A stretch of 64,000 bases of DNA, taken from Planktomarina temperata RCA23 (lineage in GTDB: Bacteria > Pseudomonadota > Alphaproteobacteria > Rhodobacterales > Rhodobacteraceae). Location of the stretch: contig NZ_CP003984.1 in the NCBI RefSeq assembly GCF_000738435.1, positions 1,860,001 to 1,924,000 of the forward strand, given 5' to 3'. Within the stretch, counting starts at the first letter, position 1. Each line of letters begins with the position of its first letter. Below the pieces are notes generated by a model, which was not told the origin of the DNA, did not search any database, and saw only the letters and a list, made by a program, of their open reading frames with translations. The position numbers and the translations under genes are program-made. Below, piece after piece: positions 1 through 64,000 of this stretch.

Positions 1-1
1 T

Positions 2-58
2 GAAGAACTCGCCACGAAAAACGCAGGCCGAGTCTTTGAGCAAATGGAATTCGAATAG
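2..58 (+). CDS. 3' end of an unidentified gene (partial)
   Basis: An open frame runs from the window edge to a TAG at 56-58 and reads EELATKNAGRVFEQMEFE. The composition (charged, helical, no rare residues) looks like the C-terminus of a real protein that begins outside the window. It ends 14 bases before the stop of the convergent hemA. A phasin-like or other small helical protein would fit, but 18 residues are too few for any family call. Confidence 0.4.
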   Translation, partial: EELATKNAGRVFEQMEFE

Positions 59-72
59 GTCTAGGCCCTCGC

Positions 73-1293
73 CTACTGCGCAGCCATGGGTTTGCGTGCC
101 AATTCGCATTGTGTCCAAAGATCACTTAGGGCCGCAACCAAAGCGTCGATATCAGCTGGCGAATGCACCGGCGACGGGGTGATACGCAATCGCTCCGTAC
201 CGCGCGGCACTGTGGGATAGTTGATGGGCTGAATGTAAATGCCATAATCCTTCATCAAGATATCGGATATGAACTTACATTTCATGGCATCCCCTACAAT
301 CACGGGGATGATATGGCCAGGGTTTTCCACATGAGGAATGCCGAGCGCATCAAAGCGCGCCCGCACTTCGGCCACCCGCTCAGCATGGGCCTGACGCTCC
401 TTTTGGCTGGCTTTTAAATGTCGCACCGAGGCGGTGGCACCCGCCACAACGGCGGGCGGCAGCGCCGTTGTAAAAATGAAACCACTGGCGAAACTGCGCA
501 GAAAATCACAGAGCTCTGCGGAGGCTGCGACATAGCCACCAACCACACCAAAGGCCTTGCCCAATGTGCCTTCAATGACGGTCACGCGATGCATGAGGCC
601 CTCTTGTTCGGCAATGCCTCCGCCGCGCGGACCATAGAGCCCTACCGCATGCACCTCATCAAGATAGGTCATTGCGTTGTATTTCTCCGCCAGGTCGCAG
701 ATTTCAGCAATGGGAGCAATGTCACCATCCATGGAATAGACGCTTTCAAAAGCAATCAGCTTCGGACGATCCAAAGGCTGCTGTGCCAATTTGGCCTCAA
801 GATCGGCCAAATCATTGTGCTTCCAAATTTGCCGTTCGGCTTTTGAGTGGCGAATACCTTCAATCATCGACGCATGGTTCAAAGCATCAGAGAGCACCAA
901 ACAGTCCGGAATGCGCGCCGCCAAAGTGCCAAGGGCAGCCCAGTTTGACAGATAGCCAGAGGTGAATAACAGCGCGGCGGGTTTGCCGTGTAGATCGGCC
1001 AATTCCTCTTCAAGCTGCACGTGATATTGGGTGGTGCCAGAGATGTTACGCGTTCCACCCGCCCCCGCGCCACAGGCGTCAATCGCGTCATGCATGGCGT
1101 TCAAGACAGTCGGATTCTGCCCCATGCCGAGGTAATCGTTGGAGCACCAAATCGTGACCTTCTGCGCATGTTCTGCTCGCGCCGTCGCATGGGGAAAATT
1201 GCCATTGTGGCGCTCTAGATTGGCGAACACACGATAGTCACCGCTTGTGCGCAGCTTGTCTAAAGAGGCTTTGAAAAACGCGTCATAATTCAT
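73..1293 (-). CDS. hemA: 5-aminolevulinate synthase
   Basis: PLP enzyme that condenses glycine with succinyl-CoA to 5-aminolevulinate, the first step of the C4 route to haem (and bacteriochlorophyll, if made). The 406 residues match the usual length. Visible motifs are DEVHAVG at about 212-218 and the PLP-lysine region GTLGKAFG with K246, close to the known lysine of Rhodobacter ALAS. The ATG at 1293 is preferred because GGAGA lies 7 bases upstream; an upstream in-frame extension has no ribosome-binding site. The start lies one base after the stop of the DUF302 gene, so it is probably cotranscribed with that gene and perhaps with the sox cluster. Confidence 0.95.
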
Positions 1294-1294
1294 G

Positions 1295-1747
1295 TCAATC
1301 TCCAAGCGCGTCTTGTACCAAAGAGTCGAGCAAAGCTTGAACCTGCTGCATGATACCATCGGGGTATCTGCGATATCCGATCATCACTTCACCCGCTCGG
1401 TCGGCGACGAAAATCGAATAGGGGCAATGGGCCACATTCATCGGATCGGCTTCCATCACCCGGCGCGAGACAACCGCAGAGCAAAACAAAAAGATATCCG
1501 CCGCATCAAAAATCCTAACGTCGCTGCCAAGATCTTGACCCGTCCGCTCCAGCATCTCACCTGTGTGGCTGACGTAATCGATCACCAAACCCGCGTCTAA
1601 AATCGCACTTTCAACGCTGAAGGTCGCGTCCTCGAACGTGCCATCAAAAGCATAGGTTATGGCAGGATTTTGCGCCAAAACGGGCAAGGACAAAGTGAGA
1701 GACAGAATGAGAGAGAGTCCAAACCCTAAACATGTCTTGCGCATCAT
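1295..1747 (-). CDS. Secreted DUF302-like protein
   Basis: A 150-residue protein with a clear Sec signal peptide (hydrophobic [19 protein letters not shown], cut near AQN). The body resembles the DUF302 fold (a helix with [16 protein letters not shown], later [12 protein letters not shown] and [11 protein letters not shown]). Two cysteines are present in the mature part. DUF302 proteins often accompany periplasmic sulfur oxidation, but their biochemical role is not established. Start is ATG 1747, or ATG 1744, which is better spaced from AGGGA. The gene follows the DsrE-like gene by 29 bases and is one base from hemA, indicating cotranscription. Confidence 0.75.
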
Positions 1748-1776
1748 CTATCCCTGCCTTGTTCTGGGGGGTGTCC

Positions 1777-2223
1777 TTATGGACGCACCAAGGTCCAACC
1801 GTTTTCGTCAAGCGTCATCAGATCCACAACACCGGCTGGAACTGTTTCCGCCATGGCCACAATCGGCGGCGCTTTGCCTTCTTTTTTCGTCATGCCAGCG
1901 ATTGTATTGGAGCACGCCGCAAAGGTCACATTTGGCATCGAGGCACCAAAGCTCTGCAGGCGTTCCAGAACGGGCGAAGTGTCTTCGCGCAGCATGTGCA
2001 GCCCAGCATTGAAAGCCACGACGCGCACTTCAATGGTCTCGCCGAGACCTTCATAATGGCGCACCACATTGGCAGCGACATTCAACACTGTATTCATTTT
2101 CTGCGGGTTATTGTCGCTGATTTGCAGCGCCAGCTTGTGATCGGCCAGCCCATCCTGGGCCATAGCAGCTGCCCCAATCACACAGGACAGCAAGAAAGCT
2201 GAGAGTTTCATAACAAGTCGCAT
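1777..2223 (-). CDS. Periplasmic DsrE/DsrF-like protein
   Basis: A 148-residue protein with a signal peptide (residues 1-22, ending AMA-QD) and a DsrE/TusD-like alpha/beta body. DsrE-family proteins carry persulfide sulfur on a conserved cysteine; here C104, in FAACSNT at the end of a predicted strand, is the candidate. Secreted members of this family are common beside sox genes, which fits a role in handling reduced sulfur in the periplasm (inference). The ATG at 2223 has GGGAG 8 bases upstream. A strong hairpin separates it from soxD upstream, so expression may be lower than that of soxCD or partly independent. Confidence 0.8.
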   Translation of the reverse strand: MRLVMKLSAFLLSCVIGAAAMAQDGLADHKLALQISDNNPQKMNTVLNVAANVVRHYEGLGETIEVRVVAFNAGLHMLREDTSPVLERLQSFGASMPNVTFAACSNTIAGMTKKEGKAPPIVAMAETVPAGVVDLMTLDENGWTLVRP

Positions 2224-2247
2224 CGTAGATCTCCCTGAACAAAAGGG

Positions 2248-2275
2248 GTTTGAGGCAGGCCAGCCCGCCTCAAAC
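2248..2275 (-). terminator. Hairpin between soxD and the DsrE-like gene
   Basis: Perfect 9-bp inverted repeat GTTTGAGGC / GCCTCAAAC around a 10-base loop. In the transcribed (minus) direction it is followed by CCCCTTTTG, a short and interrupted U-tract. It looks like an attenuating terminator or an mRNA 3'-end stabiliser for the sox message. Confidence 0.6.
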
Positions 2276-2296
2276 CGGTGATATCATCGTGCAGTC

Positions 2297-3325
2297 TTAC
2301 TCGAAGGTTTTCAAGTATTCGATAACGGCGGCTTGATCCGCCGCCTTGCGAAGCCCCGCAAAGGACATTTTTGTGCCCTTAAGGTAGGCCTTTGGTTTCG
2401 CCAAAAAGGCTGTCAATTCCGCTTCAGACCAAATTAATCCATCCTGAGCTGCATCGCGCAGCGCGTTGGAGTATTTGAAACCCTCCACAGATCCCGCAGC
2501 CGCGCCCACAACACTGTTGAGAACCGGGCCAGAGCGGTTTTTCGCTTTTTCACCGACCTGATGGCAAGATTTGCATTTCTTGAACACTTTCTCACCGGCA
2601 GCCGCCAGCTCCATATCAATTGCAGGGGCCTCTGGCTCAGGGGCCGCTTCTGGCGCGGCGGAGGCACTGGCCTCAGTGGCGCCCGCATTTGTGTCCAGCT
2701 CAGGCGTCACATCCAAGACCAATGCGCGCATAGTGATCTCAACGCTATCTTTACAATCTGTCATGCAAGGCTCGCCTGACCAAATCGCATATTCTGCCTC
2801 TGCGCGGTCATCTACGATGAAACCATCCGCATTTGGCATTTCGAAATCCATGAAATTCTCATCGGATAATACATAGTCATCCTCGATCAAGTCATTGGAA
2901 TAAAGAATATAAGCCACGATTGCATAGACTTCGTCATCGCTCAATGTGCCGGCGTTGCCGTAGGGCATGGAGCGTCTAATGTAATCATAGGCAGTGGTCA
3001 AATGCGGCCAGTAAGATCCTACGGTTTTCAACGGATCCTCATGATCCAGCGTATCAGCGCCCCCCGCCAATTTTGGCCAATTGTCGATGCCTTCGGCGAA
3101 ATCCCCATGACAGGCCGCACATTTCTCAGCGAAAATCTCTTCGCCATCTAGCGCGTCTCCCGACCCGACAGGCAGACCATCTCCCTTAGCATTGATGTCC
3201 CAATCCCAAGCGGCAATTTCAGCGGGCAAAGCGGCCCGGCCCAGGCCAAGTTTTTCGGCCATAACAGGAGCGGCCAGGCAGGAGGCGGTCAAAGCGATGG
3301 TTAAGGATTTAAGATACTTCGACAT
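2297..3325 (-). CDS. soxD: SoxD, dihaem cytochrome c subunit of sulfane dehydrogenase SoxCD
   Basis: Electron-accepting subunit of SoxCD, which oxidises the SoxY-bound sulfane sulfur and releases six electrons to the respiratory chain. The 342-residue protein has a signal peptide (to about residue 23), a first haem site CAACH at 69-73, an Ala/Pro/Glu-rich linker near 211-238 and a second haem site CKSCH at 251-255 with a possible axial Met320. The ATG at 3325 starts a normal signal peptide and overlaps the end of soxC by 17 bases, indicating translational coupling. An upstream in-frame extension runs through soxC and is not real. Confidence 0.95.
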   Translation of the reverse strand: MSKYLKSLTIALTASCLAAPVMAEKLGLGRAALPAEIAAWDWDINAKGDGLPVGSGDALDGEEIFAEKCAACHGDFAEGIDNWPKLAGGADTLDHEDPLKTVGSYWPHLTTAYDYIRRSMPYGNAGTLSDDEVYAIVAYILYSNDLIEDDYVLSDENFMDFEMPNADGFIVDDRAEAEYAIWSGEPCMTDCKDSVEITMRALVLDVTPELDTNAGATEASASAAPEAAPEPEAPAIDMELAAAGEKVFKKCKSCHQVGEKAKNRSGPVLNSVVGAAAGSVEGFKYSNALRDAAQDGLIWSEAELTAFLAKPKAYLKGTKMSFAGLRKAADQAAVIEYLKTFE

Positions 3326-4577
3326 TTTCTGCCTCCCCGTTTTCACGCACCCACCAAGTTTGAATGCAATTATTGTGATAGATTGAGTTGAGACCGCGCA
3401 CCTCGCGGAGCTGTGCTTTGGTCGGCTGCACATAGCCCGTCTCATCCATGGCCCGCGATTGCAGAAGCATTTCAGAGCCATCCCAATCCACATCCAGATA
3501 AAAGCGGGTGAGCGCCATTTTCTCGCCAGGCTTGGCCAAGCGGGCGGTTTCCCAGGTCTTGCCCCCGTCTCTGGACACATCCACGCGGGTGATGGCACCA
3601 TTTCCAGACCAAGCCAGCCCGGTGATCACCAAAGGCCCTTTGCCATGGGTGATGGGGGCTTGTGGGCTTGGAGAGGTCACAACAGATTTCGCATCCATGG
3701 CCCATGTCCATTTCCGGCTGGTGCCGTCCTCAAGCGTGTCGGTATATTTTGACGTTTCCTCGCGGGATTCTACCGGCTCATTGGTCACCTCAATACGGCG
3801 GATCCATTTGACCCACATATTGCCTTCCCAACCGGGCACAACCAAACGCACCGGATAGCCATGCTCTTTGCGCAGAGCTTCGCCATTGGCCTTGAAGGCC
3901 ACCAGAACATCGTCCAAAGCCTTTTCCATAGGAATAGAGCGCCCGTTCGATGAGGCATCGGCCCCTTCGACAAAGACCCATTTGCCCGCTGTGTCATAGC
4001 CGGCTTCTTGCAAAAGCAGGCGCAGCGGCACACCGGTATATTCCATATTGTGGATCATACCATGGGTAAACTGCGCGCCATTGAGCTGCGCGCCGGCCCA
4101 TTCCATGCCCGTATTGGCCGCGCATTCGCAGAAATACACATGGTTTTCCCGTGGAAAGCGCTCCAAATCTTCATAGGTAAATACCAAAGGCGTATCAACC
4201 AACCCATTGATCATCAAACGGTAATCACTTTTCTTAAGGTCAATCGCGCCAGAGTGATGACGCTCAAAAGCGCAGCCCTGCGGTGTGATCGTGCCATCGA
4301 GTGCATGGATCGGTGTGAAATTGATCGAACTGACCGTATCGGCAGTCAACCACTCCACATTGCGGCGGATAACGTCCCCCTCATATTCAATCGGCAAACC
4401 ATAAGGCGTGGCATCCACACCATCGCCGAAGCTTTGTGCCCAGTCTTGGGACTCGACAATTAAGGGATCTGCAGTTTGCGCCCGCGCTGCGGAAGAGGTC
4501 ACAACCCCTGCCCCAACTGCCGCGGCGCCACTTAAAAACGCCCGGCGGGATGGTTTTTTGACGTCATATGTCGACAT
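3309..4577 (-). CDS. soxC: SoxC, molybdenum subunit of sulfane dehydrogenase
   Basis: Sulfite-oxidase-family molybdoprotein of the periplasmic SoxCD complex. The 422 residues begin with a twin-arginine signal (SRRAFLSG, cleavage near ARAQ), consistent with export after cofactor insertion. CECAANTG around 150-157 matches the molybdopterin-binding cysteine region, with C152 the likely Mo ligand. The C-terminal dimerisation domain (GLAWSGNGAITRVDVS) is complete. ATG 4577 has AAGGA 7 bases upstream, better than the in-frame ATG five codons earlier. It lies 30 bases after soxB. Confidence 0.96.
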   Translation of the reverse strand: MSTYDVKKPSRRAFLSGAAAVGAGVVTSSAARAQTADPLIVESQDWAQSFGDGVDATPYGLPIEYEGDVIRRNVEWLTADTVSSINFTPIHALDGTITPQGCAFERHHSGAIDLKKSDYRLMINGLVDTPLVFTYEDLERFPRENHVYFCECAANTGMEWAGAQLNGAQFTHGMIHNMEYTGVPLRLLLQEAGYDTAGKWVFVEGADASSNGRSIPMEKALDDVLVAFKANGEALRKEHGYPVRLVVPGWEGNMWVKWIRRIEVTNEPVESREETSKYTDTLEDGTSRKWTWAMDAKSVVTSPSPQAPITHGKGPLVITGLAWSGNGAITRVDVSRDGGKTWETARLAKPGEKMALTRFYLDVDWDGSEMLLQSRAMDETGYVQPTKAQLREVRGLNSIYHNNCIQTWWVRENGEAENVEVS

Positions 4578-4607
4578 AGTATTTTCCTTCAATCACACAG
4601 AGCCGCC

Positions 4608-6311
4608 TTAGGCCCCGATAACCTCAACAGAGTTGTTCGGATCCAATGAGATCGTCCCTTGCTTGCGGATATGATTTTCCACCACATCCCAAATTTGCGG
4701 CCCCTCAGTGCCTTCGTTCACACTGGCCCAACCGGCAATTGTGTAGCTTTTCGCAGATTCGATCTTCTCACCCGTTTTCAATAAAGTCATATCGGTGATC
4801 CGTTGACCCTGGGGTTTGTTGATATCGATGCGATAACCAAGGCCGCCAACCCGCACCATATCCCCGCCTTGCTGATAGTAAGGATCCGGGTTGAACAGGT
4901 TGTCGGCCACATCTTCCAAGACCACATGCAGGAATTCACCGGTCATCTCGGTTCGATAAACCTCGCCGTAAGACATTGAAGTTACGTTCCAAATATCTTC
5001 GCGGGTAATATCTTGGCCGGGGAGAATCGATGGACCCCAGCGCACGCCGGGCGACAAGGCAATGTCCGCATCCCGCTCTTCAATCAATGCGTTACAAATG
5101 AGATCATCCCATGTGCCATTGAAATTGCCGCGGCGATAAAGCGTTTGATCCTCTGCTGTGCGGCCAATGACTTCGCGCAGCTCCGTCTCATAAGGAGCGC
5201 GCTGCGCGTCAATGACTTTTGCAACTTCCGCATCTGGCTCAATCACATCTGAGAAGATTGGGATCAGCTTGTGCCGGAAACCCATCATCTGGCCGTTGCG
5301 CACGTCCAGATCCACGCGGCTGACGAATTTTCCGTTAGAGCCGGACGCCACGATGATGGTTTTTTCCACCAATACAGGTTCGGGCAAGGCGTCATGGGTA
5401 TGGCCAGAAAGGATCACATCAATCCCTGTCACAATGCCAGCCATTTGTTTGTCCACATCAAAGCCATTGTGGCTGAGACAGACCACCAGATCGGCCCCAT
5501 TGGCGCGGACCTCATCCACCATCGCTTGCATATTCTCATCGCGGATACCGAAGGCATACTCGGGGAACATCCAGCCGGGATTGGCGATGGGCATATAGGG
5601 GAAGGCCTGACCAATCACGGCAACTTTCACCCCACCGGTTTCAAAGAACTTATAGGGCGGGAACATGTCGGTCGGCTCATCCCATTCGCTGTCAAAAATA
5701 TTCTGGCCCAAAGCCGCGAAAGGCAGCCCTTCAACAATCTCATTGACCCGCTCGCTGCCCAGGGTGAACTCCCAATGGAAGGTCATCGCATCAGGCCGCA
5801 AAGCATTCATAACATTGACCATATCCTGCCCGGCAGTTTTGTGGCAGGTGTAAGAGCCATGCCAAGTATCCCCCCCATCCAGCAGCAAAGCATCGGGACG
5901 CTCGGCGCGGATGTGATTGATGACAGTGGCGACACGATCCAATCCACCAACGCGCCCATAGCCCTTGGCCAGAGAGGAAAAATCATCATACGTCAGCGCA
6001 TAGGCCGAGGCGCTGCCATCATTAATGCCATAGAGCTTGCGGAAATCTGCCCCGGTGACATGCGGCACCTGTCCGCGATTGCCACCGACACCAATATTGA
6101 TCTCAGGTTCACGGAAGAAGATGGGTTTCATCTGAGCGTGAATATCTGTCACATGGATCAAAGAGACATTGCCGAAGGTATCAAATTCGAGCAACTTACT
6201 TTGGGTCAAGGATTGCTGTGCTGCCAGCCGGCCCCAGTTGCCAAAGCCAGATCCACCGTAAAGCGCGGCCGCGGCCATAGTGGTTTGCAAAAAATCACGA
6301 CGAGATATCAT
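4608..6311 (-). CDS. soxB: SoxB, thiosulfohydrolase
   Basis: Dimanganese periplasmic enzyme that hydrolyses the terminal sulfone from SoxY-S-thiosulfonate, releasing sulfate. It belongs to the 5'-nucleotidase-like metallophosphatases. The 567 residues carry an N-terminal RRDFLQTT twin-arginine signal. Metal-site motifs are DIHAQ (56-60), DGGDTWHGS (145-153), LSHNGFD and SGHTHD. ATG 6311 is chosen because GTGAGGA sits just upstream; an in-frame GTG at 6323 overlaps that ribosome-binding site. A perfect 10-bp hairpin lies between soxA and soxB, the largest gap inside soxXYZABCD. Confidence 0.96.
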   Translation of the reverse strand: MISRRDFLQTTMAAAALYGGSGFGNWGRLAAQQSLTQSKLLEFDTFGNVSLIHVTDIHAQMKPIFFREPEINIGVGGNRGQVPHVTGADFRKLYGINDGSASAYALTYDDFSSLAKGYGRVGGLDRVATVINHIRAERPDALLLDGGDTWHGSYTCHKTAGQDMVNVMNALRPDAMTFHWEFTLGSERVNEIVEGLPFAALGQNIFDSEWDEPTDMFPPYKFFETGGVKVAVIGQAFPYMPIANPGWMFPEYAFGIRDENMQAMVDEVRANGADLVVCLSHNGFDVDKQMAGIVTGIDVILSGHTHDALPEPVLVEKTIIVASGSNGKFVSRVDLDVRNGQMMGFRHKLIPIFSDVIEPDAEVAKVIDAQRAPYETELREVIGRTAEDQTLYRRGNFNGTWDDLICNALIEERDADIALSPGVRWGPSILPGQDITREDIWNVTSMSYGEVYRTEMTGEFLHVVLEDVADNLFNPDPYYQQGGDMVRVGGLGYRIDINKPQGQRITDMTLLKTGEKIESAKSYTIAGWASVNEGTEGPQIWDVVENHIRKQGTISLDPNNSVEVIGA

Positions 6312-6367
6312 TTCGGTCCTCACATCCGCGCCACATATGCACGATATTGAATTCGTTTAACTGTAAA

Positions 6368-6400
6368 AGAACCCATGGCCCCTCATAGGACATGGGTTCT
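6368..6400 (-). terminator. Intercistronic hairpin between soxA and soxB
   Basis: Perfect inverted repeat AGAACCCATG / CATGGGTTCT with a 13-base loop. On the transcribed strand it is followed by TTTTACAG. It may terminate part of the transcripts or protect the 3' end of soxXYZA mRNA, giving more SoxXAYZ than SoxBCD. The stem has only moderate GC and the U-tract is short, so termination would be incomplete. Confidence 0.55.
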
Positions 6401-6411
6401 CAAGGTTTATA

Positions 6412-7248
6412 TTAGTTGCGGACCGATGGGGTCTCTACAGATAGACCATTGCCACGCGCTGCGAGATAGAGCTCAAGAGCCTTAAATTCATCGCCACCCA
6501 CCTTAAAGGGTGTCGCGCGAATATTTTCCATACAGCCTTTGAAACGCCCATGCGCAGAGTTCAGCTTAGCATTCTTCAAACGGTATGCTGGAAAGCCGTT
6601 GATTTGACCTTGGCTCAGGTGATCGGCCCGGATCATCACGCCGTAATTGTCTTCATGACAATTTGAGCAGGCCATATCCAATTGACCAACACGCTGGTAA
6701 TAGAGGTCCTTACCCCGCTCAAAGAACGACGCCGCATCACCATCAACCGCAACATTAATCGACATGCCGCGCGATTGCAGCCCGATCAAAGCGGTCACAG
6801 CGGTCATTTGACCACCGGAATACTTCCAAGGCTCCGCACCCATACGGTCAGTGCGGCATTCATTGACCAGATCTTCCATAGTGACCAATTCGCCATTCTC
6901 CACCCGTGGCAGAGTTGGACGCAGGCCCGCAAAATCGGCTACATCTTCGTGACAGCTTGCACAGGCCTTGCCTTCGGACCCTTCAACCTTATCAAACAAA
7001 TCAACGCCTTGATCGACGAAAACGAAGGCCGGATTCTCGAAATCATCCATTTGCAGAACCTGGGTTTCACCCGTTCTAAAGTGCCAACCAGAATAGACCG
7101 TATCGAGGTTTTCAGCAAAGGCCGGCGCATCGGCCCGGGTCTTAATAACTTCCCCGTCTACCGACAATGTCGCGTCATCTTGTGCAGACGCAAAACCAGC
7201 GGACAAAGCGACAATGGCTGCACTCGTTAGTAAAGTCTTGAATTCCAT
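6412..7248 (-). CDS. soxA: SoxA, dihaem cytochrome c of SoxXA
   Basis: Catalytic subunit of SoxXA, which joins thiosulfate to the carrier cysteine of SoxY. The 278-residue secreted protein has a signal peptide cut near ASA-QD, haem motifs CASCH (96-100) and CSNCH (194-198), and the active-site cysteine ligand C239 in FKGCMENIRA, which carries a persulfide in studied SoxA. Both haem sites are intact, so this is a dihaem SoxA. ATG 7248 has GGGAGGA upstream. It follows soxZ by 27 bases. Confidence 0.96.
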   Translation of the reverse strand: MEFKTLLTSAAIVALSAGFASAQDDATLSVDGEVIKTRADAPAFAENLDTVYSGWHFRTGETQVLQMDDFENPAFVFVDQGVDLFDKVEGSEGKACASCHEDVADFAGLRPTLPRVENGELVTMEDLVNECRTDRMGAEPWKYSGGQMTAVTALIGLQSRGMSINVAVDGDAASFFERGKDLYYQRVGQLDMACSNCHEDNYGVMIRADHLSQGQINGFPAYRLKNAKLNSAHGRFKGCMENIRATPFKVGGDEFKALELYLAARGNGLSVETPSVRN

Positions 7249-7275
7249 TTTCAGTCCTCCCTAGACCACAAGATA

Positions 7276-7605
7276 TTAGGCTATTTTTATTTTCTTTGAG
7301 GTCTCATAGACAGAACCATCGTCGTCATACCAAGTGAATTTGAACTCACCGGCTTCAGACACCATGGCATCAAATTGGAAATATGGATTCGTTGAAATCG
7401 CAGGTTCCAAAGTCACATCGATGATATTTTGACCATTAAAGTCGGCTACAAACCGATTGATAATTGAGCGCGGGATGATGTTTCCGTCGCCATCTTTGCG
7501 CACACCGGATTCCATTTTATGGCTGATCAAAGTCTTGATCGTGATCACATCACCTGCTGCGGCCGATTTTGGAACCTTAACGCGCGGTTTTACACCTTTC
7601 GCCAT
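7276..7605 (-). CDS. soxZ: SoxZ, sulfur carrier partner
   Basis: The 109-residue Ig-like protein forms the SoxYZ heterodimer and positions the SoxY carrier arm. It has no signal peptide, as expected, because SoxZ is exported by hitch-hiking with SoxY. The sequence shows typical SoxZ blocks (KVPKSAAAGDVITIKTLISH, HKMESGVRKDGDG, FTWYDDDGSVYE). AAGGAG lies 8 bases before the start. It follows soxY by 25 bases. Confidence 0.96.
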   Translation of the reverse strand: MAKGVKPRVKVPKSAAAGDVITIKTLISHKMESGVRKDGDGNIIPRSIINRFVADFNGQNIIDVTLEPAISTNPYFQFDAMVSEAGEFKFTWYDDDGSVYETSKKIKIA

Positions 7606-7630
7606 CAGTACTTCTCCTTAAATTCTGAGT

Positions 7631-8053
7631 TTAGCCGCCGCAGCCGCCGATTGTTACTTTTACAGTGGCACCCGCTTGGCGGAATGAGCCATCTTCCATT
7701 TTCGCCACAGCAACCACGTCTTGGGTCTTTGCCAAACGAATCCGAGTTGCGCCGGACCGCGCGCCAGCCATTGGACCGAAATTAAATGTGGCGACGGCTG
7801 GCGTCGGGTTGCCCGTTGCCAACAGCATGATGGACACGGCGCCGGGCGCTGTGACCGATACGGGCACAGTGTTGCCGTTTTCGGCGATCTCAGGGGCTGT
7901 CAGCTCAATGCCGCCCTCTGCAACGCTGGCGCCGCCAGTAAAGGCCGCAATTGCATCATCGGTTTTCGATGCAAAGGCGGGCATCCCTGATAAACTCGCA
8001 GCGGCAAATGCGCCGGATCCGAGGGCCAGAATGTTTCGTCTCGTAAATTCCAT
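7631..8053 (-). CDS. soxY: SoxY, thiosulfate-binding carrier protein
   Basis: Covalent carrier of the Sox cycle: all intermediates ride on the cysteine of the C-terminal arm. The 140-residue protein ends in IGGCGG, with the carrier C138 in the canonical place. The N-terminus has TRRNILALGSG, a twin-arginine-type signal with cleavage near AFAS. ATG 8053 is preceded by GGGAG. It lies between soxX and soxZ with short gaps. Confidence 0.97.
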   Translation of the reverse strand: MEFTRRNILALGSGAFAAASLSGMPAFASKTDDAIAAFTGGASVAEGGIELTAPEIAENGNTVPVSVTAPGAVSIMLLATGNPTPAVATFNFGPMAGARSGATRIRLAKTQDVVAVAKMEDGSFRQAGATVKVTIGGCGG

Positions 8054-8082
8054 GTTATGTCTCCCTGATCTTAGTCAGATCT

Positions 8083-8532
8083 TTAGTCTTTAAGGGTCAA
8101 AAGATATGCCACCACATCTTCAACTTGTTGGGCTGTCAGAAGCGATTTGCCATCGAATTTTTTGAGCGGGCGCTCATATCCGCTATCGATGTAGAAAGCT
8201 GGCATAATCGTACCATCGAACATCATCTTGGCGTTGACCACGATCCCGCGCAATTCAGCCGCTTCCCAGCGATCACCAACGCCGGTCAGTGGCGGGCCGA
8301 CTTCCCCGTGAAACTGCTGCTCTGGCATGTCATCATTCGTATGGCAGGCGAGGCAGTTTCCCAATTTGCGATTCATAAAGGTCTTACGACCCGCGGAGGC
8401 ATCTCCAGCCGTTCCGGTCAAAGAGGCCATCACAGAGCCATCCTGAAACGCGACATCACTTGGCGCAGTCTCCGCGACAGCAGTTGTCACACTCAGCACC
8501 GACACTGCGGCAATTGTAAAAATATTTCTCAT
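8083..8532 (-). CDS. soxX: SoxX, monohaem cytochrome c of SoxXA
   Basis: Electron-transfer subunit of SoxXA. The 149 residues have a signal peptide (to about 20, TAVA-ET), one haem motif CLACH at 60-64 and a likely axial Met110 in GTIMPAFY. ATG 8532 has GGGAGGA upstream. It is the first gene of soxXYZABCD; a 116-base gap separates it from soxW and holds an inverted repeat that is a candidate SoxR operator, so a promoter probably lies here. Confidence 0.95.
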   Translation of the reverse strand: MRNIFTIAAVSVLSVTTAVAETAPSDVAFQDGSVMASLTGTAGDASAGRKTFMNRKLGNCLACHTNDDMPEQQFHGEVGPPLTGVGDRWEAAELRGIVVNAKMMFDGTIMPAFYIDSGYERPLKKFDGKSLLTAQQVEDVVAYLLTLKD

Positions 8533-8600
8533 GCGTCCTCCCGAAACACTTTTTTTGTTTGTGTGTACCGTAGTCGACTAACGGGGCATCAATCAACCAC

Positions 8601-8620
8601 AAATTCACTTTAATGAATTT
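8601..8620. promoter_or_regulatory. Candidate SoxR operator in the soxW-soxX gap
   Basis: Perfect inverted repeat AAATTCA / TGAATTT with a 6-base spacer (CTTTAA). It is AT-rich with ATTCA/TGAAT arms, as in ArsR-family operators, and shares these arms with the repeat at 9989-10010. SoxR of Paracoccus is known to act at the soxS-soxV and soxW-soxX intergenic regions; both repeats fall exactly in those two gaps here. No footprint is available. Confidence 0.6.
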
Positions 8621-8648
8621 ATTATTGCCCGACTTGCTTTAAAAAGCC

Positions 8649-9206
8649 CTAACTTTGCTCGGCAAACTTGCGGGCATGGTACTTTTGAAAACTCTCTTCG
8701 CCGTCATAACCATGTTCAACAACCCAGCTCAACATATTGAATGTCGTGTGTTTATCAAAGGCTCCGGGCATATTGGCCACAGCAGCCTGGCTGGCGGTGA
8801 CATCGTCTGCCACCTCTTCAGGGAAAAACAGGAGTGACGGAGTAAACAGCGCGCCCCAACGGCGAACCATCTCTTTTTCCGGCAACACAGTCCCGTCAAA
8901 GTCCGTCACTTCGACGTCTCCAAACATATTTATCTGCACAACGAAGAAGTTTTCGTCGATATAATCGGCGATCTTGGCCACAGGAAAAACTTCTTCATGC
9001 ATTTTCTTACAATAGATACAGCCGCGCTGCTCAATGATCACCATGAGCCGTTTGCCTTCGGCATTTGCGTCAGCCAGATCCTCTGACAGATCTTTGAACG
9101 TGTCTCGCATCCACGGCGCCTTATGCAAACCATCGTCACCCATTTCGGCGAACCCCATGGTTGCACTCATGAAAACAACGGCGGCGGCCAATAATAAACG
9201 TGTCAT
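8649..9206 (-). CDS. soxW: SoxW, periplasmic thioredoxin
   Basis: A 185-residue secreted thioredoxin-like protein (signal peptide to about residue 20, GFA-EM). The redox motif is CIYC at 63-66 (EQRGCIYCKKMH) and the cis-proline region is LFTPSLLFF. In Paracoccus, SoxW is reduced by the membrane protein SoxV and delivers electrons to periplasmic Sox proteins. soxW follows soxV by 12 bases, as in the known soxVW pair. GGAAGGGA precedes the start. Confidence 0.9.
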   Translation of the reverse strand: MTRLLLAAAVVFMSATMGFAEMGDDGLHKAPWMRDTFKDLSEDLADANAEGKRLMVIIEQRGCIYCKKMHEEVFPVAKIADYIDENFFVVQINMFGDVEVTDFDGTVLPEKEMVRRWGALFTPSLLFFPEEVADDVTASQAAVANMPGAFDKHTTFNMLSWVVEHGYDGEESFQKYHARKFAEQS

Positions 9207-9218
9207 TGCAGTCCCTTC

Positions 9219-9959
9219 CTATCCGATACGCCCAAAACTGGGCACAAGTTCTAACATCCATTGCGCGATATAGTTCATAGAATTTGTCGCGATGAGCAAT
9301 CCAAAAACAATCAAAAACACACCCATTGCTTTTTCAACCAGCCCCAAGTGCCGCCGAAACCGCGCCATCCAGCGCATGAATGGGGCAATGAAGAAAGCCG
9401 CAATGATGAAGGGCAATGTCATTCCCAGCCCATAGGCCAAGAGCAGCAAGGCCCCATTCCAAGCCGTTTCCGCACCAGCTGCGGTAAACAAAATCGCCGC
9501 CAGAACCGGACCGACACAAGGGGTCCAGCCAAAGGCAAAGGCCAGACCAACCACATAGGAGCCGATCAGGCTGAGGTTCGACATTTTACCGGTATCAAAA
9601 CTCATCTGCCGATAGAGCAGAGCGATCTTGATCACCCCTAGGAAATGTAAACCCATGGTGATGATAATGGCAGCCGCCGCCCAGCGCAGAATATCGAAAT
9701 ATTCGCGCACAACCTGTCCAAAGCTGGTCGCCGCAGCGCCAAGCCCCATGAAAATAGTGATCACACCGGCCGCAAAAAACATGGCCGCAAGCACTGCACG
9801 GCGTCGCGTGGCGCTATCAATCTCTGAGTCGCTGCTGATTTGGTTCATGCCAACCCCAGCCAGATAACTCAGATAAAACGGCACAATTGGCAAAATACAG
9901 GGAGAAACGAAAGATAACAGCCCCGCCAAAAATGCTGAAACAATGGAAATGTCGAACAT
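9219..9959 (-). CDS. soxV: SoxV, CcdA-type membrane thiol-disulfide transporter
   Basis: A 246-residue protein with six predicted membrane segments of the CcdA/DsbD-beta family, which moves reducing equivalents from cytoplasmic thioredoxin to the periplasm. The conserved cysteines are C21 in SPCILPIVPFYLS and C148 in GWTPCVGP. Partner SoxW follows directly. The start (ATG 9959, AGGTG upstream) faces soxS across a 70-base divergent region with a clear inverted repeat. Confidence 0.93.
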   Translation of the reverse strand: MFDISIVSAFLAGLLSFVSPCILPIVPFYLSYLAGVGMNQISSDSEIDSATRRRAVLAAMFFAAGVITIFMGLGAAATSFGQVVREYFDILRWAAAAIIITMGLHFLGVIKIALLYRQMSFDTGKMSNLSLIGSYVVGLAFAFGWTPCVGPVLAAILFTAAGAETAWNGALLLLAYGLGMTLPFIIAAFFIAPFMRWMARFRRHLGLVEKAMGVFLIVFGLLIATNSMNYIAQWMLELVPSFGRIG

Positions 9960-9988
9960 GAGGCGTCACCTATATTGCAATTTGATAA

Positions 9989-10010
9989 ATTCATATTACA
10001 ATTTATGAAT
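9989..10010. promoter_or_regulatory. Candidate SoxR operator between soxV and soxS
   Basis: Inverted repeat ATTCATA / TATGAAT with an 8-base spacer (TTACAATT), in the centre of the divergent soxV-soxS promoter region. The arms match the repeat at 8601-8620 in the ATTCA/TGAAT core. ArsR-type repressors bind this kind of AT-rich dyad. Its position could repress both divergent transcripts, including soxR itself. Confidence 0.65.
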
Positions 10011-10029
10011 ACGAAAGGTCAATTTCCAA

Positions 10030-10389
10030 ATGTGGACTAAAGCACTGAGCCTCACCCTTGCGATGCTCGCCCTTCCAGCCATGTCAGAGACACGCTTGAT
10101 TATGGCGGAGGAAGAGGGCTGCATGTGGTGTGCCCGCTGGAATGAAGAGATTGGCCCGATTTATCCAAAAACACCCGAAGGCCGCGCCGCGCCGCTCCAG
10201 CGTTTGGATGTGCATGATCCTCTGCCAGCCGAGTTGCAATTCGACCGCAGCCTGCATTTCACGCCAACCTTTGTGCTTATGGTGGATGGGGTTGAGGCCT
10301 CCAGAATTGAAGGCTACCCGGGGGAAGATTTCTTTTGGGGCCTGCTTGGGCAGATGCTGATCGCGGCCGCTGTTCCCGTGAGCCAATGA
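10030..10389 (+). CDS. soxS: SoxS, periplasmic thioredoxin-like protein
   Basis: A 119-residue secreted protein with a short signal peptide (LSLTLAMLALPAMS) and the redox pair C31/C34 in EEGCMWCARW; the cis-proline region is FTPTFVL. In Paracoccus pantotrophus SoxS is needed for full sox activity and reactivates SoxYZ by thiol-disulfide chemistry. It is divergent from soxV and 31 bases before soxR. The ribosome-binding site is weak (AAAGG about 12 bases upstream). Confidence 0.88.
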   Translation: MWTKALSLTLAMLALPAMSETRLIMAEEEGCMWCARWNEEIGPIYPKTPEGRAAPLQRLDVHDPLPAELQFDRSLHFTPTFVLMVDGVEASRIEGYPGEDFFWGLLGQMLIAAAVPVSQ

Positions 10390-10420
10390 AATTCGTGTTA
10401 TTGACCCATGAGGGCCTAAT

Positions 10421-10801
10421 ATGTCACATATACTAGACAGCGTGCACATGAGGCAGAACAAAACCATGGCTTTGCCGGTTTTTGACAAAAATATTTGTCC
10501 CGAAGATATGGACAAAATGGCAGGTAACGCGGTTCGAGCCGCAAACTTTCTCAAGGCGATCAGCCATGAGGGGGGCCTCATGATTCTGTGCTATCTCGCC
10601 TCTGGTGAGAAATCCGTGACGGATCTTGAAGAGCTGCTCTCGGCCCGCCAAGCGGCTGTATCGCAGCAATTGTCGCGCCTACGGATGGAGGGGCTTGTCA
10701 CCCCACGCCGCGAAGGCAAGGTGATTTATTACAGTTTGACCGACAAACGCTCTACGCAAATCATGGAGGTCGTCTATGATCTTTTTTGCCGGGGCACCTA
10801 G
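10421..10801 (+). CDS. soxR: SoxR, ArsR-family persulfide-responsive repressor
   Basis: A 126-residue winged-helix ArsR protein of the BigR/SqrR/SoxR group; the family core ISHEGGLMILCYLASGEKSV is present, with the recognition helix near SARQAAVSQQLSRL. Three cysteines occur: C26, C57 and C123. C57 and C123 are 66 residues apart, the spacing of the reactive pair C41/C107 in Rhodobacter SqrR; C26 corresponds to SqrR C9. This predicts tetrasulfide-based sensing. ATG 10421 has TGAGGG upstream; internal ATGs at 10448 and 10466 are possible but poorly served. Confidence 0.92.
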   Translation: MSHILDSVHMRQNKTMALPVFDKNICPEDMDKMAGNAVRAANFLKAISHEGGLMILCYLASGEKSVTDLEELLSARQAAVSQQLSRLRMEGLVTPRREGKVIYYSLTDKRSTQIMEVVYDLFCRGT

Positions 10802-10810
10802 GGCGGTCAC

Positions 10811-11866
10811 ATGCTAGACACACTGTCAGAACCCGCAATTGTCGCATGGATCGGCTTGGCGGGCGGCGTGGTTCTTGGGCTCGCGGCCCGCATTGGCCGA
10901 TTTTGTACGCTTGGCGCTCTGGAAGATCTTTTTTACGGCGACAGCTCTGAGCGCGTGCGCATGTGGGGCATTGCGATTGGTTTGTCGATTGCCGGCAGTT
11001 TCGCCGCCCAGGCGCTCGGCTGGATCGATCTGACTAACTCAATCTACCTCTCAGCGGCTTGGAACCCATGGGCGAGCGTCGCAGGCGGCCTCACCTTTGG
11101 CTATGGCATGGCACTCGCAGGAAATTGCGGCTATGGCGCATTGGCCCGACTGGGCGGCGGAGATATTCGCGCCTTCATCATTGTTCTGGTCATGGGTATA
11201 TTCGCCTATATGACGATTGCAGGCCCCTTGGCCTATATGCGCATTTGGATCTTCGAGGGCGGCAGTGCAGCCCCTACCCCGCCAAGCATCGCATTTGCGC
11301 TGTCGGATCAACTCGGGCTCTCCCTTACTTGGGTCGGTATGGGCCTAGGGTTTTGCATCTTTGCCCTCGCCGCTGTCCGTCGCCCGTTTTGGCAACATCT
11401 CAAAACAATGTTTTGGGGCGGGCTGGTGGCCGGGGCGATTGTATCTGGCTGGATTGGCACACAATGGATTGCCACCCATGGCTTCGAAGAGCTGCCCGTT
11501 GTCACCCACACCTTCTCTGCCCCGATCGGTGAAAGCCTCATCTACCTGATGAGCGCCAGCGGCAATTCTGTGAGCTTTGCCACAGGATCTGTCTTAGGCG
11601 TCTTGATTGGTGCTTTTCTCGGCTCCATATTCAAAGGGCACTTCCGCTGGGAGGCCTGTGACGATGCGCGCGAGTTACGCCGGCAAATTTTTGGGGCGGC
11701 GCTTATGGGCGTCGGATCCGTCTTGGCGCTGGGATGCAGCGTTGGACAGGGACTATCGGCCTTCTCCACCCTCGCCTATGGCGCCCCTGTAACGCTCATC
11801 TGCATCATGATTGGTGCCGCAATCGGGCTCCGCCAATTGATCCAAGGGTTTCATCAAATCGATTGA
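10811..11866 (+). CDS. soxT: YeeE/YedE-family sulfur transporter (SoxT-type), first copy
   Basis: A 351-residue protein with about ten membrane segments, two pseudo-repeats and the family cysteine motifs RFCTLGA, GNCGYGAL and GCSVGQGLSA. Family members include TsuA, a thiosulfate importer that uses conserved cysteines, and SoxT proteins of alphaproteobacterial sox clusters. Transport of thiosulfate or another sulfur compound is inferred from family and place. It starts 9 bases after soxR, so it is cotranscribed with soxSR. Confidence 0.88.
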   Translation: MLDTLSEPAIVAWIGLAGGVVLGLAARIGRFCTLGALEDLFYGDSSERVRMWGIAIGLSIAGSFAAQALGWIDLTNSIYLSAAWNPWASVAGGLTFGYGMALAGNCGYGALARLGGGDIRAFIIVLVMGIFAYMTIAGPLAYMRIWIFEGGSAAPTPPSIAFALSDQLGLSLTWVGMGLGFCIFALAAVRRPFWQHLKTMFWGGLVAGAIVSGWIGTQWIATHGFEELPVVTHTFSAPIGESLIYLMSASGNSVSFATGSVLGVLIGAFLGSIFKGHFRWEACDDARELRRQIFGAALMGVGSVLALGCSVGQGLSAFSTLAYGAPVTLICIMIGAAIGLRQLIQGFHQID

Positions 11867-12082
11867 GCCCTGCGGCACTGGCAAAATTTTTGACCACCAC
11901 CGCATTTAGGACCAAATTTCTGCACCTCAATTCAGCGCCTCCAATAAGGTTCTGATCTTTCAACGCCCTGCAGAACCCTATTCCTTCTATCCCGCTCACA
12001 GTAGAATTTCGTCACCCCAAGCGCATTTGCATCCTGTAGTTTTAAGGGGCAAGTGAGGATCAAACAATAAAAGGTGTTTGAT

Positions 12083-13135
12083 ATGTTTGAACAACTCGGT
12101 TTCGAAAACCTGAACCCGACACAGGCGTCGCTGATCTTAGCATTGATCCTTGGCCTGCTGTTCGGCGCGATTGCCCAGCATCTCAAGTTTTGCTTCAGAA
12201 GCGCTGTTGTGGGCACAGGAAACAGCGCTCAAACAGCGCGCGGCATCTGGTTTATCACCTTGGGAACAGCCTTGCTCGGCACGCAGCTTTTGACTGTGAC
12301 GGGATATATCTCGTTTGACGATCACCGTTTGCTGGCAAGCGATCTTCCAGTTGCAGCAATCCTTGTCGGAGGTGTCATGTTTGGCATTGGCATGGTGCTC
12401 ACCCGTGGGTGTATCTCGCGCCTCTCTGTGCTGACCGGCTCGGGCAATCTGCGGGCCCTCACCGTGCTTGTAGTCTTCGCAATTCTTGCCCATGCGACGC
12501 TTAAAGGCATTCTAGCCCCTCTGCGCGTCTGGCTTGGCTCTGTCACCCTGCCCATGGGCGAGGTCAGCTCGCTTGCGGGACTTCCCGGCGGCGCTGCCGT
12601 TTGGGCGGTTCTGTTGGCTTTGATCTGCTTTGCCCTCGCCGCCCGCTCTGGTGTCGCTTGGAGTAAAGCGCTCTGGGCCGGGCTGCTGGGCCTCTTGGTC
12701 CCCGCGGGATGGCTTGGCACAGGCTTTGTCTTACAAGATGAATTTGACCCCATCGTGATGCAATCTCTGTCCTTTACCGCCCCTGCTGCAGATTTAATCT
12801 TTTGGACAGTGGCCTCCTCCGCCATTCCGGCCGGATTCGGAGTTGGGTTGATCCTCGGCGTGGTGCTCGGAGCCGCGGCGGCCTCCCTCAGCAAAGGTGA
12901 ATTTCACTGGCAATCTTTCGACACAGCCAAACAAACCGGCCGTTATTTCTTGGGCGCGGCGCTCATGGGTGTGGGCGGGGTATTGGCAGGTGGCTGTACC
13001 GTTGGTGCGGGTCTGGCGGGCATTGCAAGCCTCAGCATCGCCGCACTCCTTGCACTGGCCTCAATCGCTCTCGGCGGATGGGCCATGCAGGCGTTGTTGT
13101 CAGAAAAAAATAGCGCAGCTATTGGCGCGCATTAG
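12083..13135 (+). CDS. YeeE/YedE-family sulfur transporter (SoxT-type), second copy
   Basis: A second, divergent member of the same family, 350 residues, with cysteine motifs FCFRSAV, TRGCISRLS and GGCTVGAGLAG and about ten membrane segments. ATG 12083 is preferred over an in-frame GTG at 12074, because AAGGTG sits 6 bases before the ATG. It lies 216 bases after the first copy, so it probably has its own promoter. The two copies differ at most positions and may serve different sulfur species or directions (inference). A strong terminator follows. Confidence 0.85.
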   Translation: MFEQLGFENLNPTQASLILALILGLLFGAIAQHLKFCFRSAVVGTGNSAQTARGIWFITLGTALLGTQLLTVTGYISFDDHRLLASDLPVAAILVGGVMFGIGMVLTRGCISRLSVLTGSGNLRALTVLVVFAILAHATLKGILAPLRVWLGSVTLPMGEVSSLAGLPGGAAVWAVLLALICFALAARSGVAWSKALWAGLLGLLVPAGWLGTGFVLQDEFDPIVMQSLSFTAPAADLIFWTVASSAIPAGFGVGLILGVVLGAAAASLSKGEFHWQSFDTAKQTGRYFLGAALMGVGGVLAGGCTVGAGLAGIASLSIAALLALASIALGGWAMQALLSEKNSAAIGAH

Positions 13136-13145
13136 AAGATTGAGC

Positions 13146-13174
13146 GCTCAAGGGCGGGTGATCTGCCCTTGAGC
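13146..13174. terminator. Convergent terminator after the second soxT-type gene
   Basis: Perfect 10-bp stem GCTCAAGGGC / GCCCTTGAGC with a 9-base loop, followed on the plus strand by TTCTTATCGTT. It lies between the stops of two convergent genes (13135 and 13184) and can serve both. Confidence 0.8.
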
Positions 13175-13183
13175 TTCTTATCG

Positions 13184-14053
13184 TTACAGCGCCTGCAACC
13201 GTTTGAACAATGACGAAGTATCCCAGCGACCACCGCCCATCTTCTGCACGTCTTTATAGAATTGATCGACCAAGGCCGTAACAGGCAGGCTCGCGCCATT
13301 CTCATCGGCCGTCGCCAAACAAATTCCCAGATCCTTGCGCATCCAATCCACAGCGAAGCCATGCTCAAAGTGATCGTCCAGCATCGTCTCGAAGCGATTG
13401 GACATTTGCCAGCTGCCGGCAGCGCCTTGGCTAATGACCTCAACCACAGAGGCACCATCCAGCCCAGCTTTTGAGGCAAAATGCATCGCCTCTGAAAGGC
13501 CTTGCACCAGACCGGCAATGGCGATCTGGTTGCACATCTTGGTCATTTGTCCCGCACCGCTCTCGCCAATGCGACGGCAGAGCTTTGAATAGACCGCCAT
13601 AGCAGGCTCAGCGCGGTCAAAATCGGCCTGATCACCACCGCACATGATCGACAATTGGCCATTCTCAGCGCCCGCCTGGCCACCAGAAACAGGCGCATCC
13701 ACAAATGCGATGCCTTTGATGCGCGCGGCCTCATACAGCTCACGCGTGACCGCGGCAGAGACCGTGGTGTGATCTACGAAAATACTGCCCTCGGCCATAG
13801 ACGCAAAGGCGCCGTCTGGTCCCAAACAGATCGACCGCAGATCGTTATCATTGCCGACGCAGGCCATGACCATCTCAGCTCCCTTTGAGGCTTCAGCCGG
13901 GGTTGCGCCAGTTGCACCGCCATGCTCAGAGGCCCAAGCGCCGGCTTTTGCAGCCGTCCGATTGTATACTGTGACCTCATGGCCCGCACGCGCTAGATGT
14001 CCCGCCATTGGGTAGCCCATGACACCTAAGCCTAAGAACGTAATTTTTGTCAT
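13184..14053 (-). CDS. NAD(P)-dependent beta-hydroxyacid dehydrogenase (HIBADH family)
   Basis: A 289-residue enzyme of the 3-hydroxyisobutyrate / tartronate semialdehyde reductase family. The N-terminal Rossmann motif is GLGVMGYPMAGHL, the substrate loop is DAPVSGGQAGAENG, and the catalytic lysine lies in GAGQMTKMCNQ. The exact substrate cannot be read from sequence. ATG 14053 (GGATAAG upstream) is preferred to ATG 14065. It is the last gene of the TRAP/amidase operon, 17 bases after the hydroxyacid dehydrogenase, so the two may act in sequence on a C3-C4 hydroxyacid. Confidence 0.85.
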   Translation of the reverse strand: MTKITFLGLGVMGYPMAGHLARAGHEVTVYNRTAAKAGAWASEHGGATGATPAEASKGAEMVMACVGNDNDLRSICLGPDGAFASMAEGSIFVDHTTVSAAVTRELYEAARIKGIAFVDAPVSGGQAGAENGQLSIMCGGDQADFDRAEPAMAVYSKLCRRIGESGAGQMTKMCNQIAIAGLVQGLSEAMHFASKAGLDGASVVEVISQGAAGSWQMSNRFETMLDDHFEHGFAVDWMRKDLGICLATADENGASLPVTALVDQFYKDVQKMGGGRWDTSSLFKRLQAL

Positions 14054-14070
14054 TGTCTTATCCATCTCAG

Positions 14071-15030
14071 TTAAAGCTGATCGCCGGGCGCCTTACCCGC
14101 GAAAAATGCATCCAAATTGTCGAGGGCACGAAAGCCCATAGCGTCCCGCGTCTGGCCGGTCGCACTGCCAATATGGGGCAGCATGAAAATATTATCAAAA
14201 CGGCTGAACGCGGGATTTCCACCCGGCTCGACTTGAAAACAATCCAAACCCGCAGCGGAAAGCTGCCCGCTGTCTAGGGCCCCGATCAAGGCGGCCTCAT
14301 CTACCAAAGCTCCACGCGCCGTGTTCACAAACACCGCACCGGCCGGCATGAGAGCGAAGCGCTCTGCGCTCATCAAACCGTTGGTTTCAGGCGTCGCCGG
14401 GCAGTGAAGCGACAGAAAATCGCTGACCCCCAGCAGGCTTTCAACCGTGTCATGATAGACGGCCCCCTGGGTGAGCTCTTCGGCAAGCGGGCTGCGGTTG
14501 AAGTAATGCAGCTCCATATCAAAGCCGCGGGCCTTCGCAGCAAAAGCCCGTCCCACACGGCCCATGCCAATGATCCCAAGCCGCGCGCCTGTGACCTGTT
14601 TGCCAACCATAAAAGCCGGTGACCAGCTGTCCCAGGCGCCTGAGCGCACGATCCGGTCTCCCGCCACCGCATGACGCGCAGCACCGAGCATTAAAAGCAT
14701 GGCAAGTTCAGCGGTGGCATCGGACAAGACATCAGGTGTGTTTGTCACCACGATGCCGCGGCTTTTCAGTGCCGGCAAATCACAATGATCCACGCCGACT
14801 GAATGATTGGCCACAATTTTCAACCGATCTGAAAACTGCGCGACAACCTCAGCTGAAAAATGCTCAGAATGACAAGGGATGATGCCATCGAAGGCAGCGC
14901 TGGCCGCAATAATTTCCTCGGCGGTTCCTGGTCTATCTTCATAGTTGATGACCACCTCATAGTCCCGTGCCGCCCGCTCAAGCGTCGCGTCAGACAAACG
15001 CCGGGTGACCCAAATTCGTGGCTTGCTCAT
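14071..15030 (-). CDS. D-isomer-specific 2-hydroxyacid dehydrogenase
   Basis: A 319-residue enzyme of the glyoxylate/hydroxypyruvate reductase type. The NAD(P) motif is LGIIGMGRVGRAFA; the catalytic Arg is in NTARGALVDE, the Glu in CFQVEPG and the His in PHIGSAT. The ATG at 15030 overlaps the stop of the small membrane-protein gene (ATGA), which decides the start and shows translational coupling. Neighbours suggest a role in breakdown of an imported amide or organic acid. Confidence 0.87.
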   Translation of the reverse strand: MSKPRIWVTRRLSDATLERAARDYEVVINYEDRPGTAEEIIAASAAFDGIIPCHSEHFSAEVVAQFSDRLKIVANHSVGVDHCDLPALKSRGIVVTNTPDVLSDATAELAMLLMLGAARHAVAGDRIVRSGAWDSWSPAFMVGKQVTGARLGIIGMGRVGRAFAAKARGFDMELHYFNRSPLAEELTQGAVYHDTVESLLGVSDFLSLHCPATPETNGLMSAERFALMPAGAVFVNTARGALVDEAALIGALDSGQLSAAGLDCFQVEPGGNPAFSRFDNIFMLPHIGSATGQTRDAMGFRALDNLDAFFAGKAPGDQL

Positions 15031-15221
15031 TTTTTGGAAACACATTCTTCCCAGAAATTATACACCGCCGCCACGCAGACCAGCAGCGCAATCAGCATGA
15101 AGGGCAGACCGCCCGAAAACCCTGCAAAACCGGTCGAAATACTATGTGACAGGCCCGCGATGAATATGAGGAAAAGAGCCGTGCCCACAAGCCCCCCGAT
15201 GAGTTTGACAGTTCTTGACAT
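15027..15221 (-). CDS. Small membrane protein
   Basis: A 64-residue protein with two hydrophobic segments (LIGGLVGTALFLIFIAGL and MLIALLVCVAAVYNFW) and a charged tail ECVSKK. AAGGA lies 7 bases before ATG 15221; a longer in-frame start overlaps the amidase and has no such signal. It sits 14 bases after the amidase and overlaps the next gene by ATGA. No family is recognised. An accessory role to the transporter or enzymes is possible but unsupported. Confidence 0.7.
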   Translation of the reverse strand: MSRTVKLIGGLVGTALFLIFIAGLSHSISTGFAGFSGGLPFMLIALLVCVAAVYNFWEECVSKK

Positions 15222-15235
15222 GCGATTGTCCTTCG

Positions 15236-16573
15236 TTAGGTGGCTTGCGCCAGGTGGAGTTGCAACCATCGCGCGGTGCGCAAAAGACGGTCATCTTTTT
15301 CAATTGGCCCGATGAGCTGTACGCCAATTGGGAGGTTATTGTCACCCACCAAAAGGGGCAGGCTGACGCAGGGCAGACCGGCCAGGGTCCATAGGGTGCA
15401 AAATATCGGATCGCCCGTGCCTGACCCAAATTTGGGGGCTTCCCCGGTTGCGCAGGGGGCAATGATCGCATCAAATTCGACAAACAGCTCATCAAAGAAG
15501 GTTTGGGCCGAGGCCTTCACCGCAAGCGCATCTGTGTACTCAGCTTCACTAATTTTCCGACCCCGTGCCACAATGAGCTGCAGTTCGCGGCTCAGATCTT
15601 CGAAATTCGCATCAAAGACTGCGGCTTGATGTTGGCAAATTTCATATTCGTGAATGCGTGCCTGTACCGCTACAAGGTTGGCCAAAGTATCGGCCGCCGC
15701 CATGCGCGTGATCCGCGGACCGAGCACATCCAGAACAGCCTCCATCCCTTCGTGAGCGTCGGGGGAAAGCCGGTCATAAAATGGCAGGTTGAACCAGACC
15801 AAATCTGGCGCAACAGGCGCTTCAGCTTGCGCGCCGGCGCGCATTTGAGGGCGCGGTCTGGCAAAGCTGCAGCTGTCGGCCTGATCATAGCCTGCCAAGG
15901 CATCGGTCAGCAATGCCACATCTTCCAACGAGCGGCCAAAACAGCCAACTTGATCGAGACTATCGGAGGTTTTCAACACCCCTGCCCGGCTGATCACGCC
16001 CCGGGTGGGTTTAAAACCAAAGGTGCCGCAGAAGGATGCTGGCCGGATCACAGACCCGTTGGTTTGCGTTCCAATTGCCAAAGGCACGTGGCAGGCCGCG
16101 ACGGCCGCGGCAGAGCCGCTGGAAGAGCCGCCAGGGCTGTGCTCTGGATTGTGCGGATTTCGGGTGTCATTGGCGTGAACAAAGGCCAATTCGGTTGTCA
16201 CCGTTTTGCCCATAATCACGGCCCCAGATTCACGCAGACGCTCGACCAAGCGCGCATCTTTATCTGGCTGACGATCTTTGAAAATATCAGTCCCGCGCTG
16301 GGTTGGCATATCGCGGGTATCGATGACATCTTTCAAACCAACGGGCAAACCATGCAAAGGCCCGGTGCCCAGCCCTGCTTTGCGAATGCGGTCGCATTCT
16401 GCCGCCTGCGCCAAGGCGCTCTCCGGGTCCAAATAGGCCCAAGCGTTGATTGATGCATCCGTATCTGCAATCTGCGCAAGGCAGGATTTCACCAGGTCCA
16501 CGGAGGAGAGGCGACCTGAGGCGATGGCTTGCACCGCCTCAGTTGCTGTTAATGTGTAGGGGGCTATCTTCAC
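15236..16573 (-). CDS. Amidase signature enzyme
   Basis: A 445-residue hydrolase of the amidase signature family (GatA, fatty-acid amide hydrolase and relatives). The Ser-cisSer-Lys triad can be placed at K81 (VGLKDVID), S150 (SPGGSSSGS) and S174 (TNGSVIRPA), with the spacings of malonamidase E2. It starts with GTG and overlaps the TRAP large permease stop (GTGA). It is not GatA, because no gatB or gatC lies nearby and the protein is in a catabolic operon. The substrate is probably the imported amide (inference). Confidence 0.88.
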   Translation of the reverse strand: MKIAPYTLTATEAVQAIASGRLSSVDLVKSCLAQIADTDASINAWAYLDPESALAQAAECDRIRKAGLGTGPLHGLPVGLKDVIDTRDMPTQRGTDIFKDRQPDKDARLVERLRESGAVIMGKTVTTELAFVHANDTRNPHNPEHSPGGSSSGSAAAVAACHVPLAIGTQTNGSVIRPASFCGTFGFKPTRGVISRAGVLKTSDSLDQVGCFGRSLEDVALLTDALAGYDQADSCSFARPRPQMRAGAQAEAPVAPDLVWFNLPFYDRLSPDAHEGMEAVLDVLGPRITRMAAADTLANLVAVQARIHEYEICQHQAAVFDANFEDLSRELQLIVARGRKISEAEYTDALAVKASAQTFFDELFVEFDAIIAPCATGEAPKFGSGTGDPIFCTLWTLAGLPCVSLPLLVGDNNLPIGVQLIGPIEKDDRLLRTARWLQLHLAQAT

Positions 16574-17937
16574 GGGACGTAGACACCAAACAGATAGTCA
16601 GGGAACCATAGGGCAATCCCAGGGAAAATATACATCAAGACCATTGTGAAAATCACAATGCCCAAATATGGCATAATCCCCTTGAAAATCTCAATCAGCT
16701 CGATCTGATTTTTCAGCACACCCTTAAGGTAATAGGCCGACATGGCCATGGGCGGCGTTAAAAACGATGTCTGCAGATTCAAGGCCACGAGCATCGCGAA
16801 AAAGTAAGGGTTCACGCCAAAGGGCTCAAGAAGCGGCAAGAAGATCGGAACGAAGATGATCAGAATTTCTGACCACTCCAAAGGCCAGCCTAGAACGAAG
16901 ATGATCAACTGCGCCATGATCAAAAATTGGATCGTGGTCAAGTTCATGCCGATGACCCAATCGCTGATCAAATCATGCCCCCCGAGGTAGGAAAACACCG
17001 ATGCAAATGTCCAAGACCCAACAAAGAGCCAGCACACCATCGCCGTCGCTTTTGCGGTGAGAAAGACGCTTTCCTTGAGCTTATCCCAAGTCATTGAGCG
17101 GTAGATCACCGCTAGGATGATACCTCCCAATGCCCCCATAGCCGCCGCTTCTGCCGGCGTTGCGAGGCCGCCCAGAATAGAGCCCAAAACCAAAGCAATG
17201 AGCACCGTCAGCGGAACAAAGGACACCAAAAGGTCCCAGTAGATTTTCGAAGGCGGCGGCACGTCATCCAGATTTGGCTTTGGCGCCAGTTTTGGGTTTA
17301 TCCAAACACGGACGATCACATATACAATGTAGAGACCCGCGAGCAAAAGGCCCGGAAAAACGGCCGCTGCATAGAGGCGCAGAGGCGACAGGTTGCCGAT
17401 GGCGGCATAGACAATCAACATGATTGACGGTGGGATCAAGATCCCCAAAGTACCGCCAGCACAGATCACACCAGAGGCAAAGCTTCGGTTATAATTGGCG
17501 TTGGCCATGGCCGGATAGGCCAACAAGCCCATCAATGTCACAACCGCGCCCACAATGCCCGAGGCCGTGGAAAACACCGCACAGGTCAGCAAGGCGGCAA
17601 TCGCCAAAGAGCCCGGCAAGTTACGCGCAGCCATATAGAGCGAAAAGAACAGCCTGTTCACAATATTGGCCCGTTCCACCACATAGCCCATGAACAAAAA
17701 CAAAGGAATGGCGACCAGCGTGTCGTTCTCCATGACCGAATAGGTGTTTTGGTTCAGCAAGTAGAAGATGTTGTTATTGAAAATATCCGAGAACATTTCC
17801 GGAGGACCTTGATAATAGGCGTAATAGCCAAAGCCAACGCCCATGGCGATCAAAGTAAAAGCAATTGGAAATCCAAGTAATACCAGCACGATAAACAGGC
17901 AAAGCATTAGGATGGCGACTTCAGGGTTTGTCATCAT
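16570..17937 (-). CDS. dctM: TRAP transporter large permease (DctM type)
   Basis: A 455-residue membrane protein with about 12 segments, typical of the DctM subunit that carries the Na+-driven transport path. Characteristic blocks include PLFLFMGYVVERANIV, SGIVGAVVTLMGLLAYP and GLATPAEAAAMGALGG. Two adjacent ATG codons at 17937/17934 are the likely start; an in-frame TTG four codons earlier lacks support. It is 26 bases after the small permease and overlaps the amidase, so importer and enzyme are made together. Confidence 0.92.
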   Translation of the reverse strand: MMTNPEVAILMLCLFIVLVLLGFPIAFTLIAMGVGFGYYAYYQGPPEMFSDIFNNNIFYLLNQNTYSVMENDTLVAIPLFLFMGYVVERANIVNRLFFSLYMAARNLPGSLAIAALLTCAVFSTASGIVGAVVTLMGLLAYPAMANANYNRSFASGVICAGGTLGILIPPSIMLIVYAAIGNLSPLRLYAAAVFPGLLLAGLYIVYVIVRVWINPKLAPKPNLDDVPPPSKIYWDLLVSFVPLTVLIALVLGSILGGLATPAEAAAMGALGGIILAVIYRSMTWDKLKESVFLTAKATAMVCWLFVGSWTFASVFSYLGGHDLISDWVIGMNLTTIQFLIMAQLIIFVLGWPLEWSEILIIFVPIFLPLLEPFGVNPYFFAMLVALNLQTSFLTPPMAMSAYYLKGVLKNQIELIEIFKGIMPYLGIVIFTMVLMYIFPGIALWFPDYLFGVYVP

Positions 17938-17963
17938 TTTATCTTTCAAAAAGTGCCATAGGC

Positions 17964-18581
17964 TTAGTGAGAACCGCGCGAGCTTGGCTCACCGCCGCTC
18001 AAAGGGGATGGGATTGTCAGGTCGTCGCTATCCATCAGCATGTCTTCAGTCTCGCGCACATCGCTCAGACGTTCCATCCATTGACCCGTTTTCATGGCCG
18101 TCCAGCAGCGGATGAGCTCAGCAACCCCTTGCACCAAGAGCAACGCACCGGCCAGAGGGATGAGTGTTTTGAAGAAATAAATCTGAATCCGCGCCGGGCT
18201 GTTCCAGCTCACCTCTTTATAACGCCAGCTGTCAGATGCAATTTCCCAACCGTACCAAAACAGTGCCAAAATGCCTGGGAAGAAAAACAAAAGGTACAGC
18301 AAAAAGTCGACCCGGGCTTGCCAACGCACAGAGAAAAGGCGGTACACCACATCGCCGCGCACATGCGTATCCTGCGCCAAAGCGTAGGGACCGGCCATTA
18401 AAAACAGTGCCCCATACATTTGCACCATCATGTCGAAAGCCCAAACTGTCGGTGCGTTGAGCACGTATCGCATGAAAACCTCATAAGAGACTGACAGCGT
18501 CAGGATCAGAATGCACCACCCAAAGGCGCGCCCGACCCATATATTCAGACCTTCGATTGCATGAACTAATTTTATCACCAC
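17964..18581 (-). CDS. dctQ: TRAP transporter small permease (DctQ type)
   Basis: A 205-residue protein with four hydrophobic segments of the DctQ family, which joins the large permease and docks the binding protein. It starts with GTG at 18581 behind AAGGGG. The C-terminal tail is long, polar and serine-rich. It follows the binding-protein gene by 69 bases, room for a partial terminator or stabilising structure that lets the binding protein be made in excess. Confidence 0.88.
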   Translation of the reverse strand: MVIKLVHAIEGLNIWVGRAFGWCILILTLSVSYEVFMRYVLNAPTVWAFDMMVQMYGALFLMAGPYALAQDTHVRGDVVYRLFSVRWQARVDFLLYLLFFFPGILALFWYGWEIASDSWRYKEVSWNSPARIQIYFFKTLIPLAGALLLVQGVAELIRCWTAMKTGQWMERLSDVRETEDMLMDSDDLTIPSPLSGGEPSSRGSH

Positions 18582-18650
18582 TTTGCCCCTTCAAGATATA
18601 CGAAATCCGGAGGCTCATAGACAAGCCCCCGGACCTCATGTGTGTTCAGA

Positions 18651-19745
18651 TCAACCGAAATAGTGGTTATAGGCCAGCTTATAATCCGGCTGGTTGAGGT
18701 TCAGGTAGCCCATGACGTTTTTGGCGTAGGCTTTCTGGCTTTCGATGACTTTCGCAAAGAACGCATCTTCGGCCGAGATCCGGTCAACAACCACATCCCA
18801 AGCTGCCAATTGTGCAGCCATAACGTCATCTGGAGTCCGGTGCACATTCACGCCCTGTTCGTTTTGCAAAGTTTGCAAATCGTCTGCATAGCGCTTGGTG
18901 TTATGCCAATAGAAGTTGGAGTTTTCAGCTTCGGAGGCATATTTCAAGATCGACTGCAGCTCTTCGGGCAGTGCTTCGAACTTACGCTTGTTGAACGTGA
19001 CTTCGAAGAATTCTTGCGACTGGTGGAATGACGCCAGGTGATAGTCTTTAGAGACGTCCTGCATCCCGAAATCGCGGTCAGACGTCGGGTTGTTGAACTC
19101 AGCCGCGTCAATCAGGCCAGATTTCATCGCTGGCTGGATTTCCCCGCCTGGCAATTGAACAACAGACATGCCCATTTCGAGCAATACATCTGCGGCCAAA
19201 CCAACCGTACGGTATTTCAGACCATCCATTTGCGATACGTTTTTGATCTCTTCTTTAAACCACCCCAGCGGCTGCGCTGGCATAGGTGAGTTGAAGAAGG
19301 ATACAACATTCAGGCCCAAAGTGCCCATGAGCTCGTCGAACAGCTCTTGGCCGCCGCCATAGTTGACCCAACCCAAAACTTCTTGTGACGACCAACCAAA
19401 ACATGGGCCGGTGCCAAACAAGGACGCAGCTTTGGATTTGGAATACCAATAAGCGGGCACGTAATGTGCGGCGTCCAGAACGCCGCGGTGCACCGCGTCT
19501 TGCATCTGGCTGGTTTTGACAACCGAGTCGACGGCCAGAAGGTCAATTTTCAGCGAGCTGCCAGCCATGGCGTGAACACGATCCACATAGGATTGCGCAT
19601 TCTCTAAGAATATGCCGCCGCCCCAGGCTGCTTGCATTTTCAATGTGGTTGTGTGGTTTGCGGCAATCGCTGGCGTCGCCAATGCTGCGGCACCTACAAC
19701 GGCAGAGCCGCGCAGGAATTTTCTACGATTCAGAGTGTCAGTCAT
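18651..19745 (-). CDS. dctP: TRAP transporter periplasmic binding protein (DctP type)
   Basis: A 364-residue extracytoplasmic solute receptor. A twin-arginine-like signal NRRKFLRGS with cleavage near AIAANH is visible, then the DctP fold. The region EIQPAMKSGLIDAAEFNNP matches the substrate loop of the branch annotated as mannitol/chloroaromatic-type receptors, but the ligand cannot be fixed from sequence. ATG 19745 has a perfect GGAGGAAAC ahead; the longer frame is upstream noise. It is the first gene of a seven-gene operon (DctP, DctQ, DctM, amidase, small membrane protein, two dehydrogenases). Confidence 0.92.
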   Translation of the reverse strand: MTDTLNRRKFLRGSAVVGAAALATPAIAANHTTTLKMQAAWGGGIFLENAQSYVDRVHAMAGSSLKIDLLAVDSVVKTSQMQDAVHRGVLDAAHYVPAYWYSKSKAASLFGTGPCFGWSSQEVLGWVNYGGGQELFDELMGTLGLNVVSFFNSPMPAQPLGWFKEEIKNVSQMDGLKYRTVGLAADVLLEMGMSVVQLPGGEIQPAMKSGLIDAAEFNNPTSDRDFGMQDVSKDYHLASFHQSQEFFEVTFNKRKFEALPEELQSILKYASEAENSNFYWHNTKRYADDLQTLQNEQGVNVHRTPDDVMAAQLAAWDVVVDRISAEDAFFAKVIESQKAYAKNVMGYLNLNQPDYKLAYNHYFG

Positions 19746-20387
19746 GTTTCCTCCCAAGGATTTCTCGAGTTTGACGATACGCAATGCGCCGCCAGACTTT
19801 ATTTTAGGGTTCTCGCACCTAACTTGGCCTCTAAAGATCACCGATCCTCACACCCAAGCCCTCACAGCACCAGCTCCTCAACCAACAGTTGACGAATAGA
19901 TCGCCGAAGACAAGCAATTCCTATGCATTTTATTGGACAGATTGCCGCTCCAAAGATGGAAAGTTCCAAATTATAGGCGCTAACATCGGCAACCCATATT
20001 TGGAGAAAATGAGGCATTCCTCGAATAATTACCTATTTAATTTAAAAAAATCGGGATAATTCAGTCTATATTGAAAATATTGAAATGATATTTTCGATGA
20101 AATCATAGCATCATATTTCGGGTCATTTGGTTAGAAAATTTTACCAAAATAATTTGTTAAAATGATTGAGGCTCATTCCAGATAGCGTCTTTCAAAGTGT
20201 AAGACCCTCCGAATCGACCTTTCTGCTCAGTGCAAACGAGCAACTTCTCTCGGCTCCACGTCTAAGTGCCGAACCGTTTGGCGGATCCCCTGCACCCCAT
20301 CGCGCCGCACAGCTGAGGTGCGTCGATCAAACCAGTGCGAGTCTGATAACTTGCTCACGTCACCACGCGATTTTCGAAACCCAAGTC
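19746..20387. other. AT-rich non-coding stretch upstream of the TRAP operon
   Basis: No credible gene on either strand. The part from about 19960 to 20170 is strongly AT-rich and contains a perfect 8-bp inverted repeat GAAAATAT / ATATTTTC (7-base spacer) at 20073-20095 and looser dyads near 20136-20165. It probably contains the TRAP operon promoter and a regulator site, but no regulator gene is adjacent. Confidence 0.5.
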
Positions 20388-20759
20388 CTATTCAACGACC
20401 GTGCAGGCAAAGGCTTGCGACTGTATAACTGGCTCTGATCGATATTTTATGATCGCAGTGTGAAACAATATCCCCGCGTCGAGCCAATACAAATCGTCAC
20501 GCTCCTCAGATTGCGCACGGGCACGAAATCCAGAGGCGCCATCAAGCGTGACGTGATAGATGTCGTGATAAAACACACCGTCGCCAGTAAGATTTTGTCC
20601 TTCTTGTAAAAAATTTAAAATCCGTCCTGGAAATGCGGGGCTCATGCGCCCGTCTGCCGACAGCGAAATGCGATCAAGTTCAACACAGCTATACCGTACA
20701 TCGGCCAAAATGGTGGTCCCGATGAATGCAAACGAAAGAACTATTGCGAACCGTTTCAT
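20388..20759 (-). CDS. Small secreted protein of unknown function
   Basis: A 123-residue protein with a signal peptide (FAIVLSFAFIGTTILA) and two cysteines in the mature part (RYSCVEL near the N-terminus, AFACTVVE at the C-terminus) that could form a disulfide. No family recognised. No strong ribosome-binding site is seen. It stands alone in a gene-poor region next to a miniature element, so it could be an accessory gene. Confidence 0.55.
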   Translation of the reverse strand: MKRFAIVLSFAFIGTTILADVRYSCVELDRISLSADGRMSPAFPGRILNFLQEGQNLTGDGVFYHDIYHVTLDGASGFRARAQSEERDDLYWLDAGILFHTAIIKYRSEPVIQSQAFACTVVE

Positions 20760-20816
20760 TTTTATGAGGTAGCGTCTTTGAGCGCAAAGGCAACGGCTGC
20801 TACTGTGTCATTATAA

Positions 20817-21056
20817 AGCCCTCTGCATAACGCCCTTTCAACATTGAAAAAGAGGGCAACGCCGGCTTGGGTGGGCACATATATGCGGTGGTGGAACCGC
20901 TGCAATATTTGAACGATACATATATCAGTAAGTTGAGGCGCTGAATGCGCCTAAGGGGCTACTGGGCTACTGGGCTACTGGGAGGCAGGCCGCCGCAGGC
21001 CGGTGTTGCAACCGAGCAAAGTGTTTTGGCTTGGCAACTATATTGTGTAGATGTCT
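20817..21056 (+). repeat. Miniature element copy A (about 240 bp)
   Basis: Non-coding element whose ends form an imperfect inverted repeat (AGCCCTCTGCATAAC left, ATTGTGTAGATGTCT right). It is clearly similar to the copies at 35925-36141 (opposite orientation) and 55416-55534: shared blocks include CTCTGCATAACGCC near the left end and GTGTTTTGGCTTGGC near the right end. Copies A and B also share the middle (TATATCAGTA, TGAATGCGCCT). Copy A has an extra 8-bp tandem GGCTACTG x3 at 20957-20980. It encodes no transposase, so it looks like a MITE or other non-autonomous element. Confidence 0.7.
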
Positions 21057-21191
21057 GTTATATATCCTACCAAAACAAACCACCCAAAGCCTAACTCTGC
21101 AATAATGATTAACCAAGACGACCCGGTTTGGGGCAAGGTGACAAAGTGCAAGTAATAACATGTCCCTAAACCACTTTCTCTAAAACCTCAA
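21057..21191. other. Non-coding remnant between miniature element A and the pseudogene terminator
   Basis: No gene seen on either strand. With the element and the pseudogene on either side, this fills the 779-base interval between the secreted-protein gene and glpK. Confidence 0.4.
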
Positions 21192-21226
21192 AGGCGTCCC
21201 AGGGCTTTTCAGCCTCCGGGACGCCT
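21192..21226 (-). terminator. Terminator-like hairpin after a dead outer-membrane protein gene
   Basis: Inverted repeat AGGCGTCCC / GGGACGCCT around a 17-base loop that can pair further inside. In the minus direction it is followed by TTTGAGGTTTT. It lies 21 bases past the stop of the outer-membrane protein fragment at 21248-21358 and is probably its original terminator. Confidence 0.6.
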
Positions 21227-21247
21227 GCCTAGTTCATATGTTTCGCT

Positions 21248-21358
21248 CTAGAACTGATGCTGAAACGAGAGCTTTACTGATGTGCGCTTGGTGCCCCCAA
21301 TTCCCTCTTGCTCCAGTTCCGCTTGAAAAACGGTGGCACCATCGCGATCACCTTTTGT
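21248..21358 (-). pseudogene. C-terminal remnant of an outer-membrane beta-barrel protein
   Basis: A 36-codon minus-strand frame ends in TKRTSVKLSFQHQF and a stop (TAG at 21248-21250). Alternating residues and a terminal Phe are the hallmark of a porin's last beta-strand, recognised by the BAM complex. TKGDRDGATVFQ before it looks like a typical roseobacter porin turn. Directly upstream the frame is closed by a TAA and no barrel-coding frame continues, so this is a decayed fragment. It could also be a recombination scar left by loss of the gene body. Confidence 0.5.
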
Positions 21359-21538
21359 TTACTTTCAACCGGAAGCGCATGGGTTTGCGGACATCTGCCC
21401 TGCTTTGCGCTCAAGCGGAGACTACTGGCCAGGTCAGTCGGACCATGCAGCCAATTCCTAGCAGCCAATTCATAGGGAAGCCCCCCACAACCTGCTGTCC
21501 TATTGCACCATAGAAGATGCGCTCCGCGCCCAGAGTGT

Positions 21539-23014
21539 TTAGACCAGAGTTCGGCTTACAGCGTCTTGCCATCCCGAATAGAGCCTATCGCGGCGCGGCG
21601 CGTCCATTTGCGGCTCAAAGCGGCGATCGCAGGCCCAGCTGTCTGCGAACCCTTGTTGGTCTGGGTAAATTCCAGCGCGTGAGCCGGCCAGCCAAGCTGC
21701 CCCCAAAGCTGTGGTCTCCAGAACCTTAGGGCGATCCACAGGCGCGCCGAGAATATCTGAGAGAAATTGCATGGTCCAATCGGAGGCTGTCATGCCCCCA
21801 TCGACGCGCAACACAGCCTCCCCTGGCCTTCCCATGTCATCTTGCATCGCCAGAAGTAGATCGCGGGTTTGATAGCCTACGCTTTGCAGCGCCGCTTTGG
21901 CAAATTCCTTGGGGCCAGAATTGCGGGTCAAACCGAAGATCGCGCCGCGACAGTCGGCGTTCCAATAGGGCGCGCCGAGCCCGGTAAACGCCGGCACAAG
22001 ATACAGCGATTGGGTGGGGTCGGCGGCGGCGGCCATGTCAGCAGTTTCATGCGCCGCAGAAATAAGCCCGAGCCCGTCGCGCAGCCATTGCACCACCGCC
22101 CCGGCGATAAAGATTGAGCCTTCCAAGGCATAGGTCGGCTTGCCGCCCAACTGATAGGCAATTGTGCCAAGCATCCGATTTTTCGATGTCACCAAAGTAT
22201 CGCCGGTGTTCAGAAGTGCAAAACAGCCCGTGCCGTAGGTCGATTTCAACATCCCCGGCTCAAAGCACGCCTGTCCGATGGTCGCGGCCTGTTGATCCCC
22301 CGCCACACCAAGAATTGGTATATCTGCGCCAAATAAGGTGGTTGTCCCAAACTCTGAGGCGCAGTCGCGCACGTCGGGCAGCATCGCCGGCGGCACCTGC
22401 ATCAGCGCGCAGATTTGCGCGTCCCAGCAACCTTGACGAATGTCATAGAGCATGGTGCGGGCCGCATTGGTTGCATCTGTCACATGGGCGCGCCCTTCAG
22501 TCAGTTTCCAGATCAAATAGCTGTCCATCGTCCCAAAGAGCAACTCGCCCCGGGCCGCACGCTCGGCTGTCCCCTCTACATGCGTCAAAAGCCAATGCAG
22601 CTTTGTGGCGGAAAAATAAGGATCAAGCAAAAGGCCGGTCTTTTGCGTGATTTCTGCCTCATGTCCCTCGGCGCGCAGACGATCGCAAAATGCAGATGTG
22701 CGCCGATCTTGCCAAACAATCGCCTTATGGATTGGGGCACCGGTGTTGCGGTCCCATACAAGGGTCGTTTCGCGTTGATTGGTAATGCCGATGGCGGCGA
22801 TATCTTTGGCCGTGCAGCCCGCTTGCGCCATCACACCGCCAACAACCGCTTGCACAGAGGCCCAAATCTCCTGTGCATCATGTTCCACCCATCCCGATTG
22901 CGGGAAATATTGTGGAAATTCTTGCTGGCAGGACTGGACCGGGCGCATGTCTTTATCAAAAAGAATGGCACGGCTCGACGTGGTGCCTTGGTCGATAGCC
23001 AGAATATAGGTCAT
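21539..23014 (-). CDS. glpK: Glycerol kinase
   Basis: FGGY-family kinase that phosphorylates glycerol to glycerol-3-phosphate. The 491 residues match the family. The N-terminal phosphate-binding loop is [10 protein letters not shown], followed by NQRETT and WQDRRT, and the second-domain motif is [11 protein letters not shown]. The start ATG 23014 has GGGAG upstream. It follows rlmE by 72 bases on the same strand; no glpF or glpD lies in the window. Confidence 0.95.
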
Positions 23015-23086
23015 GAAAACTCCCGCCGGTTAAGGACATTTCGAATTCAAAATGTGCCGCGACTACAGGGGGGATGTAAAGGGAAT

Positions 23087-23797
23087 TTAACCGCGAAATC
23101 CAGTGGCCACGACGAATTTCTCTGAGGAATTCGAGCGTGATGCAGGCGGCTTCATATTCATGACTTTGGTAAATTTTTGCTTGAGCAGCGCTTGCAGCTC
23201 CCCTTCTGCGCCGCCGGCCAAAACCTTGGCCACAAAAGTGCCACCAGGTGTCAGCACGTCAAAGGCAAAATAGGCGGCCGCTTCGCACAGTGCAATAATG
23301 CGCAGATGGTCCGTTTGCTTATGTCCCGACGAGGCCGCGGCCATATCCGACATCACCACATCAGCAGGCCCATCAAGCCAGGCTTTCACCTTAGCATCCG
23401 CATCATCTTCCATGAAATCCAGCACATGAATTTCCGCGCCCGGGATGCTTTCCACTTCTTGCAGATCCACACCCAAAATCGTGCCGATCTTCTTGCCCTG
23501 CCGCGTGCCCAATGCGTTGATGCGTTTGACCGCCACTTGGCACCATCCGCCCGGCGCACAGCCCAAATCCACAACCCGCGCTCCGGGCACCAAAAAGCGA
23601 AATTTATCATCAAGTTCAAGGATTTTATAGGCCGCACGTCCACGATACCCATCCGCTTGGGCACGCTTGACATAGGGATCATTCAGCTGCCGCTCCAGCC
23701 ACAGCGTCGAGGAAAGTTTCCGACCCCGCGCCGTTTTCACCTTAACGCGCAGATCCCGCTGACCGCGACCACTGTTATTGCCTGGAATTTTTGCCAT
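23087..23797 (-). CDS. rlmE: 23S rRNA 2'-O-ribose U2552 methyltransferase
   Basis: SAM-dependent methyltransferase of the RrmJ/FtsJ family acting on 23S rRNA in the large subunit. The 236 residues show the K-D-K-E tetrad regions: [10 protein letters not shown], the SAM loop [21 protein letters not shown] and [10 protein letters not shown]. The N-terminal extension ([19 protein letters not shown]) is basic, as in alphaproteobacterial forms. It lies 6 bases after ppx, a pairing common in Rhodobacterales. Confidence 0.94.
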
Positions 23798-23803
23798 ATC
23801 GCC

Positions 23804-24919
23804 TCAGCTCTTTTGTTCGCGCAAAACACCGTCTGCGCTCATTTGTGCATAGAGTAAACCCTCGCGCAGGCCTCGATCGGCCACAGACAGTTTATGGGTG
23901 GGCCAGCAGCGCAGCAAGGCTTGTAAAATTGCCGCCCCAGACATGATCAGCGCTTGGCGATCCTTGCCGATCCGCGGATCATTTTGCCGTCCGACCGGGC
24001 CAAGCCGCAGATAATCGTGGATCACCTTGTCAATTTCAATCGAAGACATCGCCAGCCCATCCACTTTATTGCGATCATAACGCTGCAACCCCAAGTGGCT
24101 GGCTGCAACGGTCGTCACCGTGCCGCTTGTGCCAATGATCTGGAAATGCTCCATTTTATACGCGCGGTCATAAGGAATAAAGCTTTCCAACTTTTCCTCA
24201 AACAACAGGCTCATCAAAGCAAAGCGTCCCGCGTCGTCATCCACATCATTGAACAAATCGCGCAGGGTCGCGACACCTAAAGGCACTGAGATCCAATCCA
24301 CCACCTTGGCCCCGTATTTATTCGGACGCTCACCCGACCGAAACCCACGGTGCATATGCATGATCGCGCGGCTGCGCAATTTGGGTTGTACATCCACCAG
24401 ATCAATCCAAACCAGTTCGGTGGACCCCCCACCGATATCGACAACCAATAGCTGATCTGTGTCGCGGGTCACCAAAGGGGCACAGGACAGAACCGCCAAC
24501 TGCGCTTCCTCCTCCGCCTTGATAATTTCCAATTTCAGGCCAGTTTCTTTGCGGACCTGCCGCATGAGCTCGGCGCCATTGGCCGCGCGCCGGCAGGCCT
24601 CTGTGGCCACCAAACGCATTTTTTTCACGCGATATTGCCGCAATTTTTGGCTGCACACCCGCAAAGCCTGCAAGGTGCGATCCATGGAGACACGGCTGAG
24701 CCGCCCCGTTTCTTCCAAACCCTGCCCCAGCTGGACCGATTTTGAAAAGCTGTCCACAATTTTGAATTGCGCCCCATCGGGTTGCGCAATCAACATGCGG
24801 CACGAATTTGTACCGAGATCCAAGGCCGCATAAAGCGGATGAACCTGGGCCTTGAGGCCTGCGGTTGACTCAACCGCTTTGGGAATCGCATCCGCAGACC
24901 GAGGACGCTGTGGCGTCAT
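23804..24919 (-). CDS. ppx: Ppx/GppA family phosphatase
   Basis: Exopolyphosphatase or pppGpp phosphatase of the ASKHA fold, 371 residues. N-terminal ALDLGTNSCRMLIA and VVDIGGGSTELVW are the two phosphate-binding loops. It lacks the C-terminal HD-like domain of long Ppx enzymes and so resembles the short alphaproteobacterial form. It is the first gene of a ppx-rlmE(-glpK) run and faces the Virulence_fact gene across a 228-base divergent region. Confidence 0.88.
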   Translation of the reverse strand: MTPQRPRSADAIPKAVESTAGLKAQVHPLYAALDLGTNSCRMLIAQPDGAQFKIVDSFSKSVQLGQGLEETGRLSRVSMDRTLQALRVCSQKLRQYRVKKMRLVATEACRRAANGAELMRQVRKETGLKLEIIKAEEEAQLAVLSCAPLVTRDTDQLLVVDIGGGSTELVWIDLVDVQPKLRSRAIMHMHRGFRSGERPNKYGAKVVDWISVPLGVATLRDLFNDVDDDAGRFALMSLLFEEKLESFIPYDRAYKMEHFQIIGTSGTVTTVAASHLGLQRYDRNKVDGLAMSSIEIDKVIHDYLRLGPVGRQNDPRIGKDRQALIMSGAAILQALLRCWPTHKLSVADRGLREGLLYAQMSADGVLREQKS

Positions 24920-25147
24920 ACTTATACGCCTTTCGAGTTTCGAGTTACCTCTAACCTAAGCGCTTCGATGGTGCCTTGCAATCACTCATAAACTTATTGC
25001 CAATTTTTCCGAATTAACCGCCTTTTCATGGCGCATCGGTTTTGGCATGACAGGAAAGTCGCTCCCACCGGCTCAATTGTCGAAATTCGACCCTGTTTTG
25101 AGATCAGTTGCACCTAGTAATCCGTGACACAGTTGTGAGGAATCATT

Positions 25148-25453
25148 ATGGCAGATGTAATTGTAGTGTATTGGCGTGACATCCCGGCCCAAGTCATTGT
25201 CGGCAAGGGGCGCAAAGCGTCAAAAGTGCAACTGCCAGAGCGTTTTGAGCAGGCCATTGACCGCGCAGCCATGAAGATCGGCGCCGAAGATACGGATGCC
25301 TACCTGGCCGAATGGCGCAAGGCCGAGCCCTATGTGGTTGATGGCGACCAGGCCGAAGTGGCCCATTCAGAAGCCGCCCGTCTCGACGCAGAATATGATC
25401 AAGAAAAAATCAAGCAGCTCATAGCCAATGATGGCTGGGCCATACAGGCCTAG
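25148..25453 (+). CDS. Virulence_fact (PF13769-like) domain protein
   Basis: A 101-residue soluble protein beginning VIVVYWRDIPAQVIVGKGRK. It matches small alphaproteobacterial proteins annotated as virulence factor; the name is historical and no virulence role is implied. Their usual place is directly before a methylenetetrahydrofolate reductase and a pterin-binding methyltransferase, exactly as here, so a role in that one-carbon pathway is more likely. GTGAGGA lies upstream of the start. Confidence 0.8.
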   Translation: MADVIVVYWRDIPAQVIVGKGRKASKVQLPERFEQAIDRAAMKIGAEDTDAYLAEWRKAEPYVVDGDQAEVAHSEAARLDAEYDQEKIKQLIANDGWAIQA

Positions 25454-25490
25454 ATCCCTCAAGTTACCAGTTGAAAAGAAGGAGCGGCCC

Positions 25491-26417
25491 ATGGCCCTAC
25501 TCAATTTTGGATCCAAAGACACGGCAGGTGTCGAGATCAACCCGCAGGTCGAAAGCTTTCTAAAAGATTACTCCATTGAGGTCATGCCACGCACGGCGGA
25601 GAAAATTGAAGATTTCCGCGAGATTCTCCCGGCCGCAACGCGCGTGTACATCGCGCATATTGAGGGCACACCCATTGAAGATATGGTGGCCACTGCCAAG
25701 CGCATCGCGGGCGAAGGTTTTGCCGTTATGCCGCATTTCCCCGCAAGGATCATCAAAGATGAGGCCACATTGCGCAATTGGATCGCCATGTATCAGGACG
25801 AAGCGGGCGTTGAACAAGCCTTGCTCCTCGCGGGCGGTGTGACGCAGCCCCACGGCGATTACGACAGCTCCATGCAATTGCTTGAAAGCGGTGCCTTTGG
25901 CGACGCGGGTTTCAAGCGTTTGCATGTGGCGGGGCATCCTGAGGGCAACAAAGATATTGATCCCGATGGCTCCATGACCAATGTGGACGCGGCCCTGCGC
26001 TGGAAGCAGGCATTTTCAGACACATCCGACGCAGATATGGCCATTGCAACGCAGTTTTGTTTTGAAGCGGCCCCGGTGATCGACTGGGCCAATGATCTTG
26101 CGGCCAATGGCATCACCCTGCCGATACATATCGGTGTGGCCGGCCCGGCAAAACTGCAAACCTTGATCAAATTTTCGATTGCCTGTGGTGTGGGCGCCTC
26201 TCTGCGGGTGCTCCAACGCCGCGCTAAAGATCTCACCAAATTGCTTTTGCCCTTCACCCCCAATGAGTTCTTGAGCGATCTTGCGGCCCATAAAGTCGCT
26301 AATCCGGATTTTGGCATTTCACATGTCCATTTCTTTCCGCTTGGCGGGATAAAAACCAATGCCAATTGGGCCATCGAAAACGGCGGCACCTCCGCCGCTC
26401 CAGCTTCTCAATCCTAA
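25491..26417 (+). CDS. Methylenetetrahydrofolate reductase-like protein
   Basis: A 308-residue FAD TIM-barrel protein of the MetF family, interconverting methylene- and methyl-tetrahydrofolate. Visible blocks are FREILPAATRVYIAHIEGTP, MPHFPARII, LLLAGGVTQPHGDY, HVAGHPEGN and TQFCFEAAPVIDW. It differs from housekeeping MetF in its divergent N-terminus. ATG 25491 has AAGGAG upstream, so the longer frame is rejected. It lies between the Virulence_fact gene and a pterin-binding methyltransferase; together they may oxidise methyl groups from methylated compounds (inference). Confidence 0.88.
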   Translation: MALLNFGSKDTAGVEINPQVESFLKDYSIEVMPRTAEKIEDFREILPAATRVYIAHIEGTPIEDMVATAKRIAGEGFAVMPHFPARIIKDEATLRNWIAMYQDEAGVEQALLLAGGVTQPHGDYDSSMQLLESGAFGDAGFKRLHVAGHPEGNKDIDPDGSMTNVDAALRWKQAFSDTSDADMAIATQFCFEAAPVIDWANDLAANGITLPIHIGVAGPAKLQTLIKFSIACGVGASLRVLQRRAKDLTKLLLPFTPNEFLSDLAAHKVANPDFGISHVHFFPLGGIKTNANWAIENGGTSAAPASQS

Positions 26418-26429
26418 GGATTTCCAAAT

Positions 26430-27494
26430 ATGACACGCACTGTTGTAGAGTCAAAAACCAAGACAGCCATCATCGGCTTTGATGAGCCCTTCTGCGTGAT
26501 TGGTGAGCGCATTAATCCAACAGGCCGCAAGATCTTAAATGCAGAGCTGGAAGCGGGAGATTACTCTCGTGTGGAAGCCGATGCCATTGCCCAAACGGCC
26601 GCGGGAGCCACGATCTTGGACATCAACTCTGGAGCTGTCTTTTCAAACAAAATGGCCGAAGATCCGCGCTATGCGGATAATAACTTTGTCGAGCCAACCT
26701 TGATGCGCGCCTTGATCGAACGGGTGCAAGCTGTGGTTGACACACCCCTGTGCATCGACAGCTCGGTGCCAGGCGCTTTGGAAAATGGCCTGGCCGCCGC
26801 CGAAGGCCGCCCACTTCTCAACTCCGTAACAGGGGAGGAAGAGCGCCTCGAAATGGTGCTGCCATTGGTGAAAAAATACAATGTGCCTGTGGTGGCCATT
26901 TCCAATGATGACACCGGCATCTCCGAGGACCCTGACGTGCGCTTTGCCGTTGCAAAAAAGATCGTTGAGCGCGCCGCTGACTTTGGCATTCCGGCCCATG
27001 ACATCGTTGTTGACCCGCTGGTGATGCCCGTTGGCGCAATGGGATCTGCTGGCTTGCAAGTCTTCACTCTGGTCCGGCGTTTGCGTGAGGAATTGGGTGT
27101 GAACACCACCTGTGGTGCATCGAATATCTCCTTCGGCCTGCCCAATCGTCATGGCATCAACAATGCCTTCCTGCCGATGGCCATGGCCGCGGGCATGACC
27201 TCAGCCATCATGAACCCGGTCGCCTTGCCGGTCAATCAAACCAAGATTGCCGAAAAGAAAGCCGCGATTGCCGCGGCGGGCATCATCTTGCCAGATGGTA
27301 TGGATGATGAAACTTTCGTCACCCTCTTTGGCATGGGGTCCATGTCGAGCAAACCCGGCAAAGAAATGGAAGCCATCCGGGCCGCCAATTTCTTGATGGA
27401 TTGCGACCCAAGCGGGGCCGCTTGGATCAATTTCAACAAAATTCCTGGCAGTGATGCGGGTGGCCGCGGTGGCCGCAAGCGCCGTCGGGGTTAA
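26430..27494 (+). CDS. Methyltetrahydrofolate:corrinoid methyltransferase-like protein
   Basis: A 354-residue protein with a pterin-binding TIM barrel related to the MetH folate domain, AcsE and MtgA-type enzymes. Motifs are GERINPTGRK, ILDINSGA, CIDSSVPGAL, NSVTGEEER and CGASNISFGLPNRHG. It ends in a basic GGRGGRKRRRG tail. It should move methyl groups between tetrahydrofolate and a corrinoid protein, but no corrinoid protein gene is adjacent, so the partner must lie elsewhere. It follows the MetF-like gene by 12 bases and a strong terminator ends the operon. Confidence 0.85.
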   Translation: MTRTVVESKTKTAIIGFDEPFCVIGERINPTGRKILNAELEAGDYSRVEADAIAQTAAGATILDINSGAVFSNKMAEDPRYADNNFVEPTLMRALIERVQAVVDTPLCIDSSVPGALENGLAAAEGRPLLNSVTGEEERLEMVLPLVKKYNVPVVAISNDDTGISEDPDVRFAVAKKIVERAADFGIPAHDIVVDPLVMPVGAMGSAGLQVFTLVRRLREELGVNTTCGASNISFGLPNRHGINNAFLPMAMAAGMTSAIMNPVALPVNQTKIAEKKAAIAAAGIILPDGMDDETFVTLFGMGSMSSKPGKEMEAIRAANFLMDCDPSGAAWINFNKIPGSDAGGRGGRKRRRG

Positions 27495-27507
27495 GGCTGC
27501 AACATCC

Positions 27508-27530
27508 CTGCCCGGCCTTTGGCCGGGCAG
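27508..27530. terminator. Bidirectional hairpin between convergent genes
   Basis: Perfect 10-bp GC-rich stem CTGCCCGGCC / GGCCGGGCAG with a TTT loop. It lies between the stop of the methyltransferase (27494) and the stop of the convergent aldolase gene (27537). There is no clear U-tract, but the stem is very stable. Confidence 0.7.
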
Positions 27531-27536
27531 CGCCCC

Positions 27537-28307
27537 TTAAAGCTGGCGCGCTTGGGCGACATTTTGCGCCAGCGCCGATTGCAACGTCACCACATCAGCG
27601 GCAACCCCAAGAAAACACCCGCCCTGTGCGATAAAGCGCTGCTGATCTTCTGGATCGAAACAAATCGTGCCAGCGCAGAGCCCTGCCGCTTTGATATCCT
27701 TCATCCCCTGCGCAATAACCTCCAAGACCTCCGGGTGGTTCAAGTCACCCAAATGCCCCATATCCGCGCTCAAATCCGCCGGGCCAATAAAGATGCAGTC
27801 AATGCCTGGCACTTGGGCGATTTGCGCAATATTGGCCATAGCGGCGCGCGTTTCGACCTGCACCATGACGCAAATCTGATCATTGGCTGTTTTGGCGTAA
27901 TCTGGAATGGCATTGTAGCCACTGGCCCGCGCCAGGGCATAGCCCACCCCGCGCCGCCCCTCGGGTGCATATTTACAGGCCTCCACCACTTGCTGCGCTT
28001 GCTCTGCGGTTTCCACCATAGGCACCAAAACGCTTTGCGCCCCGATGTCCAAAACCTGTTTCAAAATCCAATCTTCGCCCTGCGGCACACGCACCACAGC
28101 ACTGGCCCCGCGCCCGTCCAATGCGCGCAGTTGCGCCGCCATCAACGGCAAGTCATTCGGCCCGTGTTCCCCGTCAATCAAACACCAATCATAGCCGGCT
28201 GCCCCGGCCATCTCCGCCACCGCCGGATTGCACAGGCCTAGCCAAATGCCAATTTGCAACTCTCGGCGCGCGAGGGCGGCTTTCAATTTGTTTTTGGGTG
28301 CGGGCAT
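27537..28307 (-). CDS. HpcH/HpaI-family class II aldolase
   Basis: A 256-residue metal-dependent TIM-barrel aldolase cleaving or forming 4-hydroxy-2-oxo acids to pyruvate and an aldehyde. Motifs are IGIWLGLCNPAVAEM, DWCLIDGEHGPND, VLVPMVETAEQAQ, VMVQVETRAAM and FIGPADLSADMG, with the metal-binding Glu and Asp. Its substrate is not fixed by sequence (2-keto-3-deoxy-sugar acids and hydroxyketoheptanedioate are both possible). AAGGAT precedes ATG 28307. It stands alone, divergent from glk. Confidence 0.87.
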   Translation of the reverse strand: MPAPKNKLKAALARRELQIGIWLGLCNPAVAEMAGAAGYDWCLIDGEHGPNDLPLMAAQLRALDGRGASAVVRVPQGEDWILKQVLDIGAQSVLVPMVETAEQAQQVVEACKYAPEGRRGVGYALARASGYNAIPDYAKTANDQICVMVQVETRAAMANIAQIAQVPGIDCIFIGPADLSADMGHLGDLNHPEVLEVIAQGMKDIKAAGLCAGTICFDPEDQQRFIAQGGCFLGVAADVVTLQSALAQNVAQARQL

Positions 28308-28504
28308 GATCTGATCCTTTAATTACAGAGTTAAAAGCATCTCTACGATTGCCGCGAAAAGCAAGCGCTGAGTTGTTATGCGGGCAAAATCCGCTCCCCC
28401 TGATTTTGGCTCGCTTCGCCAACTATCGGGCCCAACGCCCTTGCACGGATTGGGCGAAATAAAGTATGCAGCTGCCTGAGTGGTATGGAAGTTGGAAAAA
28501 GAAC

Positions 28505-29464
28505 ATGGGACAGCATTATTTGGTCGCAGACGTGGGCGGCACCAATACCCGCGTAGCTCTGGCCAATGATGGAAAGCTGCAAACCCAAACAATTCACCGC
28601 TACCGCAACACGGACCAATCCGGCGTTGTCGAAATTTTGCAAAAATATCTTGCGGAGCAGGCCCCAGAGGCGCGGCCTGATGCCGTCTGTATTGATGTGG
28701 CCGGGCCTGTCGGCACTGACGAGGGTCAATTGACCAATCTCGATTGGACGGTCACCAGCGCTGAGCTCTGCGCCGCCACAGGCGCGACATTTGGCGCCAT
28801 CCTGAACGATATGCAGGCCCAAGGCATGGCCTTGTCGCATCTACCCAGCACCGCCTTTCACAGCATTTTGAAAGGCACAGCCCAGAGTGGCAACCGCATG
28901 GTTGTCAATATTGGCACCGGGTTCAATTCGGCGGTGGTCTTGGGCGAAGGGCCAAAACTCACCGTCCCGGGCAGTGAAACAGGTCATGTCAATTTACCCG
29001 TGCCCAGCCCTAAGATCTATGAGCTGCATCAATTCCTGACCGAACGCTTCGGGTTCGCCTCGGCCGAAGAAGTGCTCTCCGGCCGCGGGCTTGGGCATAT
29101 TTACGGCTTTCTTGCCGGGCTTGATCCGCGCCAACCCTTCCCCAGCTCCCACCATATCATGTCGAATTTGCGCAGCGATCCTCATGCGCGCAAATCGGTT
29201 GATATCATGCTGGAGGTTTTGGGCTGCGTCTGTGGCAACCTTGCCCTGACACATTTGCCCTTTGGCGGCATTTACCTTGTCGGCGGCATGGCCCAGGTCT
29301 TGGCAGACTATTATCACGACAGCGCATTTCACCGCGCCTTTGTCGCCAAGGGAAGATTTGCGGAATTTATGGACCAATTCTCCGTACATTTGGTGCAAGA
29401 CGATCACGCGCCCCTTGTCGGATGCATTGCACATCTGCAACATCACGGGCATGACAAGCTCTGA
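28505..29464 (+). CDS. glk: Glucokinase
   Basis: A 319-residue glucokinase of the Glk (PF02685) type, phosphorylating glucose with ATP. The phosphate loop is VADVGGTNTRVAL, with the second ATP motif NIGTGFNSAVVL and GSETGHVN around the sugar site. The start ATG 28505 lies just before the phosphate loop, as usual for the family; a longer in-frame start has no ribosome-binding signal. Its end overlaps the YcaQ-like gene by 14 bases. Confidence 0.88.
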   Translation: MGQHYLVADVGGTNTRVALANDGKLQTQTIHRYRNTDQSGVVEILQKYLAEQAPEARPDAVCIDVAGPVGTDEGQLTNLDWTVTSAELCAATGATFGAILNDMQAQGMALSHLPSTAFHSILKGTAQSGNRMVVNIGTGFNSAVVLGEGPKLTVPGSETGHVNLPVPSPKIYELHQFLTERFGFASAEEVLSGRGLGHIYGFLAGLDPRQPFPSSHHIMSNLRSDPHARKSVDIMLEVLGCVCGNLALTHLPFGGIYLVGGMAQVLADYYHDSAFHRAFVAKGRFAEFMDQFSVHLVQDDHAPLVGCIAHLQHHGHDKL

Positions 29465-30644
29465 CATTCTTCCAAACGCCCAGGTCCGCCAGCACTTCTT
29501 AGACCGTCACCAGCTGCGAAAACCACCGCTCGGCACGCGGCTGGATCAGACCCTGCGTGCGCTGAATTTTGTGCAGGTCGACAGCATCAACACCCTTGCC
29601 CGGGCACATGACTTAATTCTTTGGTCGCGGCAGCAAAGCTATCGCCCGCCCGCATTGCGCAAGATGGTTGATCATAGCCGGGAGGCGTTTGAAGCTTGGA
29701 CTCATGATGCCTCGATCTTGCCGATTTCCGCCTTTCCCCATTGGCGCCACAAATTCATCCGCGACGCAGAACAGGTTCAAAAGCGGTGGAAGGCCTGGCA
29801 CCGTGGGGATTTTTTGGCGCAGACCGAAACAGTCTTGGAACAGATCGCCCGGCATGGACCCTTAGGATCGGGGGAAGTCGGCGCGAATGAACAGCGCGGG
29901 ACCGGCGGTTGGTGGGATTGGCACCCCTCGAAAACCGCCCTCGAATATCTGTGGCGCACGGGCCGCATCACCGTGAGCCGGCGCGAGGGGTTTCGCAAAC
30001 TCTATGATTTGACGGAAAATGTCATTCCACAAGACATACGCAACGCCCATCCCTCGCTTAATGAAAGCCGAGATTGGGCCTGCCGAGGGGCACTGCGCGC
30101 CCTGGGATTTGCCACTGCGAAAGAAGTGAGTGAATTTTATGACTTTGTGACCGTTGCCGAGGCCCGGGCCTGGATCACGAGCGGGCTTAAATCGGGCGCG
30201 CTGCGCGACATTAGAACCGAAGCCGCCAACGGCCAACTGCGCGACCGGGTGGTGTTCACGCAAGACTGGCCCAGCCTACAAGAGCCTTTGGCCACCTCCA
30301 ACCGCCTGCGCATTCTCAGCCCATTCGATCCGGCGCTGCGCAATCGTGCACGCGCGGAAGAGTTTTTTGGCTTTTCCTATCGCATCGAGGTTTTCGTTCC
30401 AGCTGCGCAACGCCAATATGGGTATTATGTCTTTCCAATATTAGAAGGCAGCGCCCTTATTTCCCGCATAGAGATCAAGGCCAATAGAAAGAAAAATGTC
30501 ATTGACATTATAGGGTTTTGGCCTGAAGCTGATGTAAAATTTACCCCCGCACGCATGGAAAGGCTCATGGCAGAGCTCAAACGAATCTGCCTGCTGGCTG
30601 ACTGCCGCGACATCTCCGGCCTGGAGGTTTTGCGGAGTATTTAA
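29451..30644 (+). CDS. YcaQ/AlkZ-like winged-helix DNA glycosylase
   Basis: A 397-residue protein of the HTH_42 family. Escherichia coli YcaQ and Streptomyces AlkZ in this family unhook DNA interstrand crosslinks and bulky alkyl adducts. The catalytic Q-x-D motif of the YcaQ branch is present as Q42-V43-D44, followed by SINTLARAHDLI. Three winged-helix repeats should follow. The ATG at 29451 overlaps the end of glk by 14 bases, so the pair is translationally coupled although the functions look unrelated. Confidence 0.85.
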   Translation: MTSSDILPNAQVRQHFLDRHQLRKPPLGTRLDQTLRALNFVQVDSINTLARAHDLILWSRQQSYRPPALRKMVDHSREAFEAWTHDASILPISAFPHWRHKFIRDAEQVQKRWKAWHRGDFLAQTETVLEQIARHGPLGSGEVGANEQRGTGGWWDWHPSKTALEYLWRTGRITVSRREGFRKLYDLTENVIPQDIRNAHPSLNESRDWACRGALRALGFATAKEVSEFYDFVTVAEARAWITSGLKSGALRDIRTEAANGQLRDRVVFTQDWPSLQEPLATSNRLRILSPFDPALRNRARAEEFFGFSYRIEVFVPAAQRQYGYYVFPILEGSALISRIEIKANRKKNVIDIIGFWPEADVKFTPARMERLMAELKRICLLADCRDISGLEVLRSI

Positions 30645-30658
30645 GGCAGTAATTTCGG

Positions 30659-33600
30659 TCAAATATCCAGCTTCAGCACCCCGCCCGCCTCGGCTGCTCG
30701 GCTTTGGCACAGGATGACAGTGGTTTCGCGCTGCGCCGCCGAGAGCACAAAGTCACGGTGCTCCACCTCACCAGATAGCACCGTGCATTTGCACACACCG
30801 CAGAGCCCATCAGCACATTTCACATCCACCGGTATCCCTGCGGCGATCAGCGCATCACTGGCCGATTGCGTGGCCGTGACTGGAATTTTTTGCCCAGTCG
30901 CCCGCTCAATCTCAAAGGGATGGTTTTCCCATTCCGGCAGCTCCGGCACGGTAAAGAACTCAGCATGCAGCGCCGCATCCGGGTAACCAATAGAGCGGGC
31001 ATGGTCTAAAATGGCGCTCATATAAGCATCTGGCCCACATACATAAATATGCGTCCCGGCTTCATAGGGCGGCACTTCTCGAGCAATATCAAGGCGCGTG
31101 CCCTGATCGGAGTAATACCGGCTGACCCGATCGGCCCAAGACAAGCCGTCAAATGCGCCATCAAAGGCAGCCTTTGACTTTTGACTGGCTGAATACATCA
31201 GGCGAAACGCTCCCCCTTTGCGATGAAGCTCATGGGCAAAGGCCAGCATCGGCGTCACACCGATACCGCCGCCAAAGAGTAAGGACAGCTTGGCCGAAGG
31301 TTCCAATTCAAAATGATTGATAGGTTTGGAGACAAAAACGCGCCGGCCGGGCTCAAAAATTCGGTGCATCAATTGCGAGCCCCCCCGCCCCTCGGGCTCC
31401 TGCAGCACTGCGATTTCATAACAGCTGCGATCGGCAGGATCGCCGCACATGGAATATTGCCGCAAAAATTCAGGCGCGACAACAATGTCCAAATGCGCCC
31501 CCGCCGTCCATCGAGGCAAATCCGCGCCATCCACCGCCACAAGCCTGTATTTCTTGACCGCACCCGGCCAATCTTCCACCTCAGCGACCGACATTTGAAT
31601 GACCGGCGCTTCGTGATCGTTTTGGTAAAGATGCAAGTGATCTCGCGCACCTGTGGCAGATTTTTCTTGATAGACCTCTGCTGTGATCATGGCTTGATAG
31701 GCCTCAATTCCAGCTTCGCGGTCCATCGGGGCCGGATATGGGAAGGGATGGGGCGCCAAGGGCGCGGGATACACCGCCAAAGTCTGGTCGTCGTACTTCA
31801 AATCCAAATCTTTTTGCAAGGATCGAGCATTGATCGGATGGGCTGTGGGGCGATATCCCCCCGCCTCGGTCAATTCCAAATCCCACCACCATTTTTTGAC
31901 CGGGTTCAGCTCACCATGACCGGCCATATCATCCATTTTTGCCAAAACTGGCGCCATCTGTGGCACGTTCATTGCCGCCCAGCGGAAAGGCGCTTCGGCA
32001 AACAACCCCTCAAGGTTCCAAGGGCAGGTTTTCATGCAGCGTCCACACATAGCGCCGCCCGGGGTGCTGATACGATAGCTGGCACATTTTTGACTGTCAG
32101 ATTTCCAAATTTCATAGCCGTTGAACATCAATTTTGGCCCAGCCGTGATTGCCCCTGAGGGGCATTCGCGCGCGCATTTATTGCAGCTTTGGCAAAAGCG
32201 CTGCAGGCCAAAATCTATTGGCTTATCATGGGACAGCGGCAGGCTCGTGGTCACCACACCAGATTTCAAACGTGGACCCAGAAAGGGGTTAAGGATCACC
32301 TCGCCGATACGGCTGACCTCCCCCAAACCGGAGAGCAAAAGCAAGGGCGGTTGCAACACCTCACCATCCATCACCGTATGCGCCTTGGCCATATAGCCCA
32401 AGTTTCGGATATGTTGCGCAATGATGCCGCCCAGAAGGGAAAACCGCAGATAGGCCCGCATGGATTGCGCCACGGAGATCCAATCGTCACCAGAAGCGCC
32501 TTCCATCGTTTCAAACCCTTGATCAACAATCATGCTGATGGCCTGATCATGGGGCGACAGGATGGGCGCGCCGCGGGCGTCATGGGAATACCACGACCAT
32601 TCAGGGCAGCGCGACAGGCCGGTGGCATCAATGCCCAGAAAATAACTGGCCCCTTTGATGTTATCGGCTGCCACCTCGGGCGCAATCTGTTGCGCATGGG
32701 CGGCCGGCTCCCCGTCCTGCAAAAGCACAAAGGCACCGAGCAGCCGGCGTTGCGCAGAGCTGGGCGCAGCCTTGCGCGCGTAGTGACCCGCCGTGGCGCC
32801 CTTTTGCAGCGCCGGTCCCATATCGCCAAATTGCGCGCGAGCGAACATATCCGTGCGTTTGGGCACACGGGCCACATTCGGCTCATCAATATAGGTCGTG
32901 GGGGTCTCAACGCGCTTTAGGGTTTCAAACGGATGGGCACCCTGGGCGTATTCTCGCCGCGCATAGGGATCATGAGAGCGGCGGCTCGCGCCGCCATGGC
33001 GGCCCAAAGTCCAATCCAAGCCCATAAGGGCGGATTGCGGTTGATCGGCGGCCAAAGGCAAATCGGGTGCCAGCGCCATATCGGTGGTGACGGCGGCCAA
33101 ACCAAATCTTTGACCCAACCAAGGATGGGTGATTTCATCACCCGCCACCTGCGCCAAGCCAGCCTTCACCGCCAAGCGGGCCAAATCCACATCACAGGTG
33201 GTGGCCGAATGCGCCCGCGCACTGTACCCCAAAATTCGAATATAATTGGCCAAAACCGTGGCGGTTTCTGTCCCCAGAACGGCCGCGCGTTCGGCCTGCG
33301 CGTCTTGCACCCAATCGCAGCCGTTCTCGCCAGGTCTCGGATCCCGCCGATAGGCCACCAAAAAGACCAAAGCATATGTATGATGCTCCATTGGCTGGGG
33401 CTTGGCCGTCATGCTTTCTCTCAAATCCGCCATGATCACATCAATGCCAGCGGCCAAAGTCTTGGTTTGGCGGGTTTGCAGAGCATGGGACAAGCGGTCA
33501 ATTTGCGGGTTGCGCCGCGCAGCTGCCAACCTGTCCGCCTGGCCCAAAGGCGCTATGCCAACCATGGAGATATCATTAAAATAGGCGAAGGATTTGAGGT

Positions 33601-33859
33601 GACGGGAGCGCTCGAGACGGTCCTCTGGAATTTCCGAGGGCGCTTGATTTTGCGGGCCATCGCGCACCGCATCCATCATGGCTTGAAATTCCGCCATCGC
33701 CGGCACCAAGCTGGCACTGCCTGCGGGCCGCTGAAAGGACAGATCCGGCCATGGGGCAAGCCCATCAAGATCGGGCATATGCCCGCTACGTTTCAAAATT
33801 TCCGTAGGAAAGCGCCCCATATGCACCGGGCGATTGCGATCTGAAAACAGCTTAGCCAT
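30659..33859 (-). CDS. Cobalamin-dependent reductive dehalogenase fused to an NAD(P)H reductase
   Basis: A 1066-residue self-sufficient RdhA-type enzyme. Residues to about 690 form the B12/iron-sulfur half: C556, C559, C562, C566 and C592, C605, C608, C612 fit two [4Fe-4S] clusters. Y470, K532 and R596 have the spacing (62 and 64) of the catalytic Y426/K488/R552 recalled for NpRdhA. Residues 760-975 form a phthalate-dioxygenase-reductase-like module with RQYS at 800-803 (FMN), GGGIGVTP at 863-870 and CGPDAYM at 941-947 (NAD(P)H). The C-terminus is a plant-type [2Fe-2S] domain (C1015, C1020, C1023, C1051). There is no Tat signal and no rdhB gene, so it is cytoplasmic and catabolic, as in BhbA and NpRdhA, with a halogenated phenol as likely substrate. 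The start (GAGGA upstream) overlaps the XdhC gene by 8 bases. Confidence 0.9.
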   Translation of the reverse strand: MAKLFSDRNRPVHMGRFPTEILKRSGHMPDLDGLAPWPDLSFQRPAGSASLVPAMAEFQAMMDAVRDGPQNQAPSEIPEDRLERSRHLKSFAYFNDISMVGIAPLGQADRLAAARRNPQIDRLSHALQTRQTKTLAAGIDVIMADLRESMTAKPQPMEHHTYALVFLVAYRRDPRPGENGCDWVQDAQAERAAVLGTETATVLANYIRILGYSARAHSATTCDVDLARLAVKAGLAQVAGDEITHPWLGQRFGLAAVTTDMALAPDLPLAADQPQSALMGLDWTLGRHGGASRRSHDPYARREYAQGAHPFETLKRVETPTTYIDEPNVARVPKRTDMFARAQFGDMGPALQKGATAGHYARKAAPSSAQRRLLGAFVLLQDGEPAAHAQQIAPEVAADNIKGASYFLGIDATGLSRCPEWSWYSHDARGAPILSPHDQAISMIVDQGFETMEGASGDDWISVAQSMRAYLRFSLLGGIIAQHIRNLGYMAKAHTVMDGEVLQPPLLLLSGLGEVSRIGEVILNPFLGPRLKSGVVTTSLPLSHDKPIDFGLQRFCQSCNKCARECPSGAITAGPKLMFNGYEIWKSDSQKCASYRISTPGGAMCGRCMKTCPWNLEGLFAEAPFRWAAMNVPQMAPVLAKMDDMAGHGELNPVKKWWWDLELTEAGGYRPTAHPINARSLQKDLDLKYDDQTLAVYPAPLAPHPFPYPAPMDREAGIEAYQAMITAEVYQEKSATGARDHLHLYQNDHEAPVIQMSVAEVEDWPGAVKKYRLVAVDGADLPRWTAGAHLDIVVAPEFLRQYSMCGDPADRSCYEIAVLQEPEGRGGSQLMHRIFEPGRRVFVSKPINHFELEPSAKLSLLFGGGIGVTPMLAFAHELHRKGGAFRLMYSASQKSKAAFDGAFDGLSWADRVSRYYSDQGTRLDIAREVPPYEAGTHIYVCGPDAYMSAILDHARSIGYPDAALHAEFFTVPELPEWENHPFEIERATGQKIPVTATQSASDALIAAGIPVDVKCADGLCGVCKCTVLSGEVEHRDFVLSAAQRETTVILCQSRAAEAGGVLKLDI

Positions 33860-34859
33860 GGGCGCGTCCTCTGAGTTTTGCTGTCATTGCCGCCAAAATG
33901 GACAGGGCAATCTCTGCCGGTGTGCGGCTGCCGATGTCGAGCCCCACCGGCCCTTGAATTCGGGCAAACTGCGCCGCGCTCACCCCCAGCTCCAGCATGG
34001 ACTGGCGACGCTTGGCATGGGTGCGGGTGGATCCCAATGCCCCGATATAGAATACATCGCTTGCAACTGCGTGTTGCAACGCGGGCGTGTCCATTTTGGG
34101 ATCATGCGTCAGAGTCACAAAGGCTGTGCGCCCATCGAGCGCCAGTCTGGCCAAAGCCTCCTCTGGCCAGTCGACAATCACCTCATGCCCATCAAAACGG
34201 GCCGGGCTTGCGAAACTGTCGCGCGGATCAATGATGGTCACGAGATAGCCCGCCATCTGCGCCATTGGGGCCAAATATTGCGCAATATGCACCGCGCCCA
34301 TGATCACCAAGCGCAGGGGCACGGTTTGCACATAGGTGAAGACATCCCCCGCAAGCCCGACACCGGCCTCAAAAACGGCAAGGTCAGTTTGCGCCAAAAT
34401 CAATTCGCGCTGCCAGCTGGACAAGTCCAACCTCACTGCAATAGGCTGTCGGGCTGATTGCGCTTCAACAAGACGCTCCAGCATGGCCGGATCCACACCC
34501 TGACCCTGCCCCACGGGCTCGACCACCAGTTCAATCTCACCGCCACAGGCCAGCCCGACAGCGAAAGCATCCGCATCGGCAACCCCGTAGCGCAGGCGTC
34601 GGCACTGCCCCGCCTCCAATGCCTCCAGCGCCTCCAAGACCACCGCGCCTTCAACGCAGCCGCCTGAGACAGACCCGTGAAAGCTGCCATCTGCGCAAAT
34701 CAACATCTGAGCGCCAACGGGCCGAGGCGCAGATCCCCATGTGGCCATAACCGTCGCCAGCGCCACAGGCTGCCCCTGCCGGTGCAGCCGCAAGGCCATT
34801 GCTGTCATCTCTTCTGCGACTGCCATTTCAACGGCCCCATTGTTTTCCAAATACCACAT
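33852..34859 (-). CDS. XdhC/CoxI-family protein
   Basis: A 335-residue protein with an N-terminal XdhC domain (TWGSAPRPVGAQM, GSVSGGCVEGAV with C68) and a C-terminal Rossmann domain (LRLVIMGAVHIAQYLA, GALGSTRTHAKR). XdhC binds molybdenum cofactor and promotes its sulfuration for insertion into xanthine-dehydrogenase-type enzymes. No xdhAB or coxLMS gene is nearby; instead its stop overlaps the reductive dehalogenase start by 8 bases (ATGGCTAA). Either it serves a distant molybdoenzyme or it acts on the dehalogenase in an undescribed way. The start could also be ATG 34826. Confidence 0.85.
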   Translation of the reverse strand: MWYLENNGAVEMAVAEEMTAMALRLHRQGQPVALATVMATWGSAPRPVGAQMLICADGSFHGSVSGGCVEGAVVLEALEALEAGQCRRLRYGVADADAFAVGLACGGEIELVVEPVGQGQGVDPAMLERLVEAQSARQPIAVRLDLSSWQRELILAQTDLAVFEAGVGLAGDVFTYVQTVPLRLVIMGAVHIAQYLAPMAQMAGYLVTIIDPRDSFASPARFDGHEVIVDWPEEALARLALDGRTAFVTLTHDPKMDTPALQHAVASDVFYIGALGSTRTHAKRRQSMLELGVSAAQFARIQGPVGLDIGSRTPAEIALSILAAMTAKLRGRAHG

Positions 34860-34939
34860 AAGCTGCCAAGGCAGACTACGAGCAATCGCAGCGACCTGTC
34901 CAGCGGCGCCTCACATCTTCTGCGGTCTTGCCCAGCGCA

Positions 34940-35830
34940 TCACTCTGCAGCTAAGCCATTGCGGGCCAAAAGCTCAAGATAAAGCGCCGCATGATCCAAG
35001 CCTGCGCCATCCATCTCGTGCACCAAATGATCAAAACGGTCACGGGTATTTTGCAAACTGGGCAAGCGCAGCCCGAAACTCTCCGCTTCGGCCAAGGCAT
35101 TGTTGAGGTCTTTGAGCTGCAATGTGCACAGACCGCCGGGGGTGAAATCCATTGTCGTCATACGTGCACCGTGCAATTGCAAAATCGTGCTGTCAGCAAA
35201 TCCACCTTTCAAAGCCGCGCGCACAGCTGCAGGATCAGCGCCGCCTTTTTGCAGCATCAACATCGCTTCCGCCACAGCCCCAATGGTGATGCCGACGATG
35301 GCTTGATTGGCCAATTTTGCCAATTGCCCCGCGCCAATCGGCCCAACATGCACCGGTCGCCCCATGGCGCTCAGCGCGGGCGCAACAGTCTCGAAATCCT
35401 CTGGCGCGCCACCGGCCATAATCGCCAGGCTGGCCTCCTCGGCGCCCTTGGTCCCGCCGGACACTGGCGCATCCACATAAGACACACCCAGCTGCGCCAA
35501 ATCTTCAGCTGCGGCCCGGGCCTCTTCAGGTTTGATGGATCCCATCTCTACCCAGACCGTGCCAGGCCGCACGGCGGCGCGCAGCGCCGGGTCAGATTGC
35601 ACCAACACCCCAGTCGGCCCATCCGACAGCATGGAGATGACGATATCTGCCTCAGCGACCGCCGCGGCCGCATGCTCCGCCACAACAGCCCCAAAGGCGC
35701 TCAAGGCCATAGCCTTTGCAGCCGTACGGTTCCAGACCCGTGTTGAAAACCCTGCTTGGCACAAGTTCCGCGCCATAGGCGCACCCATAAGCCCTGTTCC
35801 CAAGACTGCGATCTTCTGATGGTTTGACAT
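34940..35830 (-). CDS. NAD(P)-dependent beta-hydroxyacid dehydrogenase (HIBADH family), second copy
   Basis: A 296-residue relative of 3-hydroxyisobutyrate dehydrogenase and tartronate semialdehyde reductase: IAVLGTGLMGAPMARNL, DAPVSGGTKGAEE and catalytic lysine in GAGQLAKLANQ. It is clearly distinct from the 13.2-kb homologue. ATG 35830 has AAGGG upstream. It is 80 bases upstream of the XdhC gene on the same strand, so an operon of dehydrogenase, XdhC and dehalogenase is possible but not certain. Confidence 0.85.
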   Translation of the reverse strand: MSNHQKIAVLGTGLMGAPMARNLCQAGFSTRVWNRTAAKAMALSAFGAVVAEHAAAAVAEADIVISMLSDGPTGVLVQSDPALRAAVRPGTVWVEMGSIKPEEARAAAEDLAQLGVSYVDAPVSGGTKGAEEASLAIMAGGAPEDFETVAPALSAMGRPVHVGPIGAGQLAKLANQAIVGITIGAVAEAMLMLQKGGADPAAVRAALKGGFADSTILQLHGARMTTMDFTPGGLCTLQLKDLNNALAEAESFGLRLPSLQNTRDRFDHLVHEMDGAGLDHAALYLELLARNGLAAE

Positions 35831-35924
35831 AACTTGACCCTTTGTAAGCAACGCGGGCCTGCCGCCCTTGGCGCATTTGTGCGGCTGGGTTTGGCAAATT
35901 GCAACAGCTTAAGTCACCTAACAA

Positions 35925-36141
35925 GGACCTCTGTATAACCCAACCGCCAAGCCAAACACTTTGCCCGGTGGCAACACCGGGCTGCGCCTGCCTGCCCCCC
36001 GGTAGGCGCATTCACCATCTGGGTATACTGATATATATTTTTATTGCACAAATTTTGCAGTGACTTCGCCACCAAACATATGCGCCCGCCCAGGCAGGCA
36101 CTGCCCTCATTTCGTGTTGAGATGGTGTTATGCAGATGTCT
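35925..36141 (-). repeat. Miniature element copy B (about 217 bp, inverted relative to A and C)
   Basis: Ends are GGACCTCTGTATAAC (left) and GTTATGCAGATGTCT (right), an imperfect 15-bp terminal inverted repeat. The reverse complement aligns with copy A over its whole length, including the middle (TATATCAGTA, TGAATGCGCCT), and with both ends of copy C. No coding capacity. It lies between the HIBADH gene and the divergent sugar-acid operon and so may affect their promoters. Confidence 0.72.
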
Positions 36142-36291
36142 TTTAGAGGTTCTGACCGCCCCCCATGGCGCCCAGCCTATGGCACCGAAGCGCCATGGCT
36201 ATAAAATTACAGATTTGTTCCAAAACCTTATTGCCTAATGGTAAAGAGCCATGCACATTCACCATCTCAAAATACAAGACAGGAGGTCCAG
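36142..36291 (+). promoter_or_regulatory. Upstream region of the SDR operon
   Basis: About 150 bases between miniature element B and the SDR start, with no gene. A near-perfect AGGAGGT lies 5 bases before ATG 36292. No unambiguous -35/-10 pair or operator could be picked by eye. The whole 35831-36291 interval therefore holds only element B and promoter DNA. Confidence 0.4.
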
Positions 36292-37032
36292 ATGGGACGA
36301 CTTTCAGGAAAACGCGCTTTGGTAACCGCCGCAGGACAAGGCATTGGCAGAGCCACCGCTTTGGCCATGGCCGCTGAAGGCGCCAAAGTCTTTGCCACAG
36401 ACATTAATCCTGAGACTTTGGCTGAGGTGCAAAGTGCCTGCACGGGGCAAATGGAAACCTATGTGCTCGACGTGCTTGACGCGACCTCAACCCGTGAGGG
36501 CATCGACCGCGCGCAGCCAGATATTTTGTTTAATGGCGCGGGCTTTGTGCATCACGGGACCATAATCGATGCCACGGAAGATGAATGGGATTTTGCATTC
36601 AACCTCAATGTCCGCTCGATGATGCGCACCATCCAAGCCGCGCTACCGGGTATGCTGGAACGTGGGGGCGGCTCGATTATCAATATGTCCTCCGCCTGTT
36701 CCTCTATTATTGGCGCTCCCAATCGCTTTATCTACGGCACAACCAAAGCGGCCGTGATCGGCCTGACCAAATCCGTGGCCATGGATTACATCAAACAGGG
36801 GATTCGCTGTAATGCAATTTGTCCCGGCACTGTTGAAAGCCCCTCTCTACATGACCGTCTGCGGGCCACTGGAGATGAGGTGCAAGCCATGAAAGACTTT
36901 GTTGCCCGCCAACCCATGGGCCGCATTGGCACAGCCGAAGAAATAGCAGCCCTTGCAGTTTACCTAGGTTCGGATGAAAGTGCCTTCACAACCGCCACAA
37001 CACAGGTTATTGATGGCGGCTGGTCAAACTAA
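36292..37032 (+). CDS. SDR-family dehydrogenase, probably acting on a 2-keto-3-deoxy sugar acid
   Basis: A 246-residue classical short-chain dehydrogenase: [12 protein letters not shown] cofactor loop, NGAG, and catalytic S134, Y148 and K152. It resembles 2-keto-3-deoxy-L-fuconate dehydrogenases. The next two genes encode an IlvD/Edd dehydratase and an FAH-family hydrolase, so the likely reaction is oxidation of a 2-keto-3-deoxy-aldonate to the 2,4-diketo compound (inference from the known L-fucose/L-rhamnose non-phosphorylative route). ATG 36292 follows AGGAGGT. Confidence 0.87.
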
Positions 37033-37073
37033 TCACTGGCGACCAAAATTTTAACTTAACGAGGACGATCCGC

Positions 37074-38861
37074 GTGTCAGATATCAAACCGAAATTGCGA
37101 TCCCAACAGTGGTTCAACAATCCCGACAATCAAGAGATGACAGCGCTCTATCTCGAACGCTATCTCAACTACGGCCTGACACGCCACGAGCTACAATCGG
37201 GCAAGCCTATCATTGGCATTGCCCAGACCGGCAGCGACCTTAGCCCCTGCAATCGCCACCATATTGAACTGTCCAAACGGGTGCGTGATGGGGTCATTGC
37301 CGCCGGCGGCACGGTGATTGAAATTCCGGTGCATCCCATTCAGGAAACCGGCAAACGCCCAACGGCCATGTTGGACAGAAACCTGGCCTATCTGTCTTTG
37401 GTGGAAACCCTATTTGGCTATCCGATTGATGGGGTTGTGCTGAATATCGGCTGTGACAAAACCACGCCGGCTTTGTTGATGGCGGCCGCGACCGTCAATA
37501 TCCCTGCCATTGCCCTATCCGTTGGCCCAATGCTCAACGGGTGGTTCGGCGGCAAGCGCACGGGCTCTGGCACGATCGTTTGGAAGGCCCGCGAGATGCA
37601 GGCCGCAGGTGAAATCGATGATGACGGCTTTATGGATATGGTGGCCTCCTCAACGCCTTCTGTTGGCTACTGCAACTCCATGGGCACCGCCACGACGATG
37701 AACTCTCTGGCCGAGGGGCTTGGTATGCAATTGCCCGGCTCCGCCGCCATCCCAGCACCCTATCGCGAGCGCGGGCAGATCAGCTATGAAACCGGGCTGC
37801 GGATTGTCGATATGGTGCATGAGGATTTGCGACCTGACCGAATCATGACCCGCGAAGCCTTTGAGAACGCCATTGTCATCAATTCAGCCATCGGCGGCTC
37901 GACCAATGCGCCAATTCACCTGAACGGCATCGCCAAACATCTCGGCGTGGCCTTGAACAATGATGATTGGCAAAAACTCGGCCATAGGGTGCCGCTTTTG
38001 GTCAACCTGCAACCGGCGGGCGAATATCTTGGCGAGGATTACCACCGGGCCGGTGGCGTGCCGGCGGTGATCGGCGAATTGCTCGCCGCAGGGCTGCTGC
38101 CGCATCCGGATGTCCTAACTGCCAATGGCAAAACCATTGCTGAGAATTGCCAAGATTGCCGCAGCACCAATACCGATGTGATCAAGCAAGTCACAGCGCC
38201 ACTGGTTGATGCTGCCGGCTTTATCAACTTGAAAGGCAATCTGTTCGACAGCGCGATCATGAAAACTTCGGTGATCTCACAAGAGTTTCGCAGGCGCTAC
38301 CTGTCTGATCCGGCCAACCCAAATTGCTTTGAAGGGCGCGCCATCGTCTTCGACGGGCCGGAACACTTCCACCGCGGCATTGATGATCCAAGTCTGAACA
38401 TCGATGAGAACTGCGTCCTAATCATGCGCGGCGCCGGACCAATTGGCTATCCCGGCGGGGCGGAGGTCGTAAATATGCGCCCGCCGTCCTATCTTTTGAC
38501 CAAGGGCATCACCTCCCTGCCCTGTTTGGGCGATGGGCGGCAATCGGGCACCTCTGGATCACCTTCAATCCTAAACGCCTCACCGGAAGCGGCAGATGGT
38601 GGCGGCTTGGGTCTGGTGCAAACTGGCGATATCATCCGGATTGATCTGAATGCCTGCACTGCCGATATGCTGGTTGAACCGGCCGAGCTTGAGCGCCGCA
38701 GGGCCGCTCTTGGCACGCGTCCCTTCACCCCTGACAGCCAAACCCCTTGGCAAGAATTGTTCCGCGAAAAAGTCAGACCCTTCTCAGAAGGCATGACTCT
38801 AGACGGGGCGCATGAATATCAAGACATCGCGCGCAAACATATGCCGCGTGACAACCACTAG
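37074..38861 (+). CDS. IlvD/Edd-family sugar-acid dehydratase
   Basis: A 595-residue iron-sulfur dehydratase. Motifs are [40 protein letters not shown] and [10 protein letters not shown], containing the likely cluster cysteines, and [12 protein letters not shown] near the C-terminus. The branch is closer to aldonate (xylonate, arabinonate, fuconate) dehydratases than to IlvD. It starts with GTG 8 bases after GAGGA. Flanked by an SDR and an FAH-family hydrolase, it should make the 2-keto-3-deoxy acid that the SDR oxidises. Confidence 0.87.
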
Positions 38862-38871
38862 GAGTTTTTTT

Positions 38872-39720
38872 ATGAAATTAGTCCGCTATGGCGACACTGG
38901 CGCAGAGCGCCCCGGTTTGATCGATCCCGAAGGTGTGCTGCGCGACCTTTCGGATCATGTGACAGATATCAACGCAAGCGTGCTCGGCGATGCGGCCTTG
39001 GCCCGCCTGCGGGCGCTGGACCCAAGCGCCTTGCCTGCGGTCAACGGGTCACCGCGCCTAGGCCCAGTTGTGGGCGATATCGGCAAGTTTCTCTGCATCG
39101 GTTTGAATTATTCCGACCACGCCGCAGAAACCGGAGCCGCCATCCCTGAACATCCCATTTTGTTTTTCAAAGCCAATTCCGCCATCGTGGGCGCCAATGA
39201 TGATGTGGTAATGCCGCGCGGCTCGACCCATACCGATTGGGAAGTGGAACTTGGCGTAGTGATTGGCACAGCGGCAAAATATGTCAGCGAAGACGAGGCT
39301 TTGAACCATGTGGCCGGCTATTGCATCGTCAACGATGTGTCAGAGCGGCACTTTCAAACGCAGCTGACCGGGCAATGGACCAAGGGCAAAAGCTGTGACA
39401 CCTTCGGCCCCACCGGCCCCTATCTCGTCACGCGCGATGAAATTGCCGATCCGCAGGCTCTCGACATGTCATTGGATGTGAACGGCAAACGCATGCAAAC
39501 CGGCAATACGGCGACCATGATCTTCACGGTCGCGCAAATTATCAGCCATCTGTCCCAGCTCATGACGCTCCACCCCGGAGATGTCATCACCACCGGAACC
39601 CCTCCGGGCGTGGGGATGGGCATGAAACCGGAGCCGGTCTACCTCAAGCCCGGCGATGTGATGGAGCTTGAAATCTCTGGCCTGGGCAAGCAGCGCCAAA
39701 CCGTGCGCCAAGACGCATAA
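38872..39720 (+). CDS. Fumarylacetoacetate hydrolase-family protein
   Basis: A 282-residue metal-dependent C-C bond hydrolase: GLNYSDHAAETGA, DWEVELGVVIG and VNDVSERHFQ carry the Glu/Asp metal ligands, with KGKSCDTFGPTGPYLV and GTPPGVGMG. It is similar to 2,4-diketo-3-deoxy-L-fuconate hydrolase and to proteins annotated as ureidoglycolate lyase. By context it should split the 2,4-diketo acid made by the SDR into pyruvate and a hydroxyacid. ATG 38872 has GGAG upstream; the longer frame overlaps the dehydratase gene. Confidence 0.87.
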   Translation: MKLVRYGDTGAERPGLIDPEGVLRDLSDHVTDINASVLGDAALARLRALDPSALPAVNGSPRLGPVVGDIGKFLCIGLNYSDHAAETGAAIPEHPILFFKANSAIVGANDDVVMPRGSTHTDWEVELGVVIGTAAKYVSEDEALNHVAGYCIVNDVSERHFQTQLTGQWTKGKSCDTFGPTGPYLVTRDEIADPQALDMSLDVNGKRMQTGNTATMIFTVAQIISHLSQLMTLHPGDVITTGTPPGVGMGMKPEPVYLKPGDVMELEISGLGKQRQTVRQDA

Positions 39721-39733
39721 CCAACAAGGCACG

Positions 39734-39763
39734 CCCCACCTGTGAGGCCGCTCATGGGTGGGG
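39734..39763 (+). terminator. Hairpin after the sugar-acid operon
   Basis: Stem CCCCACC / GGTGGGG with a nested inner stem TGAG-GCCG-CTCA, 13 bases after the hydrolase stop. No U-tract follows, so it may be a 3'-end stabiliser or a Rho-dependent end. Confidence 0.5.
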
Positions 39764-39792
39764 AGATCCAAATGTGACCCCTCTGCCCTCGC

Positions 39793-40119
39793 ATGACTGC
39801 CATTTCCACCATACGCAATCTTGGACCGGCCATGGAAGCCGAGTTAAATGCGGCCGGCATCCCGACCGCGGAGGCCTTGCGGGCCTGCGGCGCAGATGAG
39901 GCCTACCGCCGATTGCTTCGCTCCGGCGCGCGGCCGCATTTCATCGCCTATTATGTACTGCACATGGCGCTGCAAGGCCGCCCATGGAACGATTGCAAAG
40001 GCGCGGAGAAAGCGGCCCTGCGCGGGGATTTCGACGCGCTGGTCGCCGAGCACCGGGGGCTCAACGATCATGGCATTGAAAAAATCCTAGATTGCATCGG
40101 CACAGGCCTGCGGCGATAA
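39793..40119 (+). CDS. TfoX C-terminal domain protein
   Basis: A 108-residue stand-alone TfoX_C (PF04994-like) protein: STIRNLGPAMEAELNAAGIP is a helix-hairpin-helix-like start, followed by AYRRLLRSG and a central helical region. The N-terminal half of full Sxy/TfoX is missing, as is common in alphaproteobacteria. Full TfoX proteins regulate competence; the role of the stand-alone domain is unknown. It converges on ndk with two hairpins between. Confidence 0.8.
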   Translation: MTAISTIRNLGPAMEAELNAAGIPTAEALRACGADEAYRRLLRSGARPHFIAYYVLHMALQGRPWNDCKGAEKAALRGDFDALVAEHRGLNDHGIEKILDCIGTGLRR

Positions 40120-40128
40120 AAAAGGCCA

Positions 40129-40166
40129 CACCCCGAAGGGTGCAGCCCAAAAACCCGATGGGTTTT
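40129..40166. terminator. Double hairpin between tfoX-C and ndk
   Basis: Two stem-loops: CACCC-CGAA-GGGTG at 40129-40142 and AAAACCC-GAT-GGGTTTT at 40150-40166. The second has A- and T-runs on both sides and can work as a Rho-independent terminator in both directions, ending ndk (stop at 40169) and tfoX-C. Confidence 0.8.
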
Positions 40167-40168
40167 AT

Positions 40169-40591
40169 TTAGCCAACCAGTTCGAGACCGGAAAAGAAAT
40201 AGGCAATCTCTTGTGCGGCAGTCTCGGGCGCATCTGAGCCATGCACGGAGTTTTCACCGACGGATTCGGCAAATTCTGCGCGGATGGTGCCGGCGGCGGC
40301 ATCTGCGGGATTGGTTGCGCCCATGACTTCACGGTTCTTGGCAATGGCGCCTTCGCCTTCCAAAACCTGCGCCACAATGGGAGCAGAGGCCATGAATTCG
40401 CACAGCTCACCGTAAAACGGGCGCTCTTTATGCACCGCATAGAATTCACCGGCCTGAGCCATGGTCAAATGAATGCGTTTTTGCGCCACGATGCGCAGGC
40501 CAGCCTCTTCAAATTTGGCATTGATCTTGCCGGTCAGGTTGCGGCGGGTTGCATCAGGTTTGATGATTGAGAATGTGCGTTCCAGAGCCAT
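40169..40591 (-). CDS. ndk: Nucleoside-diphosphate kinase
   Basis: Transfers the terminal phosphate between nucleoside triphosphates and diphosphates. The 140 residues are the exact family length when started at ATG 40591. Motifs are [13 protein letters not shown] at the N-terminus and [12 protein letters not shown] with the phospho-histidine near the C-terminus. An in-frame TTG two codons earlier is not needed. It stands alone. Confidence 0.97.
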
Positions 40592-40743
40592 GTTCAAGGG
40601 CCTTTCTATTGCGGATTGATATTGTCCGGCGCGTTAGCATGCGGCGCGCGGATTGGAAAGCCTTGATTGCAGCGGGCGCGGCGGCGGCGGGCCAGATTGC
40701 GCGGGCCGGCGCAATAGGCTAACCTGCGCCATATTCGGACAAA

Positions 40744-42597
40744 ATGATTTCCATGCAGATAGAAAAATATAATAAACCCGCTGAACTGAGATTGATCCAA
40801 GCCTGCCGCAAGGGGGACGATACAATATTCAGTATGGAACGGCCCGAAGAGGGCAGTGCCGACAACACCATCCGCGCCGGGCTGATCCGGGCGCTCTTGC
40901 TCGGCACCGGCGATTGCAATCCCACGGCCCGCGGGCTGCGGATTGAAGGTGCATGGATCACAGGCAAGCTGGATCTTGAGGGCGAGGCCCTGCTGGTGCC
41001 GCTGGGGCTGATCCATTGCACCCTTGAAGAGGATGTCCTGCTGATGGACTGCACCCTTCCCGCGCTCGACATGTTAGGCACTCATTTGGCCAAACTGAAT
41101 GCCTTCCGCCTGCACTGTAAAGGGCCGCTGTACCTGCGGGATGGATTTCAAGCAACCGGTCTGGTCGATCTCAGCGGCGCTGAGATTGGCGGGCAGCTGG
41201 CCTGCGCCGGCGGCAAGTTTTTGGCAGAGGATATGGCGCTGAACTGCACTGGCATATCAGTCGGGGCGGATGTATTTTTGAGCGGCGGATTTGCGGCCCA
41301 AGGCGAGGTCAATCTGGGCGGCGCGAAGATTGACGGGCAACTGGCCTGTACCGGCGGCAAGTTTTTGGCGGAGCGTATGGCGCTGAACTGTAATGCTATA
41401 ACAGTTGGGGCGGATGTGTTTTTGCGGACCGGATTTGAGGTCAAAGGAAAGGTCAGTCTGGTCGGCGCGAAGATTGACGGGCAGCTGTCCTGCAACGGCG
41501 GCAAGTTTTTGGCAGAGCGTAAGGCGCTGAACTGCAATGCCATAACAGTCGGGGCGGATGTATTTTTGAGCGGCGGATTTGAGGCCCGGGGCTGGATAGA
41601 TCTGAACGGGGCGGTGATTGCCAGAAATTTGTGGATATCCGGCGCCACCCTCACCAAGGGTTTAGTTGCTCAAGGAATGCGGGTGCGGGCCGGGTTTTTC
41701 TGGCGGAATGTAAAGGGCGACGGGATCACGGTTGATTTGAGAGACGCCCATGTTGGCACCCTGTACGATAGTCCCGGCTCTTGGCAATCTGTAAAAAAAT
41801 TGCGCCTGTCCTCCTTTCGCTATGACCGGATCGAAAGCGACATCGATGTGCAGGAACGCTTGGACTGGCTGGCCAAACATGACGCTACTGCCCGACGTTT
41901 CTCCCCGCAACCCTATGTGCAACTGGCCAATGTCTTGCGCCGACAGGGGTTTGCCGGGGATGCCGCGCGGGTCTTGGTGCGGCGTGAAGACAAGCAGCGG
42001 CTTCAAGAATATCTGGATGGCCAAGCCGCGCATAAACGATCACGCGACCATTTGAACGGTGATCTGCGCCCGGCAGCCGCCTCCGTTTGGGCAGATGGAA
42101 AATATGTCCTGAATGTGCTAAAATACCTTGCGGGTTGTCTATTTGGCCTGATGTTCGGATATGGGCACCAGCCCTCGCGGGTGTTGTTTTGGATCGCCGT
42201 TATCTTGGCGATCACCATCTGTTTTGCCCAGCAAATCCACATCCACGGGCAGTTTGCGCCGACCTCCTCGGTGGTCTTGACCTCGCAGGACTGGCTGGAC
42301 AGTTTCCCAACGGAGCCCCTCCACCCCGACTCGCCGCTCTGGCGCGCGCAGATGGACGCTTGGGCGCAGACCACATCCGGGCGCGACTATACAAGCTTTA
42401 GCGCCTTTCTCTATGCGCTCGATTTATTTATCCCGCTGGATGCTTTGGGGCAGGAAAAAAATTGGGCGCCCTCAGCCGAACGGGGCTGGTGGGGCGAATG
42501 GGGCCACCGGCTGCGCTGGCTTGTGCAAATGGCCGGCTGGGTGATTACAGCCATCGGCGCGGCGGTGGTCACCGGGTTGATCGGTCGGCGGGATTGA
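40744..42597 (+). CDS. Unrecognised membrane protein with beta-helix-like tandem repeats
   Basis: A 617-residue protein. Residues 1-100 are mixed. Residues about 133-300 consist of three near-identical 48-residue repeats plus a partial one (IDGQLxCxGGKFLAExxALNC then VGADVFL), whose regular Gly/hydrophobic pattern suggests a right-handed beta-helix similar to pentapeptide or bactofilin folds. Residues 320-450 are charged and helical. Hydrophobic segments lie at about 455-475, 480-497 and 592-613, so the repeats are probably cytoplasmic and the C-terminal third anchors the protein. No family or function is recognised. The start may be ATG 40744 or 40753; neither has a clear ribosome-binding site. 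Confidence 0.75.
   Translation: MISMQIEKYNKPAELRLIQACRKGDDTIFSMERPEEGSADNTIRAGLIRALLLGTGDCNPTARGLRIEGAWITGKLDLEGEALLVPLGLIHCTLEEDVLLMDCTLPALDMLGTHLAKLNAFRLHCKGPLYLRDGFQATGLVDLSGAEIGGQLACAGGKFLAEDMALNCTGISVGADVFLSGGFAAQGEVNLGGAKIDGQLACTGGKFLAERMALNCNAITVGADVFLRTGFEVKGKVSLVGAKIDGQLSCNGGKFLAERKALNCNAITVGADVFLSGGFEARGWIDLNGAVIARNLWISGATLTKGLVAQGMRVRAGFFWRNVKGDGITVDLRDAHVGTLYDSPGSWQSVKKLRLSSFRYDRIESDIDVQERLDWLAKHDATARRFSPQPYVQLANVLRRQGFAGDAARVLVRREDKQRLQEYLDGQAAHKRSRDHLNGDLRPAAASVWADGKYVLNVLKYLAGCLFGLMFGYGHQPSRVLFWIAVILAITICFAQQIHIHGQFAPTSSVVLTSQDWLDSFPTEPLHPDSPLWRAQMDAWAQTTSGRDYTSFSAFLYALDLFIPLDALGQEKNWAPSAERGWWGEWGHRLRWLVQMAGWVITAIGAAVVTGLIGRRD
41140..41571 (+). repeat. Three direct 144-bp tandem repeats inside the membrane-protein gene
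   Basis: Units begin at about 41140, 41284 and 41428, with a partial fourth from 41572; the block GCGGATGTATTTTTG recurs at exact 144-base steps (41266, 41410, 41554). Units 2 and 3 are almost identical in DNA, so the repeat arose recently or is kept uniform by recombination. The reading frame is preserved, and copy number may vary between strains. Confidence 0.85.
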
Positions 42598-42628
42598 CCT
42601 TTCCTGCGCTTCGCGTCATGGGAGAGCC

Positions 42629-44470
42629 ATGCTGAAAATCCAAGATATTACCTATGCCATCGATGGCCGCCGCTTGTTTGAGAGCGCCAGTGCAACCATT
42701 CCCACCGGCCATAAAGTGGGCTTTGTCGGCCCCAATGGCACGGGAAAGACCACGCTTTTTCGCATTATACGCGGGGAATTGGCGCTGGAAAGCGGCGCGA
42801 TCGAACTGCCCCGTCGGGCCAAGATTGGCGGCGTGGCGCAGGAGGCCCCGGCCAATGATCTGTCGCTGCTCGACACGGTTTTGGCCGCAGATGTCGAGCG
42901 GGCGGCGCTCTTGGCCGATACCAGCGAAGATCCCAACAGAATCGCCGAGGTGCAAACCCGTCTGGCCGATATTGATGCCTGGTCCGCCGAAGGGCGCGCC
43001 TCTGCCATTCTCAAAGGTCTGGGCTTTGACGAGGCGGCGCAAAAGCGCCCCTGCTCGGATTTCTCAGGCGGCTGGCGGATGCGGGTGGCCTTGGCGGCGG
43101 TGTTGTTTTCCGCGCCAGATCTTTTGCTGCTGGATGAGCCGACCAACTATCTCGATCTTGAGGGCACCATCTGGCTCGAAGCCTTTTTGGCGCGCTATCC
43201 GCATACGGTGGTGGTGATCAGCCACGACCGCGACTTGCTCAACCGCGCCGTGGGCGGGATCTTGCATCTTGAGAACAAGCAATTGACCTTCTACCAAGGC
43301 AATTACGATACATTCGCCAAAACCCGCGCCGCAAAACGCGCGGTGCAAGCGGCCGCGGCGAAAAAGCAATCAGCGCAGCGCGAGCATTTGCAAAGTTTTG
43401 TCGATCGCTTCAAGGCCAAGGCCTCCAAGGCCAAACAAGCGCAATCGCGCGTCAAGGCGCTGGAGCGCATGGAGCTGATCACCCCGCCGGAGGAGGTGGC
43501 AAAGCGGGTCTTTACCTTCCCGCAGCCCGAAGAGCTGTCCCCGCCCATTGTTGCGATTGAAAACGGCGCCGTCGGCTATGGCGGGCCGGATATCCTATCT
43601 CAGCTGGAGTTGCGGATTGATCAGGACGACCGCATTGCGCTTCTGGGCAAGAACGGTGAAGGAAAATCAACCCTGTCGAAGTTGATCTCTGGCCGACTCA
43701 AAACCTCTGCCGGGCGGCTTGTGACCCATAACAAATTGCGCATTGGCTATTTTGCCCAGCATCAGGTCGATGAGCTGAACCTCGACGAAACACCGCTGCA
43801 ACATCTGCAGTCCGAACGCCCCGATCACAGCCCGGCCCGCCTGCGCGCCATGCTCTCGGGCTTTGGTCTGGGGCCCGATCAGGTCGATACAGTGGTTGCG
43901 CGTCTCTCAGGCGGGCAAAAGGCGCGGCTATCGCTCTTGCTGGCCACGTTGGATGCGCCGCATATGCTGATTTTGGATGAGCCGACAAACCACCTGGATA
44001 TCGAAAGCCGCGAGGCCTTGGTGCAAGCGCTGACAACCTATTCTGGCGCGGTGATTTTGGTGAGCCATGACATGCATCTTTTATCGCTCGTGGCCGACCG
44101 TTTGTGGTTGGTCTCGGGCGGGCGGGTCACACCGTTTGACCAAGATCTCGCGGCCTATCGCGATTTTCTTCTCGGCGGCGCCGCGCCCAAGAAATCCTCT
44201 GAAAAGCCCAAGATCAAAAAGCCCGGACGCGAGTTGCGGATTGCGGCCCGCAGCGAGCTGAAACGCGCAGAAGAGCGTATCGAAAAAATCACCGTGATGC
44301 ATGAAAAATTGCAAGAAAAGCTCGCGGATCCAAAGCTCTATGAGGATCATAATGCCGCCGACCTTGCGGTCTGGCAAAAAAAGTTTCATGAAGTGGAGAC
44401 CGCCCTGTTGCGGGCCGAAAAGCTATGGCTCAACGCCAGTGAAACTGTAGAGAAATTGGAAAATGTCTGA
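42629..44470 (+). CDS. ABC-F family ATP-binding protein
   Basis: A 613-residue duplicated ABC ATPase without membrane segments. First cassette: GPNGTGKTT, signature FSGGWRMR, LLLDEPTNYLDLEG. Second: GKNGEGKST, LSGGQKARL, LILDEPTNHLDIES. The linker (about 240-290) is charged and helical, as in ribosome-acting ABC-F proteins, and the C-terminal coiled coil resembles Uup/YheS. These act on translating ribosomes or DNA-linked processes. It overlaps marC by 8 bases. Confidence 0.92.
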   Translation: MLKIQDITYAIDGRRLFESASATIPTGHKVGFVGPNGTGKTTLFRIIRGELALESGAIELPRRAKIGGVAQEAPANDLSLLDTVLAADVERAALLADTSEDPNRIAEVQTRLADIDAWSAEGRASAILKGLGFDEAAQKRPCSDFSGGWRMRVALAAVLFSAPDLLLLDEPTNYLDLEGTIWLEAFLARYPHTVVVISHDRDLLNRAVGGILHLENKQLTFYQGNYDTFAKTRAAKRAVQAAAAKKQSAQREHLQSFVDRFKAKASKAKQAQSRVKALERMELITPPEEVAKRVFTFPQPEELSPPIVAIENGAVGYGGPDILSQLELRIDQDDRIALLGKNGEGKSTLSKLISGRLKTSAGRLVTHNKLRIGYFAQHQVDELNLDETPLQHLQSERPDHSPARLRAMLSGFGLGPDQVDTVVARLSGGQKARLSLLLATLDAPHMLILDEPTNHLDIESREALVQALTTYSGAVILVSHDMHLLSLVADRLWLVSGGRVTPFDQDLAAYRDFLLGGAAPKKSSEKPKIKKPGRELRIAARSELKRAEERIEKITVMHEKLQEKLADPKLYEDHNAADLAVWQKKFHEVETALLRAEKLWLNASETVEKLENV

Positions 44471-45104
44471 GTTGATTGATACGCTGCCGCTGATTTGGGC
44501 TTTTGCGACCTTATTCGTGGTGATTGATCCGATCGGTCTGGCGCCGATTTTTGTGGCTTTGACCCAGGGAATCGAGCCCAAAAAGCGCAAGGCCATTGGG
44601 ATGCGCGCCTGTATGATCGCCTTTGTTATTCTGGCGCTCTTTGGATTCTTCGGCGAGTCTGTTTTAGGGTTTGCGGGAATCTCGATGCCGGCCTTTCAAA
44701 TTGCCGGTGGGGTTTTATTATTCTTAACCGCCCTAGAAATGCTATTTGAGCTGCGCGCCAAACGGCGCAGCACCAAGGGCGATGACGTTGAGGATGATGA
44801 CAACGATCCATCCGTCTTCCCACTGGCCACCCCCCTGATTGCCGGACCCGGGGCGATTGCGACGGTCATTTTGTTGACCAATGAGGCTCAGGGCAATCTA
44901 TTACAGCAAATCAGTGTGATTGTGGTGATGGGCGCGGTGGTTCTCGCAGCCTTTATTCTATTCATGCTCGCGGGAGTCATGGAGCGCGCCTTGGGGCAAA
45001 CCGGAATTTTGGTGGTCAGCCGGGTCTTGGGCATGCTATTGGCGGCCTTAGCGGTGCAATTCATCTTAAACGGATTGCTGGGCTTTAGCGCGACTCTGGG
45101 CTAA
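44463..45104 (+). CDS. MarC-family integral membrane protein
   Basis: A 213-residue protein with six predicted membrane segments and the family blocks FVVIDPIGLAPIFVAL and PLATPLIAGPGAIATVILL. MarC-family proteins are not required for multiple antibiotic resistance despite the name, and the function is unknown. A polar loop rich in Asp (GDDVEDDDNDP) lies near residue 105. The start overlaps the ABC-F gene, indicating coupling. Confidence 0.87.
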   Translation: MSELIDTLPLIWAFATLFVVIDPIGLAPIFVALTQGIEPKKRKAIGMRACMIAFVILALFGFFGESVLGFAGISMPAFQIAGGVLLFLTALEMLFELRAKRRSTKGDDVEDDDNDPSVFPLATPLIAGPGAIATVILLTNEAQGNLLQQISVIVVMGAVVLAAFILFMLAGVMERALGQTGILVVSRVLGMLLAALAVQFILNGLLGFSATLG

Positions 45105-45137
45105 AGCGGCTCTCTCGCGCACATTAGGAAGGCTGAC

Positions 45138-45722
45138 ATGAGCGGCGACTTACTTGCAAGTCTTGGTTATTTGGCCCTGCTGCTCTTGGCTTTGGGCGGC
45201 GCCTATTTGGCGAGCCATCGCCAATCGGTTGGCAAATCGCTGCAAATGGCTCTGGTCTGGGGCATGATCTTCATGGGCTGCATGGCCATTTATGGCCTCT
45301 GGGGCGATATCAGTCGCGATTATGGCCGCAAAAGCTTGCCCATCACCCGGCAGGACGGCGCAATTGCCCTGCCCCGCGCGCCCGACGGGCATTACTATGT
45401 GACAGCTGAGGTGAATGGCACCGAAATTGATTTTCTGGTCGACACCGGGGCCAGTGATATCGTTTTGTCGCGAAAAGATGCCGCGCGCATTGGCTTTGAC
45501 TTAGACGAACTGGCGTTTTTGGGCAGCGCGCGCACTGCGAATGGCGTTGTGCCCATTGCCTATAGCCGCCTCAAAACCATTCGCCTTGGCCCCTATTTGG
45601 ACCAAGGTATCTCCGTTTCAATCAATGGCGGTGAGATGGACAAGAGCCTGTTGGGTATGAGCTACCTCGGGCGTTTTGGGCGGATTGAAATTGCCCAAGA
45701 TCAACTGATCCTGCGGCGCTGA
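45138..45722 (+). CDS. Retropepsin-like aspartic protease (TIGR02281 type)
   Basis: A 194-residue membrane-anchored protein. Two hydrophobic segments at the N-terminus (LLASLGYLALLLLALGGAYL, MALVWGMIFMGCMAIYGLWG) are followed by a clan AA protease domain with FLVDTGASDIVLSRKDAARIG, the catalytic DTG. It has a single DTG, so it should work as a dimer. The physiological substrate is unknown. Probably cotranscribed with marC, 33 bases upstream. Confidence 0.83.
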   Translation: MSGDLLASLGYLALLLLALGGAYLASHRQSVGKSLQMALVWGMIFMGCMAIYGLWGDISRDYGRKSLPITRQDGAIALPRAPDGHYYVTAEVNGTEIDFLVDTGASDIVLSRKDAARIGFDLDELAFLGSARTANGVVPIAYSRLKTIRLGPYLDQGISVSINGGEMDKSLLGMSYLGRFGRIEIAQDQLILRR

Positions 45723-45759
45723 ACCCGTTTGAAAACCTATGGGCCTTTAGGGCGTAGAC

Positions 45760-46239
45760 CTAGGCATTGCTGGCTTCTTTCTCAGCCTGAAGGGCCCAAT
45801 TGCCTTGGGCCTGGCTCCAATATTTCGCCGCAATCCCCGCCTCTGTCAGAGATTTCCATTGCGCCCGCGCGTTTTGCATATGCTGGCCATTGTCATCTTG
45901 AAATAGGATGCACACGCGCTTGCTGGATAGGACCTCATCGGCGGTGACGGCGCTGCCGCCGATGCACATCAAACAATCATGCGGCGCCTCATGACCCTCG
46001 AGCGCCAGCAATACAGGCTGATCGGCCTCCTGAGCTGCGCCGGCAAGACCATGGGGCAGGAACTCTTCGGCCGGTCCCTGCCACAAGTCATCATCGAGCT
46101 GCTGTATTTCCGCCGCCTCACGGCCTCGGATCACCACCCTCCAGCCATTGGCCAGGCATTTGCTCAAAAGTGGGCGCAGGGCCTGATCCACCCTCTGGCG
46201 CGTCAGGTGGTAAAAATAGACCTCACTCACCCGGCGCAT
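45760..46239 (-). CDS. holC: DNA polymerase III subunit chi
   Basis: A 159-residue chi-type protein that links the clamp loader to single-strand binding protein: VYFYHLTRQRVDQALRPLLS, GWRVVIRGRE, and DDDLWQGPAEEFLPHG. The start ATG 46239 overlaps the end of pepA by 17 bases. The pepA-holC pair is conserved in proteobacteria. Confidence 0.9.
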   Translation of the reverse strand: MRRVSEVYFYHLTRQRVDQALRPLLSKCLANGWRVVIRGREAAEIQQLDDDLWQGPAEEFLPHGLAGAAQEADQPVLLALEGHEAPHDCLMCIGGSAVTADEVLSSKRVCILFQDDNGQHMQNARAQWKSLTEAGIAAKYWSQAQGNWALQAEKEASNA

Positions 46240-47713
46240 CCTCGCCCTTTGCCTCGTAATGATCTGCAATCAGACGGTTCAAGGCCCGCACGCCCCATCC
46301 GGTGGCGCCTTTTGGCGCAAAGGCGCTTTCCGAGGCAATGGAGGCCACGCCAGCGATATCCAAATGCGCCCAAGGCATATCATCTTTCACAAACCGCTGC
46401 AGAAACTGCCCAGCCGTGATCGAGCCCGCCGCCCGCGTGCCCACATTTTTCATATCAGCAATGCGCGATTTGAGCATTTTGTCATAGGCCGGCGCCAAGG
46501 GCATACGCCAAGCGCCTTCGCCTTCGGCCGAGGCCGCCGTGATGAAATCCTTTGACAATTTGTCGTCATTGGAAAACACACCGGCCATTTCATGGCCCAG
46601 CCCGATGATGATGGCTCCGGTCAAAGTCGCCAGATTGATCATGCCGCTGGGTGCGAAACGTTCTTGCGTGTACCAAAGAATATCCGCCAAAACCAAACGG
46701 CCCTCGGCATCCGTGTTGATGACTTCGACCGTATCGCCTTTCATGGATTTGATGACGTCTCCAGGGCGCACGGCATTGCCGGAGGGCATATTTTCCACCA
46801 GTCCCACGACGCCGACCACATTGGCCTTGGCATCGCGCTGCGCCAAGGCTTTCATCACCCCGGCGACAACACCTGCGCCGCCCATATCCATGGTCATATC
46901 TTCCATGCCACCAGCCGGTTTCAAGGAAATGCCGCCCGTGTCAAAGACAACCCCTTTGCCGACCAGAGCGAATGGCGCCTCCTCGCCGCCGCCGGTCCAG
47001 CGCATGACAACAACCTTCGAGGGGCTGTCAGAGCCCTGGCCGACGCAAAGCAAGGTGCGCATACCGAGTTTCTCCAGCTCCGCCTCTTCGAGAACTTCGA
47101 CCTCGAGCCCCAAATCGCTCAAAGCCACAAGCTGCTCGGCGAAATGGCTTGTTGTCAGCACATTGGCCGGCGCATTGGTCAGATCTCGGGTGAAAAACAC
47201 CCCGTCCAATACGGCCAATTTCGTCTCAATCTCCGCCTGCTGTTCCAGCGCATCTGGCCCCATCACCTCCACATCAAAGGGTTTTGGTGCAGCGTCGCTT
47301 TTTTGATCCAAATACTCATAATTGCGCAGCGCCATGCCTTCGATTAAATCGCTGATCCGCTTGAATTTACTGCACGCAATGACGAAGCGCTCACTGACGC
47401 TGGCTTTGGCGATCTCTACGCCACAGCTGCGCGCCGCGCCTTGCGTACAATTGCGGTCAATTTTCGCCAGGCTCACCGCACGGGCCATCAAGCCGGTGGG
47501 ATAAGAGAGGGTCATGACTTTACCGGCCTCCAAATCTTCAAAGCCTTTGGAGGCCAAAAATCTGGCCAGGGCCCCCTTGGTTGCCTTGTTGATCCGACGC
47601 CCCACCACATCCATGCGGCCATCCTCTTGCACCAAAAGCACGATTTGCCCCTCATAGTCCTGCAAGCGATCTAATTCCAACTCAGAGATGGTAAACTTTG
47701 GCAGCGGTGTCAT
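46223..47713 (-). CDS. pepA: Leucyl aminopeptidase
   Basis: M17 dizinc cytosolic aminopeptidase, 496 residues. The signature NTDAEGRLVLAD is intact, with metal ligands in VGKGVVFDTGGIS, DMGGAGVVAG and the downstream Asp/Glu pair. AAGGA lies just before ATG 47713. It is divergent from lptF and cotranscribed with holC. Confidence 0.96.
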   Translation of the reverse strand: MTPLPKFTISELELDRLQDYEGQIVLLVQEDGRMDVVGRRINKATKGALARFLASKGFEDLEAGKVMTLSYPTGLMARAVSLAKIDRNCTQGAARSCGVEIAKASVSERFVIACSKFKRISDLIEGMALRNYEYLDQKSDAAPKPFDVEVMGPDALEQQAEIETKLAVLDGVFFTRDLTNAPANVLTTSHFAEQLVALSDLGLEVEVLEEAELEKLGMRTLLCVGQGSDSPSKVVVMRWTGGGEEAPFALVGKGVVFDTGGISLKPAGGMEDMTMDMGGAGVVAGVMKALAQRDAKANVVGVVGLVENMPSGNAVRPGDVIKSMKGDTVEVINTDAEGRLVLADILWYTQERFAPSGMINLATLTGAIIIGLGHEMAGVFSNDDKLSKDFITAASAEGEGAWRMPLAPAYDKMLKSRIADMKNVGTRAAGSITAGQFLQRFVKDDMPWAHLDIAGVASIASESAFAPKGATGWGVRALNRLIADHYEAKGEDAPGE

Positions 47714-47834
47714 GGGTGTTCCTTTTCAAAAATATGGGCAAAGCCTAGCCTGTCGCATTGATTTTGACCAGATTCATGTTTCTGTTCTGTGCAATTTCCT
47801 TTAGCAGTACACACAAGATCACTGCGGGGGCCAT

Positions 47835-48953
47835 ATGGGGCGGATCAACACATATATTCTGAAGCAATTGCTCAAAATGTTTGGGTTTTTTGCATTGGTA
47901 TTGGTGTTGATCTATTGGATCAACCGCGCGGTGAGGCTGTTTGATCGGCTGATTGCCGATGGTCAATCGGCATTGGTTTTCTTGGAGTTCACCTCTTTGA
48001 CCCTTCCCTGGATGATTTTTGTAATCGCCCCAATCGCCGGATTTGCCGCGGTCATCTATGTGATCCATCGTCTCGCGACAGACCGAGAGTTGGTGGTTGT
48101 GCAAAGCGCGGGCCTGTCGGTGGCTCAGATTGCCAAGCCCGTTTGGGGCTTTGCCATCAGCCTGGCTGTCTTAACCTTGGTGCTCAGCAGCATCTTAGTG
48201 CCAATTAGCCAAGCGCAATTACATCAAAGGCAGATGGAAGTTGCGGAAAACCTGACCGCAAGGCTGCTCACCGAAGGCAAGTTCTTAACCCCGAGCGATA
48301 CCATCACCTTTTATTTGCGCCATATCACCGCCGAGGGTCAGCTCGAAGGCGTTTTTCTCAATGATGCTTCAGACCCGGGTAAAAATATCACCTATTCAGC
48401 AGCCAAGGCCTTTTTGGTGCGTTCAGAGGTTGGGCCACGCTTGGTTTTGATTGATGGTGTCATTCAAAACCTCGATCTGACCACCGATAAACTGGCCGTC
48501 ACGCGGTTCAATGATTTCGTCATAAATATTGGTCAGATTGTCAGCCCAGGCGGCACCGCAGCCAAGCGCTCAGAACATTTCACCAGCCTACAGCTGATCG
48601 CGCAACTCATAAGCGTGCCAGATATGCGTGAAAGCGCCCGTTTTGACATGCTCTATACGCTGCATCAGCGACTGGCGGGACCATTATTGTCCATGTGTCT
48701 GGTGCTGATTGGCTTTGCCGTGATGGTCACGGCCCGATACAGCCGTTTCGGCCTATGGCGCCCAATCCTGGTGGCGGTAATTTGTCTGATTTTGGTTAAA
48801 TTTATCGAAGGCCTATGCATGGATTACAGCCGCCAAAATCATGATGCGCTTTGGGTTCTCTACCTGCCCCTCCTATGCGGCGCTGTGCTGTCTTACGGCA
48901 TCATCTTCACGGCCGATCAAATCTGGAACTCGGATAAGGCGGCTGGCATATGA
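47835..48953 (+). CDS. lptF: LPS export permease LptF
   Basis: A 372-residue inner-membrane subunit of the LptB2FG extractor. Three membrane segments lie at each end, with a periplasmic beta-jellyroll domain between. The start (ATG 47835, preceded by GGGGG) opens a six-gene envelope run, and the stop overlaps lptG by ATGA. Confidence 0.93.
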   Translation: MGRINTYILKQLLKMFGFFALVLVLIYWINRAVRLFDRLIADGQSALVFLEFTSLTLPWMIFVIAPIAGFAAVIYVIHRLATDRELVVVQSAGLSVAQIAKPVWGFAISLAVLTLVLSSILVPISQAQLHQRQMEVAENLTARLLTEGKFLTPSDTITFYLRHITAEGQLEGVFLNDASDPGKNITYSAAKAFLVRSEVGPRLVLIDGVIQNLDLTTDKLAVTRFNDFVINIGQIVSPGGTAAKRSEHFTSLQLIAQLISVPDMRESARFDMLYTLHQRLAGPLLSMCLVLIGFAVMVTARYSRFGLWRPILVAVICLILVKFIEGLCMDYSRQNHDALWVLYLPLLCGAVLSYGIIFTADQIWNSDKAAGI

Positions 48954-50047
48954 TTTTGCATTTGTATTTTGCCCGACGTTTTGCCCTGGCTTTTACCTAT
49001 GTTTTGGGCGGGTTCTTGATTTTGTTCGTCTTGTTGGATTTCATCGAGCAAATGCGCCGGTTTCGAGGCTTGGATGTCACGCTCAGCCAGAAAGCGCATT
49101 TGGTGGCGCTCTATGTACCAAGCGCACTCTACCAGCTGCTCCCGTTGATCACAGTGCTCTGCTCAATCATGTTGTTTTTGAGCCTGGCGCGCAGCAGTGA
49201 ATTGGTCGTGACCCGGGCCGCTGGCCGCTCAGCTCTGCGCGCCCTCTATGGGCCGATCCTCACCTCACTGGTGATCGGACTTTTGGCGGTCACCATCGTC
49301 AACCCAATCGTGGCGGGCACGCAGAAAAAACATGAGCTGCTTTCGTCGAGTTTTTTCACATCACGGGTCAGCACCGTCTCTGTTTCAAGCACAGGGCTTT
49401 GGTTGCGCCAAGGCGATGACCAGGCGCAAACGGTGATACATGCCAAGCGGAGCAATTTGGATGGGACGCGCTTGTTTGACGTGGCGCTTTACGAATTCGA
49501 TCTCAGCGGCAAGGCCACCCGGCGCATTGCGGCCACAACAGCGACGTTAGAGGACGGCTTTTGGCATCTTATCAATGCGAAGGAATGGCAGTTGGAAATC
49601 GGCGGCAATCCGGAAGCCGAGGCCGATACGAAAAGGCAGTATAAAATTCCAACCGAATTGACCAAAGATCATATTCACGACAGCTTTGGCAGCCCGTCCT
49701 CCATTCCAATCTGGCAATTGCCCGCCTTTATCAGCCAGTTGGAAAAAGCCGGCTTTTCCGCAAGGCGCCATCGGGTTTGGTTTCATATGGAGTTGGCACT
49801 GCCCTTATTTCTGGCCTCTGTCGTCATGATCGGTGCGGGATTCACGATGCGACATGGTCGGCAAAATCGAACAGGTCTGCGCGTGCTCATGACCTTATTA
49901 TTTGGCTTCGGCCTTTATTTTCTGCGCAATTTTGCCCAAATACTCGGTGAAAATGGCCAATTACCAGAAATTTGGGCAGCATGGATCCCGCCCGTCGCAG
50001 CCATTGGCCTCTCACTGGCGTTTCTTTTGCACACAGAGGACGGCTAG
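48950..50047 (+). CDS. lptG: LPS export permease LptG
   Basis: A 365-residue partner of LptF with the same six-segment plan: N-terminal YFARRFALAFTYVLGGFL and C-terminal segments around ASVVMIGAGFTM and GFGLYFLRN. The ATGA overlap with lptF and immediate lptD start (next base) show translational coupling. Confidence 0.93.
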   Translation: MILHLYFARRFALAFTYVLGGFLILFVLLDFIEQMRRFRGLDVTLSQKAHLVALYVPSALYQLLPLITVLCSIMLFLSLARSSELVVTRAAGRSALRALYGPILTSLVIGLLAVTIVNPIVAGTQKKHELLSSSFFTSRVSTVSVSSTGLWLRQGDDQAQTVIHAKRSNLDGTRLFDVALYEFDLSGKATRRIAATTATLEDGFWHLINAKEWQLEIGGNPEAEADTKRQYKIPTELTKDHIHDSFGSPSSIPIWQLPAFISQLEKAGFSARRHRVWFHMELALPLFLASVVMIGAGFTMRHGRQNRTGLRVLMTLLFGFGLYFLRNFAQILGENGQLPEIWAAWIPPVAAIGLSLAFLLHTEDG

Positions 50048-52183
50048 ATGAGACTGCTCCTTCTCACGCTCCTATGGGTGACCGGGGCCCAGGCGCTTTG
50101 GGCACAGGACGCGGCCCATTTGATTGCCGACCGTATTGAAATTTTGCCCAATGGCACCCTGCGGGCCAGCGGTTCCGTGGTGGTCTGGCATAGCGGCGTT
50201 CGGATCACCGCCCAAGACATCACCTATGCCAGCGGCGACGGGCAATTGTCGCTGACCGGGCCCATCAAGCTGCAAGACGCCAGCGGCACAGTCATTTTGG
50301 CAGATCAAGCCGATCTGTCACCCGATCTTTCAGCCGGGATCATCACAAGTGCGCGGATCATTTTGAGCCAGCAAGTGCAAATTGCAGCAGCCCAAATTTC
50401 CCGCGTGAATGCAACCTATAGCCAGGCCTCAAATGTCTCGGCCACCTCCTGTTTTATCTGCACAGGTCAGACACCGCTTTGGCAAATCCGGGCCAAACGG
50501 ATCGTGCATGACAGCGGCGAAAAGCAAATTTATTTTGAACAAGCACAGCTGCGTGTCATGGATGTGCCCGTGTTTTTCTTTCCCTATTTGCGGCTGCCCG
50601 ATCCCAGCTTGAAACGCGCCACAGGGTTTTTGGTTCCCGAGCTGACCACCTCAACGACATTAGGAACCGCGATTCGCACGCCCTATTTCATAAAACTAAG
50701 TGATCATCACGATATCACCCTGTCGCCGATGGTCTCGTCACGCACCAAGACCCTTGGCCTGAGATATCGCCATGCCTATCACACCGGCACCATTGAGCTT
50801 GAAGGCGCCTATTCCCGCGACACGCTTCTTGCCGGCCAAGATCGCGGCTATCTCTTTGGCACAGCCGATTTTGCCTTAGACAGTGGCTACGCGCTTCGCG
50901 GTCAGCTGCAAAGCACCAGCGATCCGGCCTATTTGTTTGAATATGATGTCAAAGAAATTGATAGGCTGGAAAACAAAATCACCCTTGAGCGCAGCCGAAG
51001 AAACCGCAATCTTGAGCTGCGGTTCTCCAATTATCATTCCTTGCGCGACAGCGAGAACAACGCCACCCAGCCAACCCTGGTCACCGAAGCCATTGGACAA
51101 CAGCGCAGCTATCCCAAGGGTTTGGGCGGCGTTTTCGATCTGGAAGCAAGCCTATTGACCAGCTACCGCTCCTCCACGTCGCCCGTCGACGGACCCGACA
51201 GCGGTGATGAGGTTGACGGCTATGACACGCTGCGCCTCTCTTCGCTGGCCAAATATCACCGCGACTGGGTGCTGCCCAAAGGAGTCGTTGTAGATTTTGC
51301 CACAGAGCTGGAAGCGTCCCATTACATTGTGCGCCAGCACCAAGATATCGCGCCTGTCATCACCCGGATCACCGGCGGCGGCGGCCTTGGTCTGCGCTGG
51401 CCCCTCGCCCGGCGGCTTGCCGGAGGAGCCGTGCAGCGGCTCGAACCGCGCATCCAATTGGCTGGGGTGATGGCGAATTCAGACACCATTCCGAATCAAG
51501 ACAGTACCCAGGTCGAGTTTGACGAGGGCAATCTGTTCCGCTTCAATCGCGCGCCAGGATTTGATCTCATCGAAACTGGTATGCGGCTGAATATCGGGCT
51601 GGCCGGCGGTATTGATTATCCAAATCAAACTAAAATTGGATGGGAGATTGGCCGAATTTATCGAACTGATAACGCCAATAGCTTCACTAAGACCTCGGGT
51701 CTCCAAGGCCATGTGAGCGATTGGCTCCTCGCCGCCCATGTGCAAACCCCTTTGGGCATAGAATTGGTCGCACGCAGCCTTCTTCAGAATGTCGGTTTGC
51801 TCAAAAAATCCGAGCTCCGCGCCAGCTGGCACACAAGCAAACATCAGCTGGATGCAACCTATGTTGGGCTAGCCGCCGATGAGGCGGAAAATCGTGACGT
51901 GCCGTTGAGCTCGCTTGCATTAAAATGGAACTATCAGTTTTTGCCCGATTGGCGCTCCACTTCAGAATTTCAATTTGACACCTCCATCGGTGAGGCGTCC
52001 AAATTCGAGTTTGGGTTAGAATATGCAAATGAATGCGTTATTTTGGATTTTTCAGCCTCGCGTCGCTTCGCAACATCCGCTACATTGACAGACAAAACTG
52101 AATTTGGTCTGAGTGTAGCACTGGCTGGATTTTCTACAGGCGTCAGAAACATAAAGAAAAGCCGTCAATGCGGCGCATCATAA
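50048..52183 (+). CDS. lptD: LPS-assembly outer-membrane protein LptD
   Basis: A 711-residue outer-membrane protein that inserts LPS into the outer leaflet. A signal peptide (residues 1-19, ending ALWAQD) is followed by an OstA/LptA-like jellyroll (ASGSVVVWHSGVRITAQDI) and a large beta-barrel from about residue 190. Cysteines near 136-139 (ATSCFICTG) and at the C-terminus (ECVILDF, SRQCGAS) may form the inter-domain disulfides known for LptD. lptE is not in the window. Confidence 0.94.
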   Translation: MRLLLLTLLWVTGAQALWAQDAAHLIADRIEILPNGTLRASGSVVVWHSGVRITAQDITYASGDGQLSLTGPIKLQDASGTVILADQADLSPDLSAGIITSARIILSQQVQIAAAQISRVNATYSQASNVSATSCFICTGQTPLWQIRAKRIVHDSGEKQIYFEQAQLRVMDVPVFFFPYLRLPDPSLKRATGFLVPELTTSTTLGTAIRTPYFIKLSDHHDITLSPMVSSRTKTLGLRYRHAYHTGTIELEGAYSRDTLLAGQDRGYLFGTADFALDSGYALRGQLQSTSDPAYLFEYDVKEIDRLENKITLERSRRNRNLELRFSNYHSLRDSENNATQPTLVTEAIGQQRSYPKGLGGVFDLEASLLTSYRSSTSPVDGPDSGDEVDGYDTLRLSSLAKYHRDWVLPKGVVVDFATELEASHYIVRQHQDIAPVITRITGGGGLGLRWPLARRLAGGAVQRLEPRIQLAGVMANSDTIPNQDSTQVEFDEGNLFRFNRAPGFDLIETGMRLNIGLAGGIDYPNQTKIGWEIGRIYRTDNANSFTKTSGLQGHVSDWLLAAHVQTPLGIELVARSLLQNVGLLKKSELRASWHTSKHQLDATYVGLAADEAENRDVPLSSLALKWNYQFLPDWRSTSEFQFDTSIGEASKFEFGLEYANECVILDFSASRRFATSATLTDKTEFGLSVALAGFSTGVRNIKKSRQCGAS

Positions 52184-52195
52184 ACGAGGTTTGAA

Positions 52196-53395
52196 ATGCT
52201 CAAGATCACCCTGCGCTTAGGTCTCGCAGCTCTTGGTTTGATCGGCGCGCTCCACAGCGCAGTTCAGGCGCAGGGGCCGTTTGATCCGGTGATTTCCGTG
52301 AACAGGGCCGCAATCACAGCCTATGAGCTGGAGCAACGCGAGCGGTTTTTGGAAATTTTGCAGCGCTCCTCCGGTATGGCGCAGCGCGCGCGCGACACCT
52401 TGATTGAAGATCGCTTGAAAATGGCAGCCGCTGACCGTGCCGGCATTAATTTGAGCGACGCGCAGGTGGTTGAAGCCATGGAAGAGTTTGCCGCCAACGC
52501 CAATCTTGATCTCGATCAATTGCTGGAAACTTTGGCCCAAAACGGCGTTGATGAGCAAACCTATCGCGATTTCATCAAAGCTGGGGTGACCTGGCGCGAA
52601 GTTATCCGGGCCCGCTTCGCAGCCCGCAGCGCGCCGTCTGAGGCGGAAATTGACCGCGCGCTCGCCTCAGCGGGAGCTCAGGGCGGGGTCAAAGTGCTTT
52701 TGACTGAAATTGTACTACCAGCCGGATCTGCTGAAGAACTGGACAGCGCGCGTCAGACGGCGGAACGCTTGGGGCGCATCACGTCAGCCGCCGATTTCTC
52801 TGAACAAGCGCGCCGGCTTTCAGTGGCACAATCGCGGGTGAATGGTGGCCGGCTGGAATGGGCCAATCTGAGCGACCTGCCCGATGGTCTGCGTCCCATC
52901 ATTTCCGGTTTGCGTCCAGGTCAGATCACCACGCCCCTTGAGGTGACGAATGCCATTGTCTTGTTTCAACTGCGTGATGTGGCAGAGACCACGGCACAAT
53001 CACCAGAGATATCGGCCATTGAATACGCGCGGGTGAGTGGACCGGCCGATGCTGTGACATCCGCCACGCGCATGGCCGATACCTGCGATGATTTTTACGG
53101 CGCGGTCAAAGCGGATCCATCGCTCACTTTCACAATTCATTCCGAAAGCCCCGATCAAATTCCCCAAGCTTTATCTCTGCGGCTGATGGGCCTCGATAAA
53201 AATGAATTTGATAACATGCCGACCGCGGAGGGGGAGCAGGCTGAAATTGTCATGCTCTGCGCGCGGGTCTATGCGGCCCTAGAAGATGTCTCACGCGGAC
53301 AAGTTGCAAATAATCTGCGCTCGGCACGGATCACGAGTCTGGCCGACGGGTTTCTCGCCGAGCTGCGCGCCAGTGCAGATATCGTCTATCATTAA
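52196..53395 (+). CDS. surA: SurA-like periplasmic peptidyl-prolyl isomerase
   Basis: A 399-residue chaperone for outer-membrane proteins. It has a signal peptide (AALGLIGALHSAVQAQG), a SurA N-terminal helical domain (VNRAAITAYELEQRERFLEI, LIEDRLKMAAADRAGI) and one parvulin-like domain at about 165-265. The second parvulin domain of E. coli SurA is absent or degenerate, as usual in alphaproteobacteria. It lies 12 bases after lptD. Confidence 0.88.
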   Translation: MLKITLRLGLAALGLIGALHSAVQAQGPFDPVISVNRAAITAYELEQRERFLEILQRSSGMAQRARDTLIEDRLKMAAADRAGINLSDAQVVEAMEEFAANANLDLDQLLETLAQNGVDEQTYRDFIKAGVTWREVIRARFAARSAPSEAEIDRALASAGAQGGVKVLLTEIVLPAGSAEELDSARQTAERLGRITSAADFSEQARRLSVAQSRVNGGRLEWANLSDLPDGLRPIISGLRPGQITTPLEVTNAIVLFQLRDVAETTAQSPEISAIEYARVSGPADAVTSATRMADTCDDFYGAVKADPSLTFTIHSESPDQIPQALSLRLMGLDKNEFDNMPTAEGEQAEIVMLCARVYAALEDVSRGQVANNLRSARITSLADGFLAELRASADIVYH

Positions 53396-53488
53396 CGCCG
53401 ATTGCGGTGGTGGTTTCCAAAATTTCAAACCCAGAAGTCTTGGCACCTGGCGCTTTGAAATTTGATTTTTGGTACAGGTGCTTTGTTG

Positions 53489-54475
53489 ATGACAAATAAG
53501 ACCACACAGGCGCCCCTTGCCGTCACCTGCGGTGATCCTGCGGGCATCGGGATGGAAATATTTATAGCCGCGCAGAAAGAAATTGGCGGTGACATCCCTA
53601 TGGTTCTTTTTGCCGATCGGCGGCATCTTCCGCAGGGTGTTCCGGTCACGCTGTTTCAACCCGATACGGCGCCCCCGCCGCCAGATCACATTTGGCTGCA
53701 TCAGATCGACTTCGCCCAGCCTGCGCATCCTGGCCAACCTGATCGGCGCAACGCGGCCGGGGTGATTTCTGCCATTGAGCAGGCGGTGCGGCTCACCCAG
53801 GCCGGACAGATGGCCGGTCTATGCACCGCGCCTATTCACAAGGCGATTTTGCAAGACGGCGCCGGGTTTCAGTTTCCAGGGCATACGGAGTTTCTGGCGC
53901 ATCTCTGCGGCGTGCAGCAGGTTGTGATGATGCTGACCTGCCCGGCCCTCTCTGTGGTCCCGCTCACCATTCATATTCCCATCAGCGATGTGCCAAAGGC
54001 GATCACCCGGGAGTTGTTTCACACTACCGCGCACATCCTAAATGATGCTTTGCGCCGTGACTTTGGCATAGAAGAACCGCGCATCAGCGTTGCCGGGCTC
54101 AATCCCCATGCCAGCGAAGGCGGTAAGATTGGCCGGGAGGACATAGACCAGATTACCCCCTGGGTTGCCGAGCTGCAAAGCGCCGGAGTGTCCATAACCG
54201 GGCCGCAGTCCGCAGATGCGATGTTTCACGCACAGGCGCGCACCCGCTATGATGCGGCCCTGTGCATGTACCATGATCAGGCCCTGATCCCGATTAAGAC
54301 TTTGGATTTTTCTGGTGGCGTGAATGTCACCTTGGGCCTGCCCATCGTGCGCACATCGCCCGACCATGGCACGGCCTTTGATATTGCCGGTCAAGGCCTT
54401 GCGGATGCATCCTCAATGGTTCAAGCCATAGTCTATGCAGATCGCATGATAAAGGCGCGCCAGAATGCAAATTGA
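53489..54475 (+). CDS. pdxA: 4-hydroxythreonine-4-phosphate dehydrogenase
   Basis: Pyridoxal-phosphate biosynthesis enzyme, 328 residues. [13 protein letters not shown], the metal-binding [13 protein letters not shown] and [14 protein letters not shown], and [13 protein letters not shown] are all conserved. ATG 53489 is preferred; an in-frame TTG nine codons earlier is possible. It overlaps rsmA by 11 bases. The surA-pdxA-rsmA order is ancient and conserved. Confidence 0.95.
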
Positions 54476-55301
54476 CGACCTTCCCCCGCTGCGCGACGTG
54501 ATCGCCACCCATGGATTAGATGCAAAAAAATCTTTGGGGCAAAACTTCCTACTGGATCTCAACCTCACATCAAAAATTGCCAGGCTGGCCGGAGATATCA
54601 GCGGCCATGACGTCTTAGAAGTTGGCCCCGGTCCGGGCGGTTTGACGCGCGGACTTTTGGCTGCCGGCGCGCGGCGGGTCGTGGCCTTGGAAAAAGATCC
54701 TCGGTGCATGGCTGCGCTGTCTGAGATTTCAGCCGCCTATCCCGGCCGTTTGGATGTGTTCAACGCCGATGCTTTGGAGTTTGACATGCGCGGCCAACTC
54801 ACCGGGCCTGTGCGCGTGGTGGCCAACCTGCCCTATAATGTGGGCACCGAGCTTTTGGTGCGCTGGCTTACACCAAAAGACTGGCCCCCATTTTGGAGCA
54901 GTTTAACTTTAATGTTCCAAAAAGAAGTGGCCGAGCGGATCATCGCCAAGCCGGGAACAAAGGCCTATGGGCGCCTTGGTATTTTAGCCCAATGGAAAAG
55001 TACCCCCTCCGTGGTCATGGAACTGCCGCCCGAAGCCTTTACGCCGCCGCCGAAAGTCCATTCTGCCGTGGTCCATCTGGAAGCCTTGGCACAGCCACGC
55101 TTTCCAGCGCCGGCGGGGCTGTTATCTTCCACCGTTGCAATGGCGTTCAATCAACGCCGCAAAATGCTCCGCTCAAGCCTGAAATCTGCGGCACCTGACA
55201 TTGAAACTGCGCTGCGGGATGCGGGCCTCGAACCCACTGCGCGGGCCGAAGAAATTTCGCTAGAGGGATTCTGTGCCTTGGCCCGCCGATTGGCTAAATA
55301 A
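54465..55301 (+). CDS. rsmA: 16S rRNA A1518/A1519 dimethyltransferase
   Basis: KsgA-type SAM-dependent methyltransferase, 278 residues, acting late in small-subunit maturation. Motifs are [24 protein letters not shown] and the active-site NLPYNV. It is the last gene of the lptF-rsmA run. Confidence 0.96.
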
Positions 55302-55415
55302 AATCTAGCACACGCGGCCTTCGCCTCATGACGGAGGATTTTGGAATTCTCATTTAGACTTGCCCAACCACAACCCAGCCGCGCTTCGCGCGCGCAGGAG
55401 CGAGATGTGGTAAAA

Positions 55416-55534
55416 AGACCTCTGCATAACGCCAGTTCAACATGAAATGAGGGCAGCGCCGGCCTGGGCAGGCGCAGCCCGGTGTGGCCACCAGGCATAA
55501 TGTTTTGGCTTGACGGCAAGGTTATGCGGAGGTC
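55416..55534 (+). repeat. Miniature element copy C (119 bp, internally deleted)
   Basis: Terminal inverted repeats AGACCTCTGCATAAC (55416-55430) and GTTATGCGGAGGTCT (55520-55534) match in 14 of 15 bases. TAAAA occurs on both sides (55411-55415 and 55535-55539) and is a candidate target-site duplication. It aligns to both ends of copies A and B but lacks their roughly 100-base middle. It lies between the ends of rsmA and the DUF4167 gene. Confidence 0.75.
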
Positions 55535-55555
55535 TTAAAAGCCCAAAGGGGCCGA

Positions 55556-56158
55556 TTAATCCTCTGGAACAGGCGCAGGCTTGGCGGCTTCATCAGCTGC
55601 AGGCGCCGGCTCACCAACCGGTTTTGCAGGCCGGCGACGCACGCGCGGTTTGGCCGGCTCCGCTTTTTTGCTGGGCTCAATGGGCTGCGTTTGCGCCAAA
55701 TCAGCCGGGTTCAAAGGTGCCAAATCTGGTTGCGGAGCATCAGAAAAATCGGCGACATCCAAGGCGGAGGGCATTTTGACCTGTTCAACATCGCCGCGAT
55801 CTCGCCGCGGTTCTGAACGATCATTGCGTTCGCCCCGTTCCTGATCCCGCTGGGCTTGTTTCTCACGATTCTCGCGATCTTGCTGCTCACGGCGGGCTTC
55901 GATTTCACGTTGCGCTTCTGCCAAAAGCCGCATGTAATGTTCAGCGTGCTGCTGGAAGTTTTCGGCCGCCACGCGGTCACCTGACAATTGCGCATCACGG
56001 GTGAGCTGTTGGTATTTTTCAATAATTTGCTGAGGCGTGCCACGCACCTTGCCCTCAGGCCCTGAACTATCGAACACGCGGTTCATGATGTTCGCGCCGG
56101 AGCGATTGTTATTATTACGGTTATTCTTCGAGCGAGGGCGCGTTTTTGAAGATCTCAT
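55556..56158 (-). CDS. DUF4167 domain protein
   Basis: A 200-residue protein with the DUF4167 N-terminal block (RSGANIMNRVFDSSGPEGKV then RGTPQQIIEKYQQL and YMRLLAEAQRE). After residue 85 it becomes a charged coiled coil (Arg/Glu/Gln rich) and then a Pro/Ala/Lys-rich disordered tail. The N-terminus is very basic (RSSKTRPRSKNNRNNNNRSG), so nucleic-acid binding is possible. DUF4167 is widespread in alphaproteobacteria and commonly next to prmC-prfA, as here. Confidence 0.88.
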   Translation of the reverse strand: MRSSKTRPRSKNNRNNNNRSGANIMNRVFDSSGPEGKVRGTPQQIIEKYQQLTRDAQLSGDRVAAENFQQHAEHYMRLLAEAQREIEARREQQDRENREKQAQRDQERGERNDRSEPRRDRGDVEQVKMPSALDVADFSDAPQPDLAPLNPADLAQTQPIEPSKKAEPAKPRVRRRPAKPVGEPAPAADEAAKPAPVPED

Positions 56159-56315
56159 GTTTTGAAAAAGCCTATTTGGCGACGGACCGATTAAGTACTA
56201 ACTGCAATGGGTAATGATTGGGTTTCATGTCGTACATGCCTGCGCATGGTCTCGACGCCCTGTACAAACCATGTTTGGGTCAAATCAGCAAGCAAAAAAT
56301 CGTTATTTGTCCGGA

Positions 56316-57167
56316 CTATTCCGCTTTCTCCGCCCGTGCCCGGCAGGAGACGACCCGCGGCCGATGGTCTAAATCTTCCAAAATGGCGATGTCGCGGTAG
56401 CCCTCTTTGCGCAGTATCTCTGCCACTGCTGCCCCTTGGTCATAGCCAATTTCAAACAACAACCGGCCCTCTGCCGCCAAAAACCCATGCGCTTGATGCG
56501 CGATGGTCGCGTAATGGCTCAACCCATCTTTACCGTCTGTCAGCGCCAATTTTGGCTCATGGTGCACTTCGGGCGACAAGCCCTTCCATACGGCTGGGTG
56601 GATATAGGGGGGATTGGAGACAATAAGGTCAAAGCGCTCGGATGGAATCTCTGCACACCAGTCAGATCGGCAAAATCGCACGCGATCCGTTAATTGCAAT
56701 TTTGCGGCATTGCGCCGTGCCACCTCCAGCGCCTTGGCCGAACAGTCCACCGCAACTCCGCACGCCGATGAATTTACAGCCAAAAGCGATAGAATAATAC
56801 AGCCCGACCCGACCCCAAGATCCAAGACATTTTGAAACGGGGCCGATAGGGCGCGCGCCACCAGCTCTTCGGTTTCAGGCCGCGGATCCAATACATCGGG
56901 GGTGACGATAAAGCGGTGTTCATAAAACTCGCGGTAGCCCAAAATATGCGACATCGGCACATACGCCATCCGCGACTTTAGAGTGGCTTCAAACGCCGCA
57001 GAGTGTTCCGCAGTTAACGTCTCCTCGAGCCGCAAAGACACTTGCAGCGCGTCTATGCCCAAAACAAAGGCCAATAAAATCCGCGCCTCACGCCGAGAAT
57101 CTTCTATACCGGCGCCCGAAAGCCTTTGCCCAGCATGGGTCAAGGCCGTCTGGAGAGTTTGGCTCAT
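56316..57167 (-). CDS. prmC: Release-factor glutamine methyltransferase
   Basis: Methylates the glutamine of the GGQ motif of release factors. The 283 residues have the N-terminal helical domain, SAM loop [14 protein letters not shown] and the catalytic NPPY ([11 protein letters not shown]). The start overlaps the prfA stop (ATGA), coupling the enzyme to its substrate gene. Confidence 0.95.
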
Positions 57168-58213
57168 CCGTTCATTTCCGCCAGCAAGGCCGCTTGCGCC
57201 TCTGAGGTCAAAGCATCAATGATTTCGTCCAAATCACCCTGTAAGATTTGCTCAAGCCGGTAAAGCGTGAGACCGATGCGATGATCGGTCATTCGGCCTT
57301 GCGGGTAGTTATAGGTGCGGATTCGTTCTGAGCGGTCGCCAGAGCCCACCTGTGATTTGCGGTCGGCAGATCGCTCCCCATCCACCCGCGCCCGTTCCAG
57401 ATCATACAGCCGGGTTTTGAGCACCTGCATGGCAATCTCACGGTTGCGGTGCTGCGATTTTTCCGCGCTGACCACGATCAGCCCGGTGGGTAAATGGGTG
57501 ATGCGCACCGCTGAATCGGTGGTGTTCACATGCTGACCACCGGCCCCGCTGGCCCGCATTGTATCAATGCGAATGTCGCTTGGATCAATGTGAATATCCA
57601 CATCCTCCGCCTCGGGCAAGACCGCCACAGTGGCCGCTGAGGTGTGAATGCGCCCGCCGCTTTCCGTACTGGGCACGCGCTGCACCCTATGCACACCGCT
57701 TTCATACTTCAGCTTGGCAAAAACTCCCTCGCCTTTGATATGGGCGACAAATTCCTTAACGCCGCCAAGTTCGGTGGTTTGATTTTCGATGACATCAAAG
57801 CCCCAGCCCTGCGCCTCCACATAGCGCTGATACATGCGGATCAAATCGGCGGCAAAAAGCGCAGCCTCATCGCCGCCCGTTCCGGGGCGAATTTCCAAAA
57901 TGGCAGGGCGCGCATCCGCCTCATCTTTCGGCAAAAGCGTGAGCTGCAGATCATGTTCGGCCTTGGGCAATGCGGCGCGGAGCACAGGCAGCTCTTCGGC
58001 CGCAAGCTCACGCATATCCGGATCATCCATCATCGCTTCAGCATCAGAAATATCGCGAAGCAGGGTCTGATAGGCCCGCACTTCTTCGACCACCGGCCGC
58101 AGGTCAGAATATTCCTTAGCCAATTTGGCAATATCGCCCGCGCCCTCAGACATTTGAGCCTCGATGAACTCAAATCTTTGGATGATCTGCTGTAATGTAT
58201 CTTCTGCTATCAT
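57164..58213 (-). CDS. prfA: Peptide chain release factor 1
   Basis: Recognises UAA/UAG stop codons and triggers peptide release. 349 residues. The GGQ loop is in [15 protein letters not shown] and the tripeptide anticodon region PST in [14 protein letters not shown] is conserved, so this is RF1. It overlaps prmC by 4 bases. Confidence 0.97.
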
Positions 58214-58273
58214 GCCTTCAGCTCGCCTATGTCGCCTGCGGGGTCAAGAGGGGCCAGGGCTTTGGACGCGATT

Positions 58274-58660
58274 TTAATCAGCAATCCAAGCCTCAATCCG
58301 TTTTTTATTGCTGCCCCAATCGGAGCCACCAACACTTGAATGGCCGCGCAGATGGGTGCCGCTCTCATCTCGCCACAGCTCGATGATATCTTTAAAACCC
58401 CAAAAGCGCGATCTCAGGAGCACTTTAAGCCGCGCGTCTTGCATCACGATTTCGTGGCGTGGATCTGCCAAGATAGCTGCCCTGATCTGCGTAAAGGGCA
58501 GATCATCCCGGCGGATATAATAGCCACTGAGATGCGTTTGCGTGGCGTGTCCGGGCGCCATAGGCCCGCCCGGCCAGTCCGCATATACAAGCGGCCAGAA
58601 GCGCGCCACCAGTTGCAGGCCCGCAAAAAGCGCCAGCGCCACGACAAGAATTTTAATCAC
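58274..58660 (-). CDS. DUF1499 domain protein
   Basis: A 128-residue protein with one N-terminal membrane segment or signal (ILVVALALFAGLQLVARF) and a DUF1499-type body ending in the motif RGHSSVGGSDWGSNKKRIEAW. It starts with GTG behind GAGGG. The family has no known function. It sits between the agmatinase gene and prfA on the same strand. Confidence 0.8.
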   Translation of the reverse strand: MIKILVVALALFAGLQLVARFWPLVYADWPGGPMAPGHATQTHLSGYYIRRDDLPFTQIRAAILADPRHEIVMQDARLKVLLRSRFWGFKDIIELWRDESGTHLRGHSSVGGSDWGSNKKRIEAWIAD

Positions 58661-58671
58661 AGGTTAGACCC

Positions 58672-59613
58672 TCAACGATAAGCAACACCGGGCAGGATGC
58701 TCAAGATTTCGAACATCAAATTCGCCGCTGTTAGGGCGGTATTGCCCGAGGTGTCATACATAGGGCTCACTTCAACCATATCAAACCCCACGATATTCAA
58801 TCCGCGTAAAGCGCGGATCAGCTCCATGGCCTGCGGCGTGGTCAACCCGCCGATCTCTGGCGTACCGGTGCCGGGGGCATAGGCGGGATCTAGGCTGTCG
58901 ATATCATAGGTCAGATAGCAGGGGTGATCCCCGATGGCTTGGCGAATCTCCTGACCCAGTGGGGTCAGCGATTTATGCCAAATCTCTGGCGCCGTGATCA
59001 TGTTAAAGCCCCAACCGGCCGCCTCAGAAAAGTCTTCTGCGGTGTATCCCGTGCCGCGCAGGCCGATTTGATACACCAAATCGGGCACAAGCAGCCCTTC
59101 CTCATAGGCGCGGCGGAACACCGTCCCATGGGTTTCACGCTCTCCAAACATCTCATCGTTCACATCCGCATGCGCATCGACATGCACCAAGGCCACAGGC
59201 CCGTGCTTTTTCGCAATGGAGCGCAAGATTGGCAGGGTTAAAGAATGATCCCCGCCGAGCGTCGCCGGCACCACAGGGTAGTCGTGCAAACCGTCGTAGG
59301 CCGATTCAATAATGCGCAAACTCTCCGCAAGGCTGAAGGTGTTGATGGCAACATCGCCCATATCAGCCACCTGCAGGCTGTCAAAAGGCGCAGCCCCAGT
59401 TTGCAAATTATACGGCCGGATCATCGCGCTTTCTTGGCGAATCTGCTTTGGACCAAACCGCGTGCCGGACCGCCAAGAGGTGCCGATATCCATGGGGATG
59501 CCCATGATCACCACATCCAAGCCCGCGGGGCCTTGAGCCTCAGGCAGGCGCATGAAGGTTTGCGGCCCAGCAAAACGGGCCAGATCATTGCCGGAAATTG
59601 GTTGGTTGGGCAT
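58672..59613 (-). CDS. speB: Ureohydrolase, agmatinase-like
   Basis: A 313-residue dimanganese ureohydrolase that would split agmatine (or a related guanidino compound) to putrescine and urea. Metal motifs are GGDHSLT, DAHADV and DIDSLDPAYAPGTGTPE. ATG 59613 is chosen because AAGGA lies 7 bases upstream; the ATG at 59619 is too close to it. A second, different ureohydrolase gene lies 0.9 kb away; which is the true agmatinase is not certain. Confidence 0.87.
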   Translation of the reverse strand: MPNQPISGNDLARFAGPQTFMRLPEAQGPAGLDVVIMGIPMDIGTSWRSGTRFGPKQIRQESAMIRPYNLQTGAAPFDSLQVADMGDVAINTFSLAESLRIIESAYDGLHDYPVVPATLGGDHSLTLPILRSIAKKHGPVALVHVDAHADVNDEMFGERETHGTVFRRAYEEGLLVPDLVYQIGLRGTGYTAEDFSEAAGWGFNMITAPEIWHKSLTPLGQEIRQAIGDHPCYLTYDIDSLDPAYAPGTGTPEIGGLTTPQAMELIRALRGLNIVGFDMVEVSPMYDTSGNTALTAANLMFEILSILPGVAYR

Positions 59614-59802
59614 TCGCATATCCTTTGTCTTTGCGCCGAGTTTGCGGGCGATGCCGCTCTGTGGCAATGGAAAACTTAAGCCACGCGCATGGGGTTTTGC
59701 CAAGCGCATCACATGCTCTTTTTGCCCTCTGTGCAGGTCAGGCCAGCGATTTTATCTTGATTTCAGCAGTGCTTTTCGCCAAAATCGATACATTACAGGC
59801 GC

Positions 59803-60441
59803 TTGAAGCATTTGAAAAAACTATTGACCACACTCGCCGTCGTGACCGCAGGATTTGGCTGTCTGTATTGGGCCTTCCCTATGTTCTTTTTCGCAATCTA
59901 CAAAAATAACGTTTATACAACGGAGTTTCGCGTGGATGGAAACAAGTTGCATATGAGCGGGTTGATCAACTCTTACACGCCAGAGCAGCTCAAAGATATC
60001 TTCGGCGCACATCCCCAAATTGATACAATCGTTCTGGGTCAGATGCCCGGATCCATTGATGATGAAGCCAATTTGGCCGGGGCGGCTTGGGTGGCGGCGC
60101 GCGGGGTTAAGACATACCTGCCACAAGAGGGCAGCATTGCCTCTGGCGCGACGTATTTCTTTCTTGTCGGCAAGAGGCGTGTGGTGGAAGAAGGCGCAGA
60201 GGTGGGCGTGCATTCTTGGGCCGATGTGACAGGGGTCACAGCCCGCGATCTTCCCCGCGATGACCCTGCCCATGAACGCTATATTGGTTTTTACGAAGGC
60301 ATTGGCTGGACGCGCGCGCAGGCGGAGGCCTTTTACTTTTTCACCATCGAAAAAGCACCTGCCGAGGATATTTACCTAATGACCCCGCAAGAGATGCTGG
60401 CCACCGGTCTGGCCACAGAGGTCGTGCCTGCCAACCATTGA
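59803..60441 (+). CDS. Membrane-anchored ClpP/SppA-like protein of unknown function
   Basis: A 212-residue protein with one N-terminal hydrophobic segment (VVTAGFGCLYWAFPMFFFAI) and a body resembling the ClpP/crotonase-like COG3904 group: DTIVLGQMPGSIDDEANL, then a possible nucleophile in GSIASGATYFFLVGKRR and a His in GVHSWADV. It could be a periplasmic serine hydrolase, but the catalytic residues are only candidates. The start is a TTG with a weak ribosome-binding site, so the N-terminus is uncertain. Confidence 0.65.
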   Translation: MKHLKKLLTTLAVVTAGFGCLYWAFPMFFFAIYKNNVYTTEFRVDGNKLHMSGLINSYTPEQLKDIFGAHPQIDTIVLGQMPGSIDDEANLAGAAWVAARGVKTYLPQEGSIASGATYFFLVGKRRVVEEGAEVGVHSWADVTGVTARDLPRDDPAHERYIGFYEGIGWTRAQAEAFYFFTIEKAPAEDIYLMTPQEMLATGLATEVVPANH

Positions 60442-60479
60442 TCAGCCAAAGGCGACCCTGTATCGCCAATGCCGACAGC

Positions 60480-61451
60480 TTAAGCCCGGCTTGCGCGCAG
60501 GTTCCAGCAGTATAGGCACATCAACTCCATACCCACATGCGCCCCCGCAATCGCCGTAGCGCCGGTGGTGTCAAAGGGCGGTGAGACTTCAACCACATCG
60601 CCGCCTTTCATATTGATCCCGCGCAACCCACGTAAAATGGCAGCCGCTTGCGCCGACGACAGGCCGCCCCAAACCGGCGTGCCAGTGCCCGGTGCGAAAG
60701 CCGGATCAAGGCAATCAATATCAAACGTCAGATAAGTTGGGTGATCGCCCACAATCTCTTTGATCTGTTCCACGGTGGTCGCCCAGCCTTGTTCATGCAC
60801 GCGGGGCGCATCGATGACATGCACACCGGCGTCATAATCATTCTGGGTGCGAATGCCGACCTGAACAGAGCGTTTTACATCCACGATCCCCTCTTTCACA
60901 GCCTTGTAAAACATAGTGCCATGATCCACACGCGCCAGATCATCATCCGGCCAAGTGTCGGAATGGGCGTCAAATTGGATCAGGGCTAGGGGGCCAAATT
61001 TCTCCGCATAGGCCCGCAAAATTGGGAAGGTGATGTAATGATCTCCGCCAAGGGTCAAAACCCCTGGCCCCTGAGCCAGAATACCAGAAATATGCGCCTG
61101 AAGAGCTGCGGGAAAGGCAGGGATATTGGCGTAGTCAAAGGCCAAATCTCCATAGTCACATATATTGAAATCCGCCAAAGGATTGATGTCCCAGCCATAG
61201 GGCGGATCACAGGGTTGCAGGGTGCTCGCTTCACGGATGGCGCGCGGGCCCAGCCTTGTGCCTGGCCGATTGGTCACCGCCTGATCAAACGGAACACCCG
61301 TGACCGCAAGATCCACGCCCTCCAGATCTTTTGAATAGCGACGACGCATGAAAGACAAAGCGCCGCCGAAAGCATTTTCAAAGGACATGCCTTTATAGCC
61401 CACGCGCGTGATGGCATTATCCACGTCATTTGCTGCATCTTTCAAGGCCAT
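60480..61451 (-). CDS. Ureohydrolase, agmatinase/guanidinobutyrase-like, second copy
   Basis: A 323-residue ureohydrolase with GGDHYITFP, QFDAHSDTWPDD and DIDCLDPAFAPGTGTP metal motifs. The sequence FDAHSD plus the long N-terminal region (ITRVGYKGMSFENAFGGALS) differs from the 58.7-kb copy, suggesting a different substrate such as guanidinobutyrate or guanidinopropionate. It starts immediately after the M20 gene stop (adjacent bases), so the two are cotranscribed. Confidence 0.87.
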   Translation of the reverse strand: MALKDAANDVDNAITRVGYKGMSFENAFGGALSFMRRRYSKDLEGVDLAVTGVPFDQAVTNRPGTRLGPRAIREASTLQPCDPPYGWDINPLADFNICDYGDLAFDYANIPAFPAALQAHISGILAQGPGVLTLGGDHYITFPILRAYAEKFGPLALIQFDAHSDTWPDDDLARVDHGTMFYKAVKEGIVDVKRSVQVGIRTQNDYDAGVHVIDAPRVHEQGWATTVEQIKEIVGDHPTYLTFDIDCLDPAFAPGTGTPVWGGLSSAQAAAILRGLRGINMKGGDVVEVSPPFDTTGATAIAGAHVGMELMCLYCWNLRASRA

Positions 61452-62618
61452 TTACTGCTCCAAAGGTTGCGCGTGCTCTACCAAACGCGCAAAAAATGAG
61501 GCCCCAACCGGGGACACCTCGTCATTAAAATCAAACGCTGCATTGTGCCAAGCGGCCCCCTCGCCCTGCCCTAAAAACAAATAGCAGCCGGGCCGTTTCT
61601 CCAGAAGGTAGGAAAAATCTTCCGCTCCCATCTCGCGGGTCCGGTCTGTCTCTAGCAATGACGTCCCGCAGACCTCCTCGGCCACCTGGCTGGCAAAGGC
61701 AGATTGGTCAGGAGAATTGATCGTGGCGGGATAGCCGCGGGTATAGGTGCATGTCACATCCACCCCAAAGGCCGCCGCATGCCCGGCACAAATCTCTCCC
61801 ATCCGCCGCTCCACCATATCCTGCACCGGACGGGCAAAACTGCGCACCGTGCCCCCGACAAAGGCGCTGTCATTGATCACATTGTCGATGGTGCCGGCGT
61901 GAATTTGCGTCACGCTCACCACCAAATCCTCGACCGCATTATGATTGCGGCTGACGATGGTTTGAAAGGCCTGGGTGATCGACACAGCAGCGGGAATGGC
62001 ATCCACTGCCAAATGCGGCATGGCCCCATGCCCCCCCTGCCCGGTGATATGCACTTCAAATGTGTCCACCGCGGCCATGATCGGACCTGGCGTTGTGCTC
62101 AACTGCCCGGCTGGCGCGCCCGGCTCGCAGTGCAGCGCATAGACAGTTTCTATTCCAAAACGCTCAATAATCCCCTCTTGCACCATAACCTCACCCCCGC
62201 CACCATTCTCCTCGGCAGGCTGAAAGATTAAGGCCACAGTGCCGGCAAAATTACGCGTTTCCGCCAAATAGCGCGCGGCCCCGAGCAACATTGTGGTATG
62301 GCCATCATGGCCACAGGCGTGCATCTTACCTGGAACTTGACTGGCATAGGCGGCCCCGGTGGCCTCCTCAATTGGCAGCGCGTCCATATCGGCGCGCAGA
62401 CCAATCACCGGACCGGGCGCACGGCCATGTATCAAAGCCACCAGCCCCGATTGCGCGATGCCGCTGTGAATTTCACTGATGCCAAACTCTTGCAAACGCT
62501 CCATCACAAAAGCGGCAGTTTCATGGCACTCGAACCCAAGCTCTGGATTTTGATGCAAATGACGGCGCCAGGCTTTCATATCCTCGGCAAATTCAGCGAT
62601 ACGGTTGACGATTGGCAT
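61452..62618 (-). CDS. M20-family amidohydrolase
   Basis: A 388-residue zinc/manganese amidohydrolase of the hippurate hydrolase / IAA-amino acid hydrolase group: RRHLHQNPELGFE, GKMHACGHDGHTTMLLG, IFQPAEENGGGG and HITGQGGHGAMPHLAVD. ATG 62618 follows AAGGAG; a longer frame overlaps the mazG upstream region. It is directly followed by a ureohydrolase gene, so the two may act on one N-acylated or guanidino compound (inference). Confidence 0.9.
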   Translation of the reverse strand: MPIVNRIAEFAEDMKAWRRHLHQNPELGFECHETAAFVMERLQEFGISEIHSGIAQSGLVALIHGRAPGPVIGLRADMDALPIEEATGAAYASQVPGKMHACGHDGHTTMLLGAARYLAETRNFAGTVALIFQPAEENGGGGEVMVQEGIIERFGIETVYALHCEPGAPAGQLSTTPGPIMAAVDTFEVHITGQGGHGAMPHLAVDAIPAAVSITQAFQTIVSRNHNAVEDLVVSVTQIHAGTIDNVINDSAFVGGTVRSFARPVQDMVERRMGEICAGHAAAFGVDVTCTYTRGYPATINSPDQSAFASQVAEEVCGTSLLETDRTREMGAEDFSYLLEKRPGCYLFLGQGEGAAWHNAAFDFNDEVSPVGASFFARLVEHAQPLEQ

Positions 62619-62667
62619 GGGCTGGCTCCTTATGGGCCAAGAAAAGCGGAATTGAGGGAGCAAAGCA

Positions 62668-63480
62668 ATGGAGAATGATGATCTGCTACATGCAAAAGAT
62701 GGGGGCATTGAACGGTTGCTTTATATCATGCGCCGCCTGCGTGATCCTGACACGGGCTGCCCTTGGGACATTGAGCAAAGTTTCAGCTCCATTGCCCCCT
62801 ATACGATCGAAGAAGCCTATGAGGTGGCCGATGCCATTGCGCGCGGCGATATGGCCGATTTGAAGGGAGAACTGGGCGATCTTCTGCTGCAAACCGTCTA
62901 CCATACAGCAATCGGAGAGGAGGAAGGGCTTTTCACCTTCCACAGTGTCGCCGATGCGATCAGCGATAAAATGGTGGCCCGTCATCCGCATGTGTTCGGC
63001 GATCAATCGCGGGATAAAACCGCAGCCCAGCAAACCATTGACTGGGAAACTATTAAGGCCGCAGAACGCGCACAGGCCGATCAAACCCGCGCTTTAGACG
63101 GGGTTGCTTTGGGCTTGCCGGCGCTGACACGGGCGGTCAAATTACAAAAGCGTGCGGCGCGGGTTGGCTTTGATTGGCCAGATGTCGAGCAAGTGCTCGA
63201 CAAGCTGCGCGAGGAAATTGATGAGCTGAAAGAGGCTAAGAGCGCCGCGCATCGTCACGAGGAATTTGGCGACTTGATGTTCGTCATGGCAAATTTGGCC
63301 CGGCATATGGGCCTTGATCCCGAGCAGGCTTTACGGGACGCAAATGGAAAATTCACACGACGTTTCAATTCTGTTGAGGCGAAACTTCAACAAGATGGCC
63401 GGACGCCTTCTCAGTCAAACCTCGCCGAAATGGACGCGCTTTGGGATGAGGTCAAACGGGAGGAGACAATATCTGAGTAA
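62668..63480 (+). CDS. mazG: Nucleoside triphosphate pyrophosphohydrolase
   Basis: House-cleaning NTP pyrophosphatase, 270 residues, with two MazG domains: RRLRDPDTGCPWD, YTIEEAYEVADAI and GELGDLLLQTVYH in the first, EEIDELKEAK and HEEFGDLMFVMANL in the second. GGAG lies 8 bases before the start. It is divergent from the M20 gene across 49 bases. Confidence 0.94.
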   Translation: MENDDLLHAKDGGIERLLYIMRRLRDPDTGCPWDIEQSFSSIAPYTIEEAYEVADAIARGDMADLKGELGDLLLQTVYHTAIGEEEGLFTFHSVADAISDKMVARHPHVFGDQSRDKTAAQQTIDWETIKAAERAQADQTRALDGVALGLPALTRAVKLQKRAARVGFDWPDVEQVLDKLREEIDELKEAKSAAHRHEEFGDLMFVMANLARHMGLDPEQALRDANGKFTRRFNSVEAKLQQDGRTPSQSNLAEMDALWDEVKREETISE

Positions 63481-63492
63481 AACAATCAGGTA

Positions 63493-63521
63493 TTGATCTG
63501 ACAAAAAGACTCGGATATAAT
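63493..63521 (+). promoter_or_regulatory. Sigma-70-type promoter of the iron-binding protein gene
   Basis: TTGATC, a 17-base spacer and a perfect TATAAT, ending 24 bases before the ATG at 63546. It is the clearest promoter in the window. No iron-box could be confirmed by eye. Confidence 0.75.
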
Positions 63522-63545
63522 CTCGCCATCACACCGGAGACACTC

Positions 63546-64000
63546 ATGCCCTATTTTCGCCCCATCGCTCTCGCCCTATGCGCCTTTGCCCTTGCCGTCC
63601 CCGTGGCCGCCCAGGAGGTCAACGTCTATTCCTATCGCGAGCCGGCCTTGATCCAGCCTTTGATGGATGGGTTCACCGAACAGACCGGAATTGCGGTCAA
63701 TGTCGCCTTTCTCAACAAGGGCATGATTGAGCGTTTGCGGGCCGAGGGCAGGCGCTCGCCTGCGGATTTGGTATTCACCACAGATATTTCACGGCTTCAC
63801 AGCGTGGTCTCAGCCGGGCTGACCCAACCGGTGACAGAAGCCAAGCTCACGGACAACATCCCCGCGGCCTATCGCGATCCCGGCAATCATTGGTTTGGCC
63901 TAACCGTCCGCGCCCGCGTTATCTATGCCTCAAAAGCACGGGTCAAAAAGGGGGGAGTGACCAGCTACGAAGATCTCGCAGATCCCAAATGGCAGGGGCG
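63546..64000 (+). CDS. Iron(III) ABC-transporter binding protein, partial at window end
   Basis: The first 151 codons of a FutA/FbpA-type periplasmic binding protein; the frame is open to the window edge. The signal peptide (ALALCAFALAVPVAAQ) is followed by VNVYSYREPALIQPLMDGFT, ADLVFTTDISRLH and HWFGLTVRARVIYAS, typical of class I iron receptors that bind Fe3+ through tyrosines. GGAG lies upstream of the start. The permease and ATPase genes are expected to follow outside the window. Confidence 0.88.
   Translation, partial: MPYFRPIALALCAFALAVPVAAQEVNVYSYREPALIQPLMDGFTEQTGIAVNVAFLNKGMIERLRAEGRRSPADLVFTTDISRLHSVVSAGLTQPVTEAKLTDNIPAAYRDPGNHWFGLTVRARVIYASKARVKKGGVTSYEDLADPKWQG

Follow-up and report, generated by a model that had tools for sequence, protein, structure and literature searches.

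An intact RdhA–reductase fusion in Planktomarina temperata RCA23 that very probably debrominates phenols

Can a single polypeptide of a marine alphaproteobacterium couple the cell's own reducing power to the removal of bromine from phenols? The question is raised by one gene in the 64,000-nucleotide stretch of Planktomarina temperata RCA23 analyzed here (contig NZ_CP003984.1, positions 1,860,001 to 1,924,000; hereafter the window). A sequence-only reading had described at 30659–33859 a self-sufficient, catabolic-type dehalogenase without a Tat signal. Its domains, residues, and relatives support that description, and by analogy with homologues this intact, one-piece B12 enzyme very probably debrominates phenols with reducing equivalents drawn from the cell. 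The coordinates proved correct, and the strand, which had been left unstated, is minus: translation from 33859 down to 30659 gives a single open reading frame of 1066 residues, and the plus-strand translation of the same interval contains several stops. The features are as follows (window coordinates).

30659..33859, minus strand: rdhA–reductase fusion gene, 1066 aa, full open reading frame with stop (TIGR02486 above cut-off; NpRdhA PDB match)
32720..33859, minus strand: N-terminal region, residues 1–380, including pocket residue F339; border approximate (phmmer, residues 3–111 and 159 onward; MAFFT alignment to the NpRdhA vestigial duplicate)
32210..32692, minus strand: predicted cobalamin-binding core, residues ~390–550, with S466, M467, Y470, and K532; borders approximate (alignment)
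32450..32452, minus strand: Y470, equivalent to NpRdhA Y426, the proposed proton donor (alignment)
32264..32266, minus strand: K532, equivalent to NpRdhA K488 (alignment)
32072..32074, minus strand: R596, equivalent to NpRdhA R552 (alignment)
32015..32194, minus strand: two [4Fe-4S] motifs and R596, residues 556–615 (PF12838/PF13484; conserved in NpRdhA and BhbA)
30950..31603, minus strand: flavin and NAD(P)H reductase module, phthalate-dioxygenase-reductase-like, residues 753–970 (sequence and fold match)
30659..30913, minus strand: plant-type [2Fe-2S] domain, residues 983–1066 plus stop, with C1015, C1020, C1023, and C1051 (PF00111, alignment)
33852..34859, minus strand: XdhC/CoxI-like molybdenum-hydroxylase maturation factor, 335 aa (profile matches, synteny)

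The 1066-residue chain had been read as an RdhA core with two [4Fe-4S] clusters, a reductase, and a [2Fe-2S] domain, and each part was recovered. The core scores 201.4 bits against NCBIfam TIGR02486 (cut-off 160.35), and the best PDB sequence match by phmmer is NpRdhA (E 7e-150). Pfam PF13486 (Dehalogenase) has no match in the fusion protein at E values up to 1; a PF13486 profile search of the whole genome likewise gave none at the fusion locus, and its sole match, below cut-off, lies at a second reductive dehalogenase discussed below. PF12838 and PF13484, marking the two [4Fe-4S] clusters, exceed their cut-offs at residues 556–615, as does PF00111 ([2Fe-2S]) at residues 988–1055. Residues ~753–1062 match phthalate dioxygenase reductase (2PIA) and the reductase domains of CYP116B P450s (6KBH, 6LAA) in both sequence and fold. 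Those proteins share the domain order flavin, NAD(P)H, [2Fe-2S]; they serve oxygenases, whereas the window module serves a predicted dehalogenase. With its fused PDOR-like domain and [2Fe-2S] center, the protein has the architecture of the self-sufficient RdhA–PDOR subfamily. Alignment, and a fold match over ~750 columns of a modest-quality model, place a duplicated cobalamin-fold domain at the N terminus; PMC10463259 terms this non-cobalamin duplicate "vestigial."

The claim that the active site looks complete can be judged against solved and characterized relatives. The spacing Y470-62-K532-64-R596 does equal Y426-62-K488-64-R552 of NpRdhA, and the residues themselves align with the solved sequence. 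Alignment with NpRdhA and BhbA, which the sequence-only reading had proposed as a check, retained Tyr, Lys, Arg, and all cluster cysteines, leaving the set of catalytic residues complete. More broadly, F339, S466, M467, Y470, K532, R596, and the eight [4Fe-4S] cysteines (C556, C559, C562, C566, C592, C605, C608, and C612) are shared with NpRdhA, BhbA, and five further fusions. All fusions also keep the four [2Fe-2S] cysteines, for which NpRdhA has no corresponding module. Catalytic residues and cluster cysteines are invariant across 30 aligned sequences (the window protein and 29 relatives), and the fusion gene is under purifying selection (dN/dS = 0.126, 0.144, and 0.077 against three relatives). 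It is very improbable that the protein is instead epoxyqueuosine reductase (QueG) or another class III B12 reductase: the QueG model does match it weakly, at 24.1 bits, but the equivalog cut-off is 200, TIGR02486 stands above its own cut-off, and the NpRdhA-type substrate residues and fused reductase argue against QueG. Structure modeling helped in part. The closest solved folds are NpRdhA, which fills the top 14 matches, and then phthalate-dioxygenase-type reductases, in agreement with the proposed architecture, but the AlphaFold prediction (mean pLDDT 71.2) is of low quality around the cofactors, with residues 551–593 below 50, and its active-site geometry is unusable.

It is useful to compare the protein with known systems. 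NpRdhA of Nitratireductor pacificus (4RAS, 6ZXX) shares the duplicated core, the two [4Fe-4S] clusters, and the Tyr/Lys/Arg spacing but lacks a fused reductase; identity is 41.2% over 684 residues. BhbA of Comamonas sp. 7D-2, which we take to be the protein encoded on plasmid pBHB (NC_021077.1), is 48.8% identical over 1061 residues, full-length, and shares the catalytic residues and cysteines; its plasmid-borne gene lies beside transhydrogenase and transporter genes. A fusion on a Nitratireductor OM-1 plasmid is 48.1% identical to the window protein, and its gene is clustered with pobA and genes for ring cleavage. JtRdhA of Jhaorihella thermophila (WP_104007082), compared through its published description (PMC10463259), is likewise a marine RdhA–PDOR fusion without a Tat signal; it retains Y426/K488/R552 and is ~39% identical to NpRdhA. 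JtRdhA is an assayed enzyme, whereas the window protein is known here from its sequence. The pocket is where the window protein departs from NpRdhA, at six positions (NpRdhA to window: F290 to M338, K307 to A355, F310 to Y360, P311 to A361, A419 to V463, and N452 to V496), and the exact substrate may therefore differ. At NpRdhA positions 307, 310, 311, 419, and 452, BhbA has S, S, V, S, and A, whereas the window protein has A, Y, A, V, and V.

The absence of export and anchoring features, proposed earlier, also held. A simple motif scan found no RR (Tat motif) within the first 60 residues, and a hydropathy scan found no rdhB-like frame (55–140 aa with at least two hydrophobic segments) starting at 26–39.5 kb. 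A respiratory reductive dehalogenase, which we considered, was rejected on these two findings. Rfam at its gathering threshold has no match anywhere in the window, and thus no cobalamin riboswitch reaches threshold there.

Homologues suggest how such an enzyme would load its cofactors and work; mechanism and substrate class are drawn from PMC7565698 and PMC10463259. In the C-terminal module, the flavin would accept a hydride from NAD(P)H and release its electrons singly, first to the [2Fe-2S] domain, then to the two [4Fe-4S] clusters, and finally to base-off cobalamin. The ortho-halogen of a 2-bromo- or 2-iodophenol would ligate the cobalt while S466, K532, and R596 anchor the phenol oxygen, and Y470, tuned by K532, would donate a proton during cleavage of the carbon–halogen bond. 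The expected products are halide and the dehalogenated phenol. We consider it highly likely that the protein works in the cytoplasm as a self-sufficient, catabolic reductive dehalogenase and would act on bromophenols by these steps.

A product such as 4-hydroxybenzoate could feed the PobA and protocatechuate 3,4-dioxygenase route of this genome. Pathway genes are present: PobA scores 690.8 bits (cut-off 538.7; exceeded in 1/14 control genomes), PcaH 329.6 (cut-off 296.4; 2/14), and CobN 1590 (cut-off 822.05; 5/14). Since the dehalogenated product could enter this route, the likely use of the enzyme would be growth on, or detoxification of, natural bromophenols. The genes scanned around rdhA (21.5–45.7 kb of the window) include no clear aromatic-degradation neighbor; an HpaI-type aldolase at 27537–28307 falls below the HpaI cut-off (300.5 against 368.8).

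Which halogenated phenol, then, is the substrate? Brominated or chlorinated phenols had been proposed. Bromophenols fit the assayed marine homologue JtRdhA; chlorophenols are less likely than bromo- or iodophenols, because JtRdhA showed no turnover of the chlorinated compounds tried (PMC10463259). The best JtRdhA substrates in Table 1 of the same source are 3,5-dibromo-4-hydroxybenzoate and 3-bromo-4-hydroxyphenylacetate, with an iodinated analogue at 84%. These raise the prospect that the enzyme serves mainly to debrominate or deiodinate halogenated hydroxybenzoates or acids derived from tyrosine (e.g., 3,5-dihalo-4-hydroxybenzoate) and so feeds PobA, a reading also favored by the PobA and PcaH genes, by the OM-1 fusion clustered with pobA, and by locus L031 of genome G026, where PaaZ is encoded upstream of rdhA and in the same orientation. 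However, pobA lies ~1.2 Mb from rdhA in this genome, and NpRdhA K307 is alanine in the window protein and in three marine relatives compared. In NpRdhA, K307 forms a salt bridge with the carboxylate of a benzoate that is bound non-productively at the mouth of the pocket (PMC7565698). On balance we regard this assignment as a serious contender that falls somewhat short of an even chance.

Neighboring genes at sister loci hint at another possibility, that in nature the starting compound is an algal bromophenol sulfate resembling lanosol sulfate, from which a sulfatase would free the phenol before RdhA debrominates it. Lanosol-4,7-disulfate is a red-algal product (PMC9322897). Sulfatases account for 7 matches among 1574 open reading frames of 106 rdhA loci, 6 of the 7 lying upstream on the same strand. 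A sulfatase directly adjoins rdhA (0–10 bp) at three loci (L054, L122, and L123) that fall in separate parts of the rdhA tree, some forks of which are modestly supported; L057 and L097, without a full rdhA frame, were left out of the tree and of the rdhA positions in the neighbor table. At a fourth locus, L028, from the same genus, one arylsulfotransferase-like gene separates sulfatase and rdhA, a DctM-type TRAP permease gene lies farther upstream, and the sulfatase has three counterparts in our genome (63, 52, and 53% identical). Yet 99 of the 106 loci, some representing the same genome twice, have no match, the seed HMMs came from the rdhA loci themselves and the counts have no random-region control, and no sulfatase lies within 8 kb of the window rdhA or among its scanned neighbors. 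Sulfated bromophenols are thus a tentative suggestion and rather unlikely for this enzyme.

The immediate upstream neighbor invites a different question, whether rdhA is functionally tied to xdhC through an operon or pathway shared with a molybdenum hydroxylase, or through XdhC serving RdhA maturation. The xdhC-like gene overlaps the rdhA start by 8 bases and adjoins rdhA in 10 of the 20 genomes of the genus that were searched; in each of the 10, rdhA is of the window type by identity. It is not a dead gene, since it is under purifying selection (dN/dS = 0.133 and 0.195). Molybdenum-hydroxylase genes also occur within 8 kb of rdhA at 22 of 80 named loci (20 directly downstream, mostly Ruegeria) and beside rdhA in G012, a genome of the same genus whose rdhA belongs to a distinct lineage; in these tables, frame calling picked an opposite-strand frame instead of CoxM at L026 and split CoxL into three at L027. 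Synteny nevertheless argues against a tie. XdhC homologues, 52–56% identical, occur in 8 of the 10 sampled family genomes that lack full-length rdhA, and G022 has one next to cox-type genes (L135). In G005, G007, G017, and G018, xdhC ends a form II cox-type run (CoxL motif), which is missing from the equivalent site in G001, G002, G004, and the window; other XdhC-like genes, and hence other clients, may also remain elsewhere in the genome. The window xdhC is therefore probably the remnant of a form II cox-type molybdenum-hydroxylase operon, though still under selection, and its partnership with RdhA is improbable. A literature search found no paper with both "reductive dehalogenase" and "XdhC." Molybdenum hydroxylases are common in the Rhodobacteraceae and one Ruegeria clade dominates the association, so we do not rely on a general link to rdhA.

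The genome also carries a second, short, stand-alone reductive dehalogenase, at genome positions 2333544–2334782. It bears on Ros_A3X954 of Roseobacter sp. MED193, an assayed marine Roseobacter debrominase (PMC13101508), which we considered as the orthologue of the window gene. Its printed cluster motifs (residues 283–345) match the second enzyme and not the fusion, which rules out that assignment; Ros_A3X954 corresponds to the other gene. From motif positions and ~8 Fe per protein, we infer a short enzyme without reductase. MED193 also has a full-length fusion, 64% identical to the window protein. Ros_A3X954, although a different enzyme, was inactivated by exposure to oxygen (PMC13101508), and oxygen tolerance of the window enzyme is thus not assured.

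How widespread is the fusion? Such enzymes had been thought known from only a few bacteria. This is true of those assayed but not of the gene: full-length homologues (at least 1050 residues in one place) occur in 77 of 198 genomes sampled from throughout the family, with 10 of the 87 genomes having a match falling outside this definition, and in 15 of 20 genus genomes, our own included, with partial or split copies in three more (G003, G006, and G018) not counted. Among named relatives, Rhodobacteraceae bacterium IMCC1909 (98%) and metagenome-assembled genomes titled Planktomarina come closest. PMC13101508 describes bhbA homologues as widespread in the Roseobacter clade. The enzyme class is already described, BhbA and marine JtRdhA (the latter in PMC10463259) being such fusions, and is common among related marine bacteria; the literature searched holds no paper linking Planktomarina to reductive dehalogenation. 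New here are the pocket differences, the probable origin of xdhC as an operon remnant, the second short enzyme, and the sulfatases at some sister loci.

A single polypeptide that couples NAD(P)H to carbon–halogen cleavage would be of value in bioremediation. PMC10675870 describes the RCA group as both prevalent and abundant from temperate to polar oceans. More speculatively, and with odds well against it, its two unlike dehalogenases and its sulfatases may form a distributed pathway for uptake, desulfation, and debromination of sulfated algal bromophenols in oxic surface water, which would make aerobic reductive dehalogenation a regular part of bromine cycling in the surface ocean. If the enzyme is active, seawater could commonly host aerobic debromination of naturally occurring bromophenols, and the reaction would be no oddity there.

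In this analysis, the protein encoded by window rdhA is a complete, conserved, self-sufficient catabolic reductive dehalogenase (RDase), and it is very probably active. Its principal features are these.

33859..30659, minus strand: ORF of the rdhA-reductase fusion, 1066 residues by translation
Residues 556-615: profile match to a 4Fe-4S dicluster
Residues 988-1055: profile match to a 2Fe-2S ferredoxin domain

Translation of this stretch in the plus-strand frame meets stops. The NCBIfam reductive dehalogenase model matches the protein at 201.4 bits (cut-off 160.35; best stretch 433-649), and its top sequence match among solved structures is NpRdhA of Nitratireductor pacificus (4RAS; E 7e-150). 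From about residue 753 to 1062, the matches are to self-sufficient CYP116B P450s, in their reductase portion, and to phthalate dioxygenase reductase. The protein is absent from the matches of Pfam PF13486, and a genome search with PF13486 also missed the gene. Foldseek, run with an AlphaFold2 model built on 30 sequences (pTM 0.68), placed 14 NpRdhA chains on top, followed by P450 and phthalate reductases. The structure model thus confirms the order of folds but not the pocket, as mean pLDDT was 71.2 and confidence was low in the cluster region.

The sequence-only reading gave a Tyr/Lys/Arg spacing equal to that of NpRdhA, and the match is exact (62 and 64). We aligned the window protein with NpRdhA, the Comamonas fusion BhbA, and five further full-length fusions. 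As the reading had anticipated, the catalytic Tyr, Lys, and Arg and the cluster cysteines are kept: NpRdhA F291, S422, M423, Y426, K488, and R552 correspond to F339, S466, M467, Y470, K532, and R596; none of the eight [4Fe-4S] cysteines is lost, and the four [2Fe-2S] cysteines common to the fusions are present. Catalytic residues and cysteines are invariant across 30 aligned sequences (the window protein and 29 relatives), and dN/dS of rdhA against three relatives was 0.126, 0.144, and 0.077. Six of the substrate-surrounding positions described for NpRdhA in PMC7565698 are changed: F290>M338, K307>A355, F310>Y360, P311>A361, A419>V463, and N452>V496. According to the same paper, A419 is part of the pocket wall where the second bromine sits; K307 forms a salt bridge to a carboxylate in a non-productive pose. 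Since both are replaced, substrate preference may differ from that of NpRdhA; the chemistry should be unchanged.

Such fusions are widespread in the family. Among named relatives, Rhodobacteraceae bacterium IMCC1909 (98%) and MAGs titled Planktomarina are the closest. Of 20 genus genomes, 15 (own included) carry a full-length homologue, as do 7 of the other 17 genomes of the family and, in a wider family draw, 77 of 198; none was found in 24 other genomes of the class, where three matches (two genomes) lack the reductase. Among plasmid records, 188 match, and in 8 the match spans 80% or more of the query, including Comamonas 7D-2 pBHB, Ruegeria TM1040, and Jannaschia M317. In a FastTree phylogeny of 102 rows, with 29 of 99 inner branches open, the window copy falls inside a nine-row clade of its own genus, and the remaining genus copies are scattered over several distant places, which suggests either transfer or old duplications with losses. 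Two genus loci hold altered copies. In G010 (L134:5392-5792), adjoining weak N- and C-terminal matches are all that is left of rdhA, next to an FAD ring hydroxylase gene. In G018 (L043:7785-11007), rdhA lies in two overlapping frames broken near the second [4Fe-4S] motif, through either a true frameshift, perhaps, or a fault in the assembly.

The genome encodes another RDase outside the window.

G000:C1:2333544-2334782 (L047:8544-9782), plus strand: second RDase, 412 aa, without reductase

TIGR02486 matches it above cut-off (173.8 bits), and 18 of 100 family genomes (own included; two partial) have matches at E up to 1e-60. It carries the printed cluster motifs of Ros_A3X954, CDICTKCADACP and CAICMRVCP, whereas the window protein lacks them. 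According to PMC13101508, Ros_A3X954 is an assayed debrominase of Roseobacter MED193 that loses activity upon oxygen exposure; homologues of bhbA are described there as widespread across the Roseobacter clade. JtRdhA, a marine fusion, is NADPH-dependent and works in air; it turns over bromo and iodo phenols, and chloro analogues only inhibit it (PMC10463259). None of the terms dehalogen, halogen, bromo, cobalamin, or B12 occurs in the main text of PMC10675870, a paper on Planktomarina, and in the library searched the one paper matching Planktomarina plus dehalogenase concerns vitamin B12 in Vibrio.

Upstream, an XdhC/CoxI-like maturation factor gene overlaps window rdhA by 8 bases, and the two adjoin in 10 of the 20 genomes of the genus. 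A cox-type run with AAA- and VWA-protein genes precedes XdhC in four of them (G005, G007, G017, G018); the run and these genes are missing from this place in the window, G001, G002, and G004. The large subunit encoded in this run carries the form II motif, AYRGAGR, in both tested loci (L025, L026). XdhC homologues, 52-56% identical, also occur in 8 of 10 family genomes without full-length rdhA, in G022 (L135) beside cox-type genes. Gene order thus indicates that a cox-type operon is the probable origin of the pairing, which would be its remnant. Against this, XdhC is still under purifying selection (dN/dS 0.133, 0.195), so there is probably some enzyme that it serves. Upstream of XdhC comes a hydroxyisobutyrate-dehydrogenase-like gene, with sugar-acid genes farther out on the opposite strand; genes near window rdhA give no clear pointer to aromatic degradation.

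36238-39720, plus strand: genes of SDR, dihydroxy-acid dehydratase family, and 2,4-didehydro-3-deoxy-L-rhamnonate hydrolase-like type, the hydrolase scoring under its cut-off; they probably make up a non-phosphorylated sugar-acid route with no relation to rdhA
25148-27494, plus strand: three-gene run encoding a PF13769 small protein, a protein that matches methylenetetrahydrofolate reductase weakly, and a methyltetrahydrofolate:corrinoid methyltransferase; it may be a further one-carbon module linked to corrinoids

The methyltransferase clusters with ORFs in three other loci (L048, L049, L050).

Elsewhere in the genome, CobN is above cut-off as an unbroken ORF of 1223 aa, suggesting that the host makes its own cobalamin. 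4-Hydroxybenzoate hydroxylase and protocatechuate 3,4-dioxygenase beta are also encoded, so the cell could make use of 4-hydroxybenzoate if that is the product.

Substrate clues are richer at sister rdhA loci than at the window locus. A Nitratireductor plasmid carries its fusion alongside pobA and ring-cleavage genes, and in G008 an FAD ring hydroxylase gene follows rdhA. Molybdenum-hydroxylase genes lie within 8 kb of rdhA in 22 of 80 named loci, directly downstream in 20 (L053 and 19 others) and within that distance in L074 and L094. In Ruegeria-type loci, the enzyme beside rdhA has FAD, 2Fe-2S, and Mo subunits; in the genus genome G012 (L033:5410-12376), it is divergent. A sulfatase scan of the 1574 ORFs in 106 rdhA loci gave 7 matches. 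The gene abuts rdhA upstream on the same strand, at 0-10 bp, in three named loci lying apart on the rdhA tree (L054, L122, L123), and in L028, of the window's genus, it lies upstream on the same strand with one gene in between. Because the seeds came from these same loci and 99 of the 106 have no match, this neighborhood is a lead to the substrate. The second rdhA locus of G005 (L028:3378-11856) joins TRAP DctM-like permease, arylsulfatase-like, and arylsulfotransferase-like genes with rdhA on one strand. Red algae contain sulfated bromophenols (PMC9322897), and from its gene content the L028 run looks like a route for their uptake, desulfation, and debromination.
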